From assembly GCA_026874595.1 (NCBI GenBank), contig CM049316.1:62975176-63039175 (forward strand): 64,000 nt of DNA, written 5' to 3'. The DNA comes from Sipunculus nudus. Lineage: Eukaryota; Annelida; Sipuncula; Golfingiida; Sipunculidae. Below, piece after piece: positions 1 through 64,000 of the stretch (positions are counted from its first letter, which is position 1; the number at the start of each line of letters is the position of its first letter). The notes under the pieces were generated by a model. That model did not search any database. It was not told the origin of the DNA and worked only from the letters and a program-made list of their open reading frames with translations. The translations under genes and the position numbers were made by a program.

Positions 1-2752
1 TTCCCCAAATTTAAGCCTTGTAAAATCAGTCATATATTGAAAATTTAGCACAAACAGAAAATGAAAGAAGAAATACAAATTTTGAAATGGATAGTTTCGT
101 ACTAGAGGAACCTAAGTAGGTCTGCCAACAAACGTGTTTTAATCAAATATGGATACAGAAATAAACTCATCAACCCCTAAAGCCTTCTAATTACTACGGC
201 GGGGGGGGGGGAGGCTTAATGAAACTAGTATTACAATATCCAAGCCAGGCAGCAGAGGAGTGAAGACTAAGGCACAGCGCACCAAAAATAGGAAAGGCCA
301 ATATGATCGTATTGATTGATGTGACATGATGAAAGTATGTGACAGATTCCAGCTCACCCACTTGGCTGGCAGCCATACATGGTGTGAGAACACTGAAGCA
401 CAATTCCTCATTCCTGTTGCTGTTGGCTTGACCGTTAGTTTTACAGTGTAAACCAGGTATTTAAGTTACTGGTGTATGGTTCAGGATAGTATAGTTTATG
501 CTGAATATATTGAGAGTATTGTGACATATTAATATGTTCATTATTATTTGAAGTTATAATCAGACTGCTTTATCAGCCCCTCTTGTAGTCATAGCAGAAA
601 CAAATGTCAGTTTTAATATTTTCTTGTTAATGAAGTATTGGTGTTTGTACCATATTTTTTGGCAGTGTGCATAACATATTGCATAAACCCAAATTTTCAA
701 TTCATAATCTTTCAGTAAGGATACAAACAGGGAGTAAAAAGAATGATTCTCTATATACATAATGCTTTGTTTCAATAAACTGACACAAGATGGCACTGAG
801 AATCACAAGTGGTATTACTGTAAACAATAATAATATTTTAGATTTTCCAATTACACCCACCTCTTTCATACCTTCAACAAGTAACGGCTCAAGTTATTCA
901 ATATTTTTACATATATGGACAACTTAAGTGTTACAAACTCCTAGGAGGCTGGAAATACGGACCTTCAAGTTATTAAAACATGTCAGTTGTACTGGAAATT
1001 GTACCATGCTCTTTTTTCCAGTAAGGCAAGATGCTCCATACCTGACTCATGAACCTTCAATCAATGGTGTTTATGTATAAACTTTAACTCTTTTACATGG
1101 TTTGTAAAATAGGTGAAACAAGCAAATTTGTGGAATTTATGTCCTCTTCTTCCGCCTCTTGTTGTCCCCCTTTTAAACCTTCTCAATGTTTTAGTATTTA
1201 TTTTCACCTGAAGATGCCTCCACATGTCATAATGCCTGTGTTTTAGTTTTCATTGTCCCCTGAAGATGTCTCCACAGGTCATAATATATTTGTGAACTGG
1301 AAACAAAAGGGAATTTTTTTGTTTGTTTTGGAGCTGGTGACAATAACTAATGCTAGGAACTCTCCATGGTACAGACAGTAGCATTCAGACTTTCATGCTG
1401 GATCCAGGAAAGTGAACTGACAGCAAATAATCAGTTGGAGACCTGCAGCACAACCAATCATCATAAAGTTAATTCATCATGTAAATGTGATAAAAACTCA
1501 TAAATAATTCTACCACGACACAAAGTAACAGGAGAAGTAAGTAATGATGAAACCTGATATAGATAATACCCCTTTACATATGTAACAAACCAGGTAAAGT
1601 CTCTCTGTTGGGACATATTTAAGCAAAACTATATAGATATTTTGGTCACATGCAAGCAGTGACACTGGTAATGAAGACAGTATTGGTGTCTTGCATGATA
1701 ACAAATACAAGGCTGTCTAGTCCTGTGGGAGGCCAGATCCGTTTGAAAAATCCTAATTTGGCTATGGCACACTTGAGATGTCTGGTAGAGCTAATGAGGT
1801 CTACACAGACACAGAGGCAATGCAGCTCTAAAAGTGATCATAACTCACAAAGCTAAGTATGACAATGTAACACCACTTCTCAGGCACCTACAATGGCTTC
1901 CCATGGTGAAAAAAGATCAGCTTTGTTTTCAGCCTACAGGCAGCAGGTCCTCATAGCTCTGGCATTTAAACTTGCCCATAAAATGAAATGGTTCAATATG
2001 CTGACAATGGTCCACAGAGTCGTTTCTAGACTACTTTGATAATACCACTTGATTCGTTCATTAAGAATATTCAAAATATTTTGGCTTCCCATATGTTCAA
2101 AGGAAAGCTCTCACAGTTACAAAACAAAATTTATATATCATAGGTACACTGACACTGTTATACATCAACAACATGTACATGTTATTGTGTGATGTAAATC
2201 TTGAAAATAAATTATTTATTAAACCTTACTGACATTTGCTTTAAATTTTTCCTTCAATTACAGATTTATAGTGAACACTGATATTGCAATGAGACATCAA
2301 ACAATATATAAATATATATTATTATTTTTGCTTGCTTCAAGAGCTCTTATGATGATCATTAAAACCTTTGATTGCATGTAAAAGGTGGACCATGAATTAA
2401 CTTATTCTGTCTGCAGACCTGTTAATGGCAATGCATAACATTTTCAGACATTTCAGAATACAGACTAGCCATGACAACATGACACTCAGGCCTTCGGAAA
2501 AAAACTGATAGGGCCTGGAGTCATGATGGCAGTCACAACAGAACGCCCATTCTAAGGGTCGGATCAAAATATTTGCTGTCTGGTATTATTTGGCATCACA
2601 GGCTTATATAGTCGTATTATATGTGCTAAATATCGAAGAAAAAATGTTGTTACACAAAAACAATTACAATTATTACCTCCTTTCATCACTGTGGCACCGA
2701 TTCACGTGAAGCGGTTCTTCTCATTCAAAACTAAATGTGTCATGGCGCGGTC

Positions 2753-4790
2753 GTGTATGTAAACTTGGAAGTCGGAAGCCGGAAGCCGGAAACCAACGAA
2801 AGCAGTTTAAAGCATATACAAAATGCTAACGCTTCAATACCGTTTTGTTTTTTCCCCGATAGAATAAGATCTTTTTTTATCATTCTGTGAAGAATAATAG
2901 TTATCCATTGTTTAATCTGAACGTTATGGAAGATTTTGTGCTCGGAAGCCATCTCGGAAGTTAGTCAGAAGTGCTTGGATGTTATCCAATGTGTATAACT
3001 CGGAAGTCACAGAGACGCACTGTGCCCAAAATGCAGTTTCATTATAATTATAGTTGCATGCATATATTAAAATTGCTTATGCATGATTCTGCTTTTAATG
3101 GGTGTATAATGCAATACATGATACATAATCGGAAAACTATAAGTTCTAATTTTTTTTTATTTGTAAATTTAATATATATCTCTATATATATATATATCGT
3201 CCGTGTTATTATCGAGTAAAGTGTGATAACGGAAACTCTTCCTATCTCATTATACTAGTATATATTTGGATGCTCTCTCAGTGGAGTAAATCACCAATTT
3301 ATGAATTGGAAAGTAATAAATATAATAATGACATTGCTAGGGAATAAAAAAAAAATCTGGAAAAGAAATGAAAATTAAGAGATATTACGTCTGAACGGGC
3401 TTGCGCCCTCTATGGATGCACCACTGAATAATAAATATGGTATAATTAACCCTTGTACGGCATTAAAATACAGTTATAAATTACGATGTCAATCAAAATA
3501 AAATATAGTAATATATTTTCCATACGTTGAACAAATATGAAAATTCAATATATCCCATAAGGTCATCGCTCGAACAAACATACATGTATCATATGCAAAA
3601 CGAAATGTCTTTCAATATGTTAGAGTTCAACGATATTTTAAAAAAATGTTACATTTATATCTTAGAAAAGGGATACAACAGTCCAGATAATATATAACAT
3701 ACTGATACATGTATTATTATAAAATCTGATCGATTTACGAATTTAAGCAAATATTTTTTAAAACTAAAATTAATTCTTTTTCAAGTTTTTGACTCTTTCT
3801 TTCAAACTTTATCAGTCTCGATATTTATATTATATTAATTTCACTCCTAATGTTTCAACATCACATTTCAACTTCAAATATATGGATATTTATTAATATA
3901 TTAAAGTATGTTTGCAACTGATTGCATGATAAGGGCATATAACCAGAATGTGCACCCTTCAACTTCATATTACTGTACGATTACAAGGATCTCGATAAGA
4001 AAGTACAATTTTGTTTATATAATATATATATAAATGCAACCGGACCATGAAATGTAAAATATAATTTGGCATAAAAAAGTATTACATAAGAGATAAGAGT
4101 CTAAGAGATTTATAATACTGATGAATTTTTTTTGGTCAATGGAAGAGGAAAATGTTTTTCAATTTATACATTAAAAATAAAATATTTTGTTCGAAACAAC
4201 TTGTAAAAACATTAACTGGACGGTTTTTTGGTTCTGTCAAATTTTTTTTTAATCTCTATGATATTATCAGGGTGATTTTTATAGGGGCACATGTATAAAA
4301 TATTATCAAAACCTTTATTTTTTTCATGTTTCCATCAACATAAAATGCGGTAACAGGGTAAAATATTGATGAGTTAAAATAATCTTGTTTTACAAAATGA
4401 AATAAAATATCAATATAATATATTATTTAAAAAAAACAGCATCATGAATGTTACAAAACAGATTGAATTTATGAAAAATACATGATACTGAAGAAACTGA
4501 AAATGCTTGACACGTTTGCTGACGATATGATGACCAGTGCATTTGCCATTACTGGCTTCCGAGTTTTACACATTTGGACCATAACCGGGCATTTCCGAGC
4601 AAAAAATCGTCATTAACTTCGGATGGATAACTTTGATTATTTTACATGATGATAGAAAAGACCTTATTCTATCAAATAAAAATAAAAAAGGTACTTTCCA
4701 TTGATGTAGTAGCATTTTAATTATGCTTCGATCAATGCTTTAAAAAAGTCCTTGCTTCCGACTTCGGACTTCCGAGTTTTACACATAGCC
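2753..4790. mobile_element. element with about 250-bp CGGAAG-rich inverted repeats
   Basis: Segments 2753-3010 and 4549-4790 are diverged inverted copies of each other. Shared landmarks, in order, are GTGTAWAACTCGGAAGT, a TTTAAAGCAT block, GATAGAATAAGRTCTTTT, TTATCCAT and a terminal ACTCGGAAG. Each arm begins and ends with the same GTGTAWAACTCGGAAG-like motif, so the arms are themselves bounded by repeats. The 1.5-kb interior is very AT-rich and has no sizeable ORF. This fits a non-autonomous element with long terminal inverted repeats, or two solo copies in opposite orientation. I could not define a target-site duplication. Confidence 0.6.
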
Positions 4791-4972
4791 GTTTGGAAAT
4801 CCCCTACCGGAAGTTATGATTCTCCCGCTGACAGACGTGGAGACGAGTTTTTCGAGTAAAACCAGCCTCAGAATTAAAAACTGCTGCACGTTTACACGTA
4901 AGTCAACCGTGGATGTAATAATTATTATTTTCCCCAACAGAATAACGTCACTTTATGTCTTAACTCAGGAAA

Positions 4973-5116
4973 ATGACAGTTCGAGAAGTGGATGAAAATG
5001 AAAAAGTAGTGTCAGAAATGGCGTGCACATCTGCACATACTAGAATTGATGCGAACCCAATAGCTTGTACTGTCACCCCATCGTCTTCAGTTCATCTAAA
5101 TCGACGTTTGGGGTGA
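4973..5116 (+). other. short ORF of 47 codons, doubtful
   Basis: An ATG at 4973 opens 47 codons ending at 5116 (MTVREVDENEKVVSEMACTS and on). An ETS-like ACCGGAAGT lies about 165 bp upstream. A pyrimidine-rich acceptor-like tract (TTTTTTTCACTTTCCTTCCAG) ends near 5190. I recognise no family, and the stretch could equally be a chance frame inside an intron. Base composition is slightly less AT-rich than its surroundings. Confidence 0.15.
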
Positions 5117-6508
5117 CAAGCTGTCGCTAAATACAGACTTGCTGTCTCAGTGCATCCAACTGGTAGTTATTTTTTTCACTTTCCTTCCAGAGCATAGGTA
5201 TCCAAGGCTCAGACAGACCTTTTACTTTCAAGTCACACAAATTCCACACACATAACACTAAAGCTGGCATTCCTGGGTAGGTTGTCATGTGCAACAAAGG
5301 AGATAATTTATTCTTTCTTGACTACTTTATTGTTTACAAAACAGTGTTTAAGGCACTTGAGCCAAAAACAATGGTTCTCATGAACAAAAGCTGTGATCTA
5401 GATGCCAATGAAAGAAGTTCCTGTTTGATGGATGCCCTTAGCAGGAACAGACAAGAAATACAAAGGGACTATACTCATGGCCTTTTTGCATCTATTTGAG
5501 CCATAATCTATTCTGTAGGAGTTAATGTCGTCCTTCTGAAATGATTATGTCTGCAAAAAAGACCAGACTGGCTTATAAATGGGTTGGGACTGGGATTTTC
5601 TTTAGGATAAGAGTTTTGCCTGCAGATGGCATTGACAGTGATATGAGGCTGAAGATTATACTGTGACAGAAGATGACGGGTGACTGTTTCTTCCTCTATG
5701 TTTGACATTTACTTATGGGAAAACACCCATGTGTCATACCAGTTAACAAAGACATACCACAGAAGTTCTCTGTGGTTATGGAAAGACTACTCATGTGCCT
5801 ACTGTTCAGTTTGATCCTAAAAACAAAGGTCAAGGACAAAGTCAAAGGAAAAATTCATAGCTGCATTACTGCATTGCTATTTTTATATATTAAGAACAGT
5901 TTTAAAATTAACCAACACAATAGTGCATTCAACATAAAAATTCAACACAAAATAATAACTCAATAAATGAATCCCAAATAATATTCTAAGTACGAGTCTA
6001 CATAACCACGCTCACGGCTAAAGTGACTTATTTAAAAGACACCGACATCTCTGCAAGTCAATACATGTTAACAGGTCTTCACTGCAAAGTATACAACTTT
6101 GTTCCTAGTTCCTACCACAAATGTCATGCTTGAATAGGTCCAGTATTCCTTTAATCAATTACTTGGATCATTATTGCTGTCACGGAGCAGGGGTGCATTA
6201 GCCATTAAAACAGCTTCTGTGAGATGGATGATCACCTGGACATCATGAAGGTTATATTAAATGTCATCAATCATAATTATGGCCTGTTCTCAGTGCAGCT
6301 TGATCATTGTCCTCATAAAAATCATTGATAGCCTACTCCCTTTTTATAAGAAAAGAGCCATATCTCACAAAAATAAGCAGAATGACATACACATGAGTGG
6401 AGACTAATATTTTGAGGGATCAAGTTCCCTGACAAGCACTTCTTTTAGGACAGTCCCTAGCCTGATGGAAGTACCTTCTACTGAAGCTGGATGAACGGAA
6501 AGTAGTTT

Positions 6509-6574
6509 AGAAGACTTTTATAATAAAAACACATGGCTCTAAGAGCCATGTGTTTTTTATTATAAAAGTCTTCT
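6509..6574. repeat. 66-bp near-perfect hairpin
   Basis: The left arm 6509-6540 and right arm 6542-6574 are reverse complements over 32 positions. There is one extra T in the right arm and a central loop of about one base (CTCT-A-AGAG). The right arm runs into the 3' end of a SINE-like repeat, and the left arm may be an inverted copy of the SINE tail. Confidence 0.9.
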
Positions 6575-6790
6575 GGATTTCACCTTTTTAGGTACTGGGG
6601 CTAGGAATAATCTAGATGTCCTAACCTGTTGTTAATACATTAAATTGATTCTCACAGATTTTATTGAGATTTCACAATTTTTTCCTTCTGAGGCTCTGGC
6701 AGTGACCAAACCAGGACCTTCCAACTATGAACTACCTTAAACACTTTGCTACGTCCAGGATGTAGCAGACTGAGCTTTTTTTGTAACCTT
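6542..6790 (-). mobile_element. degenerate tRNA-derived SINE, copy 1
   Basis: Read on the minus strand, this matches the copy at 30595-30825. Shared parts are a B-box-like AGGTCCTGGTTTGGTC, then GTGAAATCTC, ACAACAGGTT, GATTATTCCTA and a tail AATCCAGAAG. It is more decayed than the other copy, and its head (A box) is poorly kept. The tail forms half of the 66-bp hairpin. Confidence 0.55.
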
Positions 6791-9400
6791 GAGCCTCTTG
6801 CTTGCTTGCAGATGGCATTCTCTGCTGAATGAGAATGATGGTTTTCACATTAACATGGATGATGTGTGACTATATCTCTCCTTGTGTACAACACGTATGT
6901 GTCAAAGCAGTTAACAATAAAATATCAGAGCAATCCTCTGTGGTTATATAATGACTGCACCATGTGACTTTTGCTCAGTTTGACCTGAGAGTGAAAGGTC
7001 AAGGTTAAAGTCAAGGTCAGGAGTAACCACAAAGTTATGCATGACCTCAGTGATCCAGCTGCGTATCTTAGCAAGACATTGATAACCACAGAACACGATG
7101 GACTGCAATTAAAATTCTTGAACTCTACCAAAGTACACTATGATTCACTTAAAGTGACAGTTATGTAATAACCTTGATTGTAAATAACCAAATACATGAA
7201 AAAGGTCACAGTAAATCACATTTACAGTTCTCCTAATGAAGTCATGTTTGTAGGTCTTCAGTGCAAACAATTCAACAGCGAACCAATCACATTTAAACCA
7301 CTGTGAGAACAGGTGGCGTAGCTTCCCTGAAACAACAACTTCATTACTGCTGTCATGGAACGCTGGTGCATTACCCATTTAAACAGATTCTGAGGCAGGG
7401 GGATAATGACCTAAAGAACTTGAAGGTTGAAATTAAACAGCATCGTTCATCATCACAACATGCACTGAGTGCAGCCCAATCTTCCTCCTCGTAAAAATCA
7501 TTGATCTCACGCAGGACAATATTTGCACTGGAGTCTGCTGGTCCTAGCATTTGCTACTGATATCCTACAAGCCATCGGTAACACTTTTGGCCCCAAACAG
7601 CTTAGTGTGAAAAAATCAAAACGTCCACATGGGACGGAGTCTTTTTAGCAGCCGCCCTTTTGAGATTTCCCCGGAGATGAAAATGTGGGACACCCCGCAC
7701 GAGGACAAATCAGTCAGTGTGACATCATCTACCAGAAAAGCAAGCCTGTCATCATTACAGTGGCTATGTAGTAAAACCCTGCTGAAGCCAGAACCAACAG
7801 GCAAGACTGCAAAACTGTGGTTTTCCCTGCAGATTAATTAAGATATTTAAAAAAAAAAAATACTTGGTATCAATTAAATATTGTATATATATGTCATAGA
7901 CTTTGAAAGTACAAGCTAAATGTATAATAGGAATGTATATAATATAAATTCCTTCAAGAACTAAATATATAAAGAGTGCAAGTTCATACAAATCTTATGC
8001 AGGAAAACATGGCAGTGACAGCAACTTATACAAGGAAGAAAGCACCCTGACATAGAAGCCATATTTAATTATATTTACTATGTTTGTGAAAATACATTCT
8101 TATATCAGTCCAAAGATTTCTTCAGGTTTGATAATACAATCATAAAGCCATTTTGATTGCTATTATTTGTATGGTATATGTTAAAGTAAGGTCTCTATGA
8201 TAACAGTTACCCAATCTACCAGACTTGGTGCACAACACAAAGTCTGTTCTGTAACTAGTGTAATTGAAGCTATTTAAAACAGACCTACCCAAAATATGGG
8301 TAATGAAAAATGAATCAGCTGTAAAAATAAAGGGTACTGTACCAAGATATAAAATATAATGTTCAGATAGATAAAGAGAAAAATAGAAAACAGGACTAAA
8401 TATGAAATTAACTGAGCTGACATAATTTTGATACTAAATACTGTATAACTTTGCTATTTCTGGCCCATAAAAGCACAAATAATGTTGTAATAACTTGCTG
8501 GAGCAGATATTGACTAAATACATGTATTTAATACTGAGAGTCCAAAACCTCAATTTATTGACTACACAGGCCGGTAACAGATTAATTTAAGAACAGTTAT
8601 ATTTGTCTTGATATATTAATAATGCGACCAGGCAGCGTGCCAGGCAAGGCAGAATTGGTTCTTATAAACAACCACAGTGTCGTTTCAAGGTTGAACGTAA
8701 GTGGGAGACAGTGGGTAAAATAGTGCGGTTTTAAAATTTTGCACCCGGTAGCCTCAAACAACATTCGGGAGGCAGAGCTAAAATGAAGAGGTAATGAAAA
8801 TCACAGTATGAGGATAGTATTTCACAGGACATGTGTCTGTTATTAAACTAGTCCCATTACAAGACAAAGTGTATGCACCCAGATCTTATTTCAGAACTTA
8901 AGACAATTGCTTGACAGACTGCATAAGGCTGCTCCCTAGTGTATTGCCCCCTGAGAGAAGACATTCAAATAATCTAATGATCTAAATATAAACTCACAAT
9001 ATCCCAAAATGCCTTGCAAGCAACACAAGGTCATGTGACAAAAGCCTGTTCCTTAATTATATGGCCTGGCTCTTACTAGTGATCCTCATTTCAGCAGCCG
9101 TTTTTATTCAAGATTTATAATTCTCCCATAGTCAATTTCTAGTACAAGTATGCTACAGAATTAGTGCATGTTAGAATGCTAGTAATATTATAACTTTAAT
9201 CAAAAGCAAATGATTAGAGAAAAGAGTAACACTTTAGGTAAGGGTGTGAGTTCAATTATTATTTGATCAGATGAACATACATCAACAGCACAGTACAGTT
9301 TTATTCTCAAATGTCATCCTGCATTTAATGTGCCATTAAGCTTCTTTATGATGTAGAGTACAGCATCAGTTGTTATAGTACTTCAACAGTGAATATTGAG

Positions 9401-9496
9401 AACTTTTGCTCAATATTTCTTTACATATTGCTCAACAGTCTTTATTCCAACTTTTGCTCAATATTTCTTTACATATTGCTCAACAGTCTTTATTCC
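9401..9496. repeat. perfect 48-bp tandem duplication
   Basis: Two identical 48-bp units (9401-9448 and 9449-9496) start with AACTTTTGCTCAAT and end with CAGTCTTTATTCC. Their identity suggests a recent slippage or unequal exchange. Confidence 0.97.
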
Positions 9497-9584
9497 GAAC
9501 TGCACAAATGACACACTTAAAGTCACAGTTTTGTTTGGCAAGCCTTTAGTGTGTATGCACAGTAAGACCATAGTAAATAACATT

Positions 9585-9890
9585 TACTGTGGATGGAGCA
9601 TGATGGTGTAATGTCTATGGGCTAAGATATTGGGTCCACATCCCAGCTGAACCATCTGCCACCCTAAGACCCCTGGTCATGGTCTTCAACACAAGGGTGT
9701 ATCCTCTCCACCCAGAAGTTAATGGGTGCTGGTCATGGGTGACAGGCAAATGTAACAGGAGTGACCTCCTAGCAGACTGGTGCCTGTTATTATTATTAGA
9801 ACAGGAATGAAAACTGTGAAGTTTGATGAGACTGACATCAGTGATGTTAAACCACTCTGTTCTCATAATTACCCCTTGGCCAGTCAATGA
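9585..9890 (+). mobile_element. tRNA-derived SINE-like repeat
   Basis: A tRNA-like head (GGAGCATGATGGTGTAATG) is followed about 40 bp on by a B-box-like GGGTCCACATCCC. A non-tRNA body (CACCCAGAAGTTAATGGGTG onward) then follows. The structure fits a tRNA-derived SINE, but no second copy was seen in the window, so this is tentative. Confidence 0.4.
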
Positions 9891-12800
9891 TGGTAATCAT
9901 TACTAAAAAACCTGAACTATGGTTCATTCTGGAGCTGAAAATCCAGGCTTATCATACAAACTGCCTTCAAAGGACCATCAATTTATTGTCACTTCCTGCT
10001 ATAGGAGGCTGCATCTCAGACTGTAGCCAAGGCCTGCTGTAACAGTAACACAGAATGGATCATCAATGGTTTACAGCAGTGGTCTATTTGAACCAATAAA
10101 ACTCCAGCGGTTACTCCTATGGGTGTTGTCATGCCTCTTCACTTAATCTGCCAAGATCAATCGGACCATTAGTTTAAGCCACTGATCTCCTGTTAAGTCA
10201 AGTACTTGCTGAAATCTGCCACTGACAGCTTTGAGTTCACACTTCTCTTGGAGCTGGATTGTCCATGGGGCCTTGACCTCTGAAACATGAGGCTGATTTT
10301 GTCTCACAGGGGTTGATGGTGGACTGTGTCAGCAAATGACTAAAATATTTGGTGAATATGATTCATGACTCCCGTCCAGCACTATTTATCACAACAAGAA
10401 TATTACATGTTAATTAAACTGGGAAAAGTAGGCTGGACATCAGCCGGAATGGGAGGGGGGGAGGGGGACAAGTTTTCCACGTGCAAATTTGACTGATGGG
10501 CTTTGTTAATTGACATAGGCCAGCTTAAATGGCCAACATCATTTCTGATAGATGGCACTGCAATAAACCTTTGAATTATGATGTCAATTTACTCAGAACT
10601 TATCAGAAATATTAAATTGCTCCCCCCCCCCCCCACTTTAAAACACATTTAGCATCATTTTCAACACTTTAACTAGTTTAACACTAAAAACCAGCATTTC
10701 TGGGACATGGCCACAGAGGTTTTGTATGTAGACAGTATCATGATGTTCTCTCTATAGAAGAAGCTGCTACTGATACTATTCTATCTCTCTAAATATGTAT
10801 TTAAATCTCGACTGCTTATTAATTACCATAGAAGATGTTCTTTTCTGACTGAAGCAGCCTGGGATACATTTATTTTTAAATCCTAAATAAGTGATTAGTA
10901 CATTGCTTTTATGATCTGCCACAGCAGATTTTGCATCAAATTTGTTACAGCTGCCTGGAACAAATTCACCTTATATTTGAACCAAAATACATATAACATA
11001 TTGAGACCTGTGAATATCATCATGGTTATATTTTTTTTAGGCCAGATACACTTTGCATGAATGAGCTATTTTTCCCCTCAAGATAAAATTTTTCAAAAGT
11101 AAATCTAAGTATACTGTCAATATGAGGAAATCAGCAGAAAGTATATACCCATAAAGGCTATATTTGGGTCAACAAACACCTTATCTCACCATATAAAATA
11201 CTTGAATAACAGACAGTGTGAGGTTAAATGGCTAAGAGATAGCCTAAGACAGTGTTTGAACCAAGTGTGGTATTTATCTTTTAATTTAACATAAGAAGGA
11301 CATGAGAAAATATCCTGCATGGAGGAAACCAACAACACAAGAACATTAAAAGATTTTATAACTGTTGTCTCACAGTATGTTAAGAGTACTGCAGTGCTCA
11401 ATCAAGTAATTGCCCTGAAGTGCAGGGGATATAGAACCATCCATATTAATCTGCCATATCCATCACACAGCGGGCCAATAGCTCAGGTAGTTGACCCAGT
11501 GATGCAGATGGCAAATGTATGGCAATCTCTGCACCTCACAAACTGGGAGTCAACGGTGCTAAAAATAGGACCTAAATTAATGAATAGGAGTCCAGAGATG
11601 TGGGGTCAAATGGTCAGGGGTTTGTGTGATGTGTATAATTGGACAAATGCAATAGGTATCATGTGCCTGTGTTAACTTTTGATAATATTATATGGACATC
11701 TGTGGGGTTATGGCAATGACTAAGAGATTACAAAGTAGAAATATTTTGAAAATATGATAACAAATATCACGACGACTTAATTATAATATAGTAGAAGCTC
11801 TATCTCCAATAAGCTTTATGAATGATATCCAAGTCATTTTTTCCCAAATTTCTGCCAATAATTTAGGCAGCATAATAACTCAGTACTGAGAAGCTATAAA
11901 TTAGAACATTTTTTATGTGTTGTTTATCATATTTTATGTGATTTCTATTAATAATATGAATGCTGGTAGAAATTCAAACAAACATACATCTCATTTTTTT
12001 TAAAATTCCCACCAAACAAAATCATACCAGGGAAAACAAAGTGGGAAGCATAGTTTTTCTTTCTTTTCTTTCCGCATCAATGAGCAATTGACAGTTGTGG
12101 AAATGCCAACAGCAGATATGACTGCAAATGTACATAGCACTGATAGCAATGGGAAAAGATCTGTTGCTTCTATCTGGACCTGGATACACATGTACGTCCC
12201 ACCCCCAGTACGTTCTAGTACATCACCCGCTACGAGATCTGAACTCAAGCGGTTACTCTACACATGCACCACAGAACAACACACATGTATATCCTGAGAG
12301 ACGTTAGCCCCGACCACAGGGTTTTACTGGAAATGTAACACACATAACAGAAAGCATGTGATGTGAGGGTTCGCCATCCCCCTTCATCCTCCGCATCCCT
12401 GGTTGCCCTGGTCAGTGATGAATGGCAAAGGGAGCCTGACTGGGTGAGCATACTGGTAGCAATTTGAAAACAAGCCCTGAGGAAATCCTCCAGTGCTGGC
12501 AGGCACTCTGCCCAGATAAAACAGCAGTTATTGACTGTAATAACAGCCCTCAGTGTTAGAGGGCAGGGGGCCCTGTAGTGAATCTCTATACCAAGGGGAT
12601 AATGAGGAACCAACCAGGGCAGCTGTTGTTGGAATAAGTGTATAAGATCCTGAATAGCTTAACTCAATAGTACATGTTATAGGTTTTTATTAATGACCAT
12701 GTTATGTAATTTTATATATACAGTATATCAGAAATTGATACTGGTCCTGAGACTGATATTACAAATTTATTAAGCACTTCAGTGGGAAGGGGCAGAAGGG

Positions 12801-14487
12801 TAATGTTTAAAGTAACAGATGGGGCACCTGCTATCAAGGGTGAATATCCTACAATCCATATTTTGATACACTTCTTGGTTCATTAAGTATATAAAATAGA
12901 TATTTAATTTTCAGATAAATAATCTAAAGTAAAAACCTATTTTCAACCCCTGTTTATGGGGACCCTACAATGCTGACCTGGTTAAACTGTTCTCCCATGC
13001 AAAAAGACCTATTGGAAATGACCTATTACAGAATGTCCTAGTATTGAATATCTGAATCTGAAAAGTTCATGAACAACATATTCTATTTTGTTATTAGGGT
13101 AGCTGTTATCAAAGTAAGTGTGCAATATCAAATACAACTTGATACTGCATTTTATAACACGCAGTGATGTTATGTTACAAAACCACAGAGGACATATGAA
13201 ACATGAGCTTTCAAAATAAACACTTCAATGATGCATTTAAGACATCACTATTTAAAAGTCCTGCCTGGAATTAATGTTGTAAATCAATGTAACCCATGAC
13301 ATCATGGATATCATGATATTACTAAGTACTTAACAAGACATTCAGTAGATCACAAGCCTTGCCTGCCAGTCTCCACAAAGACCCAATCAGACATGTATAG
13401 GACCTTCATATGTAGGACTTGGAGCATATCCAGACCAAGCAAGACACAACAAGCCAGTCCTGAGTTGCTGTAAGCACAAGCCTTGGCCTTGGCTGATGAA
13501 CTTATGAATGGACAGGAAGACTTGTTTGTAATCCCCTGTGTCTCTCTGTGTTTACTATCTACAGGTCAAACACTAAAATATGACCACAGACCCTGCAGAA
13601 CAGGTTCTTCAGCAATAAATATACCCCTGGGAACCAGCTGTATGGTCTGTCAAAATCTGACCATGTGGTGATGAAGACAAACTGAGCTTTGCCTGGGACT
13701 TGGGCCAGTCTGAACAGCACTGGACTCAGGTACTGATGGCATTTTGTTAAAATTCCATTAGACACACAGGTGAAATTATAAACTATTTGACAGCATCAGA
13801 GATTCACTGAAATTTACATCTGACAACAGGAAATGATAACTGGTTTGGCTATAACAATAAATTGATCACAATGTTATATACAAAGGTTGTTTTTGTAATG
13901 ATTAATTAATTAAGACGGTGATTTTTTTTCTTCATGATCAACCAGTTACATTTTTTTGCAGTCATCAATCATGATTTTATAGCCAATTCCAAACACTAAT
14001 ACTTTCTCAAACATTTGTACTTTCTTTCACAAAATCCTATGGATTATGGCATGCCATAATTCTATGTTTAAACAGACTGGGCAGCTAACAGAAATACACC
14101 TACCGGTATCTATATTCATACATAAGCTAAAAAGCACTATTTGAGCACTGTCATATATTAAATGCAAAGAGTGGACTCATCACAAATGCTCACTCATATG
14201 TTCAATAAGGAGTCAGCAGTTCCACTGACCATTGTGCCATTACTCGGGCAAACAAGTTCATTTAACCAATCACACTTGGCCAAGATTTTATCAACAGGAT
14301 TTCCCTCTGTCAGGAACAGTTCCTCCAATGACCTCCATCTGTGATTTGATATTCTATTAACGAACCTGTTGCTGTGCCTCAACTTAAATTATCCTGACAG
14401 CACGAATGACCATCACAATTCAAGCATGAATAGTTGACAACAGTTCCCTCCAAGGGGAATATCACCAGAAACAGGGTTAGTTGTATA

Positions 14488-14539
14488 ATTCTAAGCAATT
14501 ATGCTGAGAGGAAATTCTAAGCAATTACGCTGAGAGGAA
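14488..14539. repeat. 26-bp tandem duplication
   Basis: Two 26-bp units (14488-14513 and 14514-14539), starting ATTCTAAGCAATTA and ending GCTGAGAGGAA, differ at one base (T/C). Confidence 0.95.
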
Positions 14540-16565
14540 GCACACTACAGAATGGGTTGTATTAAAACTATATAAGTAAGTACACTCGATGAAAATATAT
14601 CTCTACATCTCCATTCATTGCATGTTCAATTCTATCGGGATGGCAACAAAACTGGGACAATGTTTATTTACACAGGAAGCATCAACACAAGGTTGTCTGG
14701 GTATATATAATAGTACAAAAGAGTCAGCAAAAAGCTACTGACTTGAAACTCTGCAGGTGACATTGAACCATCAAATACATTGTGTACACTGAATGAACAA
14801 ACGCAGCACAAGCGAAACACTGTGGCTAGTGAGAGACACACCTATACGTATCACTGAAAACACTATATCCACTGAAATACTCGACAGAAAAAAAGTTATA
14901 TCAGAATAAAACAGAGGTCCACAGGTCTGTCTAATCTGTTGAATCTAACCACCAAATATTTATTAGTAATTAGTTATTGATGATTTTAATGAATCAAATA
15001 GAAATAAATTATTTACAAGAGGGTACAGGTACCAATATATTGTCAAACATGAATATCCTATAAGCAACGCAGTCATAACATGTTCTGAAATACAGACATA
15101 TGCACTGAAACCATTGTGCAGTAAATTTATGACTGCACATACAGGTATAAAATAACAGTTATAATGGTCTGTTCTACATGTATACTGGTAGCAAGCCAAG
15201 CTATCATGATTTGACTTGTGCTATGCATGTTATTGGGTTTATATATGAATGACTATACCTAAGGTCTGTGCAATGCAACAAAGTGTGATACAAATTTATT
15301 AGAGGGACTACCAGCAATACAGTCTTACATGATTATACTGTAGAATTAACAGTACACACATCTGTTCACCCGTGTAGCTATAATTATATTGATCTCAGTT
15401 ACAGGTAAGAAATAACAGTAATAATTGGTATAGTCTGGACAGACAGGTGTACAGATAGAAAGACAGGTGTGAACATGCTCTTCCATACAGAACTCAACAA
15501 GACACCTGGTCTATACATCCTCACCGGGCAGACAAATGGCCATTATGAACAAGACAAGTGTCTCTATGAATTCTTGAATAATTCATGAATGAGGAAGACC
15601 TTTAAGACAAACACTTCTCCAGTATCATGCAGTAGGCCCCATTTGGACAATGGAGAGCTAATGCATCAATTCCTTGAGTAAATGAATGCTGACCGCTGGG
15701 GTCACCACAAGCAGGTGAGCACCTCCCGATGCCTTGGGAGGGGTGTGAAGGCAAAGACATTGTGATCAGTCACCTATGATACATCAGAAGTCACCTGAGC
15801 CAGGAGCTATTCCCATTTGCTTGGACTTATGGTAATCAGGATTATCTATCAAGCATATATTCTCCAGAAATGTTCAAGCAATTGCCCTAATTTTTCCACT
15901 GAAGCTTGGTTTTAGGCTTTTAGGGCAGTAGGGATACATTTATTTTGAGATATTATGGTGATACTCACAATACATTACATTGTGACACTTATATGGTATA
16001 TTTATAAATAAGTTATATCAATGCAACAGTTCAGAATCCAAACCAATGTTCTTGCTTCATCAAAGATGATAGACAAACTTCCTGTCAAAGATTTTATTTC
16101 CCAGCTGTAAATCTAATTTTCAAATTTAAGCCAATCAGGAGCCAGTTAACAAATTTTTTACCAATAAGATTTCACATAACATGACATTACATTTAAGTGG
16201 ATGATGAAATATTGGAAATGTATTAATTCTGAGACATTTGATGATACCCACAGAATATCTGACTGTGATATGCATTATATATTCTACATCCAAGAACATT
16301 AAGCATATTGATATTATGCTGCCATTGCACTGGGAACACTGGATATACAGGTCTATAATGCGCGAACAGTGCTAACTTAATATAATATTGTCTTTTCTAT
16401 GCACCATGTGATTTTGACCAAGAGAATCACATGACCGAGGTACTCATGTGGTCAGAGACGTAGATGTGATTGGTTGCTGACTGTACCTCCGAACGACGCG
16501 AATCAACTGGACCAGAAAAAAAAGTGACGGCGACTGGTGCCCACTCTGGTGAGTCGTGTCGTTTT

Positions 16566-16650
16566 CATGCATAAACGTTGCGATGCGACTCAACTCAACT
16601 AAACAGTTTTTGACCTGTTGAGTTGAGTCAGGTCGCAATGTGTATGCCGG
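16566..16650. repeat. imperfect hairpin with CAACTCAAC arms
   Basis: Arms 16566-16599 and 16617-16650 (34 nt each) pair with about seven mismatches around a 17-bp loop. The inner 12 bp (ACTCAACTCAAC / GTTGAGTTGAGT) are perfect. It resembles the end of a palindromic MITE; outer termini were not resolved. Confidence 0.7.
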
Positions 16651-16772
16651 CCTTAAGTGAGGTGCGAAGCTGTGTAAAGGTCTGAGGTGGTCACCTCCAC
16701 CCAGTTCTCAGTTAAACCTGTCTACATAGTATACTGTTCTGTATTCTATGACATATGAAGTAGGTTTCTCTC

Positions 16773-16938
16773 AAGTGTATAATGATATCATAAAGTGTAT
16801 GACATACTGATCCAGGCGCAAAACTGAACAGGATTTGCATCCGCTTATGCATTGTTAATCCTGTCTACAGGCACTGTACCATATCCTGTGGTATAGGTAA
16901 AAAGGCTCTTTGTGTCAAAAGTGTATAATGATATCATA
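16773..16938. repeat. 20-bp direct repeat pair
   Basis: The sequence AAGTGTATAATGATATCATA occurs at 16773-16792 and again at 16919-16938, with identical bases. Confidence 0.9.
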
Positions 16939-19900
16939 ACAAAATGTAAAACTCCAGAGAAGCAACAATTAGCATTTATTGTGGTGAACCACACTCCAGC
17001 ATTTTCCAGAGGTTGTCAAGTGTACAAGGTTTTATCCATGCAGAAACAACAGTAATTTATTATTCTAACTAAAGCAGACCATGCAAAGCCATTTGATACT
17101 CCGGAGCATTCATAATGAGAGACCACTGACACACCAGCTGACATCTGATCTTTCATATCTGCACATGTACCACCTATAAGAAAACTTGCTACAGTTGCAA
17201 AACATAATCATTACATGTGTGCCAACAGTCTTGGCACAGAAAAATATCATTTTCAGGAACATGTAAGAGGTAATGAACACTACCACTCGCCTGTTATAAT
17301 AATATATGGAGTTGCTTATAATTCCAGTTCTCTGATTAAAGCTGACAGCTTTAAACCAGCAATACCATGAAACAGAAACTGCCAAATGAAACAGTACTCT
17401 CCAATTCTGGAAACTGCAGGTGATAACAAGCATGATGGGTGGCTCACCCTTCACCAAGTTTATTTGTGAATATACTGACCAATTTTGTACAGGAAGGTAT
17501 GTATCAGCTGTTTGTTGTTCAGGTAGACATGAAAACTGAAGCTATGAAAATGGGATCCTCTGTTCAGTTGGATGCCATTCACTTTAAGTTTCACTCGCTA
17601 TACATTTTAAGTCATTACAAAAGTAAAGGCTTTAACATTGAAAATTGCAATGAACATAAATAATGGTTGCTATAATTATGAAGTTGTGTATTTATTGATG
17701 ACATACATCATTTAAGCCATGGTATCACTGGGCAGGCATTGTTGGTGGGTTGATGATGCATGGTCATTTGTATGAGAGGCTGTCCAGCCTGCATCATGGG
17801 TATAATGAGGATCCTACAACAAGTTTCAAGATGTTTATTGAGTTATAACACCTGTGACCATCCATCAGTGTTCATTTACATATAGCTTCAACCTGAACAG
17901 CATCCAGCTGGTAGGACAGTGTCTCTCTGGACAGCATCCATGTGGACAGGGTCTATCTGGACAGCAACTATCTGAGATGACACCCTGTGAGCAATTCTGG
18001 ATAACCACAAATGCTTCATAACAAAAGCAGTCCGATACAAATGATTGTATTCCTTGAAAAAGAAAACTGGATGAAATATTTCCCTATGCTTAACGCCTTC
18101 CTTAACAGATGTATTCCTACATTTTACTCTCATTTCTTTATCTGTCATTGATCTGCTGTCCTCCTGTCTCTTCCTGCTACTCAGTACTCACTGACCAACA
18201 TAATGTCCAAATCTGATTTTTTTTACATGGAGATGGTTGACAAAATATAAAGTCATAGTTTACAAAGACCATAGGGAAACATTAACTAACAACAAATCAG
18301 TCTCAGTTCCTGCTTCTGCTGCACAACACAAAACAATATTTTTGTGGTTACCCAAGAGCCAAATGAGAAACTAATTAATTAGGAAAGCAGTCTCAGACCA
18401 GCCTTGGCATACTAACGAACAGATCAACACCAGGATCATTACAATATTCATATAATGAAAAAATTGCTCACTACACTTCATGCCGATACAGATTTCTTCC
18501 ACAGCACTGATGTGTTACAAGGTCAGAGTAGGACATTTTGGCTGACATTATTAATCCCAGGACATTATGGCCTAAGGTTTTGGTCATCATCAGCTAGGTC
18601 TCCTCTAGTGGAAATTTAATTAAGACACATGTGAGTGACAATTTAAATCAGATACACTTTGGTGGACAATTTGCCAAACAGACATTTTGGCCCTGAAGTT
18701 CAGGCAACATGCTTCCATCCACGTTTAATACTTGGTAGAATTAGATGGTCCTGCCTAATCATATTTAAATGCTTTATTTCTACATATGACCATAAAAATT
18801 TTGATACTCATGGCCAGAGCATCTCAGGTAAAAAAGTCTGGTGCAAGAATATAAAACATTCAAACACTGGTAATAAATATATTGGTGACAGTGACTGAAA
18901 ATGGACTCAATTAAAGAATGATGGATGTACAGATGTGAACCATGTTATTATTATACCCTTGGTGAATGAGACACGCAAGTATTTTTCCAGGGATTCTCAA
19001 ATTAAAAATTTAAACAGTTAAGTTACTTTTCATTTCTATTCAAGTCAGAAGAACTGGTGAAATTTTTTAAACAACAGTGAGTAATCCTCGTAGAGGCATG
19101 CAGGCACATTCAGAGACCTTTTGACACCTGTGGTGTTAAAATTGGCAATTACCATATACTGTTATGCCCCTGTTATAAAAGAAATCCTGGCCATGGCCAA
19201 TTCAGCCTGGAATTTTGAGCTCAGACATTCATCAATCAAACAGAGTGACTAGTCTGGTAAATCACCTCCTACAGCACCCACTGAATATTACTCGTTAGGT
19301 TCCATAACTGTTTGAAATACCACGTCCCAGGGTAGCTGACGGTGAAGTAAGGACATTGACATTCTACATGAATTACTTATTTCCACAATATTCTTTCAAA
19401 TGTATTTATAAGTAGTTTTGAGTGATAGCGATATTAACAGGAGGATGTGGTGGTAAGATTAAGTGCAGGTCATAAGATGCCCGCTAAAGCAAGTAATCAT
19501 ATTAAACACTGGTAGACAGTATTTAAAGAAAACTGTCTGAACAGAGCTTGAAAATATGAGCTACCTCCCTACTGGCACAAAATTAATGGCCTTGATACTT
19601 CATACTGGTTAAAGACACAGAATGCCTGAACAAAATTACAGCATGCTAATGTAAATCTGAGCACAGTTTATGCATATGAAAGTTTTTTAGGACATACACA
19701 AATCAAATTTTCAATAAATATATATGGACAATGTTTGATTTAAAATTATGAAAACTAATGTTCATTTAAATGAAACAACCATACTATTGCATCTTACAGA
19801 GTTTGCTGATATCTGGTATCTCATCTTGGCCTGTGTAAATTTCACCAGCTGGCTTCACTCCCCGCCTTAAATCATAACCAACTAAAATTTAAACCCCTGC

Positions 19901-20391
19901 TTTTATAAAACTCCAACATGGAGACACTGAGAGATAAACACTCAAATAAATCAAATTGAATCAATAGGTTGTGTGACGCCAGAACTCTGCAGAAAGAAAC
20001 AGTGGCAGCAGAAACAACAGCCTCAAAAAGCCGTAATAGCTGGACAATGCACCTACTAGACATAGTGGCGACATAAAGCAACTAGTCTACTCTTAGGATA
20101 CAATAAAAAAGTCAATATAAGACCAGCAAGGACTTTGATTAGACCAACAACTCCCAAGTCCACAGAGACCCCCAGATAAACTTGATTACCTGCAGAAAGC
20201 TTCCAGCTCAAGACATGGGAAGCCTAATAATGAGACCTGGAACCAAGCAGTCCTGAGGAGGAACCTGATTTTTTTGTGTGTGGGTGTGAAGTGAAAAATA
20301 GCAAAATAGTCTGCAATAGGGCTGTAATGATCAATTATCTCATGTTATGAAGCATATCCTGATACCCCGCTCCCTATACAATACAGTGGAA

Positions 20392-20550
20392 CCTGTCTGA
20401 AAGACCACCTGTCTATAAAGACCACCCTTGGGTGGAACAAAAGCATGCACAATGGTTATAACTGACCTGTCTAATAAGATCACCTGTGAATTTAAGACCA
20501 TTTTCGGCAAGTCCCATGGATGGTCTCATAATACAGGTCTGCACTGAATA
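20392..20550. mobile_element. mariner-like MITE
   Basis: The left end is TACAGTGGAACCTGTCTGAA. The reverse complement of the right end reads TATTCAGTGCAGACCTGTAT, giving imperfect terminal inverted repeats of about 25-30 bp. Inside are repeated ACCTGTCT and AGACCACC motifs. TA-flanked CAGTG termini are typical of Tc1/mariner-derived MITEs. There is no coding capacity. A related end is present at 53829-53930. Confidence 0.6.
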
Positions 20551-22492
20551 TACCATTAATATAAAGATGTATTTAATGTGGTACTACAACTGTTTGAGAA
20601 GGCCTTTCATCACCCCCGCTATATTTTACCTTTAATAGGGTTTGACTGATTATTGATTAACCTTAATCCCTGGACAAACGTAACTAAATCAAATCAGCCT
20701 CTACCACCAGCATGCATGCAGCTTGCTCAGGAGACCATCAGCTGTGGACTACATCTGTCACAGCTGTCATAGACCAGATCTAGGCCTTTGTCACCACATT
20801 TTTTATAAGTTCAACATCCCCAGTCACTTCCACAAATGATATAACACAGGTCATATTTCAGGTGTAACAGTAGGTCACAGACAAATCCTGACCCAATATT
20901 TGTAATTGAGGAATAAACAAAATTTGCTGGTTTCAACTGTTTATTACTGCTTAACTTGAGCCTGCCAGAAAAAAACTTAAATTTGGCTGAACACACCAGT
21001 TCAGGTCACATGGATAGTTTGAAGCACAGACCTAAACTATGTATTTTTTTTTAACAGTTTCCCATATTGTATAAACATTTAATATTTTAATATTCTTGCG
21101 TCTGTTGCAAGTATTTATGACATAATGAATTGTGCCTCTGGAACAGATTTAGAAACTGATAGAATTCAAGATAATTACAATCAGGCCAGCCAAAGGGGTA
21201 GATTAAGATTCTAATATGGGTTGGCCAAGTTTCCATTCTGGGAACATCAGATTTCAATCCTTGTAGATTCAGATTCTCACCTGGGCTGGCCAGACCAGAT
21301 TTTAATCATTAACCTTTTTCTGTTTACAAGTTCACTTTAGCATGAACTGTTTACAGGGTCACTAAACCACTTAAAATTCCCTATAATAGGGCTAGATTTC
21401 CTCATGTTAAACATGTTGTATATTTAATTTTATGTTTCAAAGATTCCTCAATAACCTTAAGCAAATTTTCTCCGTATGAACTGTTAAAAATCTGGCAAAG
21501 ATACATCAAAAGCTGAAAAAGATATTGCCTGTAATGTAATTGATGTAATGTAAATGTGAAATAACAAATGTGTCAACGTTTGTTGGAAATCTAAAATAAA
21601 AGTTAACAGGAAAGGGTTAGTCATCACCAAAAGATTGTAATCTGTACTCAGTTTCCAGTATAATAAGTGCTAAATGGTTAGTCACCCTGAAAACTACTGT
21701 AATTCAATTCAAATCAGATGATCTGTTTTTGAAATCTCCTCAGGGGGTGGTCTTAAAACAACATAAGTGATTTATATCAAAAGTGCAGGTTTTGCATGGG
21801 CTACAGGAGACTTGCAAATAGATTTGGTCTATGTGCTCTAGCACCACGTCCACTTGGCCAGTGTCTGCTGCTGGGCTGTCTGGATCCTGCTTATCACAAA
21901 TCAGAACAGTAAGCTCCCGTCAGTAAGATTAAAGTCATGGTCAAGTGGTGTGGTGAAGCTGTCAGAAAATTGATAGACTATTGATTAATGAACAGGTGTA
22001 ATATACAGTAGGTTAAATCCTCCAGTGTATTGATGTCAATTTGTCAAATTAGGCTAAATTTAAACATCTGGGCTCAAATTAATCCGCCACATTGAATTTG
22101 AGACCAATATCTTTGTATTTGTGCTTATGAGGCCATCATTCATGTAGGAGTAATCAAAACTGGCCTTAAACTGAAGTGCCTCATGAAGCATATCTAAATG
22201 TTTTACTAAATTGTATTGCTCAAATTGTTTGAAGCCAACATTGTTCCAGTAACTCAAGACTGAGTTTGGAGGTACATGTATATCAGAATTCAGTGAGGTA
22301 GGTAATGTATACAGAGGTGCAGTTGCCTAAAACAGTGTTCAGGGTTTTCAATTTTAAACATTTTTCCAGATAGGTATCCTGCACTGGGTGTTAACAGTAT
22401 GCAACAAAAATAAAATATATTTGACATAATGATTTGGGTCATTTGGATTCAGTTTATTTGAGAAATACATCTTACTATAAATTATCTGAATA

Positions 22493-22869
22493 CAGTAGAG
22501 CGCTGTTTATCCAAAAGTTCAGTGGACAGGTTTTGTTCCAATAAATAGTAATTCGGATAAACGATTCAGCATAATTCACAATGACTGTCAAATTACCACC
22601 GAGCACCGGACTTTACCAGATACTGACAGACATGAATTACAGTAGCTAGTCCAAAATAAACTTTGACGAAAGCATTTGTGCTAGGGTTTCCATCCATTAA
22701 ACCAATTTATTATGTTAAATATAAATTATAATTATAGCTTTTGTAAGTTTATTTTTTAAATTACGAATAAATAGTCAAAATGTTAGTTCTAATTTTTAAA
22801 TTTCAGATAAACAGCATTTGGATAAACAGTGTTTGGATAAACAGTGTTTGGATAAATGATGCTCTACTG
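22493..22869. mobile_element. pogo/Tigger-like MITE
   Basis: This 377-bp element is flanked by TA on both sides (22491-22492 and 22870-22871). Its terminal inverted repeats begin CAGTAGAGC and include GTTTATCCAAA. The right terminus is expanded into three tandem copies of TTTGGATAAACAGTG. The termini match the usual form of pogo/Tigger-type mariner elements. No transposase ORF is present. Confidence 0.8.
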
Positions 22870-22879
22870 TACAGTGTAC

Positions 22880-23050
22880 TGAGTAATGAGTTCCTGGCCC
22901 AGAAGTTACAAAATGTGCCCTGGGAGAGAGGGTGGCCAGTCTTCTGACCTGAAAGGCAGACTTAGGGGTATCACTGTAACTTAGCAGGCTGCCAGTCAAT
23001 TGAGCTAAGTTGTAGGTAGTACGATTGTGCCACTTGAGTAATACAGTAAT
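22880..23050 (-). mobile_element. tRNA-derived SINE-like repeat, copy 1
   Basis: On the minus strand an A-box-like CTTAGCTCAATTGACTGGCA is followed by a body ending CAGGGCACATTTTGTAACTT. The copy at 27840-27950 shares both the TAGCTCA head and the GGGCACRTTTTGTAA segment in the same order. The element lies immediately beside the MITE that ends at 22869. Confidence 0.5.
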
Positions 23051-23639
23051 ACCCTGCACATGTGTGAAAGATATCCTGTACTGGGTGTTTACAGTACACA
23101 GAGTAGAATTAAGCAAGACAGATGGATACAATGTGCAGGGTGTGCTGGGCCTCTGTAACCCCTTTATGAGTTATGTGACACCACTGTTGTAACAGTCAGG
23201 TATATGATACAAACGGTGCAGTGTTCTGCCTCTTTAAACATGCAATTTTAAGTCTGTTTTATCTTCATGCAGTGAGGTGCTCCCACCATTGTAATAATGA
23301 TAAGGTACTTGATACAACCATTATTTACTGTCTCACTGTAACATTATATAACATGCAAACCGGTACATCTGTTCAGTCTCCAAGCCATGGGGTGCCACTA
23401 CCAGCTGTCACAACTGACAGCAATACTTATCTTCTTATCTACTTATAAATCTTATCCATCTTGAAGTACAGTAAATGAAGTAAATTTCATCCAGCCATAA
23501 CAAATTCAGTACTAACTTTACCTCCATTTTGTTATGGTTTGATCTGGTGCTCTTACTCAACAAAGGAAAATTAGGATAAAAAATGTGAAGAATAATCTAG
23601 CTTTGATATGGACTGCAAGTTATTTATTGTGGATGAATG

Positions 23640-23790
23640 ATTGTGGCCATGGTGGGGGTACCCTCATGTTTGTGGTTGTGGTGACACTGATGGTATTGCT
23701 GATGATGATTAGGATGATGGTGATGATAGCAGTGATGGTTATGGCATCAGTGGTGGTGATCATGGTGGTACTATTGCAGTGATGTAGATC
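23640..23790 (+). repeat. degenerate GAT/GGT trinucleotide tract
   Basis: This low-complexity stretch is made of GATGAT, GGTGGT and ATGGTG units. It opens a frame rich in Met and Val, but this is a composition effect. Confidence 0.7.
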
Positions 23791-23975
23791 TCAAGTCTGG
23801 ACACAAGTCTACTTTTCTAGGGACTCTGACTCCAACTTGGACTTGAAGGTTCTGGACTCAAATTTGTTTTCAAAGAGGCTGGATGATCTGGATTTGTAAA
23901 AAAAATACACATTTTCACAGTCCATTAGAATCCTTAAAATAGTTGCAATTCTTTTATGCAAGAGATTATAATAAT

Positions 23976-24050
23976 ATTTTTTTTTGGGGGGGGGGGTTAA
24001 AGAAGTAATATCCATATTCATTTGTAAAGAAGTAATATCCATATCCATGG
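23976..24050. repeat. T/G homopolymer and 27-bp tandem duplication
   Basis: A T run is followed by G11 (23986-23996). Two copies of a 27-bp unit starting AAAGAAGTAATATCCATAT then follow, at 23999-24025 and 24026-24050; the second is truncated by two bases. Confidence 0.85.
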
Positions 24051-25849
24051 ATAAAATTAATTAATATGTACAAATCTGTGAAATATTGTCCAAGGAAAAC
24101 TTCCTTAAAAAGACTCAATTTACTTTTGAACATGTGACTAATGTAGTTTATCAGAGGTTTTTTAATATGTAATTCATGAATCTGCAATATGCTAAGCTGC
24201 ACCTAAAATCATTTATAAGCTTATATCATCAGATCTATGTAATGTATGGTTCTCTGGCACTGGAGGCCAAAGCCACACATGTAGTTAGTCCAATAATGAC
24301 ACTGGTACCCCTAGCTGAGCATTATAACAAGTGGATGGCATATTTTTGGCCTACATGATGTATGAGCAGTCAGAGAACAGTAGACAGCCTGGGGTCTCTC
24401 ATATGGCACAGCATGTGATGTTAGTTGTGTAACTTGGCAGGTAAATAAGACTAACATTATCAGATCAAGACTGATCTGGGGTATAAATGCAAGATACTAG
24501 TTTAAGTACACATAGATATCACAAAGCTCTGAATGCAATGTGACATAACACTGAACTTTGGTCAAAAAGGCTCAGTGGCGGATATACATCCGTGTGGGTC
24601 TGGAAACGGTAACGCACAATGTAAGCCAATGCTGGGTACACAGTGATGTATATTGTGTGAATAACCCACAAGTACAAATCCCTGGTATAGTTACCGGGTA
24701 CTTTAAAATTGTGACAAATCACCACCACCACTGATGGTTTAGTCAGTATAATAAATCCTGGTACTCCTAGCCTGATTCTAAATTCTGGCGCCAACTGAAT
24801 AAAGGATGGGCATTTTTTTTGGCGTGCCCTTATTGCAGGATGAAGAGGTTCTTCATGTTTCTAAATGTATTTCATACATTATATATATCACAAATCTGAG
24901 TTTTTCATGATGCTCATAATATATTTTAGATGCAGTAAAAAGCGTGTCTAGACCCAGTATGGGACACTGGAATATATCTATCAGCGGATGTATCTACAAA
25001 CAATATAGTATAAGTTCAGTTTAAGTGACCTGCCGATGGTTGGCTACCTCACTGGTGGTCAGTCCAAATTTTCTCTTGCATTATCTAGACAGTTGAGAAT
25101 CACTTAAATATAACACAATATGAAAGGAATAAGTGAGATGAACAAAGCTTAAACAAGGTTTGTCATCTGCACTGCAGTTTTTCCATAGAATTTATAAATA
25201 GTTCTTCAATTGAAATAAAACTGAATTTGATAATCTAAACAATTTATAGCCTCCTATGCATGGACACTCCCTGATGCGCTTATCAATACCTTATTACCAT
25301 TAATATCATTAATATCATTATCATTCATGCTTTATCATTCACAGGAAATGGCGTAAAAATTATCAAGCAAGGCAGAATTAATGAGGTACACCGTCACTAT
25401 AAACAAAGAGTTTTAGTGGTTATAACTTAGATACCAGGCTTCACAGATTACAAACTGGCCACAGAGCAAATGTTTAACTGATTGGTAAGCAAGCTGTGGT
25501 ATGAAGAATTGAGAAATTTGTTGTGGTTTACTATTTCTATATCTGAAGGAAGAATTAAAGCCACAAATTAAAGAAACAAAGACATTTGCAAAAGAAAATG
25601 ACAGGGCATTCCTGAGTAACAGAGTTCACATAATGTATAATACAGTCATGCCTTGTTGCTACAACTAGCAAATGAGGTCAACATGACCTAATTTAAGTAA
25701 GATATACAGGTCTGCCCTAGTGGTTAAATCTGTTACAACCAAGATGTATTTGTGCTGCTCTTACAAAAGAAAGAAGATCTAAGTTTTGCCATTTAACTCT
25801 AAATGTACTGAAAGCATTTACTCTTTTCCCTTTGACCAAACATATTCAT

Positions 25850-25912
25850 GTGATAAAGAGCTCAGTTCTGACAAAACACATGAAAATTTCAGGTGATAAA
25901 GAGCTCAGTTCT
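25850..25912. repeat. 20-bp direct repeat GTGATAAAGAGCTCAGTTCT
   Basis: Identical 20-mers lie at 25850-25869 and 25893-25912, 43 bp apart. Confidence 0.92.
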
Positions 25913-26718
25913 TGTGTATATTCATGAAAACAGATAGCACAGTCAGCCTGCAGGTCTATACAACATGAGAGACGCTGGCAGCTGTATAATCTTAAGTGGG
26001 CCACACAATCTTATGTTCTACTGGAAAGAAATAAGCCACTTGTGAATATCATCTGCTTTGTCAACATGTGTGATGCCATATGTTTACCACAGTTTTCATA
26101 AACACATACACCACTGTATTCTCAAACTGTACAACATGATGGTCAATGGTATAATGCCAGATTGATGGGCTAATGATAGCATCCATGATGATTTAACAGA
26201 ATGGTAGCTATAGCTAGTACTCCATTATCAGCTCATTTGCCTTTCCAAAGGCAGGCAGTTTTTTTCTAATGAATGTTAATGAATTCCAAATTTGTCTCTG
26301 AGATAGCACAACAGACAGTTGATAACAGGGTGACAAGATCTAATGTACTGCATTATTCTGCCGACTCTTTCTTGAGGCAAGGAAAAGTATGCAAAATATG
26401 CTCTTAATGGTTCACTCTAAGAAGTAAACACAGAGGAAAGCTGTAATTAAGGACTTCTTTCCAGTAACTCATCACGGAAATGCAATCATCCGGACTGAAT
26501 ATTAAATGTCCAATAAGACCTTTGCTTCAGTACAGTATGTTATAAATTTATAGTTAGAGTAAATATGCTTTATACCTACACAAATGACCAAAGTACATGC
26601 AACTAATTATTTATGTTCAATACAGACTCCAGGCCAACCATCTTTCAAGTCTGCAATTCCTCAGTTTTAGATCAGAGCTTCCATGGGTAAGATCAAAGTG
26701 ACAAAATCTTAGCAGTAA

Positions 26719-27113
26719 AGCTGTGTTTCCATGCATCCGTAAAAATAGTATCGGCAAAAGACGTATGTACGCTCCATAGTGAGCAGTCCGCAAAAACTTT
26801 CCATAAGTACGTACATTTTTCTTGCGGATACCCTTTCGCGTGCCTCTTTTGAAACTGCAAGGATGACAGCCAGGAAGAAGTTCAATATGTCTCATATCCC
26901 CTGGCGTTGGGGCACTGTTGGGAAATGTAGGCATTTTTGCCATCCGCAAAACGGATGAATAGGTCACCAATCTGTTTCGATGAGGTCTGTTTTTGGGGAT
27001 ATGTATGGGGAGCACGTTAAAATGTACACATGGAAACAGTTCATCTTAAAAAGAGGGATATGATTTTTTGTGTACGAGACGTACAAGATTTACGGATACA
27101 TGGAAACATAGCT
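26719..27113. mobile_element. PIF/Harbinger-like MITE, copy A
   Basis: This 395-bp element has terminal inverted repeats of 25 bp beginning AGCTRTGTTTCCATG and continuing YATCCGTAAA. It is flanked by TAA on the left (26716-26718) and TTA on the right (27114-27116), as expected if a TWA target duplication has mutated once. A 132-codon minus-strand frame runs through it, but it shows no transposase or Myb motif. Compare 46740-47331 and 56517-56863. Confidence 0.7.
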
Positions 27114-27839
27114 TTATTCGGAATTAATCACTGTAAAACTTGCAAAACAGTTCTCTGCCTCAGCTATTTCAAAAAGTATTATTGATACATTGTGGTACTA
27201 TTATGTTTGCTTTGGAAGTGATTTTCATCCACATGTTCTTAAAGCTCCTGAAGTCAATACAAAATGACTATTAAACCAGTCTTCATATCTGGTAATATCT
27301 AACTCAGTAGTTTTTTTTAGAAACCTCAGAATAAAATAATATGTGATTATATGTGAAAGTTTATCATACCTCCAAGTTCTTGAATTAAAATTTAAGCTAG
27401 GTAATGAAGATACAGCTGGACATAACACTAAAATCAAATCTGACTAATTATATGAGGTGCATAAGGATGTTTTTTACCATAATTTATTATTAACATCAGT
27501 CTGCACAGAATCACTTTTGATAAATACAGTACTATACAGCACATAAATACAGAATTTCATGCAGTCACAACCATTATGTACACTAAACAGAATTAAAAGT
27601 TTACAATTAGTGCAAATTGCCAGAACTTCTGCAAGGTTTCAATATGGTGGTTCACAATGTCAAAAGGGCTGGAGCATCGATGGTTCAAATGTGTGTCACT
27701 GTCAACAATTACTGTTGTTTTTCATAATGAAAACTAAAAAAATTTTGGCCTGTAGCTCCCACAAATAAGACCACAGTCACACACAGAGAGTGATCAGGGA
27801 GGGCTCTTCACAAAGTGATCTAAATGGTAAATACTACAT

Positions 27840-27950
27840 CAGATGTTTGTAGTCAGAGCCATTACAAAACGTGCCCTATTACTTCTCACACAAAGACTGT
27901 GCTGGACTATCTACTGAGCTAAAAATAGCTCCAGAATTGTAACACAAATA
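27840..27950 (-). mobile_element. tRNA-derived SINE-like repeat, copy 2
   Basis: On the minus strand it reads TTTTTAGCTCAGTAGATAG, a strong A-box-like sequence, and then GGGCACGTTTTGTAATGG. The latter is shared with the copy at 22880-23050. It is truncated or diverged, and no clear B box is seen. Confidence 0.5.
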
Positions 27951-28364
27951 TATGCACATGCTATCCTTGTTTGAGCTCATATGGACTGACCCTGTCCTCT
28001 CACAACCCCCTGTTGACATGACCACCAATGTATAATGATCCACTTTATATGTGCCATACTTCAGATGCAGGTGTCTTTCAAATACAAATTCATGACTAGA
28101 ATTTCACATTTTTCTGTTTTTACTGTTACCACTATTTATATTTCATTTTTTTTAACTGACAAAATAAGAAACTGCAAGGTAATTTATTGAGAGGGATAAA
28201 AATATGAGGTAACGTAATATTTATTTTTAACTCTCACAAATAAATAATTTCACAAAAATATTACCAATGCAAATTCAGTTCATAATTTGCATAGTTTAGT
28301 GTAAACTATTGAAACAACTGGAAAGTTTATAAGGACAGGAGTGTATTCACGAAAGACCTCACTT

Positions 28365-28427
28365 CACTGACAAAATGAAATTAGTCACTGACAAAATGAA
28401 ATTAGTCAACGACAAAATGAAATTAGT
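28365..28427. repeat. 21-bp tandem repeat, three units
   Basis: Three 21-bp units, CAYTGACAAAATGAAATTAGT-like, lie at 28365-28385, 28386-28406 and 28407-28427. Units 1 and 2 are identical, and unit 3 has CAAC in place of CACT. Confidence 0.95.
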
Positions 28428-28644
28428 CAACAGCAGCGAGTGCCAAACTATGAGGGCCACATGTGTGCAGCCTTCAAATTTATGCCCTTGTGGGGCTATA
28501 TCAATTGTCCAGTTCCAGACTCCTATCACAGTATACAGACTTGTGGAACTACCTTGTAAAATGAGATTTCAAGGTCAGGTTGTAAACAGAAATGGATGAT
28601 AGCATGCATGGAGACCTATATTATATAAGGTCTTTTAATAAATA

Positions 28645-28815
28645 CAGTAAAATCTCTATTTAGGTACCATATCAAAATAATGACAACTTGTTCATGGTTC
28701 CTTTCCTTTTTTGTTTTTAGGCATAATAATATAACACCTCACTCAGACGACCACCTCGGAAATGTGACTACTTTATAAAGGTCTGATTGGCGGTTGTTAT
28801 TTCTCAGTTTTACTG
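28645..28815. mobile_element. mariner-like MITE
   Basis: This 171-bp element is flanked by TA (28643-28644 and 28816-28817). Its ends are CAGTAAAATCTC and, in reverse complement, CAGTAAAACTGAG. It has no coding capacity. Confidence 0.6.
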
Positions 28816-29150
28816 TATGTCAACTTAAATTTCAAATGAACAAAAAATTTTTTGTGTGTGAAAATAACTTTATTATTCAGTAAAGGTAGTTTTTGTTGAA
28901 TGTGACCTGACAGAGACCTTACAGATGTTCTAAGCGGTCCTTGGGGAGAAAAGTTTGCCCACTTCTGGTCTACAACCAAGTTGCTGCACCAAAGTGCTGG
29001 GATGAAGGCATACTTGACTTCAGAGTAATTGGCCACAATATTAAGTACATTGACCTGGGCAGCATCATAAAAAAGGTACAGGTATTGTTCCTTAACTGGC
29101 TTGTTACAGGGGGTTCACCCTGAGGTTAAAACCCACTTAATAAAACTTAC

Positions 29151-29224
29151 CTCTTGTGTTGGTCGCCATGTCTGCCACGCGCTGGAACGCTTCCAAGAAA
29201 GCCCCTGTGGCCTGTATTGTGGCC
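29151..29224 (-). CDS. MTSS1: MTSS1-like coding exon 3
   Basis: This is a 74-nt internal exon with acceptor ttttattacag at its right side and donor gtaagt at its left side (minus strand). It completes the Arg codon split by intron 2, then encodes ATIQATGAFLEAFQRVADM and ATNTR, residues 46-69. It ends one base into the next codon (G, consistent with the conserved Gly). The AFLxAFQxVADMATNTRG block is one of the most conserved stretches of MIM/MTSS1 I-BAR domains. Intron 2 upstream is only about 0.8 kb. The next exon must begin in phase 1 and was not found inside the window. Confidence 0.95.
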
Positions 29225-30027
29225 CTGTAATAAAATGAAAGGTATTAGTCAGGAGCAATATTACAGCTTGGAATTTATAAATCTTTACCGGTATACATAA
29301 ATGACATGCAGCCTACACGGGTGAAAAATATATGGTTATGACAAATGGAGGATTTAGATACGTATCTGGAGAGGTGCTATCCTGCAGGAAAATATCTTAT
29401 ATTAACAGTGAATGGAATAATAAAGTAACACTCATACATGTTGAAATTGTATTATTATATGATATACTATATATAAATCCTTTACTTAATCATAGAACTT
29501 TGTTGGACTGAAACCATGTTATTTCTATAATATCGCATATTTTTTTGGGAGGGACCAACCAGTCAACCACAGAAAGTTTCTGTGATATTTCCTCATTTTA
29601 AGGTTATTAATAAAATAAAATAAACAATCTTTGCAGTATAAAGCAGGTACAAATATTAGCAAATCCAAGTTATTACTGAAACCTTACTCTGAGCTATCAT
29701 TTGGACATGAGCCCTTTATAATAACCTGCACAAATATGTGTGCAGACCAGAAGCGGATCCAGGGGAGGGGTCCAGGGGGTCCGGACCCCCCTTTTTCAGC
29801 TACTGCAACCCTTTTCAAAGGTTTCAGACCAATTTTTGTAGCCTGGACCCCTTTTCCGGACCTGGGGACCCTTTTTTCAGGTTTTTCACAAGTCCACCTG
29901 AGTTGGACCCCTCCTTTTCCTAAATTCTGGATCCGCCCCTGCAGATTGTTCTAGTCAACAGTCAGTCTTATTCAACAAATTTACTTTACAAACTGATATT
30001 TAGTTCATTTATATTTATCAACCTCAC
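29225..30027 (-). other. intron 2 of MTSS1-like gene
   Basis: This 803-bp intron begins with gtgagg at 30027 and ends with ttattacag at 29225. It interrupts an Arg codon (phase 2). It carries a 194-bp hAT-like element at 29748-29941; the rest is AT-rich and featureless. Confidence 0.9.
29748..29941. mobile_element. hAT-like non-autonomous element, copy 1 (in intron 2)
   Basis: This 194-bp element has terminal inverted repeats CAGAAGCGGATCCAG and, in reverse complement, CAGGGGCGGATCCAG. It is flanked by CAGAC (29743-29747) and CAGAT (29942-29946), a 5-bp target duplication with one change. The interior is a series of GGACCC/GGGTCC motifs. Its relative at 62306-62511 has the same structure. 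CAG-ending termini with 5-bp duplications are known in some hAT groups, so the superfamily call is an inference. Confidence 0.75.
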
Positions 30028-30089
30028 CTTAATGCTGTGTGTAGTTTGGCTGACTTTCCAAGGAAATCCTCCCATACTGGGGAGCTTTG
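30028..30089 (-). CDS. MTSS1: MTSS1-like coding exon 2
   Basis: This is a 62-nt internal exon. On the minus strand it is preceded by a pyrimidine-rich acceptor (tgtttttcag) and followed by a consensus donor (gtgagg). It starts in phase 0 and ends two bases into an Arg codon. The peptide QSSPVWEDFLGKSAKLHTAL matches the conserved PVWEDF and KLH segment of the I-BAR domain, residues 25-44 of this protein. In known MIM/MTSS1 proteins this segment follows the exon-1 peptide directly. No stop or frameshift is present. Confidence 0.95.
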
Positions 30090-30594
30090 CTGAAAAACAG
30101 GAAATACAGAAACTGTAAACATATCTGACTTGAGTTGTCTTCACATATCATACATTTTGTAATATACTTAAAAGATCTGCTAATACAAAAGTCTCAGCTC
30201 ATACATTAAATCAGAGTCAAACACAAATAAAAACACTCTATATCAACCATTTACTTTCTCTTGGGCCTTAGCCAAACATACACAGTGGGGATTTACTCAT
30301 TCTGAATCCAGTCAGAGTTGTGTGTTTGCATGCATGCTGACATGATTATTCAAAAGGTTTTAAACAGTTTTTGAAGAATCTGTCACCATGTTTGTTTGTG
30401 GAAGGAGAAGCGCGTACTGTTAAAGCCTTAGAAAACAGAGTTGTTGTTCCTCAGCTTAATACCAGAGATGCTCACCAAAATAACAGTAACAAGTTTATAG
30501 TCCTAAATATTAAAAAGTTATTTTTAAAGGATAGGTCCATGGCCTGTTGGTGACCCTATCTAATGAATGAGGATTAAGGTATCCATATGATAAG

Positions 30595-30825
30595 AAGGAC
30601 ATGTTATTTTTAAGCTTTCTGGATTTTAGGTTTTGTATGCACAGGGTTAGGAATAATCCAGAAGTCACAACCTGTTGTTAAGACAGAGTGAATCTCTGAG
30701 GTTCGATAACGAGATTTCACCATTATGCCACTGAGGCAAGGACAGGGTTTGAACCAGGGACCTTGAGCTCTGTAATCTACGGCCTTGACCATGCACTCGG
30801 TTATGTCCTACCCCCTGAATATTAA
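30595..30825 (-). mobile_element. tRNA-derived SINE, copy 2
   Basis: On the minus strand a head with CCGAGTGCATGGTCAAGGC (A-box region) is followed by AGGTCCCTGGTTCAAACC, a good B box. A body then follows with GTGAAATCTCGTTATCG, ACAACAGGTTGTGACTTC, GATTATTCCTAACCC and the tail AATCCAGAAAGC. Copy 1 at 6542-6790 has the same order of parts. The tRNA-like head plus shared body defines a SINE. Confidence 0.7.
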
Positions 30826-31290
30826 AAAGTTACCTGTATTACTATATCCAGGTATTACTTCTATTGTGTTATCTATAGATCAATACAGACCTGAGTGTTT
30901 GATCTGCACATGACTGATGGTTCTTTACAGTTACCTCTGCTGAGGTTATGTTTTTATCTCTGTTTGTTTGTTGGTTGATTTGTTGGCAAGATCAGGCAAA
31001 AACTACTGAACCAACTTCAAAAGCATCATTATGCAGAGGTAGGTGGTCCATGGACCAGGGCAGGTCTATCTAAAGTTATATGTTGTGGCATGGAATTTGG
31101 ATATAATTATTAGGGCATACCCTGTGGGATTTGTTTTCCCTTGGTGGAGGTATGCACTTTACTGAGTGCTATTCAACTTTCCTATTAAATGGGTAGTCTG
31201 GTATGCAGCTGATGACCAAAAGAGACCAGAAACCCCGAATTTTTCAGGTGCAAGAAGACTTCACTTCAGAAACTCTGAATGGTGAATGAA

Positions 31291-32135
31291 AATGGTATCC
31301 ACACTTGGTTTGCATCTTAAATGGATAACACTAAACCGGTTTACTTTAGTCTCAAAGTAGTGTGCTTGGTATCTACATTGTAGTTTGCTTGAAAATTGGT
31401 TTATTCAACACAGTGTGAGTTTGCTATCCGCTCTGGGGTCATAATCTGATTCAGCTCTACAAGCACTCTCTTGTGCAATGCAATCTGGGGCAGCATGAAG
31501 GTTAGCGGTCAAAGCTGTTTGCTGAAACTGGACTCAGTTATGCCGATGACGAAAAACTTGTTAAAAACTTGCATATTCGAGGAAACCCGGTTAAACGGTC
31601 CAAATGGCCGAAATCGCAAGTACAAGGGCTATGGGTCTCGAAGCAGTGTCGTTCACAGGAGCGAGTTTGGCTCTCTAATGACATGGCTGGGTTTCTGCTG
31701 CTGGGATCGGTGGAGGGAATGTGGGTTGCTTCTGGCTTTGTGGCTGCGGATGCTGTAGCTTTCTAAAAATGACAACGGATCGAGATGGATGGTGGCACCC
31801 TCTACGGCTCCCTGCTTGGCTTGGCACTGCGACTGTTGGCTTGGAGAACATGCTTAAGGAGTGACAGGGCTAAGGTCTTGACCGCAGCAACCTGTAGGGC
31901 TGCTCGATGAGGGTATACTTCTTTTGGCTTGACTGGACTCATTTTGACTAGAAGGGGACTTGCCTTAACGCACTTGAAACCACTTTACTGTAAACAGTGT
32001 ACTAGATTAAAGTAAACTAGACTACTGTAGCCCACCCTTCATGCAGACTACAGTAAACCAAAGCAGATTAGTGAGCCAGTTTGGACAGAATAAACCGATT
32101 CACGATCCACATTAATTGCAAGTGTAGATACAGCC
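31291..32135. mobile_element. non-autonomous DNA transposon with short TIRs
   Basis: The left end GGTATCCACACTTG pairs with the reverse complement of the right end, GGCTGTATCTACACTTG, with a 2-3-bp gap. Between them lies about 840 bp with subterminal repeats (GTATCYACA, GTTTACTTTAG) and a central segment, 31470-31770, richer in G+C. That segment is open in several frames without a recognisable domain. Its composition contrasts with the surrounding intron. Confidence 0.45.
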
Positions 32136-35100
32136 AAACATGTTGACAGCCACAAATGAGTCATGTGCAGCCAGATGACCAGAATGATACAAAGATGACA
32201 CCAGGGATGGTTATCTCTACAATTCAGCACATTTTGACAGCAAAGCCAGACAGGGCCTTTTGATACATGATGCTAGATGACCCACCAGGAATTATAGCAG
32301 ACCCATTATCCCTAACTCTGAACACTGGGCACACACCATGAGTTATCACAATTACCATGAGCGAAGGCCTTTCCAGCCTCTGTTATGCATATATTAATAC
32401 CTAAAGTTGGTGAGTTTTACATTTCAGGTAGGGATGGGCTGATGATCGAATATAACTGACAATCAGTTGCGAAATGTCCATTGACTGATCTTGCAGTGCC
32501 ATAACTGATTGCAATTTTTTGCACAAAACTTAGGCTTTTTGATGAGGATATGTGTGCTTTTATACAGATTATGCAAGCAGACTAGAGAAAAGTCTATGTT
32601 TACTAAAAAACTTAATTTTTATTTTAACAATTAACACTTGTAAATGTTTTGTAAAATAATGAAAATTAGCATATGATCCTATGATCTCTCAGGATACTTG
32701 TATTACATAATCAGTATCTAACACTTAGTGCTTCTGTTTCAAGTTTACTTATTCTTTTTCTCATGGCATGCACATGCCCATGAGTTTTCAGCTTAATAGT
32801 GTTGCATCTGAATTCCTATATCCTATAGATGAAGGATCACAATGAAGGATCCCCCTATGGCATTATGAACAAGAAAATGTGTAATACATGTACAAGGTTA
32901 CTCTGGTGATGCATGACAGCTGATATATGATACATGAAATTGATGTTATATCAAATTGCTGTATACAATATTTATTTTCCACTTCTTTTCCACTCCTGAC
33001 TAAACTATGTGTTAAGTTATTGTTTAAGGCCCAACACTGGTGGAACAACTCTGGACCACAATTCCCTTTAATTCCTTATATGAATATTACCGAAAAACCT
33101 ATATACTTTGTTTTTTATCAGATTTCAATTTATTTGCAAATCAAATCCTTCATTTCACAATCAACATGTCACATGATTCACGATTTGTTTTGTATTCAGC
33201 TTCCCAGCATTTTCACTTACACAAATTGAGGATTAAATACTAGAAACCATGTCATGGTGATATATTAGACAAATGAGATTTCATCATATTTCATATTGCC
33301 ATAACAGAAAATGATGAGTGTAACCCTTGCAAGGTGTATCCTAATAATATGTAATTGAGTCTTTCAATTTTGTCACTTTTGGCAACATTTCATCATTTAC
33401 AACATGCAACCTAGGATTTAATAGGCAGTGTTCCGCTTTGATATTCAAAACCCACGAATGCCCAAAGGTTATGCACACCCCACTCTGACAGGAAATCTAT
33501 TACCTGTATTTACAATAAGACTTAATGACAAAATGCATGCATTTCAAATGGTGCATGCGCTGCATTGCACAGCATAAAAGATCATAGCAGTTCTCAACTC
33601 TCTTGTCTGACGGTAGTGCTGGCAACTATCCATGATACCAAGTTACAAGTATCTAAAAGGTCATAATGCTCAGTTGAAGACATTACAGGTGTCTACTTGT
33701 TAAAAGCATACATACAGCACCAGTGGTTTTGTGTTGTGGCAGTGACCTGATTTCATATCAGCTGATCATGTATATATTTATACATACAAATATAACATAC
33801 TTAAGTATTTATAAACACAAAAGCACTCGATAGCATTAATAGTTACATTGCCTATCAATGTGATACCAAATGTTTTTGTCTATCTTTTTACAACAATTGT
33901 TCACAATGAAGAGTCTACCTCCATCAAGAAAGGTTCATGGTAGCCACAGTATCAGTACTGAAGTCCTGAATAAATTACTGTAAGATCTATTTTTGGAAAT
34001 TAAAATTTTTCTTTTTAACAATAGTTCTCTGGACTGGTATCGGGACTGTTGGCATGATTTCCGCCAGCATTTTACACAAAATAAATAAAGATATTAGTTT
34101 ATCATTATCATACCCTATATAGCACATTGTACTGAGTCTAGGGGCTGCTAACTGATTATAAATTTAAATTTACATTGTCAGCTCACTGCACACATCAACT
34201 GGTGGTTTCATTCAGCATGAAAACATTTTGCGAGATCTAAATATTTTAGCAGCTAGTTCAATTAAACCTTCTGCCTGCAGCTCATCAAAACTAAGTATAT
34301 TCTGCCTACAGAGATAATATCAACAATGAGTCTAATCAAATGATGTAAAGTTTCAAGATTTAGTGTCAGTGCAACCAACGATTGCACCAACAACCTAATA
34401 TAATTTGCAGATGATGGCGTGGTCATCCTCTAAGTGTTTCTCCAACTTCTACTTTAAAGATATAGGTCTCATGCCCACGAAACTTTCAGCAGATAAATTT
34501 TCACCCTGGGACTATCCTTGGAGAACTTTCTTGTAGTGCTGGTATTTCCTTCCCCTCATTAAATGCTGACCTTGCACGAATTTTGAAACCACTACATGGT
34601 TAAGCTAACCTTTAGTGTACTGACTAAAAAGCTGATGTTACAAGTCATAAGTCGGAATTAAGGGTATACTGCTAGTATGATTCTATGAATATTTCAACAG
34701 TACAATCCTGTATACATGTTTGCTGAAACAGAGGTCAGTGTGAAATTTCATATTCAAATTAATGGAAATGAAATATAATAATATTTATGAGGTCAAAATA
34801 GAATTATTTGAAAAATGTCACATTTTTTGGTAACATAGGTCTACCTGTGTTAACATACAAAGCAAGGAGATACATGCTAATTTACATAAAATTCAGGTCA
34901 CAGTGGCCTACTTTTTGTTTACGTTTTGCATGAGAACTATCCCAAAGGTATCTGAAGGCTGTACCAGCTGTAAGTAGCATCAATTGTTCATGAATATCAG
35001 CATGATGCAGATGTAAACAGACAACCAACAGCATCTGAGTATCACTATCAGTACCGGTATCAGAACATACCCAAGATGTAAACAACTGATCCCAAATACT

Positions 35101-37892
35101 TAAAGACAACTGTGTATTAAAAAGAAAACAATCAGCTCAGACACTGAACAGGAAAGGGTGGTCCATGTGATAGATCTTCCTTAGTGACCTGATACATCAC
35201 ACGAACACTACATTATCAAAATTCAGCATCAAAAACAGCCAGGGAATGCCGTATAATGCAGACTAAACTATTCATGCAGGAAAGTAGAATACCCCCGTTA
35301 TTTGCCACGCAAATGATGATCAGCACATCTGTTAAAATCATGTCCTGGGGATGGAAGTAAACAGATCCAGTGTGAAAGCATTTCCCATTTGTCAGGGAAG
35401 ATGACAAAAAGCATGGGAGGTGTAAACAACAGCATGTTCATGGGAGACACGGATGCTACAAAACATGCACATTTATCATGGGCCTCTGTGAATTATCAGT
35501 GAGAGCATCATGTATAAGCCACTTTCACCCCTTTTACAAACAAAACTGTTTACAAACATATTTATCAGAGTGGATTGGTCAAATCTGTTTCAAACCATAT
35601 AGTGCATTCACACAGGCATCTAGCCCCAATGCACAAGGTGTACATTTCACATATGGAACAAAGTAACAACATGCTACACATGCGGATAATTCAATTTCCA
35701 TGGAAACAGTTTGAAACCAACTCATGAGCTGGATTCAAACCATTTTAGGTAGAAACGGTTTGAAAACCATTGGGATACCCCTGAAAAAAGTGAAAGTACA
35801 TATATCTCTATGGATAATTGTACTAAAAAAATAAATTTGAATATATTATTAATAGTCTTCACATTTTTAAACAGCTACTACCAGTATTAATTAGAGGATT
35901 CTTTTCATATATTTGTCCAATTAGATTCTCTTTCAAGTTTCAGTAAGCCAGTATGTCACAAAGTTACATGTGACCACATGAGCACCTAATACCGAAGAAC
36001 ACAATTTGCAAAGTCATCTGGTTCATTCAGAGACACCCAATTATGCGCATCATACAAGTCTTCTCATGTCCCTATAGGTGACCTCATCACCGGCAACCCT
36101 GCTCCAGACCAGTGCTTGCTAACTAGTTGTAATGTAAAGGCCTGCCCTGTAAATTCAAGCTATCCTGATCTCTTGGGTCAATCAGATATTGGCTAAAACC
36201 TGTCACTGTTCAATAAAATTCTACATCTTCTAGAGAAATGGTAATATTTTTAGTTTCAGTGTGCTTTACAAGATTAATATTCTGATGTACATGTTCAAAA
36301 CATCTTTTAAGGAACATGGGAGATAAAATATGCAACCAAAGTTGCCAATGTGTGCCAAAACTGAGTGCAGAAAAAGTACTGGCGACTGATAAATTTTTTT
36401 GTCTGTCATCTCATGGCATGCAATGTACAGTTTGCTAGTTTTATCTCCAAAACATGTTAAACAGAACTTGTAAAGCACTCAAAATCTGACAGATTGTAGA
36501 TGAATTTTTCCCAAGGATAAAATTGTCAACACCCTTGACTCTATAAACAATCACATAATCAGTTAAGGGTGTCACATCGAAATATCTGGTCCCACTGCGT
36601 TCTGGCGACAATGTTTCACCAAATACTGGAAAAATCACAAGGGCTGTACCAGCACACTGGAGCACATGTTGATTTAACATGTGGCATAAACCATGACTGT
36701 TGATTTCAGTGAAAGTGTCCACCCACTGCTGGGAATAACATGTGATGTGTCTTGATACTGTATTAATATAGTAAAACGCTGAATGTCAAAAATGTATCAT
36801 TTTAAATGCCTTCATAATAAAGATAATTCATTTTACTGTCATAAATATACTACAGGTATATATATACAACCTTCTATCATGAAAGTAATTTGGACATATA
36901 TATATATTTATTTAACTATTTTACTATTAAATCAGCCAAATTCCTAATTCAGAGTTCCATTTATTCATTTGAACTCAATGAATGTGATTACAAACAGTAT
37001 CTATCAGCTAACAGTCCACTAAGGCATCCAGACACCATACTAACAAATAGATCACTTTATCATGTCATAAATCAATTATATCTTGATGGAGTACTATTTT
37101 GCCACTGACTATAAAATTTACTGATATGAGCTCAGCCAAATGGTTAAGTGGTCTTTTTATACTTTTCACTGTAACATTATAACAACAAACTAATAATAAA
37201 AGAGTAAATGTCCCCACATTTTAGTGAAGAACAACCCACAGATTCACTAACTGATCAATATGAACATGAAACTTGGTATTTTGTCATTTTCATACTGCTC
37301 TAATATGGTTAACTAAGCCAAAAAAAAAGTGTTATTTAGCCGATAAAACAAAATTAACATGTACCCAAGACAAAAGGGTTAACATGTTCATTTCTCAGAA
37401 GTGACTCCATGCAGATATTGCAGGGCTTTTAGTAACATGGGAGTAAGCGTCTGTGACGCTAAAAATCTAACTCGGTCGCATGGTTCTGAGGGTCCAAGCG
37501 CCCAACCAGACCCACAAAAATTCTGGCTGTTGGACTGACAGAATCAAAGGTTTTCCTTTGTAGACATAAAAGACAACACAAATATCAACACTTCAAAATT
37601 TGACACAGATCCCATTGGGACGAGCCATATTAATTGAAATGTGACACACTAAACTATGGCCTGAGCTTCCCGGCCTCTTCACTTCTTCTTCCTATTGAAA
37701 GCTTTGTATTGCTGTGCTATCAGTATCACTGAGCTATATAAAATATGAGCTCTTACAGGAAAAGGTAGATGCGGCTTACAACCACTAACTGTCTCTCACA
37801 TGTTTCAGACAAAATTAACTAATTTATGAATCTCATATTTGAATACAACAAATTTGGATGGTGTGTTTTTTAAAGTTACTTATTATGACATG

Positions 37893-38463
37893 TATATGTC
37901 AAAGACGAGATTGAAATCCAAGCAAATTTTAAATTTGCCTAGACGAGATTGTGATTGTGTTCTTGCCTAGGCAAGATTGTAATTGTGATCTGGTTTAGAT
38001 GGATTTTAAACTCGCCTAGACAAGATCACAATTGCAATCTTGCCTAGGTGAGATTAAAATCCATCATGGAGCAGGTTAGGAATTTTATCTCGCCTGGATT
38101 TCAAACTCGTCTATGTCAACTAAAATGCATAATATATTAGGAAATCAGACCAGATCACTATTTTAATCTAACCTAGGCAGATTTTAAACTCGCCTAAGTG
38201 ATATCAGGCGGATTTTAAACTCGCCTGGATGATACCAGACAGATTTTAAACTCACCTAGGCGAGATTAAAATCCTGGCCTGCTCCATGATGGAATTTAAT
38301 CTTGCCTAGGCGAGACTGCGATTGTTATCTTGTCTAGGCGAGTTTAAAATTCTTCTAGGCGTGATCACAAATGCAATCTCGCCTAAGCAAGATCACAATT
38401 GCACGATTTCTTGTCTAACCAAATTTAAATCTGCCTGGATTTCAATCTTGTCTCTTACATATA
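37893..38463. mobile_element. foldback element of CCTAGGCGAG family, short copy
   Basis: It starts TATATGTCAAAGACGAGATT and ends in the reverse complement of TATATGTAAGAGACAAGATT. It consists of a truncated left arm (about 37893-38110) and a full right arm (about 38120-38463) with essentially no spacer. Both arms are built from repeated short palindromes of the type CTCGCCTAGGCGAG, separated by ATTTTAAA or ATTGCGATTGTGAT spacers. Many copies have decayed by transitions. The internal block GCATAATATATTAGG to CACTATTTTAATC matches the right arm of the long copy at 42454-44599. Confidence 0.85.
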
Positions 38464-39299
38464 AATATAAAACTGCTGATACATAACTGGGTGAAATTCC
38501 AGGCACTGTTCTGTCATTCAGTGACAACAAAATATAAGCTCTGGGTGGCTACATTTTACTACAGGAAAAAGTAAAACCTTTGATGTGATGATATTTTTCC
38601 TGAAGTGCTCAAAAACAAGTGACCAATGGGTCATGACATTCCGTTATCTAGCATGACATTAAAGACTATCAATCACAACAGGAATTTTATCATCGGAAAA
38701 AACAAACTGAGATTAACTTCAGATATATCATCTTGACCTTTGAGAGTATGGAAGAAAAACTGGTGTGTCAAATTTGTAGAAAAAAATATATATATATATG
38801 CAGTGCTTCAAAAGTTATAATGGTCATAATAATCCTAGATATCTGCAGACCAAACTAGAAGATCAAGGTCAAAGTCACCATTTTTCAAGCACATATGAGA
38901 ACTTTGTTAAAACAACTTGTGTATTACATTTTAGGGGGAAAATCTGTAGTACTTACTTAAAAAGTTATGGTGTTCAAAAGAAATCCTATTTATTTCTGTA
39001 GGTTAGACCTTATAATTCAAGGTCAAGGTTATCAGTTTTTAAAGTAACAGATCTGCAATTGATACTGTGTGGAAAAATCTGTAATTAAATTTGAAGAAAA
39101 AATATTCACTACTTCACACTTTTGAAGAGTTCAAAAGCAGGTTCTTGCTTTATAGTTCACAAAAGATAGGTCATTGAGACCTATGGGTTTCCAATGAGAT
39201 TTTTAAAGCCCTCCCCCCCCCCCTTGTATGTGAAGTGTGAAGTTAGAAGATTCTAGGTTTTATGGTTAACATTTGTGCCCTGCTAACTGATGGTCAGAC

Positions 39300-39430
39300 A
39301 GTTGCAAGGTTGGCAAGTTTTATGGCAGGAAGGTTTTAACCATAGGTTATAACCTGGTTAAAACTGCCCCGTCTAAAACAGGTTTTAGGCAGATTTTAGG
39401 CACCAAAGGTGACTAAACCCTATTTTTTTT
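39300..39430. repeat. TTTTAGGCAG-rich repeat, block 1
   Basis: The block contains GGTTTTAACC-like palindromes, GGTTATAACC and ACAGGTTTTAGGCAGATTTT. It is related to block 2 at 42205-42320. An AAGGTTGGCAAGTTTTA at its left resembles, in the opposite sense, the CCAACCCTGG end of block 2. The two may be termini of one older element now split by the 40459-41888 insertion. Confidence 0.4.
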
Positions 39431-40458
39431 AAATTTATGACTTATAGATCCACAATACTACAAAAATGGTTGGGGAGATGCAGTAACAAGGCTTAGTTGG
39501 GCTTCTGGAAGGTTTCAGATATTCATAATGCAGGATTTCCTGTTGACTGGGATCATGCAGTCTTCAAAGAGCCAGTATAGGTTTCTGAGCATGAGACTAT
39601 GTTTGTTTTGCATATGGTTTCATAGGCCAAGTCAATGTCTTAATCAGGACCCTTTGGTTTTCTTGATGAGTGTCTTGCTACCTGGGATGATGTAATAGAG
39701 CCTGAGTAAGGCTGGGTATCAGATTACTGATTACTATTAGGGTGATGGGGTCATAAGACCCAATGGTCATAAATCCTACAGTCCTGCTGTTTCCAAGTAG
39801 ATGTTCACATGAGCTTTCATACATCACTAGGATGATGCAATCACAGCCTGAAAACTTTTCTTGAGTCAAACGTTTTACTGACTGAGTGTAGAAGACAGGG
39901 CTGATGACTATGAAATGTAGGTTTCTCAGACTTTTAGATAGTACACAGCCAAAAGTAATTGTGAATAATCTGGGATTTGCAACATATTCACTGCAATATA
40001 TTTTTTAATTTTTCAGTTTGTACTAATTCAAGTGTTTCACAAGGGTTCCATTTTCACAATCTCACCATGCAGTTACCTTCACAGAGCATATCCATCATTA
40101 TATGGACAATAGATATGTGCACACAATCTTAAAATTTCTTAAAGGGATGATGGAGGGGAATAAACAACTAGTGAAAATTCTTATTTGTCATAAGATTTAT
40201 TAACAGATATCATATTTTCAATTTTTGGCTAACATAAATGTTATAACTTATAAAATCAATCTTTAGCTTTATGCCATTTGAAGCTACAGGCATACAGAAA
40301 ATACAGAACATACATGATATGTTAGCATGATGATTATTCATCAGTGTAGCTGGAATAACTTTTTAATTTAGGAAAAACTTCTTTTGTGTATATCACAAAA
40401 TTTAATCCTTCATGATCATAAAGCTAACTAGAATACGGGTAGTCGACAAGCACTACGT

Positions 40459-41888
40459 GTATCCGCCAAAATCAGAGAAGGACGGGTGAAGTAAGGCATT
40501 GATTGAGTGGCAAGGGGATATAGAGTTACATGTGTTAAATATTAGAATGGATCTCTGCCACATAAACATGATTGTAGGTGGCGCCACCTGTTATTTGAAT
40601 GAGAAACTATCCAAGATATATACACATGCAAAATTTCATGTGGAAAAGTCAAACCACTGCAGAGATATGAGTAATTTTATCCTACAGCAGACAAACAGAT
40701 TGAAGCTGTGCATAAAAGGCTGCAGGTGGCGCCACCATTTTTGTTCATGTTATAAAGCTATCCAAGGGCTACATTTGTGTAAAATTTTTTTCCTGATTGG
40801 TCAAACGGTTCCCGAGATATGAGCTTGGATGTTTGCAGCATAAACGTGAATGTAGGTGGCGCCACCTGTCATAAAATCAAGAAAGCTATCTAGGATGTAT
40901 ACACATGCCGAATTTTAGGTGAATTAGTCAAACCACTGCAGAGATATGAGTGATTTTAACCCCAGGCAGATTAACAAATGGACACTGTGCAAACATGGTT
41001 GCAGGTGGCGCCACCTTTTGTTGTGTATGTTATAAAGCTATCCCAGGGCTACATTTGTGTAAAAAATTTTTCCAGATCGGTCAAACGGTTCCTGAGATAT
41101 ATGGATTTATGTGTGGAGTGTTAACGTGAATGTAGGTGGCGCCACCTGTCATTAAATCAAGAAAGCTATCTAGGATGTATATGCATGCTGATTTTTAGGT
41201 GAATTAGTCAAACCACTGCAGAGATATGAGTGATTTTAACCCCGGGCGAACAAATGGACACTGTGCAAACATGGTTGCAGGTGGCGCCACCTTTTGTTGT
41301 GTATGTAATAAAGCTATCCCAGGGCTACATTTGTGTAAAATTTTTTTCCGGATCAGTCAAACGGTTCCCGAGATATATGGGATTATGTGTGGAGCGTTAA
41401 CGTGAATGTAGGTGGCGCCACCTGTCACAAAATCGAGGAAGCTATCTAGGATGTATATGCATGCCGAATTTAAGGTGAATTAGTCAAATCACTGCAGAGA
41501 TATGAGTGATTTTAACCCCAGGCAGATGAACAGATGGACACTGTGCAAACATGGTTGCAGGTGGTGCCACCTTTTGTTGTGTATGTTATAAAGCTTTCCC
41601 AGGGCTACATTTGTGTAAAAAATTTTTTCCGGATCGGTCAAACGGTTCCTGAGATATATGGGGTTTATGTGTGGAAACAGACTCACAAACGGACGCTGGG
41701 CAGAGACGAAAGGTCAGAGGTCAAGGTCACTTGGTTAGGCACTAGTTCACATGTGACCTGATAATTTGTGTAAGTTTCGGAAAAATCTGTCCAGTAGTCT
41801 CAGAGGAGTTCTCCGGAAACGAACGCGGCAGCGGCGGCGGAACCCGGTCAAAAACATAGTATCCGCAAAACTTCGTTTTGGCGGATAC
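40459..41888. mobile_element. 1.4-kb element filled with alternating 138-bp satellite-like repeats
   Basis: Termini are GTATCCGCCAAAA and its inverted copy. The right end folds into a 30-nt hairpin (41859-41888) with loop TTC. The interior has eight monomers in four dimers of about 277 bp. Each monomer is centred on the 12-bp palindrome GGTGGCGCCACC, near 40579, 40726, 40855, 41004, 41134, 41279, 41410 and 41562 (the last mutated). The A and B monomers are recognisably homologous (AAGCTATC, then TCAAAC, then GAGATAT). The right subterminal part has a GGCAGCGGCGGCGG run. No ORF of note is present. A fragment of the same family lies at 43033-43098. Confidence 0.85.
41711..41729 (+). promoter_or_regulatory. 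triple AGGTCA nuclear-receptor-type half-sites
   Basis: AGGTCA, one base, AGGTCA, then AGGTCA directly adjacent, gives a perfect DR1 followed by a DR0. DR1 is a classical site for RXR, HNF4 and COUP-TF type receptors. It sits inside the repeat element. Similar AAGGTCAAGG strings occur near 5827, 6996, 38865 and 39019. Sequence is certain; function is inference. Confidence 0.35.
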
Positions 41889-42204
41889 AATTACAGTATC
41901 TGGTTATAAGCTTACACTAAGTCACAGTATGGTCATTGTTTTATTGACAATAATTGCATGCAGAGGTGGGAGACCTTTGAACATGATTTGAGGATACAAG
42001 CTAAAACTGATATAGAGAACTGTGTTAATATGGACAACCTGAACTAGTGTTGTTTTCATTTGTTACTTTTATAATGGTTAAATCTGTTATATTTGAATAA
42101 AGTGTTCCTCAAGTGCTGTATTATTTTAGCATATTTCTTTAATGCATTTACCTGTGTAACAATGAAATAATTTTATGCTAGTCGTATGTGAGGAAATCTA
42201 ACTT

Positions 42205-42320
42205 CAAAGGTTTTAGGCAGTTAAAGGCAGTTTTAGGCAGGTTATAACCTATTTTAGGCAGTTAAAGGCAGGTTTTAGGCTCTGCCCTGCCGAAAACAGG
42301 TTTTAGGTGGCCTAAACCCC
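42205..42320. repeat. TTTTAGGCAG-rich repeat, block 2
   Basis: Short direct repeats (GTTTTAGGCAG, AGTTAAAGGCAG) surround a GGTTATAACC palindrome. The block ends in CCAACCCTGG, which in reverse (CCAGGGTTGG) is like a transposon terminus. It is related to block 1 at 39300-39430. Confidence 0.45.
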
Positions 42321-43032
42321 AACCCTGGACAGTTGGATGGAAGGATGACTGACAAAGGCCCATTAGCCCATTAATATAGCTAAGCATGAGAGTCAGTCGA
42401 GCTAAAAAAAATACTAACAGTTTGTGACTTAATGTCTGGAAGGGTACATAATATATATGTCAGAGACGAGATTGAAATCCAGGCGGATTTTAAATTCGCC
42501 TAGACGAGATTGCGATTGTGATCTCGCCTAGGCGATATTGCGTTTGTGATCTCGGCTAGACGGATTTTAAACTCGCCTAGACGAGATCACAATCGCAATC
42601 TCGCCTAGGCGAGATTAAAATCCATCATGGAGCAGGCCAGGATTTTAATCTCGCCTAGGCGAGATTAAAATCTGTCTAGTGTCATCCAGGCGAGTTTAAA
42701 ATCTGCCTGATATCACTTAGGCGAGTTTAAAATCTGCCTAGGCGAGATTATAATAGTGATCTGATCTAATTTCCTAATAAATTATGCATTGTAATTGACG
42801 TATGAAAGATGTTTTCAGTCAGATTTTCAATATCTAACACTGAATGGTTATATGTATAGTTCACAGGTAATATATTTATTAATATGTACAGAATATTATA
42901 TTATTAATGTAATAATTAACATTAATTTTTTTATTTTATATTTTTATTTATAAACTAGGTAATAAGAAACTTACATTGGTATTGTATATGGCATATTTAA
43001 ATGATATATGATGTTTGCTGCTGCTGATTATT

Positions 43033-43098
43033 GTATCCCCAGACAAAGTTGGGGGATACTATGTTTTCATACCGGTCCCGCCGCCGCTGCCACCGCAT
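43033..43098 (-). mobile_element. terminal fragment of the GTATCCGCC element family
   Basis: A terminal hairpin (GTATCCCC at 43033-43040 pairing with GGGGATAC at 43052-43059) is followed by TATGTTTT, an ACCGG motif and CCGCCGCCGCTGCC. This is the inverted order of the right end of the 40459-41888 element. Only the end is present. Confidence 0.7.
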
Positions 43099-43751
43099 AT
43101 AAATCTTGTTTACATAATAATTTTGTTGTCAATATTAATTTGAAGGGAAACTGGTAATAGTAATATTAGTAATGTAGTATTTTAAAAAGACAAAAGGAGA
43201 CATAGCTCATTTATTATTTATCAATATAATTCAATGCATGTTCACATGCATAAATGATCTATTGATCTATGAATCTAGAAATCATATCTTTTCTGATATG
43301 ATATAATACTGTCCAAAAAAAGGCAGTTATCTTGTAACACAGTCTACATAAATACTGAAGCTTCACAAAATCCCTCACAAAACATTAAAAAAAAAGATCA
43401 GAAGAATATTATATACATTAGAAGTAAAGACTAAATAAGACAAAGAAATATTCACATGCATACATCTGTGTATCAACTTTTACCTATTCTCATATGATGT
43501 TTAATTACCTGAAAAAAAAGGACTGTGTATCAAAGTCCATCATAAATACTGATACCCTGCATATTTTGTACTATAAGTGTACATGTTTTGACTGTTGAGT
43601 GTTGAATATCTGGGTGAAAAGAAACATTTGAACCAGATCAACCAACTAATTTGTTCTGTCTGTCCTGTAAGAATTATCAAATATGATGATTGTTTATGTT
43701 AATGTGTAATATACTCTTTAAACAGTGAAGTAATATCTATCTAGACTAATT

Positions 43752-43778
43752 TATCTATCTGTCTATCTATCTATCTAT
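43752..43778. repeat. TATC microsatellite
   Basis: About six TATC units with one G interruption. Confidence 0.9.
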
Positions 43779-46256
43779 GATTGATTCAATATGCAAGTGG
43801 ATGACTTTTTTCCCTCAGATTTGTTCTTCATAATATCTCAAAAGTGTGCCTCAATATACCTCTTGTTACTCGCTTGTCATATTTTAAATACAATTACAAA
43901 TTATTTTTTTGCAAAAAAATAACAAGTGATATTTACAATCCCAAGGTTGTTAAGAAAACTGGGAAAAAATAAAGATTAATTAATGTTTAGCATATAATTG
44001 GTATGGTATGGATGCTGTAGACAACATGAAACACATCAAAGGCGCAAGTAATAATCAAATAACTATTTCATAATTCTATTTCCAAAATTAATGTTAATTA
44101 TTACATGAATAATTATTAAATTACTGTAAAAAAGTTAATTATTACACTAATACTATAATATTCTGTAAATATTAATAAATATATTACCAGTGAACTATAT
44201 ATAACCATTCAGTGTTAAAATATTGAAAATCTGACTGAAAACATCTTTCATATGTCAATTACCATGCATAATATATTAGAAATTTAGGTTAGATCACTAT
44301 TTTAATCTGGCCTAGGCAGATTTTAAACTCGCCTAAGTGATATCAGGCAGATTTTAAACTCACCTGGATGTTACCAGACAGATTTTAATCTCGCCTAGGC
44401 CAGATTAAAATCCTGGCCTGCTCCATGATGGATTTTAATCCCGCCTAGGCCAGATTGCGCTTGTGATCTCGCCTAGGCGAGTTTAAAATCCGTCTAGGCG
44501 AGATCACAATTGCAATCTCGCCTAGGCGAGATCACAATCGCAATCTCGTCTAGGCGAATTTAAAATCCGCCTGGATTTCAATGTCGTCTCTGACATATAT
44601 ATCAACTAGCTGAGGCATAAATGATTTAACTGAAAATAAAACAAACTGTTCAACTACTTTCAGACAGGAATTCCTTGTTAATAAACATATTTATGACTGC
44701 ACTTTTTTGCTGAAATATGGTTAGAAATCTAGTTAATCTTCAGCAGCAGTATTAATTAAAATATTATGTACACTTTAAAATTTGTTCAGGACTACTACAT
44801 GAATCAATAAGCTTGACTTCCACAGTAATAATTCAACAGAAGAGTCAAGGTTCTTTCCCGAAAAAAGTTCCAATTTTATGGGTTTTATGGTTTTTCCCCA
44901 GACAGTCTCTCTGACCATAAGTCTATGAAAAGCTACCGTGGTAACCAAGCCTGACAGCCAAATCACTAGCTGCCAGCAAGATGGTAGCCAACAGTGGCGT
45001 TAAGCGCAATTTAACAGACCAGAAAGCATCTTGCTGATGATCTTGGCTAAAAATTACACTGAACCATTTTTTCCTCAAGTTCAGTTGTTTGCAAGGATAA
45101 TTATTTTCTTAAGATTTCTCTTATTGAGATTTATTATAATTAAATCATTTAGTATTTATGCTGATTCAGATTAGAAAGTTTGCAGAAAATGTTTCTAACT
45201 GTAAATTATAAACCATATACATAAAATTCTTAAATAATTCAGGGCCTATCTGAAGATATATCTGGAACATACATTAAAAACATTCCATATTATGGGCAAA
45301 CAATAATCATTTTAACTAGAAACATTGCAACTAGTCCATCTATCCCTTGTAACTTGAAGAGAATGAATTGTGATCATCAAGATTTGCACTAAGCATTAAA
45401 GTTTACATTTTTATACTGTAAAAATGTGCATTTATACTTGTGTCCATACTGAAATGATAAACATTGGTATTATCTGATCATAAGACCTCTATAGTATACA
45501 AAACACTGGCATTTCTACCAAAAGATTTATTGCAGTATTTAGTTCAGCATAGCTATACTACAGCCAACCACAACTGGATGATTTACTGGATGGGGCACTC
45601 AAAAATGAGAACACGCCACAGGGTCACACAAGGAGCCAATTTTCCGGGAACACCCTGTAATCTAGACATATTTGTAGGTTTTTAGGAAATAACCCCTTTT
45701 TTTCATGACCAAAGTCAACGTCAGTATTCTACTATTGTCTAACCAACTATTTCTGTGTGTGGGCCTGGCAACTATGGCACTTCCTCTTAATGAACATGTT
45801 TCAATAGTCGGATATATATGAACATTATATGCAGGCTCGATCTGCAGTTCTGCACATGTGACTGCTATGTTTGCTATATTTAGCATGGGTGGTGCAGCCC
45901 AAACTATGACACAGCTGATAAGGCAGTTAAATGATTGTATTTACACAACATATAGAGATAAGACTTAATCATGAGACAGTTACTTATAAACCGCTATACC
46001 TTATGTACTATTTAACCTTCTCACCTGCATGTTGCATAATAATCATAATTGACATATTATAAGAGTGGCCAGCTTACTGTACAGAACAAGAGTTCTGAGA
46101 CTTACCTAGTATAAGAATATAGCAGGTTAATTTTGGCCATGGTAAAGTATAGATAAATTAAACTGCACAATTTTAAAGAATGAAATTACTTTTATCTCTG
46201 TTCATGACAGTATATAATTTCTTTATTTGAATTGACATAAGTTGAGATTAAATTAT

Positions 46257-46318
46257 ATCTTCACTTATGCTTTTTGACCACATTATAATCTTCACTTATG
46301 CTTTTTGACCACATTATA
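46257..46318. repeat. perfect 31-bp tandem duplication
   Basis: Two identical 31-bp units (46257-46287 and 46288-46318), starting ATCTTCACTTATGC and ending CCACATTATA, lie directly adjacent. Confidence 0.97.
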
Positions 46319-46739
46319 CTAACTATTTTACTAACCATTACTACCACTCATACAAACCGCACAAAAGGTCACCCAGCAATGTCTGATTATATGCAGATAA
46401 TGGTTTTGATAAACATGATACACTTTCATATTGTGGTTGAGAATTATGGCTTTCAGTGTACATACTACTCTGTTATTACTTTTAAAAGACAAGAAAAGGC
46501 AAATCAATAATGCAGGGATCTAAATCGGCCTGCAGATTATTCATATATATAAAAGAATCTACATTTCATGGTTTTTTTTCTAAATACTGAAACAGGTGCT
46601 GACAGAAACAAGGAAGGGTGGAGGACTCCCGCCTCCTTTAATCACGGACCATGCCACAAGTACTCACTCCCTCTAATGTACATACCTCCATGGTTTAATA
46701 CTTTCAGTGATGTAACACTGGATCTGTATATATGTCTAA

Positions 46740-47331
46740 AGCCCAAAACACACCAACACGCGTGTGTCAAGCATCACACGTCAAATCCGTAAAAAGTCGC
46801 TCCACTCTATTTATCAATGACAAAACAGACTAAAGCGGGCATTACATGCGTTTCAAGCGTCAGCGATCGCTCCTGGAGCGATCACTGACTTGTGACACGC
46901 GGCAAGCGCACGGATTCCTGATAATGACATAACTTAAGAGAGGGTTTCCATCCTCAGCACTGACATTCTATATTAAACTGCGGGTAAAACGTTTGTTATA
47001 ATTCATTGAACTATAATTATTGATTTGTATCTTGATAGAAAACATGCAACAAATCAACAAAAATATATAATTATTGTTAAAAATATTAGTGACTAAGTTC
47101 TATCATATTTAGAACATGTTTGGTCACAACAGATACATATTTACATGTATACAATTAACCCAATGCTGATTATCAAAATTACTATTTTTACAAAGAAAAA
47201 CAAAAAATTCAATAAGTGCTTGGTTAATACCATCCAATCTGATGCGTGTCATGCATGTTTTAGCTGCGTTAGAGTGTTTTGAATTTGTCGCGAGCCGCAT
47301 GCGTGATGTGCGTGTTAGTCTGTTTTGGGCT
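46740..47331. mobile_element. PIF/Harbinger-like MITE, copy B
   Basis: This 592-bp element is flanked by a perfect TAA duplication (46737-46739 and 47332-47334). Its terminal inverted repeats start AGCCCAAAACA and extend 22 bp with two mismatches (to AACACGC). Inside, GATCGCTCC/GGAGCGATC (46865-46883) is a perfect 9-bp hairpin. AGC termini with a TWA target are typical of PIF/Harbinger derivatives. No ORF is supported. Confidence 0.85.
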
Positions 47332-50140
47332 TAAACCAACAAGATAGAAATTCTGATAAAATTTTATTTAATTATTCTGCACAGCTGTTCACCACAGACA
47401 CTTGCACTGGGAGTGACCAATTATTAATAGTAGTTTAACACCTCACAACACTTAAGAAACATGTTCTGCTTAATTTATGTAATTATCACACTTCCTGCTG
47501 ATTAAAGCCGACAGTGAGAACCTGAAGTTTCCTCCCACGATTTCCACAAATTATGAGATCAGACTAACTTAATAGGAATTACAGATGCTGAACAGGTGCA
47601 GTCTGGTCAAGAGTGTCAACATGATAAGATACAGACCAACAATTCCAGTGGTTACAGCATGACGTTTATCTGCCACACATCAGTGAGGGGTAGGGTTCAA
47701 TCAAGTACAAATACTTTAAGATTATCTACAGTACTAATTGTACATTAGTGCTTACTCTCTTTGACATGAGGACATTAAGTACAATTCTATAAAATTTAAC
47801 TAAGAGCACTTATCAAATGAACAGGTTATAGGAAGAATATTCAAATTCTGTTTTTACATATTATATGATACATATAAATGTGTATTGTTTTATTCTCAAG
47901 GAATCAAGGATAGGAACATGGGTCATACTGTAAAAGCATTGCCTAACTAGAGTTAAGTCAAACTAAAGTATGTGAGTTTTACCAGATCACTGCATAGGAT
48001 TTAACTAGAGTATTTAGCTCTATCACAGTAGTGATTTTCAAGGTTTACTGTTAGTAATTAAAACAAAATTCCTGACTCCCTGTCAGCATGGATCATGCTT
48101 AATGATTCAAGTTTTAACAATCTGAATTTAAAATTTTCTTTTCATAAAAATCAAAATTAATAAGGCTTTACAAGAACATTTCAAAAGAAGTATGCAGTTG
48201 GAACTATAAACCCAAATGCCTAACTAAAGAAATTAGATAAACATAAAAGTTTTAATACATATTTATATTTAAATCTGACCAATTTCTCTGGCTAAAATTG
48301 AACCAGGCATCATAGAGATTTAATGGCAAAATAAATATGTAATATAAACCTCTGATCACAGTTTTGTCAAACGAATCTAATTAAATTTCTCATGAAAAGG
48401 TACATGTACATATGAAAAAAGTTACAAATTTTACAGCTTAATAAATTAATAATTAATGAATTCATTGTAATTTCTTCTCCATTACTCTCCTAAGAGCCAA
48501 TTTACAAATGGAATCGTTATAACTCTAATTAGTTTGTCTGTCACAGTCTATCCCTGACCATAACCATTTATTTAAGCTAATCAGTCCTGGAGTCCTTAAA
48601 TGATGGCATTGGTGGAAAACACAAGTTTGTCTTTATCCTGTGTCATATCTGAAACTACTGGTATATAAAATTTCATCAATTAAATCTTATCTACAGGGTT
48701 CCAAGGCAAACTAACCAGTACAGATTAACTAATAGAACTGATCTGGTTGATCAATGATAAAAAAAAAACTACAGCTCGGTCTCAAAAGTCAGAATGAAAG
48801 CCTGTTTGCCAGTAACAGAATTTAGAAAAACAGTGCCCCTTCTCTCTCAAAATAATAAAGCATTTGAAGACTTAACCTAAAAAAAAAAAGAGTAACTTAA
48901 TTTAGTAGTCCTGGTGATGGAGGAGGCTCCTGGTGCCAGTGACTAAGATGTCTTTTAATATCAGCTTTAAACCTTAGCTTATCCAGCTAGACCTAACTCC
49001 ATACACTGACATCCAAAATACTAAATAGTTCCAACATCTCAGAGTTTCCCAATGACTGCCAAATATATCATGATAAAAAGCAGTAGGCTTTGTTTGCCTG
49101 ACAATGAGTCACTTGGTTCTCTCAAGACTTATGACAAAAGGGATTGGTCCAAAACTTAATAAATGGTACCGGTATGCAACCAAGCCAAATTTCATTTAAT
49201 TTTTACAACTGGGTTCATGGAATCTTCAAAATAAAATGTTTATTTTGACTGAGGCAAAATCAGTCAATGAGAACAATTCCTGACATATAATTTTTAGTTG
49301 AAAACAGAACATTGTAATGTTAAAAAAAATTGAAATATATGAATACATGCAATCAGTATTATGAAACAACATATACATGTGAGTTTTCAGGGGTTATAAA
49401 ATAAAAATCATCTTGAAAAATAATGAATGCTGCAGTTTCTGAATTAAATCAGTTTTTACCAATTGTCTGGTAAGTCAATGAATGATGGATAGATATATAA
49501 AAAAAAACTGTAATAATGTAGCATGGACAACTCATAACAGTTCAACCATTTTATCTTATTTATAAACAAATAGTAATTCACTGCCCTATATAATTAAGGA
49601 ATATAACTTGAATAAAGAGATCTATATCAGGATAACTTCAAGTTTTGTGATATTTTTTTTTAGTTTTTAAAATGATAACTTGAGAAAATGGGCACATATT
49701 CCAGAATGCAGCTGCTTTTGGACATTAAATTTTAAATTATTTTTGATGACTTTTATTTTTTCCAACATTAAAAGCTTGTATGAGCCATTTTCATCCTAAA
49801 AATTATAATATGGCCTGAATCAAAACATTATAACCCCATTTATCAACCAACATACAATTTGTTTCAAAATAATATTACTAAATAATGTGTCAACATGATA
49901 ACATCAAAAGCCACTGATGGACTAAACTATCAGTATACAAACATCAGTTATCATAATTCCAGCCACAGATAGAGCAGGGAGATTAACTTTTGTAAATAGG
50001 CTGTCACGTGTTTGGTAAACACTGGTTTTGCTGATGCTCATTATCTTTTATATATAAGTGTTTTGTAAACATTAATTTGCTAAGTAATTTTTGTAAACAA
50101 ACATGAGTTGCATTATTCATTCTGAGAATAAAAAGTACTT

Positions 50141-50343
50141 TAAAGGGGCCTATGAATTCTGATATCTGATGTGTATTACCATTAAGTAAAGATAATCCCT
50201 TTAATCTTTTATAAAAATATACCAGAAAACCCCAATTCCACCCCACACAGATTGTTCTTTTTATATAAATATATGTTTATAACATGTAGGGGGCTACCAA
50301 ACAATTCAAACATATTCATTCAACAAGGACACCTGGTGGCAAG
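50141..50343 (+). repeat. dispersed repeat family S, copy 1
   Basis: It shares with 55023-55225, in order: GATATCTGA, ATTAAGTAAAGATA, TTTATAACATG, then a G-rich segment and AAGGACACCTGGTGGCAA-like end. The family is unknown. Confidence 0.6.
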
Positions 50344-50710
50344 TTTGTAGCCAAAGTTTGGCAATATGCGAGAGCAGGTGTCACATTTTTTAAATTTGGA
50401 GCTGGATGCACAATGTGATAAAAAAGCTCTCATTGGTCTGATTACGATTCTTTGCTCTTTGTAAATCCTGGTGGTCAACCCAGACAACCTTGTTATACAA
50501 AGCAGTGGTTTCACGAAAAAGAGATCTGAGATGACTGCAGTGTTTATCTCTGCGGTAGGAGTGTACATGTACATGTTCCATTTGTTCATATATACATGTA
50601 GAGATGAAGTTCTTGAAGCAAGGAACAACTGATTACGATTAGGCATGTTGTTTGAAACTGTTAAGTTATTGGCATTAAGGTACATGCTCTTTCAGGGGGC
50701 GTCTAGCATT

Positions 50711-50791
50711 CATAAATTATTCTCTTGACAGCGACAGTGGGTCGGTCAGCCTAGTGCAAAATGTTTCGTCCAGGAGAATAATTTAATGATC
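50711..50791. repeat. inverted repeat, AAATTATTCTC arms
   Basis: ATAAATTATTCTCTTG near 50711-50728 is the inverted counterpart of CAGGAGAATAATTTAAT near 50771-50787, with about 45 bp between. Confidence 0.7.
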
Positions 50792-52059
50792 TGAAAAGAT
50801 CACCAGTTCAAGAGCTAAACACAGTGCTCCAATATTATAGGGCAAGGGCACAAACACAACATTTCTAAGGTCAGTTTATGCAGGTAACTTATTTACAGTT
50901 ATGCAATGGTTTCACTGAAAGAAATGATACTTGATAGACTGTGTGACTGACTGTATGTAACTAATGTAAGTGGGGGGTGTCCTTCACGATCCTGTTTTAA
51001 GATGTATACAGCATTAATAATCAATGATGCATATTTTTTCTCATGTAAGTTTTGACTTTTTACCCAATTTAACTTATTGATGTAACTGACAGATATAATA
51101 TTCATCTTGTTACAAGTTGTTTGGGACTGAGCACAAGCATAGCTCATTAGTTGCTCTTTCCCTGAAAGGCTGTATGTTTCATAAAGTAAACATAACCAAA
51201 CAATTGAGAATGAAAACTAATAACTTCCGATTAGCATCTGATGATTTTATGACTTGAAAATGGTTAGATAATGTTTCCAATTCCAAAACTATGTGCCACA
51301 AGTGTACAAAATTAGAGAAACCACAACTGACAGGAGAATGACAGATGACACTTTTGATATGGCAATATGTCACAAATAAATTTATTGTGAACAATTAAAG
51401 CAAAGGTGAATATTTCACATGAATATGGATAAAAAAGCCATTCAGAAGCAATTCCTTAATGGCCTTTTTATCTTAAAATTTTTTATACTTGTAACTTGCC
51501 AAGTACCATGTCTGAAACCACAATAAGGTCTGTAAGTGTAAGCTTAACACATGGCAAAGGCCTAAACATCAATCATGATTTTTTTTTTTTTGCATTAACA
51601 ATCACCTGTGAAGCGGGCTGTACTTTTCTTTTTTCATGTGGGGGGGTGGGGGGCGGGCGGGGGTAATTAATAACAAAATCAGACAACACTTACAAAAGTG
51701 ACAAAATGTTTTGGACATAGGGAGCGCAGTCATGACAACATATGATATGCCAATGGGCCTGTATAGTGCGATCAAATACAATCTTGGCCAGTGGAAGAGC
51801 CTGTGTTTACTAATCTTGAGTTGAACTCAGGCAAGTCAGTCAGACTTTTGTCTAATTGAGTAGTAATTCATCATATGGCCCAACAAGGATTGTTTTGGTT
51901 AACAGCATGAATCTAGCAAATTAATCACGTTATAAATCAGTGGCAATTGCAGAGAATATTAATATCCGCGATTTTTGTGTAGTAGTGACCGGGGCACTCT
52001 CATCAACAAAGGCGCCATGCAGTCTCAAACACCTAACGATCAATATCATAGTGCCTTAC

Positions 52060-52131
52060 CTTCATTTCTTGGATAATCTGCTGAAAGAGACCTCCCAGGG
52101 CCCCGCATTCTTTGTCTATAGTGGTCTCCAT
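52060..52131 (-). CDS. MTSS1: MTSS1-like coding exon 1 (start codon exon)
   Basis: This is the first coding exon, 24 codons, read right to left. It begins with ATG at 52131 in a good context (A at -3, G at +4). An in-frame TAA lies just three codons upstream (52141-52143), which fixes the start. The peptide contains DKECGALGGLFQQIIQEMK, matching the extreme N terminus of MIM/MTSS1 proteins, the first helix of the I-BAR domain. The exon ends in AAG followed by a consensus donor (gtaagg at 52059-52054), in phase 0. The next exon is about 22 kb downstream at 30028-30089. Identification rests on recognised residues plus perfect splicing to two further exons of the same family. Confidence 0.95.
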
Positions 52132-52439
52132 TGTTTTTCCTTAATTAGATCCAATGAAGCACTAATCAAAACATGGGGAATTTGTATATTCCAACATTCA
52201 GTTTTGTTTCGGCTGAAGTCAGGCCCTCAAACACACGGGTCCAACAGCCGTGCCGCTGTCAAGTTGCAAGTCGTCATGCATTCGGCGGCTAATACATTTC
52301 CCAGCGATATCTCAATCGAAAAATATCCCGATCACTGCAAAATAAAGCTGGCGTATTCCTCCCCTATGTAACTTATTATCCTGAATGCATCCGGTTGGTT
52401 ATCTTGCTGAATAATATCCGAAAGCTCCACATTGTCGTC

Positions 52440-52660
52440 CAAGAGCCAACGAAGGCAGACGAAAATGGATGCAGCCGTGACCCCTGAACCACGTGACAAA
52501 AACACAAAACGTCATTGGATGATTGTCCAATCAGCAAGCGCATGTGCGTTGAGGCACCATGTGGGTAATTTTATCTACAAAAACAACAAATGTACGGGGA
52601 GTGGCGAGGAGTGGCCCGTACTGGCCACAGCCCGACTTATATAAATATCAATATATCCTG
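52440..52660 (-). promoter_or_regulatory. putative MTSS1-like promoter
   Basis: This CpG-richer block sits 300-530 bp upstream of the start codon. It contains an E-box CACGTG (52490-52495), a CRE-like ACGTCA (52509-52514), two CCAAT boxes in opposite orientations (52514-52518 and 52527-52531), and an NRF1-like GCGCATGTGCG (52538-52548). Farther up, CTTATATA (52636-52643) reads as a TATA-like box on the minus strand. If that box were used, the CCAAT/NRF1 cluster would lie downstream of the start. A TATA-less start near 52440 is therefore equally possible. The motifs are seen directly; promoter function is inferred from position and clustering. The 5' UTR is probably continuous from here to 52132. 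Confidence 0.55.
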
Positions 52661-53328
52661 TTGTACAAACTGACGCCCACTGATATAGCGGTCCTGACAA
52701 ATAATCGAATGGGTCCTCCAAGTCATTTCTATGAATCACTGTCACAATCTGTGCCTATTAGCTGGTCCTTTTTGCCACAAAGACCTTGAATTGCGGTTTT
52801 CGCTTACAGAACCTCACGACCTGTCTCCGCAAAGAGAGATTTGGAAAGTCGCTGCATGGATCTATGTTTTGCACCATAGGCCCTATAATAAGATACTTCG
52901 GACTCATTATTGAATTATGTCCCAAGGCTACGCGTAATATTTTTTTCAAGTCTCTACAAATTTATATCCGTAAAATTAAATAAAATTGTAAGAGTCAGTT
53001 TTTTTTTTAATTTGACTATCTATCAAAGGCCTAACCCCTAACCCCCTTTATAATATAGATACACCAGTTCATTGATTATTTTGGCCAGCAAAACATGGAA
53101 GTTTTATACTTATATAACCATATCAGTTTTCTTGTAGTTGTACTCTTTATAATAAGATTATCATTTCTAAAAGACAAAGGATCCTGTCAGAGTCCCTTTT
53201 TTAGGTGGACGTGCTCTAAAGGACTGCTCATTCACACATCAATTTCCTATTTATTTATTTTTGTTTATTGAACTTTCCCCACATGATCCTAGCAACAAAT
53301 AACAGACATACTGTGAAATAAAGGTGGG

Positions 53329-53330
<2 letters not shown>

Positions 53331-53405
<75 letters not shown>
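53331..53405. repeat. AT microsatellite, about 37 units
   Basis: A 75-bp alternating AT tract with one C interruption near 53364. Confidence 0.97.
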
Positions 53406-53406
<1 letters not shown>

Positions 53407-53828
53407 CGAATGTTTTCAGGTTCGTAGCCATTACAATCTTCGCATTATCAACGTCGTTATTATCTTTGAGATTATCGCATTGGGGCAGCTGAACAGGATA
53501 ATTTAGACAATGCCGCCAGGTGTCACAACGCGTACTTTAGGAGGGACCAGCTTTCTAAAAAAAAGTCGAGCTTATTGGACTGAGTGAATCCGCGAAAAAG
53601 AGGGTACCCGCACTTGCAGAAGAATTTATGAGCATTGTTTTTACGGATGATTTTATAGAACTTTCTCCTCATATTGTTTACTACTTGTGATAAGTAAAAA
53701 TAATCACAGTTTGTATATGACTGTTCAATGCATAATGTGTGCATGAATATGTTGTACATGTACATGAAACCTGATATAATACAATAAACATGTGCTTGCA
53801 GCTGTTTGTTGTCATTATTTATCATCCC

Positions 53829-53925
53829 TCAGTTATCAACCAAGGTCAACCTGCCTAATAAGGAGACCTCACTATTAAGGACAAAATGATTGAGTCCCTT
53901 GACTGTCCGCCTTAGACAGGTTTCA

Positions 53926-53930
<5 letters not shown>
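53829..53930. mobile_element. mariner-like MITE remnant
   Basis: The right end in reverse complement reads TACAGTGAAACCTGTCTAAG, the same terminus as the MITE at 20392-20550. The left end is a degenerate CAGTTATCAACC followed by ACCTGCCTAATAAGG. The right terminal TA is the first unit of the long TA microsatellite that follows. Confidence 0.5.

Positions 53931-54006
<76 letters not shown>
53929..54006. repeat. TA microsatellite, about 38 units
   Basis: A 70-bp uninterrupted TA tract, followed after one T by a further short TA stretch. It begins exactly at the TA end of a mariner-like MITE. Confidence 0.97.
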
Positions 54007-54163
54007 GCACTGAAATGAAATAACATTTTCATATGCCATATTGCTTTTGGAGTAAATGAAGGGATAATAAAAGATATATTCATAAATTTTTAATTATATG
54101 TATAAATAAAAACAGAAATAGTATTGTTGAATAATGTTATTTATATGGATCCTCCTAAATTTG

Positions 54164-54167
<4 letters not shown>

Positions 54168-54210
<43 letters not shown>
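54168..54210. repeat. AG microsatellite, about 21 units
   Basis: A 43-bp uninterrupted AG tract. Confidence 0.98.
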
Positions 54211-54213
<3 letters not shown>

Positions 54214-54644
54214 GCACTTGATCAAAATCCAGATTCGAAATTTCGCATAATTTCAAAGAGTAAGTAGGCCAATACCGATTACCAATACGGAGGGTTACTC
54301 AAAGTGATCGGACTGGGAATAAGCGGATCGATGTTCTGTATGTGTAAACTCCGCAGTTGTATATCTGACCCCGTACATACCTTATAATATTGTGTATGGG
54401 TGGTCATTGGATAAGGATACTGAGACCTTGTGACAAATCCAAACAACGCAAATGAAACAAAAAGCAAGTTGCACCAACCCTATGGTAACAGTATGAGCCA
54501 TGGCGGTTAGTTAGATAAACAGTTCATGTTTATCGTAAAGAGGGGACCGAGTACGACACTGCCATGCTGCGACGACAATAAATTTTGTAGTAATAAAACC
54601 TGTAAGCTATATAAGGTTAGTGTGCATGGTTGACGACATATCTG

Positions 54645-54975
54645 CAAGAATAACGTTTCGCGATTTTCGCTTTTTTTTGTTTCTTTTGTCTTTTTTTTTT
54701 CGCGATCTTACCATATATAAGCTTAAATAACCTACAAACAGAGTATTACATATTATTATATGAATATTAAATTACATATACAATATGAAATTATATTGAA
54801 TAATATATGCGTACAAACAAACGTACTAAATATCTTATTGACCGTCACCCAATCATTTAAATCTTTCACCTTTCAACTTGCCTTCGATCATAGGGCCTCT
54901 TATTCGCGAAGTTTTATTTTCACGACAATTTCCCTTTCGCGAATATCGCGAATTTGAAGCCCCGCGAACAAAAAG
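54645..54975. repeat. two clusters of TCGCGA motifs
   Basis: TTCGCGATTTTCGC at about 54656 and TTTCGCGATC at about 54698 form one cluster. ATTCGCGAAG, TTTCGCGAATATCGCGAA and CCCGCGAAC at about 54900-54970 form another. The 8-bp TTCGCGAA palindrome recurs. CpG-rich palindromes stand out in this AT-rich DNA and probably mark a short dispersed repeat. Confidence 0.45.
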
Positions 54976-55022
54976 ACAACCACATTATACTGGTACGCGT
55001 ACTACGATGAGACTATACGTAT

Positions 55023-55225
55023 CACAGGGGTCCATTTCCGATATCTGACATCCATTAAGTAAAGATATTTTCCTGCAACTTTCATGAGAATAAGCCGAAA
55101 AAGCTATTTCCATGGTACACAGGCTGTCTGTTTTTTTAATTTCGACGTGTTTATAACATGGGGGGGGGGGCAAATGGCCGCCCAGTCGTAACCCAAACAC
55201 ACCCAATAAGGACAACTGTCGGCAA
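55023..55225 (+). repeat. dispersed repeat family S, copy 2
   Basis: Shares the ordered landmarks of 50141-50343 and carries a G11 run at 55160-55170 where copy 1 has GGGGG. It is followed at once by a copy of family R. Confidence 0.6.
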
Positions 55226-55244
55226 ATCAAACAATTCCTTAGTG

Positions 55245-55490
55245 TGCATGGGACGGCCAGGACTACTTAGTCTAAATTAACTGTCAACTTTAAAATCAGA
55301 ATTTTTTACATTTCAAAGAGAATGCTCCTGTTTACATTGTACTTGCGTATGCTTAAAAAATAACTATATTTTCCTCTTCACTACATTTATACCTACACCA
55401 CTGCTGTGTTTAGAAGCCCCTGTGTATTGTGGGAGGCAGATTTTGAAGCCCACAATTCCTAACCAGCAGAGTCGTACACTTGTGAGTCCG
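55245..55490 (+). repeat. dispersed repeat family R, copy 1
   Basis: Landmarks are GCCAGGACTACT, TTTACATT...GCTTAAAAAATA, CTACATTTATACCTACACC, AGAAGCCCCTGTGTATTGTG and AACCAGCAGAGTCGTAC. The same order appears at 58985-59340 and 59590-59940, which makes this a genuine repeat family. No coding frame is shared. Confidence 0.7.
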
Positions 55491-56516
55491 TCTCAGCTAG
55501 TGCAATATGGCTCAAGGCTGTTAAGAGAGGATCCAGAAAGAGAGAAACTGAAATTATTTCAGAGACATTGTTAAACCGACAAGCCCGCCCCACGGCGGTA
55601 CAATAACGGAGGTACAACATTTTTGTAATAGTGTTCACTATTTTGTGATCAATAATTCACATTGACATAGATTTGCCTTCCTCAATCTATTCCCGATAAC
55701 ATGTCACTGCTACAAATAAAAGAATGCACTGTTCCAGCTTTGTGGCTTTGTAGGGCATCAAAGGGCTATGTTTAATAACTATAGGCAAAGGGGCTGATGA
55801 ATATCAGTATGAAATAGCAAGTAATAGGGACCGTGAAAGGCATAATCAAATTGATCTCTGGTCCAAGCACCAGTTCACACCTGATGGTGTCTTTTAGATT
55901 AGCCTTTACTTCATCAGTCAGATCTCCTAACAAGATCAAGTCTGTACATATCCGTTAGCAAACGATTTTCGTTTTATGTGATCTAATCCTCAAAGAATAA
56001 CAGGTGACCCTTCTGTCATGACACTCGGCATTAAGCATATTGCTTATACTTAAAATTAAATCGGTGCCTATGTACAACTGAAGAACTAAGTGACCGATGG
56101 GTTAACTCTTTGTATTGCAGAACAGGGCATATGAAAGAAAAGGCAAAACTAGGCCGGTGAATGCCATCAATGTATGATCAAACTGAAGAGCACATGTATT
56201 CACATTTTGTAGAGTATATCCCTATTTCGATATATTGTGGCTGTGCCTACTTGCGTTGAAGATAAAGTGCGCACGTACAACACATATAATTAACCGGCCA
56301 GTATACACTGAGTTAATTCCCCAGGCTCATGCCAGCCCGGTTCCCGTGCAATCGTAACGCAATACCCCATTATAAAATCGACAAGCATCACGATTGGTGT
56401 AACGTCACTGTACTGAATTTCTCACCGCCTTGGAATTAAAACGACAAAGGTCACGGGCGGTGTGACGTCATTGTGCTTTAAGATTCCCCTCTCTTGAAAA
56501 TCAAAGTTTGACTTTA

Positions 56517-56863
56517 AGCCGCGCGTCCACTTGTACGGATGCGGTGCGTGTGCAGTGCGGATACCTATGTGGATATTTTGTGCGTGTGTGTCCATTAGAT
56601 ACGTTTTTCAGTGCGTTTTTAGGTCTTTTACTCTCTTTCACCTCTACAAAATGGCACTTTTCGCATGCGTTTCCGCATGCGTTTCCGTAGGCCCCCCCCC
56701 CCCTACCCGCGGCTACATGGTCGGGTTTTCAAAAAACGTATCCGTTTCCGCACGCCGCACGCACTCCGCACCGCATAAGTGGACACACTCCTTCTTTATT
56801 CCATATGCGCGATTTAAAACGCGTCCGCATCCGAATCCGTACCGCATAAGCGGACACGCAGCT
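56517..56863. mobile_element. PIF/Harbinger-like MITE, copy C
   Basis: This 347-bp element is flanked by a perfect TTA duplication (56514-56516 and 56864-56866). Its terminal inverted repeats start AGCYGCGYGTCCRCTT. The interior is unusually CpG-rich for the window, with repeated CGCATGCGTTTCCG and a C12 run. Frames through it are long only because of composition. Confidence 0.85.
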
Positions 56864-58984
56864 TTATACGTGTGAAGATGCCGGGGCGAGCACGCTGTTG
56901 AAGTCAAGTTGGGTGTGTTGATAACGTTTGTGACCGTTTAGTAAAACATATTATAAACCTGCTTGTTGGGTATTGCCCTCAAGCCAATATGAAGGCAATA
57001 CGGAACAAGTCGGTCAATAACATTTGAATATTACACCCCTCTCTTATAGTTTTGATTATGCACATTATTACATTCTTGGCCTTTAGCAAGAAGCCTGGCG
57101 ATGAAAGCCAGTAAATCTCACCAAAACAAGCAGCGGTTAAGCAACAATATAAAGGTAACTGCATAAGGATTGTGTTAAATGCCTTAGGTGCCCGTTTTCG
57201 ATATATGACTAATCCTGCCACTCGTCCCGCCACTCTTAATTCATCGCAAGGACAAGAAAAAAATGCTAGATATTATCCAGTCTTAACGGGCTTCTGGATC
57301 ACGTTTTCTATTTCTGAAAGCTAATGAAAAGACTAAAGTGATCTATGCATTTACCTTTTAAGCAACTCTGTTAATAGTTTCCATTTGGCAGCAACCGAAG
57401 AGAAGATAAACCCGCCAGATACAGATAAGAACCAGACATGGCAAGCTGCTACAAAATGAAGCAGATAAGTTAACAACCGGTACTTAGCCATTGATAATAA
57501 AATTCGACAACCCTTTGAGAAAACACACCTGTATTCAGAAGTTAAAATGGACTAACTATATATTTATTCCTTGTTCCAGTATCTCTACCGTATGGTTCCA
57601 ATCGCTTCAACAGATGTCAGCACGGTCGAGTTCAACAAAAAATAATGTATGGGAATAAAAATAATAATTAACAATAATAAATAAAATAATAGCACTCTTA
57701 CTTCGCATTAATTAGCCAACATTCTGGATCACCAGAATATTACCAGGATTCCGATCAAATTTCAGTACCTGATGTGTAAGCACAGGAAACATATTAATCA
57801 AATTTAAGCCAAGAAAATGTGTGCCACAGATCACCATGCAAATCGATGGTTGCATCACAGGTCAGCTCTGCCAGCAAAACCAAGGGCAGCTCCAATTAGG
57901 TCACATTCTACCACGAGTGCGTCGTACGCTTATTTAACTATGGGCAGTTTCAAGAGAATACAGGTATCCGCCGAACAGAGGCATGGATAAAGTGAGGGAT
58001 GAAATTTTTTGCATCAGAGATGCCTAAGTATCCCGAGACGCACGGATGTACGAAATCGCACGGATTGCAAAACCAAAACACCGGAGATGGTTTCGGTTTC
58101 GCTAAAACAGTCAAATCGATAATTATGGGCATACTGTCATGATGGCGGCACTGGGCCAACGCAGTGAAATTTTGTTAATTATTAATTAATTGATCGTGTG
58201 AGGCCTGTTAGAGTTAAATCAGCAATGATTGATTTTTAAACAGTCTTTCGGATGCGTTTTGAAATCAATATATCCCATTTAGCCCTGTTTAGCTGAAGAT
58301 GAGATGCTCCAATCCTGAACGGGGATATGTTGTATAGGACAGAGAAACGGACTATTTTCATTATAATGGCTATTTTATTTTGCTAGTTACAATTTATAAT
58401 GCTCTTACAAGGTCTCAAAATTTCGTAAAATCTCTAACTTTTGATAATATTTTCATCATTAATTCATTTAATTATATTAAATAATATACTGTTTTTTTTA
58501 TTATTTGTCTACTTATAAAAATAAGGGGAATCCATATATACAGAATCGGTTTTCCTGTAACCGAAACTGGTTTCGTATTTTTAGAGCGGGGCCTAAATAT
58601 ATACAATTGCAAAAGCGCAAAGGGGAAATCCCTTTTGTTTATAATTACAATAACCTACTAAGCATAGTGGTCGGCCTGTATATATGATAATTTTTTCATA
58701 AATGACAAAATGGTCGTTACTGGACAATAATCCAGCAGCCCATTTATGAAAAAAATATAAGTTGATTAAATATTCGACCAAAACATGTGAAAGCTTTTGC
58801 ATTCCTTTTCCCTTTTTCGGTTTTCTTTCAGGATCTGCAAATGCTGCATTAGTTTAACCTTTCAAGCTGGAAGTGTCCTATATTTGTCAAATATGAGTCC
58901 GTCATCTAATAAAAAAAATATGGGAGCCGGGGCTAACAACTCCTTACAAACCCATCCATGCCCGGTCGCCCCGTTTTCTCGCAT

Positions 58985-59340
58985 CTCAGACATCCAGACA
59001 CCCATGCAGAGGTCGTTTCTACTCAAAACTGACCTCTTCCAGCTGGGCACTGTCGGACAGCCAGGACTACTGGTTTCAATTGTCATACTTCAAAATCAAT
59101 ATTTGTTATATTTCAAGGAAACACCTTTTGTTTACATTTTACATGCGCAGGCTTGCAAAATATTACTTATCCCGTGAAGTCTATACCACAAATACACCAA
59201 TGTTTATGTAATTTTCCTGGAAACAATTCTTATCCAACGTGGTTAAACGGACCACTTTACCCGCTTAACTACATTAATACCTACGCCGCGTGTGGCTGCA
59301 TTGTGGGCCGTAGGATTCAAAGCTTAGGAAACCCTTAAAG
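58985..59340 (+). repeat. dispersed repeat family R, copy 2
   Basis: This is the fullest copy with copy 3. It shares ATCTCAGAC-like start, CTACTCAAAACTGACCTCTTCC, AAATATTACTT, CCGTGAAGTC, TTATGTAATTT and GCATTGTGGG. A 126-codon plus-strand frame overlaps it by chance. Confidence 0.7.
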
Positions 59341-59589
59341 GTATACCATGAGAGTCATACTCTGCCCAGGGTGGATCTGCCTCTGCTTACAGTAAATTTA
59401 CAAAACCCTTCCCATGTGATGCAGGTGTACATAACAATAGGCCAACTAAGATGAGCATTACCGACTTCACACCTTTCGCTGAGAGACGTTAGGTATCGTC
59501 TGCCAACATGTACCTGCATGGAAAGTTTATCTTAATCTTATCCATCAATTGGCAGTATGAAGAGCAACAGATGACCGATGCCAAGAATG

Positions 59590-59940
59590 CATCCTTCTAC
59601 CAGATTTCGATTCTTCTCAAAACGCACCTTTTCCAATAAGACAGTGTGCGACGGCATGGACAACTTGTCTTTAAAATCAAAATTTGTTTATTTTCAAGGA
59701 CACATTTTGTAAATTTCATATGTGTATGCTTATACAAAATATTACTTGTTCCGTGAAGTCCATACAACATGTTTATGTAATTTGTATTGAAATTCTTCTT
59801 TGAAACAGACTACATTATCCTTTTTACACTACATTTATACCTACACCTCTGGTGTATTAAGAAGCCCCGGTGCATTGTGGGTAGGAGATTTTGAAAGCCC
59901 ACATGCCCCAACCAGCAAAGTCGTACCCTGGCGATTACGA
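59590..59940 (+). repeat. dispersed repeat family R, copy 3
   Basis: It matches copy 2 over TTCTCAAAACGCACCTTTTCC, ATATTACTTGTTCCGTGAAG and TTTATGTAATTTG. It matches copy 1 over CTACATTTATACCTACACC, GAAGCCC and AACCAGCAAAGTCGTAC. It therefore bridges the two. Confidence 0.7.
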
Positions 59941-60493
59941 TTCTGCGCAGTGTGGTCAAGAATGGTGCTATAAGGTGCAACTCTCATTGCTATTTTAGAG
60001 TCCATACCTGTGCTTATTTTAGTCTGTGTTTTTTTTTTTTTTCTCTTGGTAACAGTTTTCTTTTTCTTATTGTAATGGAAAGGTAACAGCAATCTGCCAC
60101 GCAAACTTCGATATTGTAACTTCCGTTGATTTAAAATGGGTCTGCAAGTCTTTATCCATGGCTAATTAGAAGATGAAATAAAAACAACGGAATAATAGGA
60201 ATAAATGAAATAAAATTGGCTTCTAAAAAAAAATGGCGGAAAAAGAAACTTTTGTTTTCACAAAGATTTTACTTTAAATGGCCACCAGACGTCACCAGTA
60301 ATCACTTCCATTAACTGGGCGTTTATGTTTATTTAATAACTGAATCCAAATGCAGGAAATATATTTTGGAGACTGGTATTCCATGGGATAATTAAAGAGA
60401 GGTTACATATAATACTTTATGAACCAATCATTACGGTAGGATAAAATACATTTAGGTAATACCAGCATATACAAGTCCACTGTGACTGGATCA

Positions 60494-60766
60494 TCAGAAA
60501 TTCCCTCTACATTGTCTAAACGGCATACAATGCTTTAATTGCATATCATCTTTATCATTTGGTTCCGTCCATTCTGAACCAAAAGTCAATGCCACCAACA
60601 GGCCATACATGCACCTATCCATGAAAAAACCGTCACTGATACTGACAGATGCACCTTCTCTCGTGCCAGCTGTGTTCGTCTGTTTCCGGGACTGGAGGAT
60701 AAACAGACAACGGAGAGCGCGCATGGTTACACCCTCCAGGGGGCTCACGGTATCGGCTTCCTTCAC
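60494..60766 (-). CDS. unassigned 90-codon ORF
   Basis: On the minus strand an ATG at 60766 opens 90 codons, ending with TGA at 60494. A second ATG lies at codon 15. The C-terminal half contains FFMDRCMYGLLVALTF, then acidic and Cys-containing residues (GSEWTEPNDKDDM, and CMPFRQC). Codon use and mixed composition look more gene-like than most frames here, and the surroundings are CpG-richer. I recognise no family, no splice sites were needed, and no second exon was found. It lies about 8.4 kb upstream of the MTSS1-like gene on the same strand. It could be a small gene, a lone exon or chance. Confidence 0.25.
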   Translation of the reverse strand: MKEADTVSPLEGVTMRALRCLFILQSRKQTNTAGTREGASVSISDGFFMDRCMYGLLVALTFGSEWTEPNDKDDMQLKHCMPFRQCRGNF

Positions 60767-61159
60767 GCTTCCCCTCCCACATCTGTTCCTGCTTCTTTTT
60801 CAAAAGTCCAGTCCTGCAGTGTCAGCACAAGTCCGCAGCACATCCTGAAATACAATAGTAACGGACTGTTGCAGTGCTGTAGATACCGGTAATCTGCCCT
60901 TACTGCCTTATATATTATCTGTGTTATCTGTGCCGGGTTAAAGCCCTTGTCTTGGAGACCTTAGGCTACCATGATAGATCTTTCCCATGTCACTGGCGCC
61001 ACCTGTCGGCGATGACACACACCGAGTATTCGAGTCCGTCATATTGACAAAAAGACCATCTTTTCAGATTTCAAATGATAAATAATACTTTATATGTTAA
61101 GTTGATGGTCCTATCGGAGTCTCTGGTTGTATTTGGTTTTATTCTTTTACCTTTTACCA

Positions 61160-61199
61160 GTGTTACACAAATGCCCTACCCCGGGCATTCGTGTAACAC
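61160..61199. repeat. hairpin GTGTTACAC...GTGTAACAC
   Basis: Arms 61160-61176 and 61183-61199 are 17-nt inverted copies with one mismatch and a 6-nt loop (TACCCC). Confidence 0.93.
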
Positions 61200-62305
61200 A
61201 AAAAAATCGAAATACTGACTTACTGGTCCAAAACACTGCAGGCGATTATGATGCGCATCGCGCAAGTCCGTGGAAAATGTCTATCTATAGCATCTGATCA
61301 CGAGAAACAGAATGGCGTCCTAAACTTCGTTTGTTCCATGAAACTATTCTTTGCATTTATATGAGATTATGTATAGATTAATAATTTTTAATTTAATTAT
61401 ATTAAACTAAGGGATTAGTGAAAGTCGTTCATACAAAAGATGCACATTTTTGTTTAAACAAATCAACAATCTATATAAAATTGACGGTGGTTGCAATGGA
61501 CTTTTGCCACGAAATTCCTCTGTGACCACGCCTGGGAAATGAACGTTTTTGGTTTTGAACTGTCGGGAATGTTGCAAGGTATGTCCAAAGGGTGTAATTT
61601 TATCTTAATTCTTCATAAATCAAGAGATATTTCAAATCAGTTTTCGGTGGGGCTATTGCAGCGCCATCTGTCAGCAACTACGAAAGGCTAAAAGCAGTTG
61701 TTACTGGCTACGCCACCGTTTTCCGACCAGAAGGCTCCGGCGCAAGCTGTGCAAGACAAAGAAGAAAGGTTCCAGATGAGGTTTTCCCAGTTTTGCTATG
61801 ATTACATTATACCATATTTATATAGCACTCCTTTCACTCAAATACTGTTCAAGAGTACTTTAAAATGTGCATTTCTTATATAGTAGACAAATTTTATATA
61901 GGTGATTGTTAAAAAACCAATTACACAGTGGCTAAATTTTATGCAGTATAAACCGATTAAACATTAATTAAATATAACGCAAATTTCAAAGTCTATATAG
62001 GTGATGTCTTTCCATTTTCTGAGACTCGGTTGAGTCAGACATATCAAAATGTTCAGTTATTCCAACTAGCACAATTTGATTCTGTTTAAAAATGATGTAA
62101 TAGGTAGGCTCTGAAATAATATTTGTCTTATATATTACTTATCAATTTAAAAATTATCCTTTGGCATGTTATTACTATGGCCTGTGGAATAAAATGTTCA
62201 AATGTGACTGATGTATTGTTTTGTCTTATTATAATAAAGGTTTATTATAATAATCCCATAGGTTGTCACGGAAAACAGTTGACAACCCTGTTGACAACCC
62301 TAGAG

Positions 62306-62511
62306 CAGAAGCGGATCCGGGGGGGGGGGGGGTCCAGGGGGTCCAGGACCCCCACTTTTTCATCAGAAACAACGTTTTATTAAGGGCTTCAGACAAAATT
62401 TTGCCGCCTGGACCCCCCCCCCTTTTTCAGACCTGAGGACCTTTTTTTAGGGTTTTCATTTGTCCTCCTGGGTTGGACTCCCCCTTCTCCTAAATCCTGG
62501 ATCCGCCCCTG
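62306..62511. mobile_element. hAT-like non-autonomous element, copy 2
   Basis: This 206-bp element has termini CAGAAGCGGATCC and, in reverse complement, CAGGGGCGGATCCAG. It has a perfect 5-bp target duplication TAGAG (62301-62305 and 62512-62516). A G14 run and a C11 run have expanded within it relative to copy 1 at 29748-29941. The insertion site is the centre of a TTGACAACCC palindrome. Confidence 0.85.
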
Positions 62512-63002
62512 TAGAGGGTTGTCAATTTGAAATTTTGACGACCTGGGTTATTGTTTTAGGCACATCCATTTGACAACCCCAAAGTTGTCTATTTGACTAC
62601 CCTATACCTTTAACATTATAATGTTAAAATAGTTTAGCCAGTCTACTTTTTATTCTGGCGTATTTTTGGAGAAATTAAACTGGTCTTCAAGTGCAAAATA
62701 ATAAATGGATTGGAAAAGCTAGTTTATATGCAATAAAGTATAGTTACTGAGGAACTGGGCCTTTCACATAGGAAGATTGAGGAAGCTCTCATAAATGTGT
62801 TCCTGGAAAATCGATTTGTGTAACCACGTTATTATGGCCGATTTTATCGTTCATAAAGTTAAGAATTAATGATAAATTTAATGTTAAAGGTGATAAAATC
62901 CTCCATTTTGAGGACTCGGCCCATATCTAGAGCCGGGTCTGTAATGAGTGTGATCGTAAGGTTGTAATGACATACGTTGCAATATTTTCTAAAATTCATT
63001 TC

Positions 63003-63022
63003 GGGGGGGGGGGGGGGGGGGG
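63003..63022. repeat. G20 homopolymer
   Basis: Twenty uninterrupted G bases, the longest of about ten G or C runs of 11 or more in the window. Confidence 0.95.
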
Positions 63023-63679
63023 TTCATTGAGCTACTGTAATTAGTGTTTTATTTGTAAACTCACAATAAAACACATGTACTGGTCAATCAAGAAAAATAA
63101 TCTGCACTTTCATTTCTGATCGTGGTCACCTGTTTATATAATCAACGTATAGAATTAAATAACTGTATTTATATATTTATGTGTGTGTGTGTGCTCAGAT
63201 ACCGGACCTAATTAATTCAAGGTTATGGCCACTTATACCCCTGATCAAGCTCATGACTCTAAATGTTAACTTCATGTCCGCAAGGCCCCTTTAATGTTAA
63301 AAAATATTGTTTTAATGCTAATATTAATTAAACACTTCCTTTATTTTGTTTTACATACAGAATTTAATTATATTGATTCATATGTCGTGTAGATAATGTT
63401 ATGGTAACAAGTTGAAGTATTCTGTAATAATCGTTTGTATATATAATTTGAATTTTGTATTACTTTATTTCATATCAGTGATCTATGTTTATGATGCTCT
63501 GACTGTCAATGTCCCTTAGTTATTCAGACTAAATACTGTAGTTGGTTGAAGCCAGGAATCAGGGTCCCTGTGTTTATCATAGGGTGATGACAGGGTCTAC
63601 GTCATTTTCTTAATTAAACACGCGAGGATAACGTTATAGCCCTTGATAATGAAACTGCCATACTGCGCAATGCCCGATG

Positions 63680-63843
63680 CGGGCGCCATCTTTTGCCGAA
63701 TGTAATCACCACCAATAACATCATTGTTTCAGCTCGCTTATGCTTGGTACCATATGTCGTGGTCATATTGTTAAGATAATAGTCGTGAAAAACATGTGAA
63801 AATGGACTTTGACAGATACTTAGCGGACGATGGTCACGTATGA
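63680..63843 (+). promoter_or_regulatory. possible promoter and first exon of another gene
   Basis: A GGGCGCCATCTTTT motif at about 63681, which contains the YY1-type GCCATCTT, is followed 110 bp on by ATG at 63802. This encodes MDFDRYLADDGH and then GTATGA, which could be a splice donor; otherwise the frame stops at 63841. The local sequence is CpG-richer than average. A further ATGGCGCCGGG opens at 63972 and runs off the window. The family is not recognised, and the call rests only on motif and layout. Confidence 0.25.
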
Positions 63844-64000
63844 TATGTGGTCCCTTTGCCTAGGATTTAATTAACATTTAATAGTGAAACTGTCCATGCA
63901 AGGGGCAAACGATCGTGAACAGTATTTGGTTGCTTGATTCGAGGGTAGCATAAACCAGGGCTCACTGTACAATGGCGCCGGGCCCGATCTGTGCACAAAA

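Follow-up and report, generated by a model that had tools for sequence, protein, structure and literature searches.

According to the accessible text of the source that describes them, Ginger2 transposons have TGTNR ends, 4-bp duplications and a preference for RTATAY targets; the table given there lists TIRs of 45-297 bp, and one family of this superfamily, from Nematostella, is short and non-autonomous (PMC2836005). Foldback-like long TIRs are found in Galileo, for which the available part of the source reports one footprinted THAP-domain site and the binding of two more sites in the TIR repeats (PMC3688188). Modular foldback TIRs are also a feature of MuTAnT (PMC4486113), Tm1 (PMC3169594) and Tetris (PMC4079207), which, in the sections of these papers at hand, are represented mostly by non-autonomous copies and produce duplications of 8-10 bp, MuTAnT being inserted into (TA)n microsatellites (PMC4486113).

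The window considered here, i.e., the whole 64-kb stretch of DNA that was analysed, is AT-rich overall (36% GC), eukaryotic in appearance, and contains one inverted-repeat family present as two insertions 4 kb apart, a long copy and a compact copy. We are confident that both are insertions of one non-autonomous DNA transposon family. The reading that we prefer, with a confidence somewhat above even, is that of a non-autonomous cut-and-paste DNA transposon with a Ginger2-type signature, whose foldback-type TIRs would act as binding-site arrays. The interval 37893-44599 given in the initial annotation is not a single element, the compact and long copies being separated by other DNA and by a tandem-repeat element. 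The latter is a different element and spans about 40436-41900 (ends judged by eye). The features of the two copies are as follows.

37893..37896, no strand: left TATA flank of the compact copy (duplication scan)
37897..38459, no strand: compact copy, TGTCA...TTACA, 563 bp
38092..38122, no strand: 31-mer resembling a terminus, at the junction inside the compact copy, 26/31 identical
38460..38463, no strand: right TATA flank of the compact copy (duplication scan)
42454..42457, no strand: left TATA flank of the long copy, where a 4-bp target may be duplicated (duplication scan)
42458..44595, no strand: long copy, TGTCA...TGACA, 2138 bp
42458..42923, + strand: left arm (TIR) of the long copy, outer 300 bp a palindrome array, inner part AT-rich
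42514..42622, no strand: 109-bp imperfect palindrome of the left arm, 54 + 1 + 54, 85% complementary
42641..42672, no strand: perfect 32-bp palindrome GATTTTAATCTCGCCTAGGCGAGATTAAAATC of the left arm (inverted-repeat search)
42924..44130, no strand: AT-rich centre of the long copy, 28% GC over 42925-44130
44131..44595, - strand: right arm (TIR) of the long copy (palindrome matches, BLAST)
44431..44539, no strand: 109-bp imperfect palindrome of the right arm, counterpart of the left-arm one (inverted-repeat search and BLAST)
44596..44599, no strand: right TATA flank of the long copy (duplication scan)

In the long copy, the inverted-repeat search paired 42451-42833 with 44220-44602 (383 nt, 94% complementary), and BLAST extended the pairing to 474 columns at 93.2% (42451-42923 with 44602-44131). 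The arms are about 470 bp long and 93% complementary. In the compact copy, 206 nt of the left arm align with the long copy at 86-87%, and about 355 nt of the right arm do so at 85-88%. Arms therefore total four, two per copy, and not the three arms' worth counted initially.

The outer part of the arms is made of a repeated palindrome. When up to three mismatches were allowed, CTCGCCTAGGCGAG was found 23 times in the 64 kb for 0.20 matches expected, a number reached by none of 100 shuffles. All 23 near-matches, four of which are exact, are confined to 37934-38391, 42495-42746 and 44328-44558, i.e., to the arms. Within the outer 300 bp of the arm, the 14-bp palindromes follow one another at start-to-start spacings of, e.g., 28, 49, 28 and 50, and the spacers between them flip direction part-way, leading to larger nested palindromes. 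In both long-copy arms, palindromes exist at more than one scale, as illustrated by the 32-bp and 109-bp palindromes listed above. The inner part of the arm, with a GC content of 22%, is devoid of the CTCGCCTAGGCGAG motif.

The extremities of the two copies are well defined. The terminal 27-mer, searched with up to three mismatches, occurs four times, at the four element ends, and nowhere else in the window (0 expected). The similarity between copies ends at the element termini and the flanks are unrelated (BLAST, with one weak run-on to 38489/44623). Having two copies with the same termini in unrelated flanks, the foldback family built from CTCGCCTAGGCGAG palindromes that was proposed initially is supported. 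All four ends fit TGTNR, with TGTCA at three of them and TGTAA at one, and, with the boundary set at TATA|TGTNR, both copies show a matching repeat of 4 bp. The target reconstructed in this way is A-TATA-T (ATATAT) for the long copy, which fits RTATAY fully, and G-TATA-A (GTATAA) for the compact copy, which misses it at one of six positions. Duplications were scanned in both copies at offsets from -4 to +8 and lengths from 2 to 11; lengths of 2 and 4 fitted both copies at offsets 0 and -1, and a length of 2 at +1, +2 and +5. Because TATA is self-complementary and sits in TA-rich DNA, a 4-bp duplication with the boundary at ATAT|GTCA fits both copies equally well, and so do duplications of 2 bp at any of five offsets. 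Of 20000 boundaries drawn at random outside the elements, 19 had TATA|TGTNR no further than 5 bp away, an optimistic control given that the superfamily was picked after the ends had been seen. The match to Ginger is likewise post hoc, the duplication scan having been made after TGTNR and the 4 bp had been considered and RTATAY taken from PMC2836005. Besides, TATATGTCA is not rare, since it occurs five times in the window for 1.65 expected, two of the five lying outside the elements.

Judging from sequence features, Ginger2 would be the leading candidate driver of both copies, at about even odds: it is favoured by the fit of the ends and of one of the two targets, yet unproven, because the arms exceed the TIRs of the Ginger2 table and no transposase domain was present in the ORFs scanned. 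The next candidate, possible but distinctly less probable, is Tc1/mariner, in which case the copies would be non-autonomous elements with a TA-only duplication in a TATA-rich target, driven by an IS630-type transposase. A duplication of TA is compatible with both copies at several offsets. Some Tc1/mariner members prefer ATATATAT-like targets, and the typical ends of this superfamily are CAGT-like; such ends, however, are missing here. Moreover, the sequence common to the four ends reaches out to the TATA, which is fully accounted for by a 4-bp duplication. In favour of Tc1/mariner, it was the richest superfamily, and Ginger was rare, in the available part of a mollusc/bivalve survey, which concerns another host group (PMC10294476).

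A Mutator-type foldback element inserted in TA-rich DNA, similar to MuTAnT, Tetris and Tm1, is improbable. Although the known members have long modular foldback TIRs and MuTAnT targets (TA)n, as far as the accessible texts go (PMC4486113, PMC3169594, PMC4079207), a duplication of 8-10 bp is not shared by the two copies. In the compact copy, the scan of offsets from -4 to +8 gave no match beyond 4 bp, and the long copy permits an 8-bp duplication (ATATATAT) only because of its TA run.

The compact copy is less regular. It pairs with itself at 37890-38466, at 73.8% over 602 columns (BLAST), and its centre, a rearranged junction, contains a third terminus-like piece, the 31-mer listed above, for which the top score beyond 37800-44700 was 20/31. 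Over the outer 206 columns, the long-copy arms differ at 10 sites, the compact-copy arms at 35 and the cross-copy pairs at 23-29. Since its own two arms are less alike than each is to the long-copy arms and a third terminus-like piece is present in its centre, the compact copy may combine two insertions instead of being a single element. It looks older than the long copy, as a derivative that has decayed further and whose centre has been rearranged. Against a CpG observed/expected ratio of 0.42 in the window, the compact copy has 0.73 and the left outer arm of the long copy 1.36, as if the compact copy were the older one. The proximity of the two copies, within 7 kb, and this rearranged centre with its terminus-like piece would also be consistent with local palindromic amplification or duplication without transposition. 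This origin is nevertheless improbable, given that both copies have the same ends, unrelated flanks and matching TATA; local duplication alone, named in the initial annotation as the origin that would count against a family, is disfavoured by the loss of similarity beyond the termini of the elements.

Among the 39 changes observed in the 23 palindromes, 30 are C>T or G>A. This agrees with the direction of the methylated-CpG decay suggested earlier, whereas the CpG specificity of that decay is only modest. In the arm alignment, from which 157 undecided columns were omitted, C>T/G>A changes away from the consensus affected 11 of 100 CpG cells, as against 16 of the 406 remaining G/C cells, which corresponds to an odds ratio of 3.0 (p = 0.010). 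Inside the palindromes, CpG was hardly favoured by plain counts (14 of 92 cells vs. 16 of 138 other G/C cells).

The long-copy left arm folded as DNA gave a z of -14.4 and the compact copy folded as RNA a z of -26.3, with none of 100 shuffles as low in either case. Together with the nested palindromes, these values uphold the proposed folding at two scales as a computed property. Compensatory double changes in the palindromes were counted in 1 of 161 pair cells for 2.4 expected, i.e., without excess, in a comparison of low power based on two copies; this count likewise gives no support to a binding-site role of the palindrome halves in the Ginger2 reading. With the same low power and two copies, arm mismatches read in + strand RNA as G.U vs. 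A.C numbered 6 vs. 7 in the long copy and 17 vs. 11 in the compact copy, giving no clear G.U excess. These counts show no sign of selection for dsRNA or palindrome pairing, a reading that was rejected. That the arms are a functional source of dsRNA or small RNA kept by selection for folding is, despite the very strong predicted folds of the arm and the compact copy, highly improbable, such folding being common to any inverted repeat and neither a compensatory excess nor a clear bias of G.U over A.C being observed.

No transposase domain was detected with Pfam in 51 ORFs of at least 40 aa around the copies, including those of the long-copy centre, and their best matches were weak and unrelated (C1_2, E 0.01; zf-HIT, 0.053; Fz, 0.081). 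The 49 longer ORFs analysed elsewhere in the window gave no Pfam match at E 0.01. Through this domain scan of 100 of the 632 ORFs of at least 40 aa, no identifiable gene was found in the 64-kb window. Neither a Gypsy-integrase-like transposase (H2C2 + DDE) nor one of the IS630 type (DDE/D) appeared in the scanned ORFs, the absence of the former being as expected of a non-autonomous copy. Rfam returned no match at the gathering score, no tRNA was found, and a distant-similarity search of the arm against phages gave no match. The degenerate palindrome pattern matched no stretch in bacterial and archaeal contigs and a 20-mer none in viral contigs, two results of little weight from collections without animal genomes. 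The letters of the palindrome did not occur in open paper texts.

Under the preferred reading of a cut-and-paste transposon with a Ginger2-type signature, a transposase encoded elsewhere would move the copies in trans, cutting at the termini TGTCA...TGACA and duplicating TATA upon insertion. According to the terminal signature, this driver would belong to the Ginger2 superfamily and be a Gypsy-integrase-like DDE transposase. By analogy with Galileo, the CTCGCCTAGGCGAG palindromes and short mirrored spacers of the outer 300 bp of the arm would most likely form a cluster of binding sites, many at each end, for a transposase acting as a dimer or for the DNA-binding domain of this enzyme, and the transposase would pair the two element ends. 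After insertion, the copies would have undergone neutral decay, mainly through C>T/G>A changes. More speculatively, the family could represent a foldback lineage of Ginger2, the ends of which would have expanded into hierarchically arranged palindromes of 14, 32 and 109 bp. An integrase-like transposase, acting as a dimer or multimer, would read this array as a multi-site end, and foldback architecture would have arisen in the retroviral-integrase branch independently of the Mutator and P branches.

Mutator- and P-type transposons are already known to carry foldback arms. If driven by Ginger2, the present family would add a third enzyme lineage with the same end architecture, and its very regular palindromes would allow easy in vitro tests of the idea of the TIR as a binding array. 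Otherwise, it would be an ordinary non-autonomous transposon family. The family is probably a genome parasite of an ordinary kind, with an unusual regularity of form. Its long TIRs made of internal repeats place it in the foldback-type structural class, and it is a genuine and well-formed family of foldback transposons that is most likely non-autonomous. The initial annotation had regarded it as the strongest candidate for something undescribed, a view that is not sustained: long repetitive TIRs are known, from the portions of the literature available, in Foldback, Galileo, Tetris, Tm1 and MuTAnT, and the ends fit the signature of a named superfamily.

Galileo makes a P-type duplication of 7-8 bp, which was not found here. 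The family resembles Galileo, a member of the P superfamily, by its long and internally repetitive TIRs, several transposase-binding sites being a feature of Galileo, and differs from it in that the repeats are direct in Galileo and nested palindromes here, as far as the accessible part of the source describes them (PMC3688188). Modular foldback TIRs are shared with Tetris, Tm1 and MuTAnT (PMC4079207, PMC3169594, PMC4486113), whereas the 8-10 bp duplication reported for these elements in the available sections is missing from the compact copy. As in IS3EU, TA..TA ends could be drawn here; IS3EU was rejected since its usual 6-bp duplication, as given in the accessible text, is absent, no 6-bp match being found in either copy with such ends (offset +2) (PMC10045372). 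No foldback Ginger2 was noticed in the accessible parts of the open literature (e.g., PMC2836005, PMC7492417), the comparison being made outside Repbase and Dfam. With respect to the available Ginger2 description, the differences are arms of about 470 bp vs. 45-297 bp in the table, the nested palindrome array, one of the two targets being one base off RTATAY, and the absence of a transposase domain from the ORFs scanned (PMC2836005). In common with Ginger2/TDD as described in the same accessible text, both copies have TGTNR ends and an AT-rich target centred on TATA, and their TATA flanks would fit its 4-bp duplication or, equally, a TA of 2 bp (PMC2836005).

In the foldback family, the compact copy (37897-38459) has at its internal junction, at 38092-38122, a 31-mer resembling the terminus, the end sequence shared with the long copy (42458-44595). 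This 31-mer adjoins sequence of the arm interior, the join being TATGTCA, an arrangement that suggests either template switching or two insertions forming a composite. A 26-mer containing AACAGGTTTTAGG occurs in direct orientation at 39364-39389 and 42282-42307 (88%), and the pair is accompanied by a short tandem array of TTTTAGGCAG-like sequence at 42210-42280. Elsewhere in the window, 29744-29945 and 62302-62515 form a direct repeat (215 columns, 78%), possibly a dispersed one, and 6509-6574 is palindromic with itself (67 columns, 95.5%).

Between the compact and the long copy lies another element:

about 40436-41900, separate element, distinct from the foldback family (ends judged by eye)

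A 280-bp unit is present in it in four tandem copies (40565-41675), and the element also carries eight AGGTGG[C/T]GCCACC sites (seven AGGTGGCGCCACC, one T variant) and a terminal hairpin, TATCCGCAAAACTTCGTTTTGGCGGATA. This hairpin end (41827-41891) has an inverted counterpart within the long copy, a short stretch at 43030-43091 (78% identity, 65 columns). In layout, the element is similar to the HINE/Helentron plan of oyster (PMC7492417).
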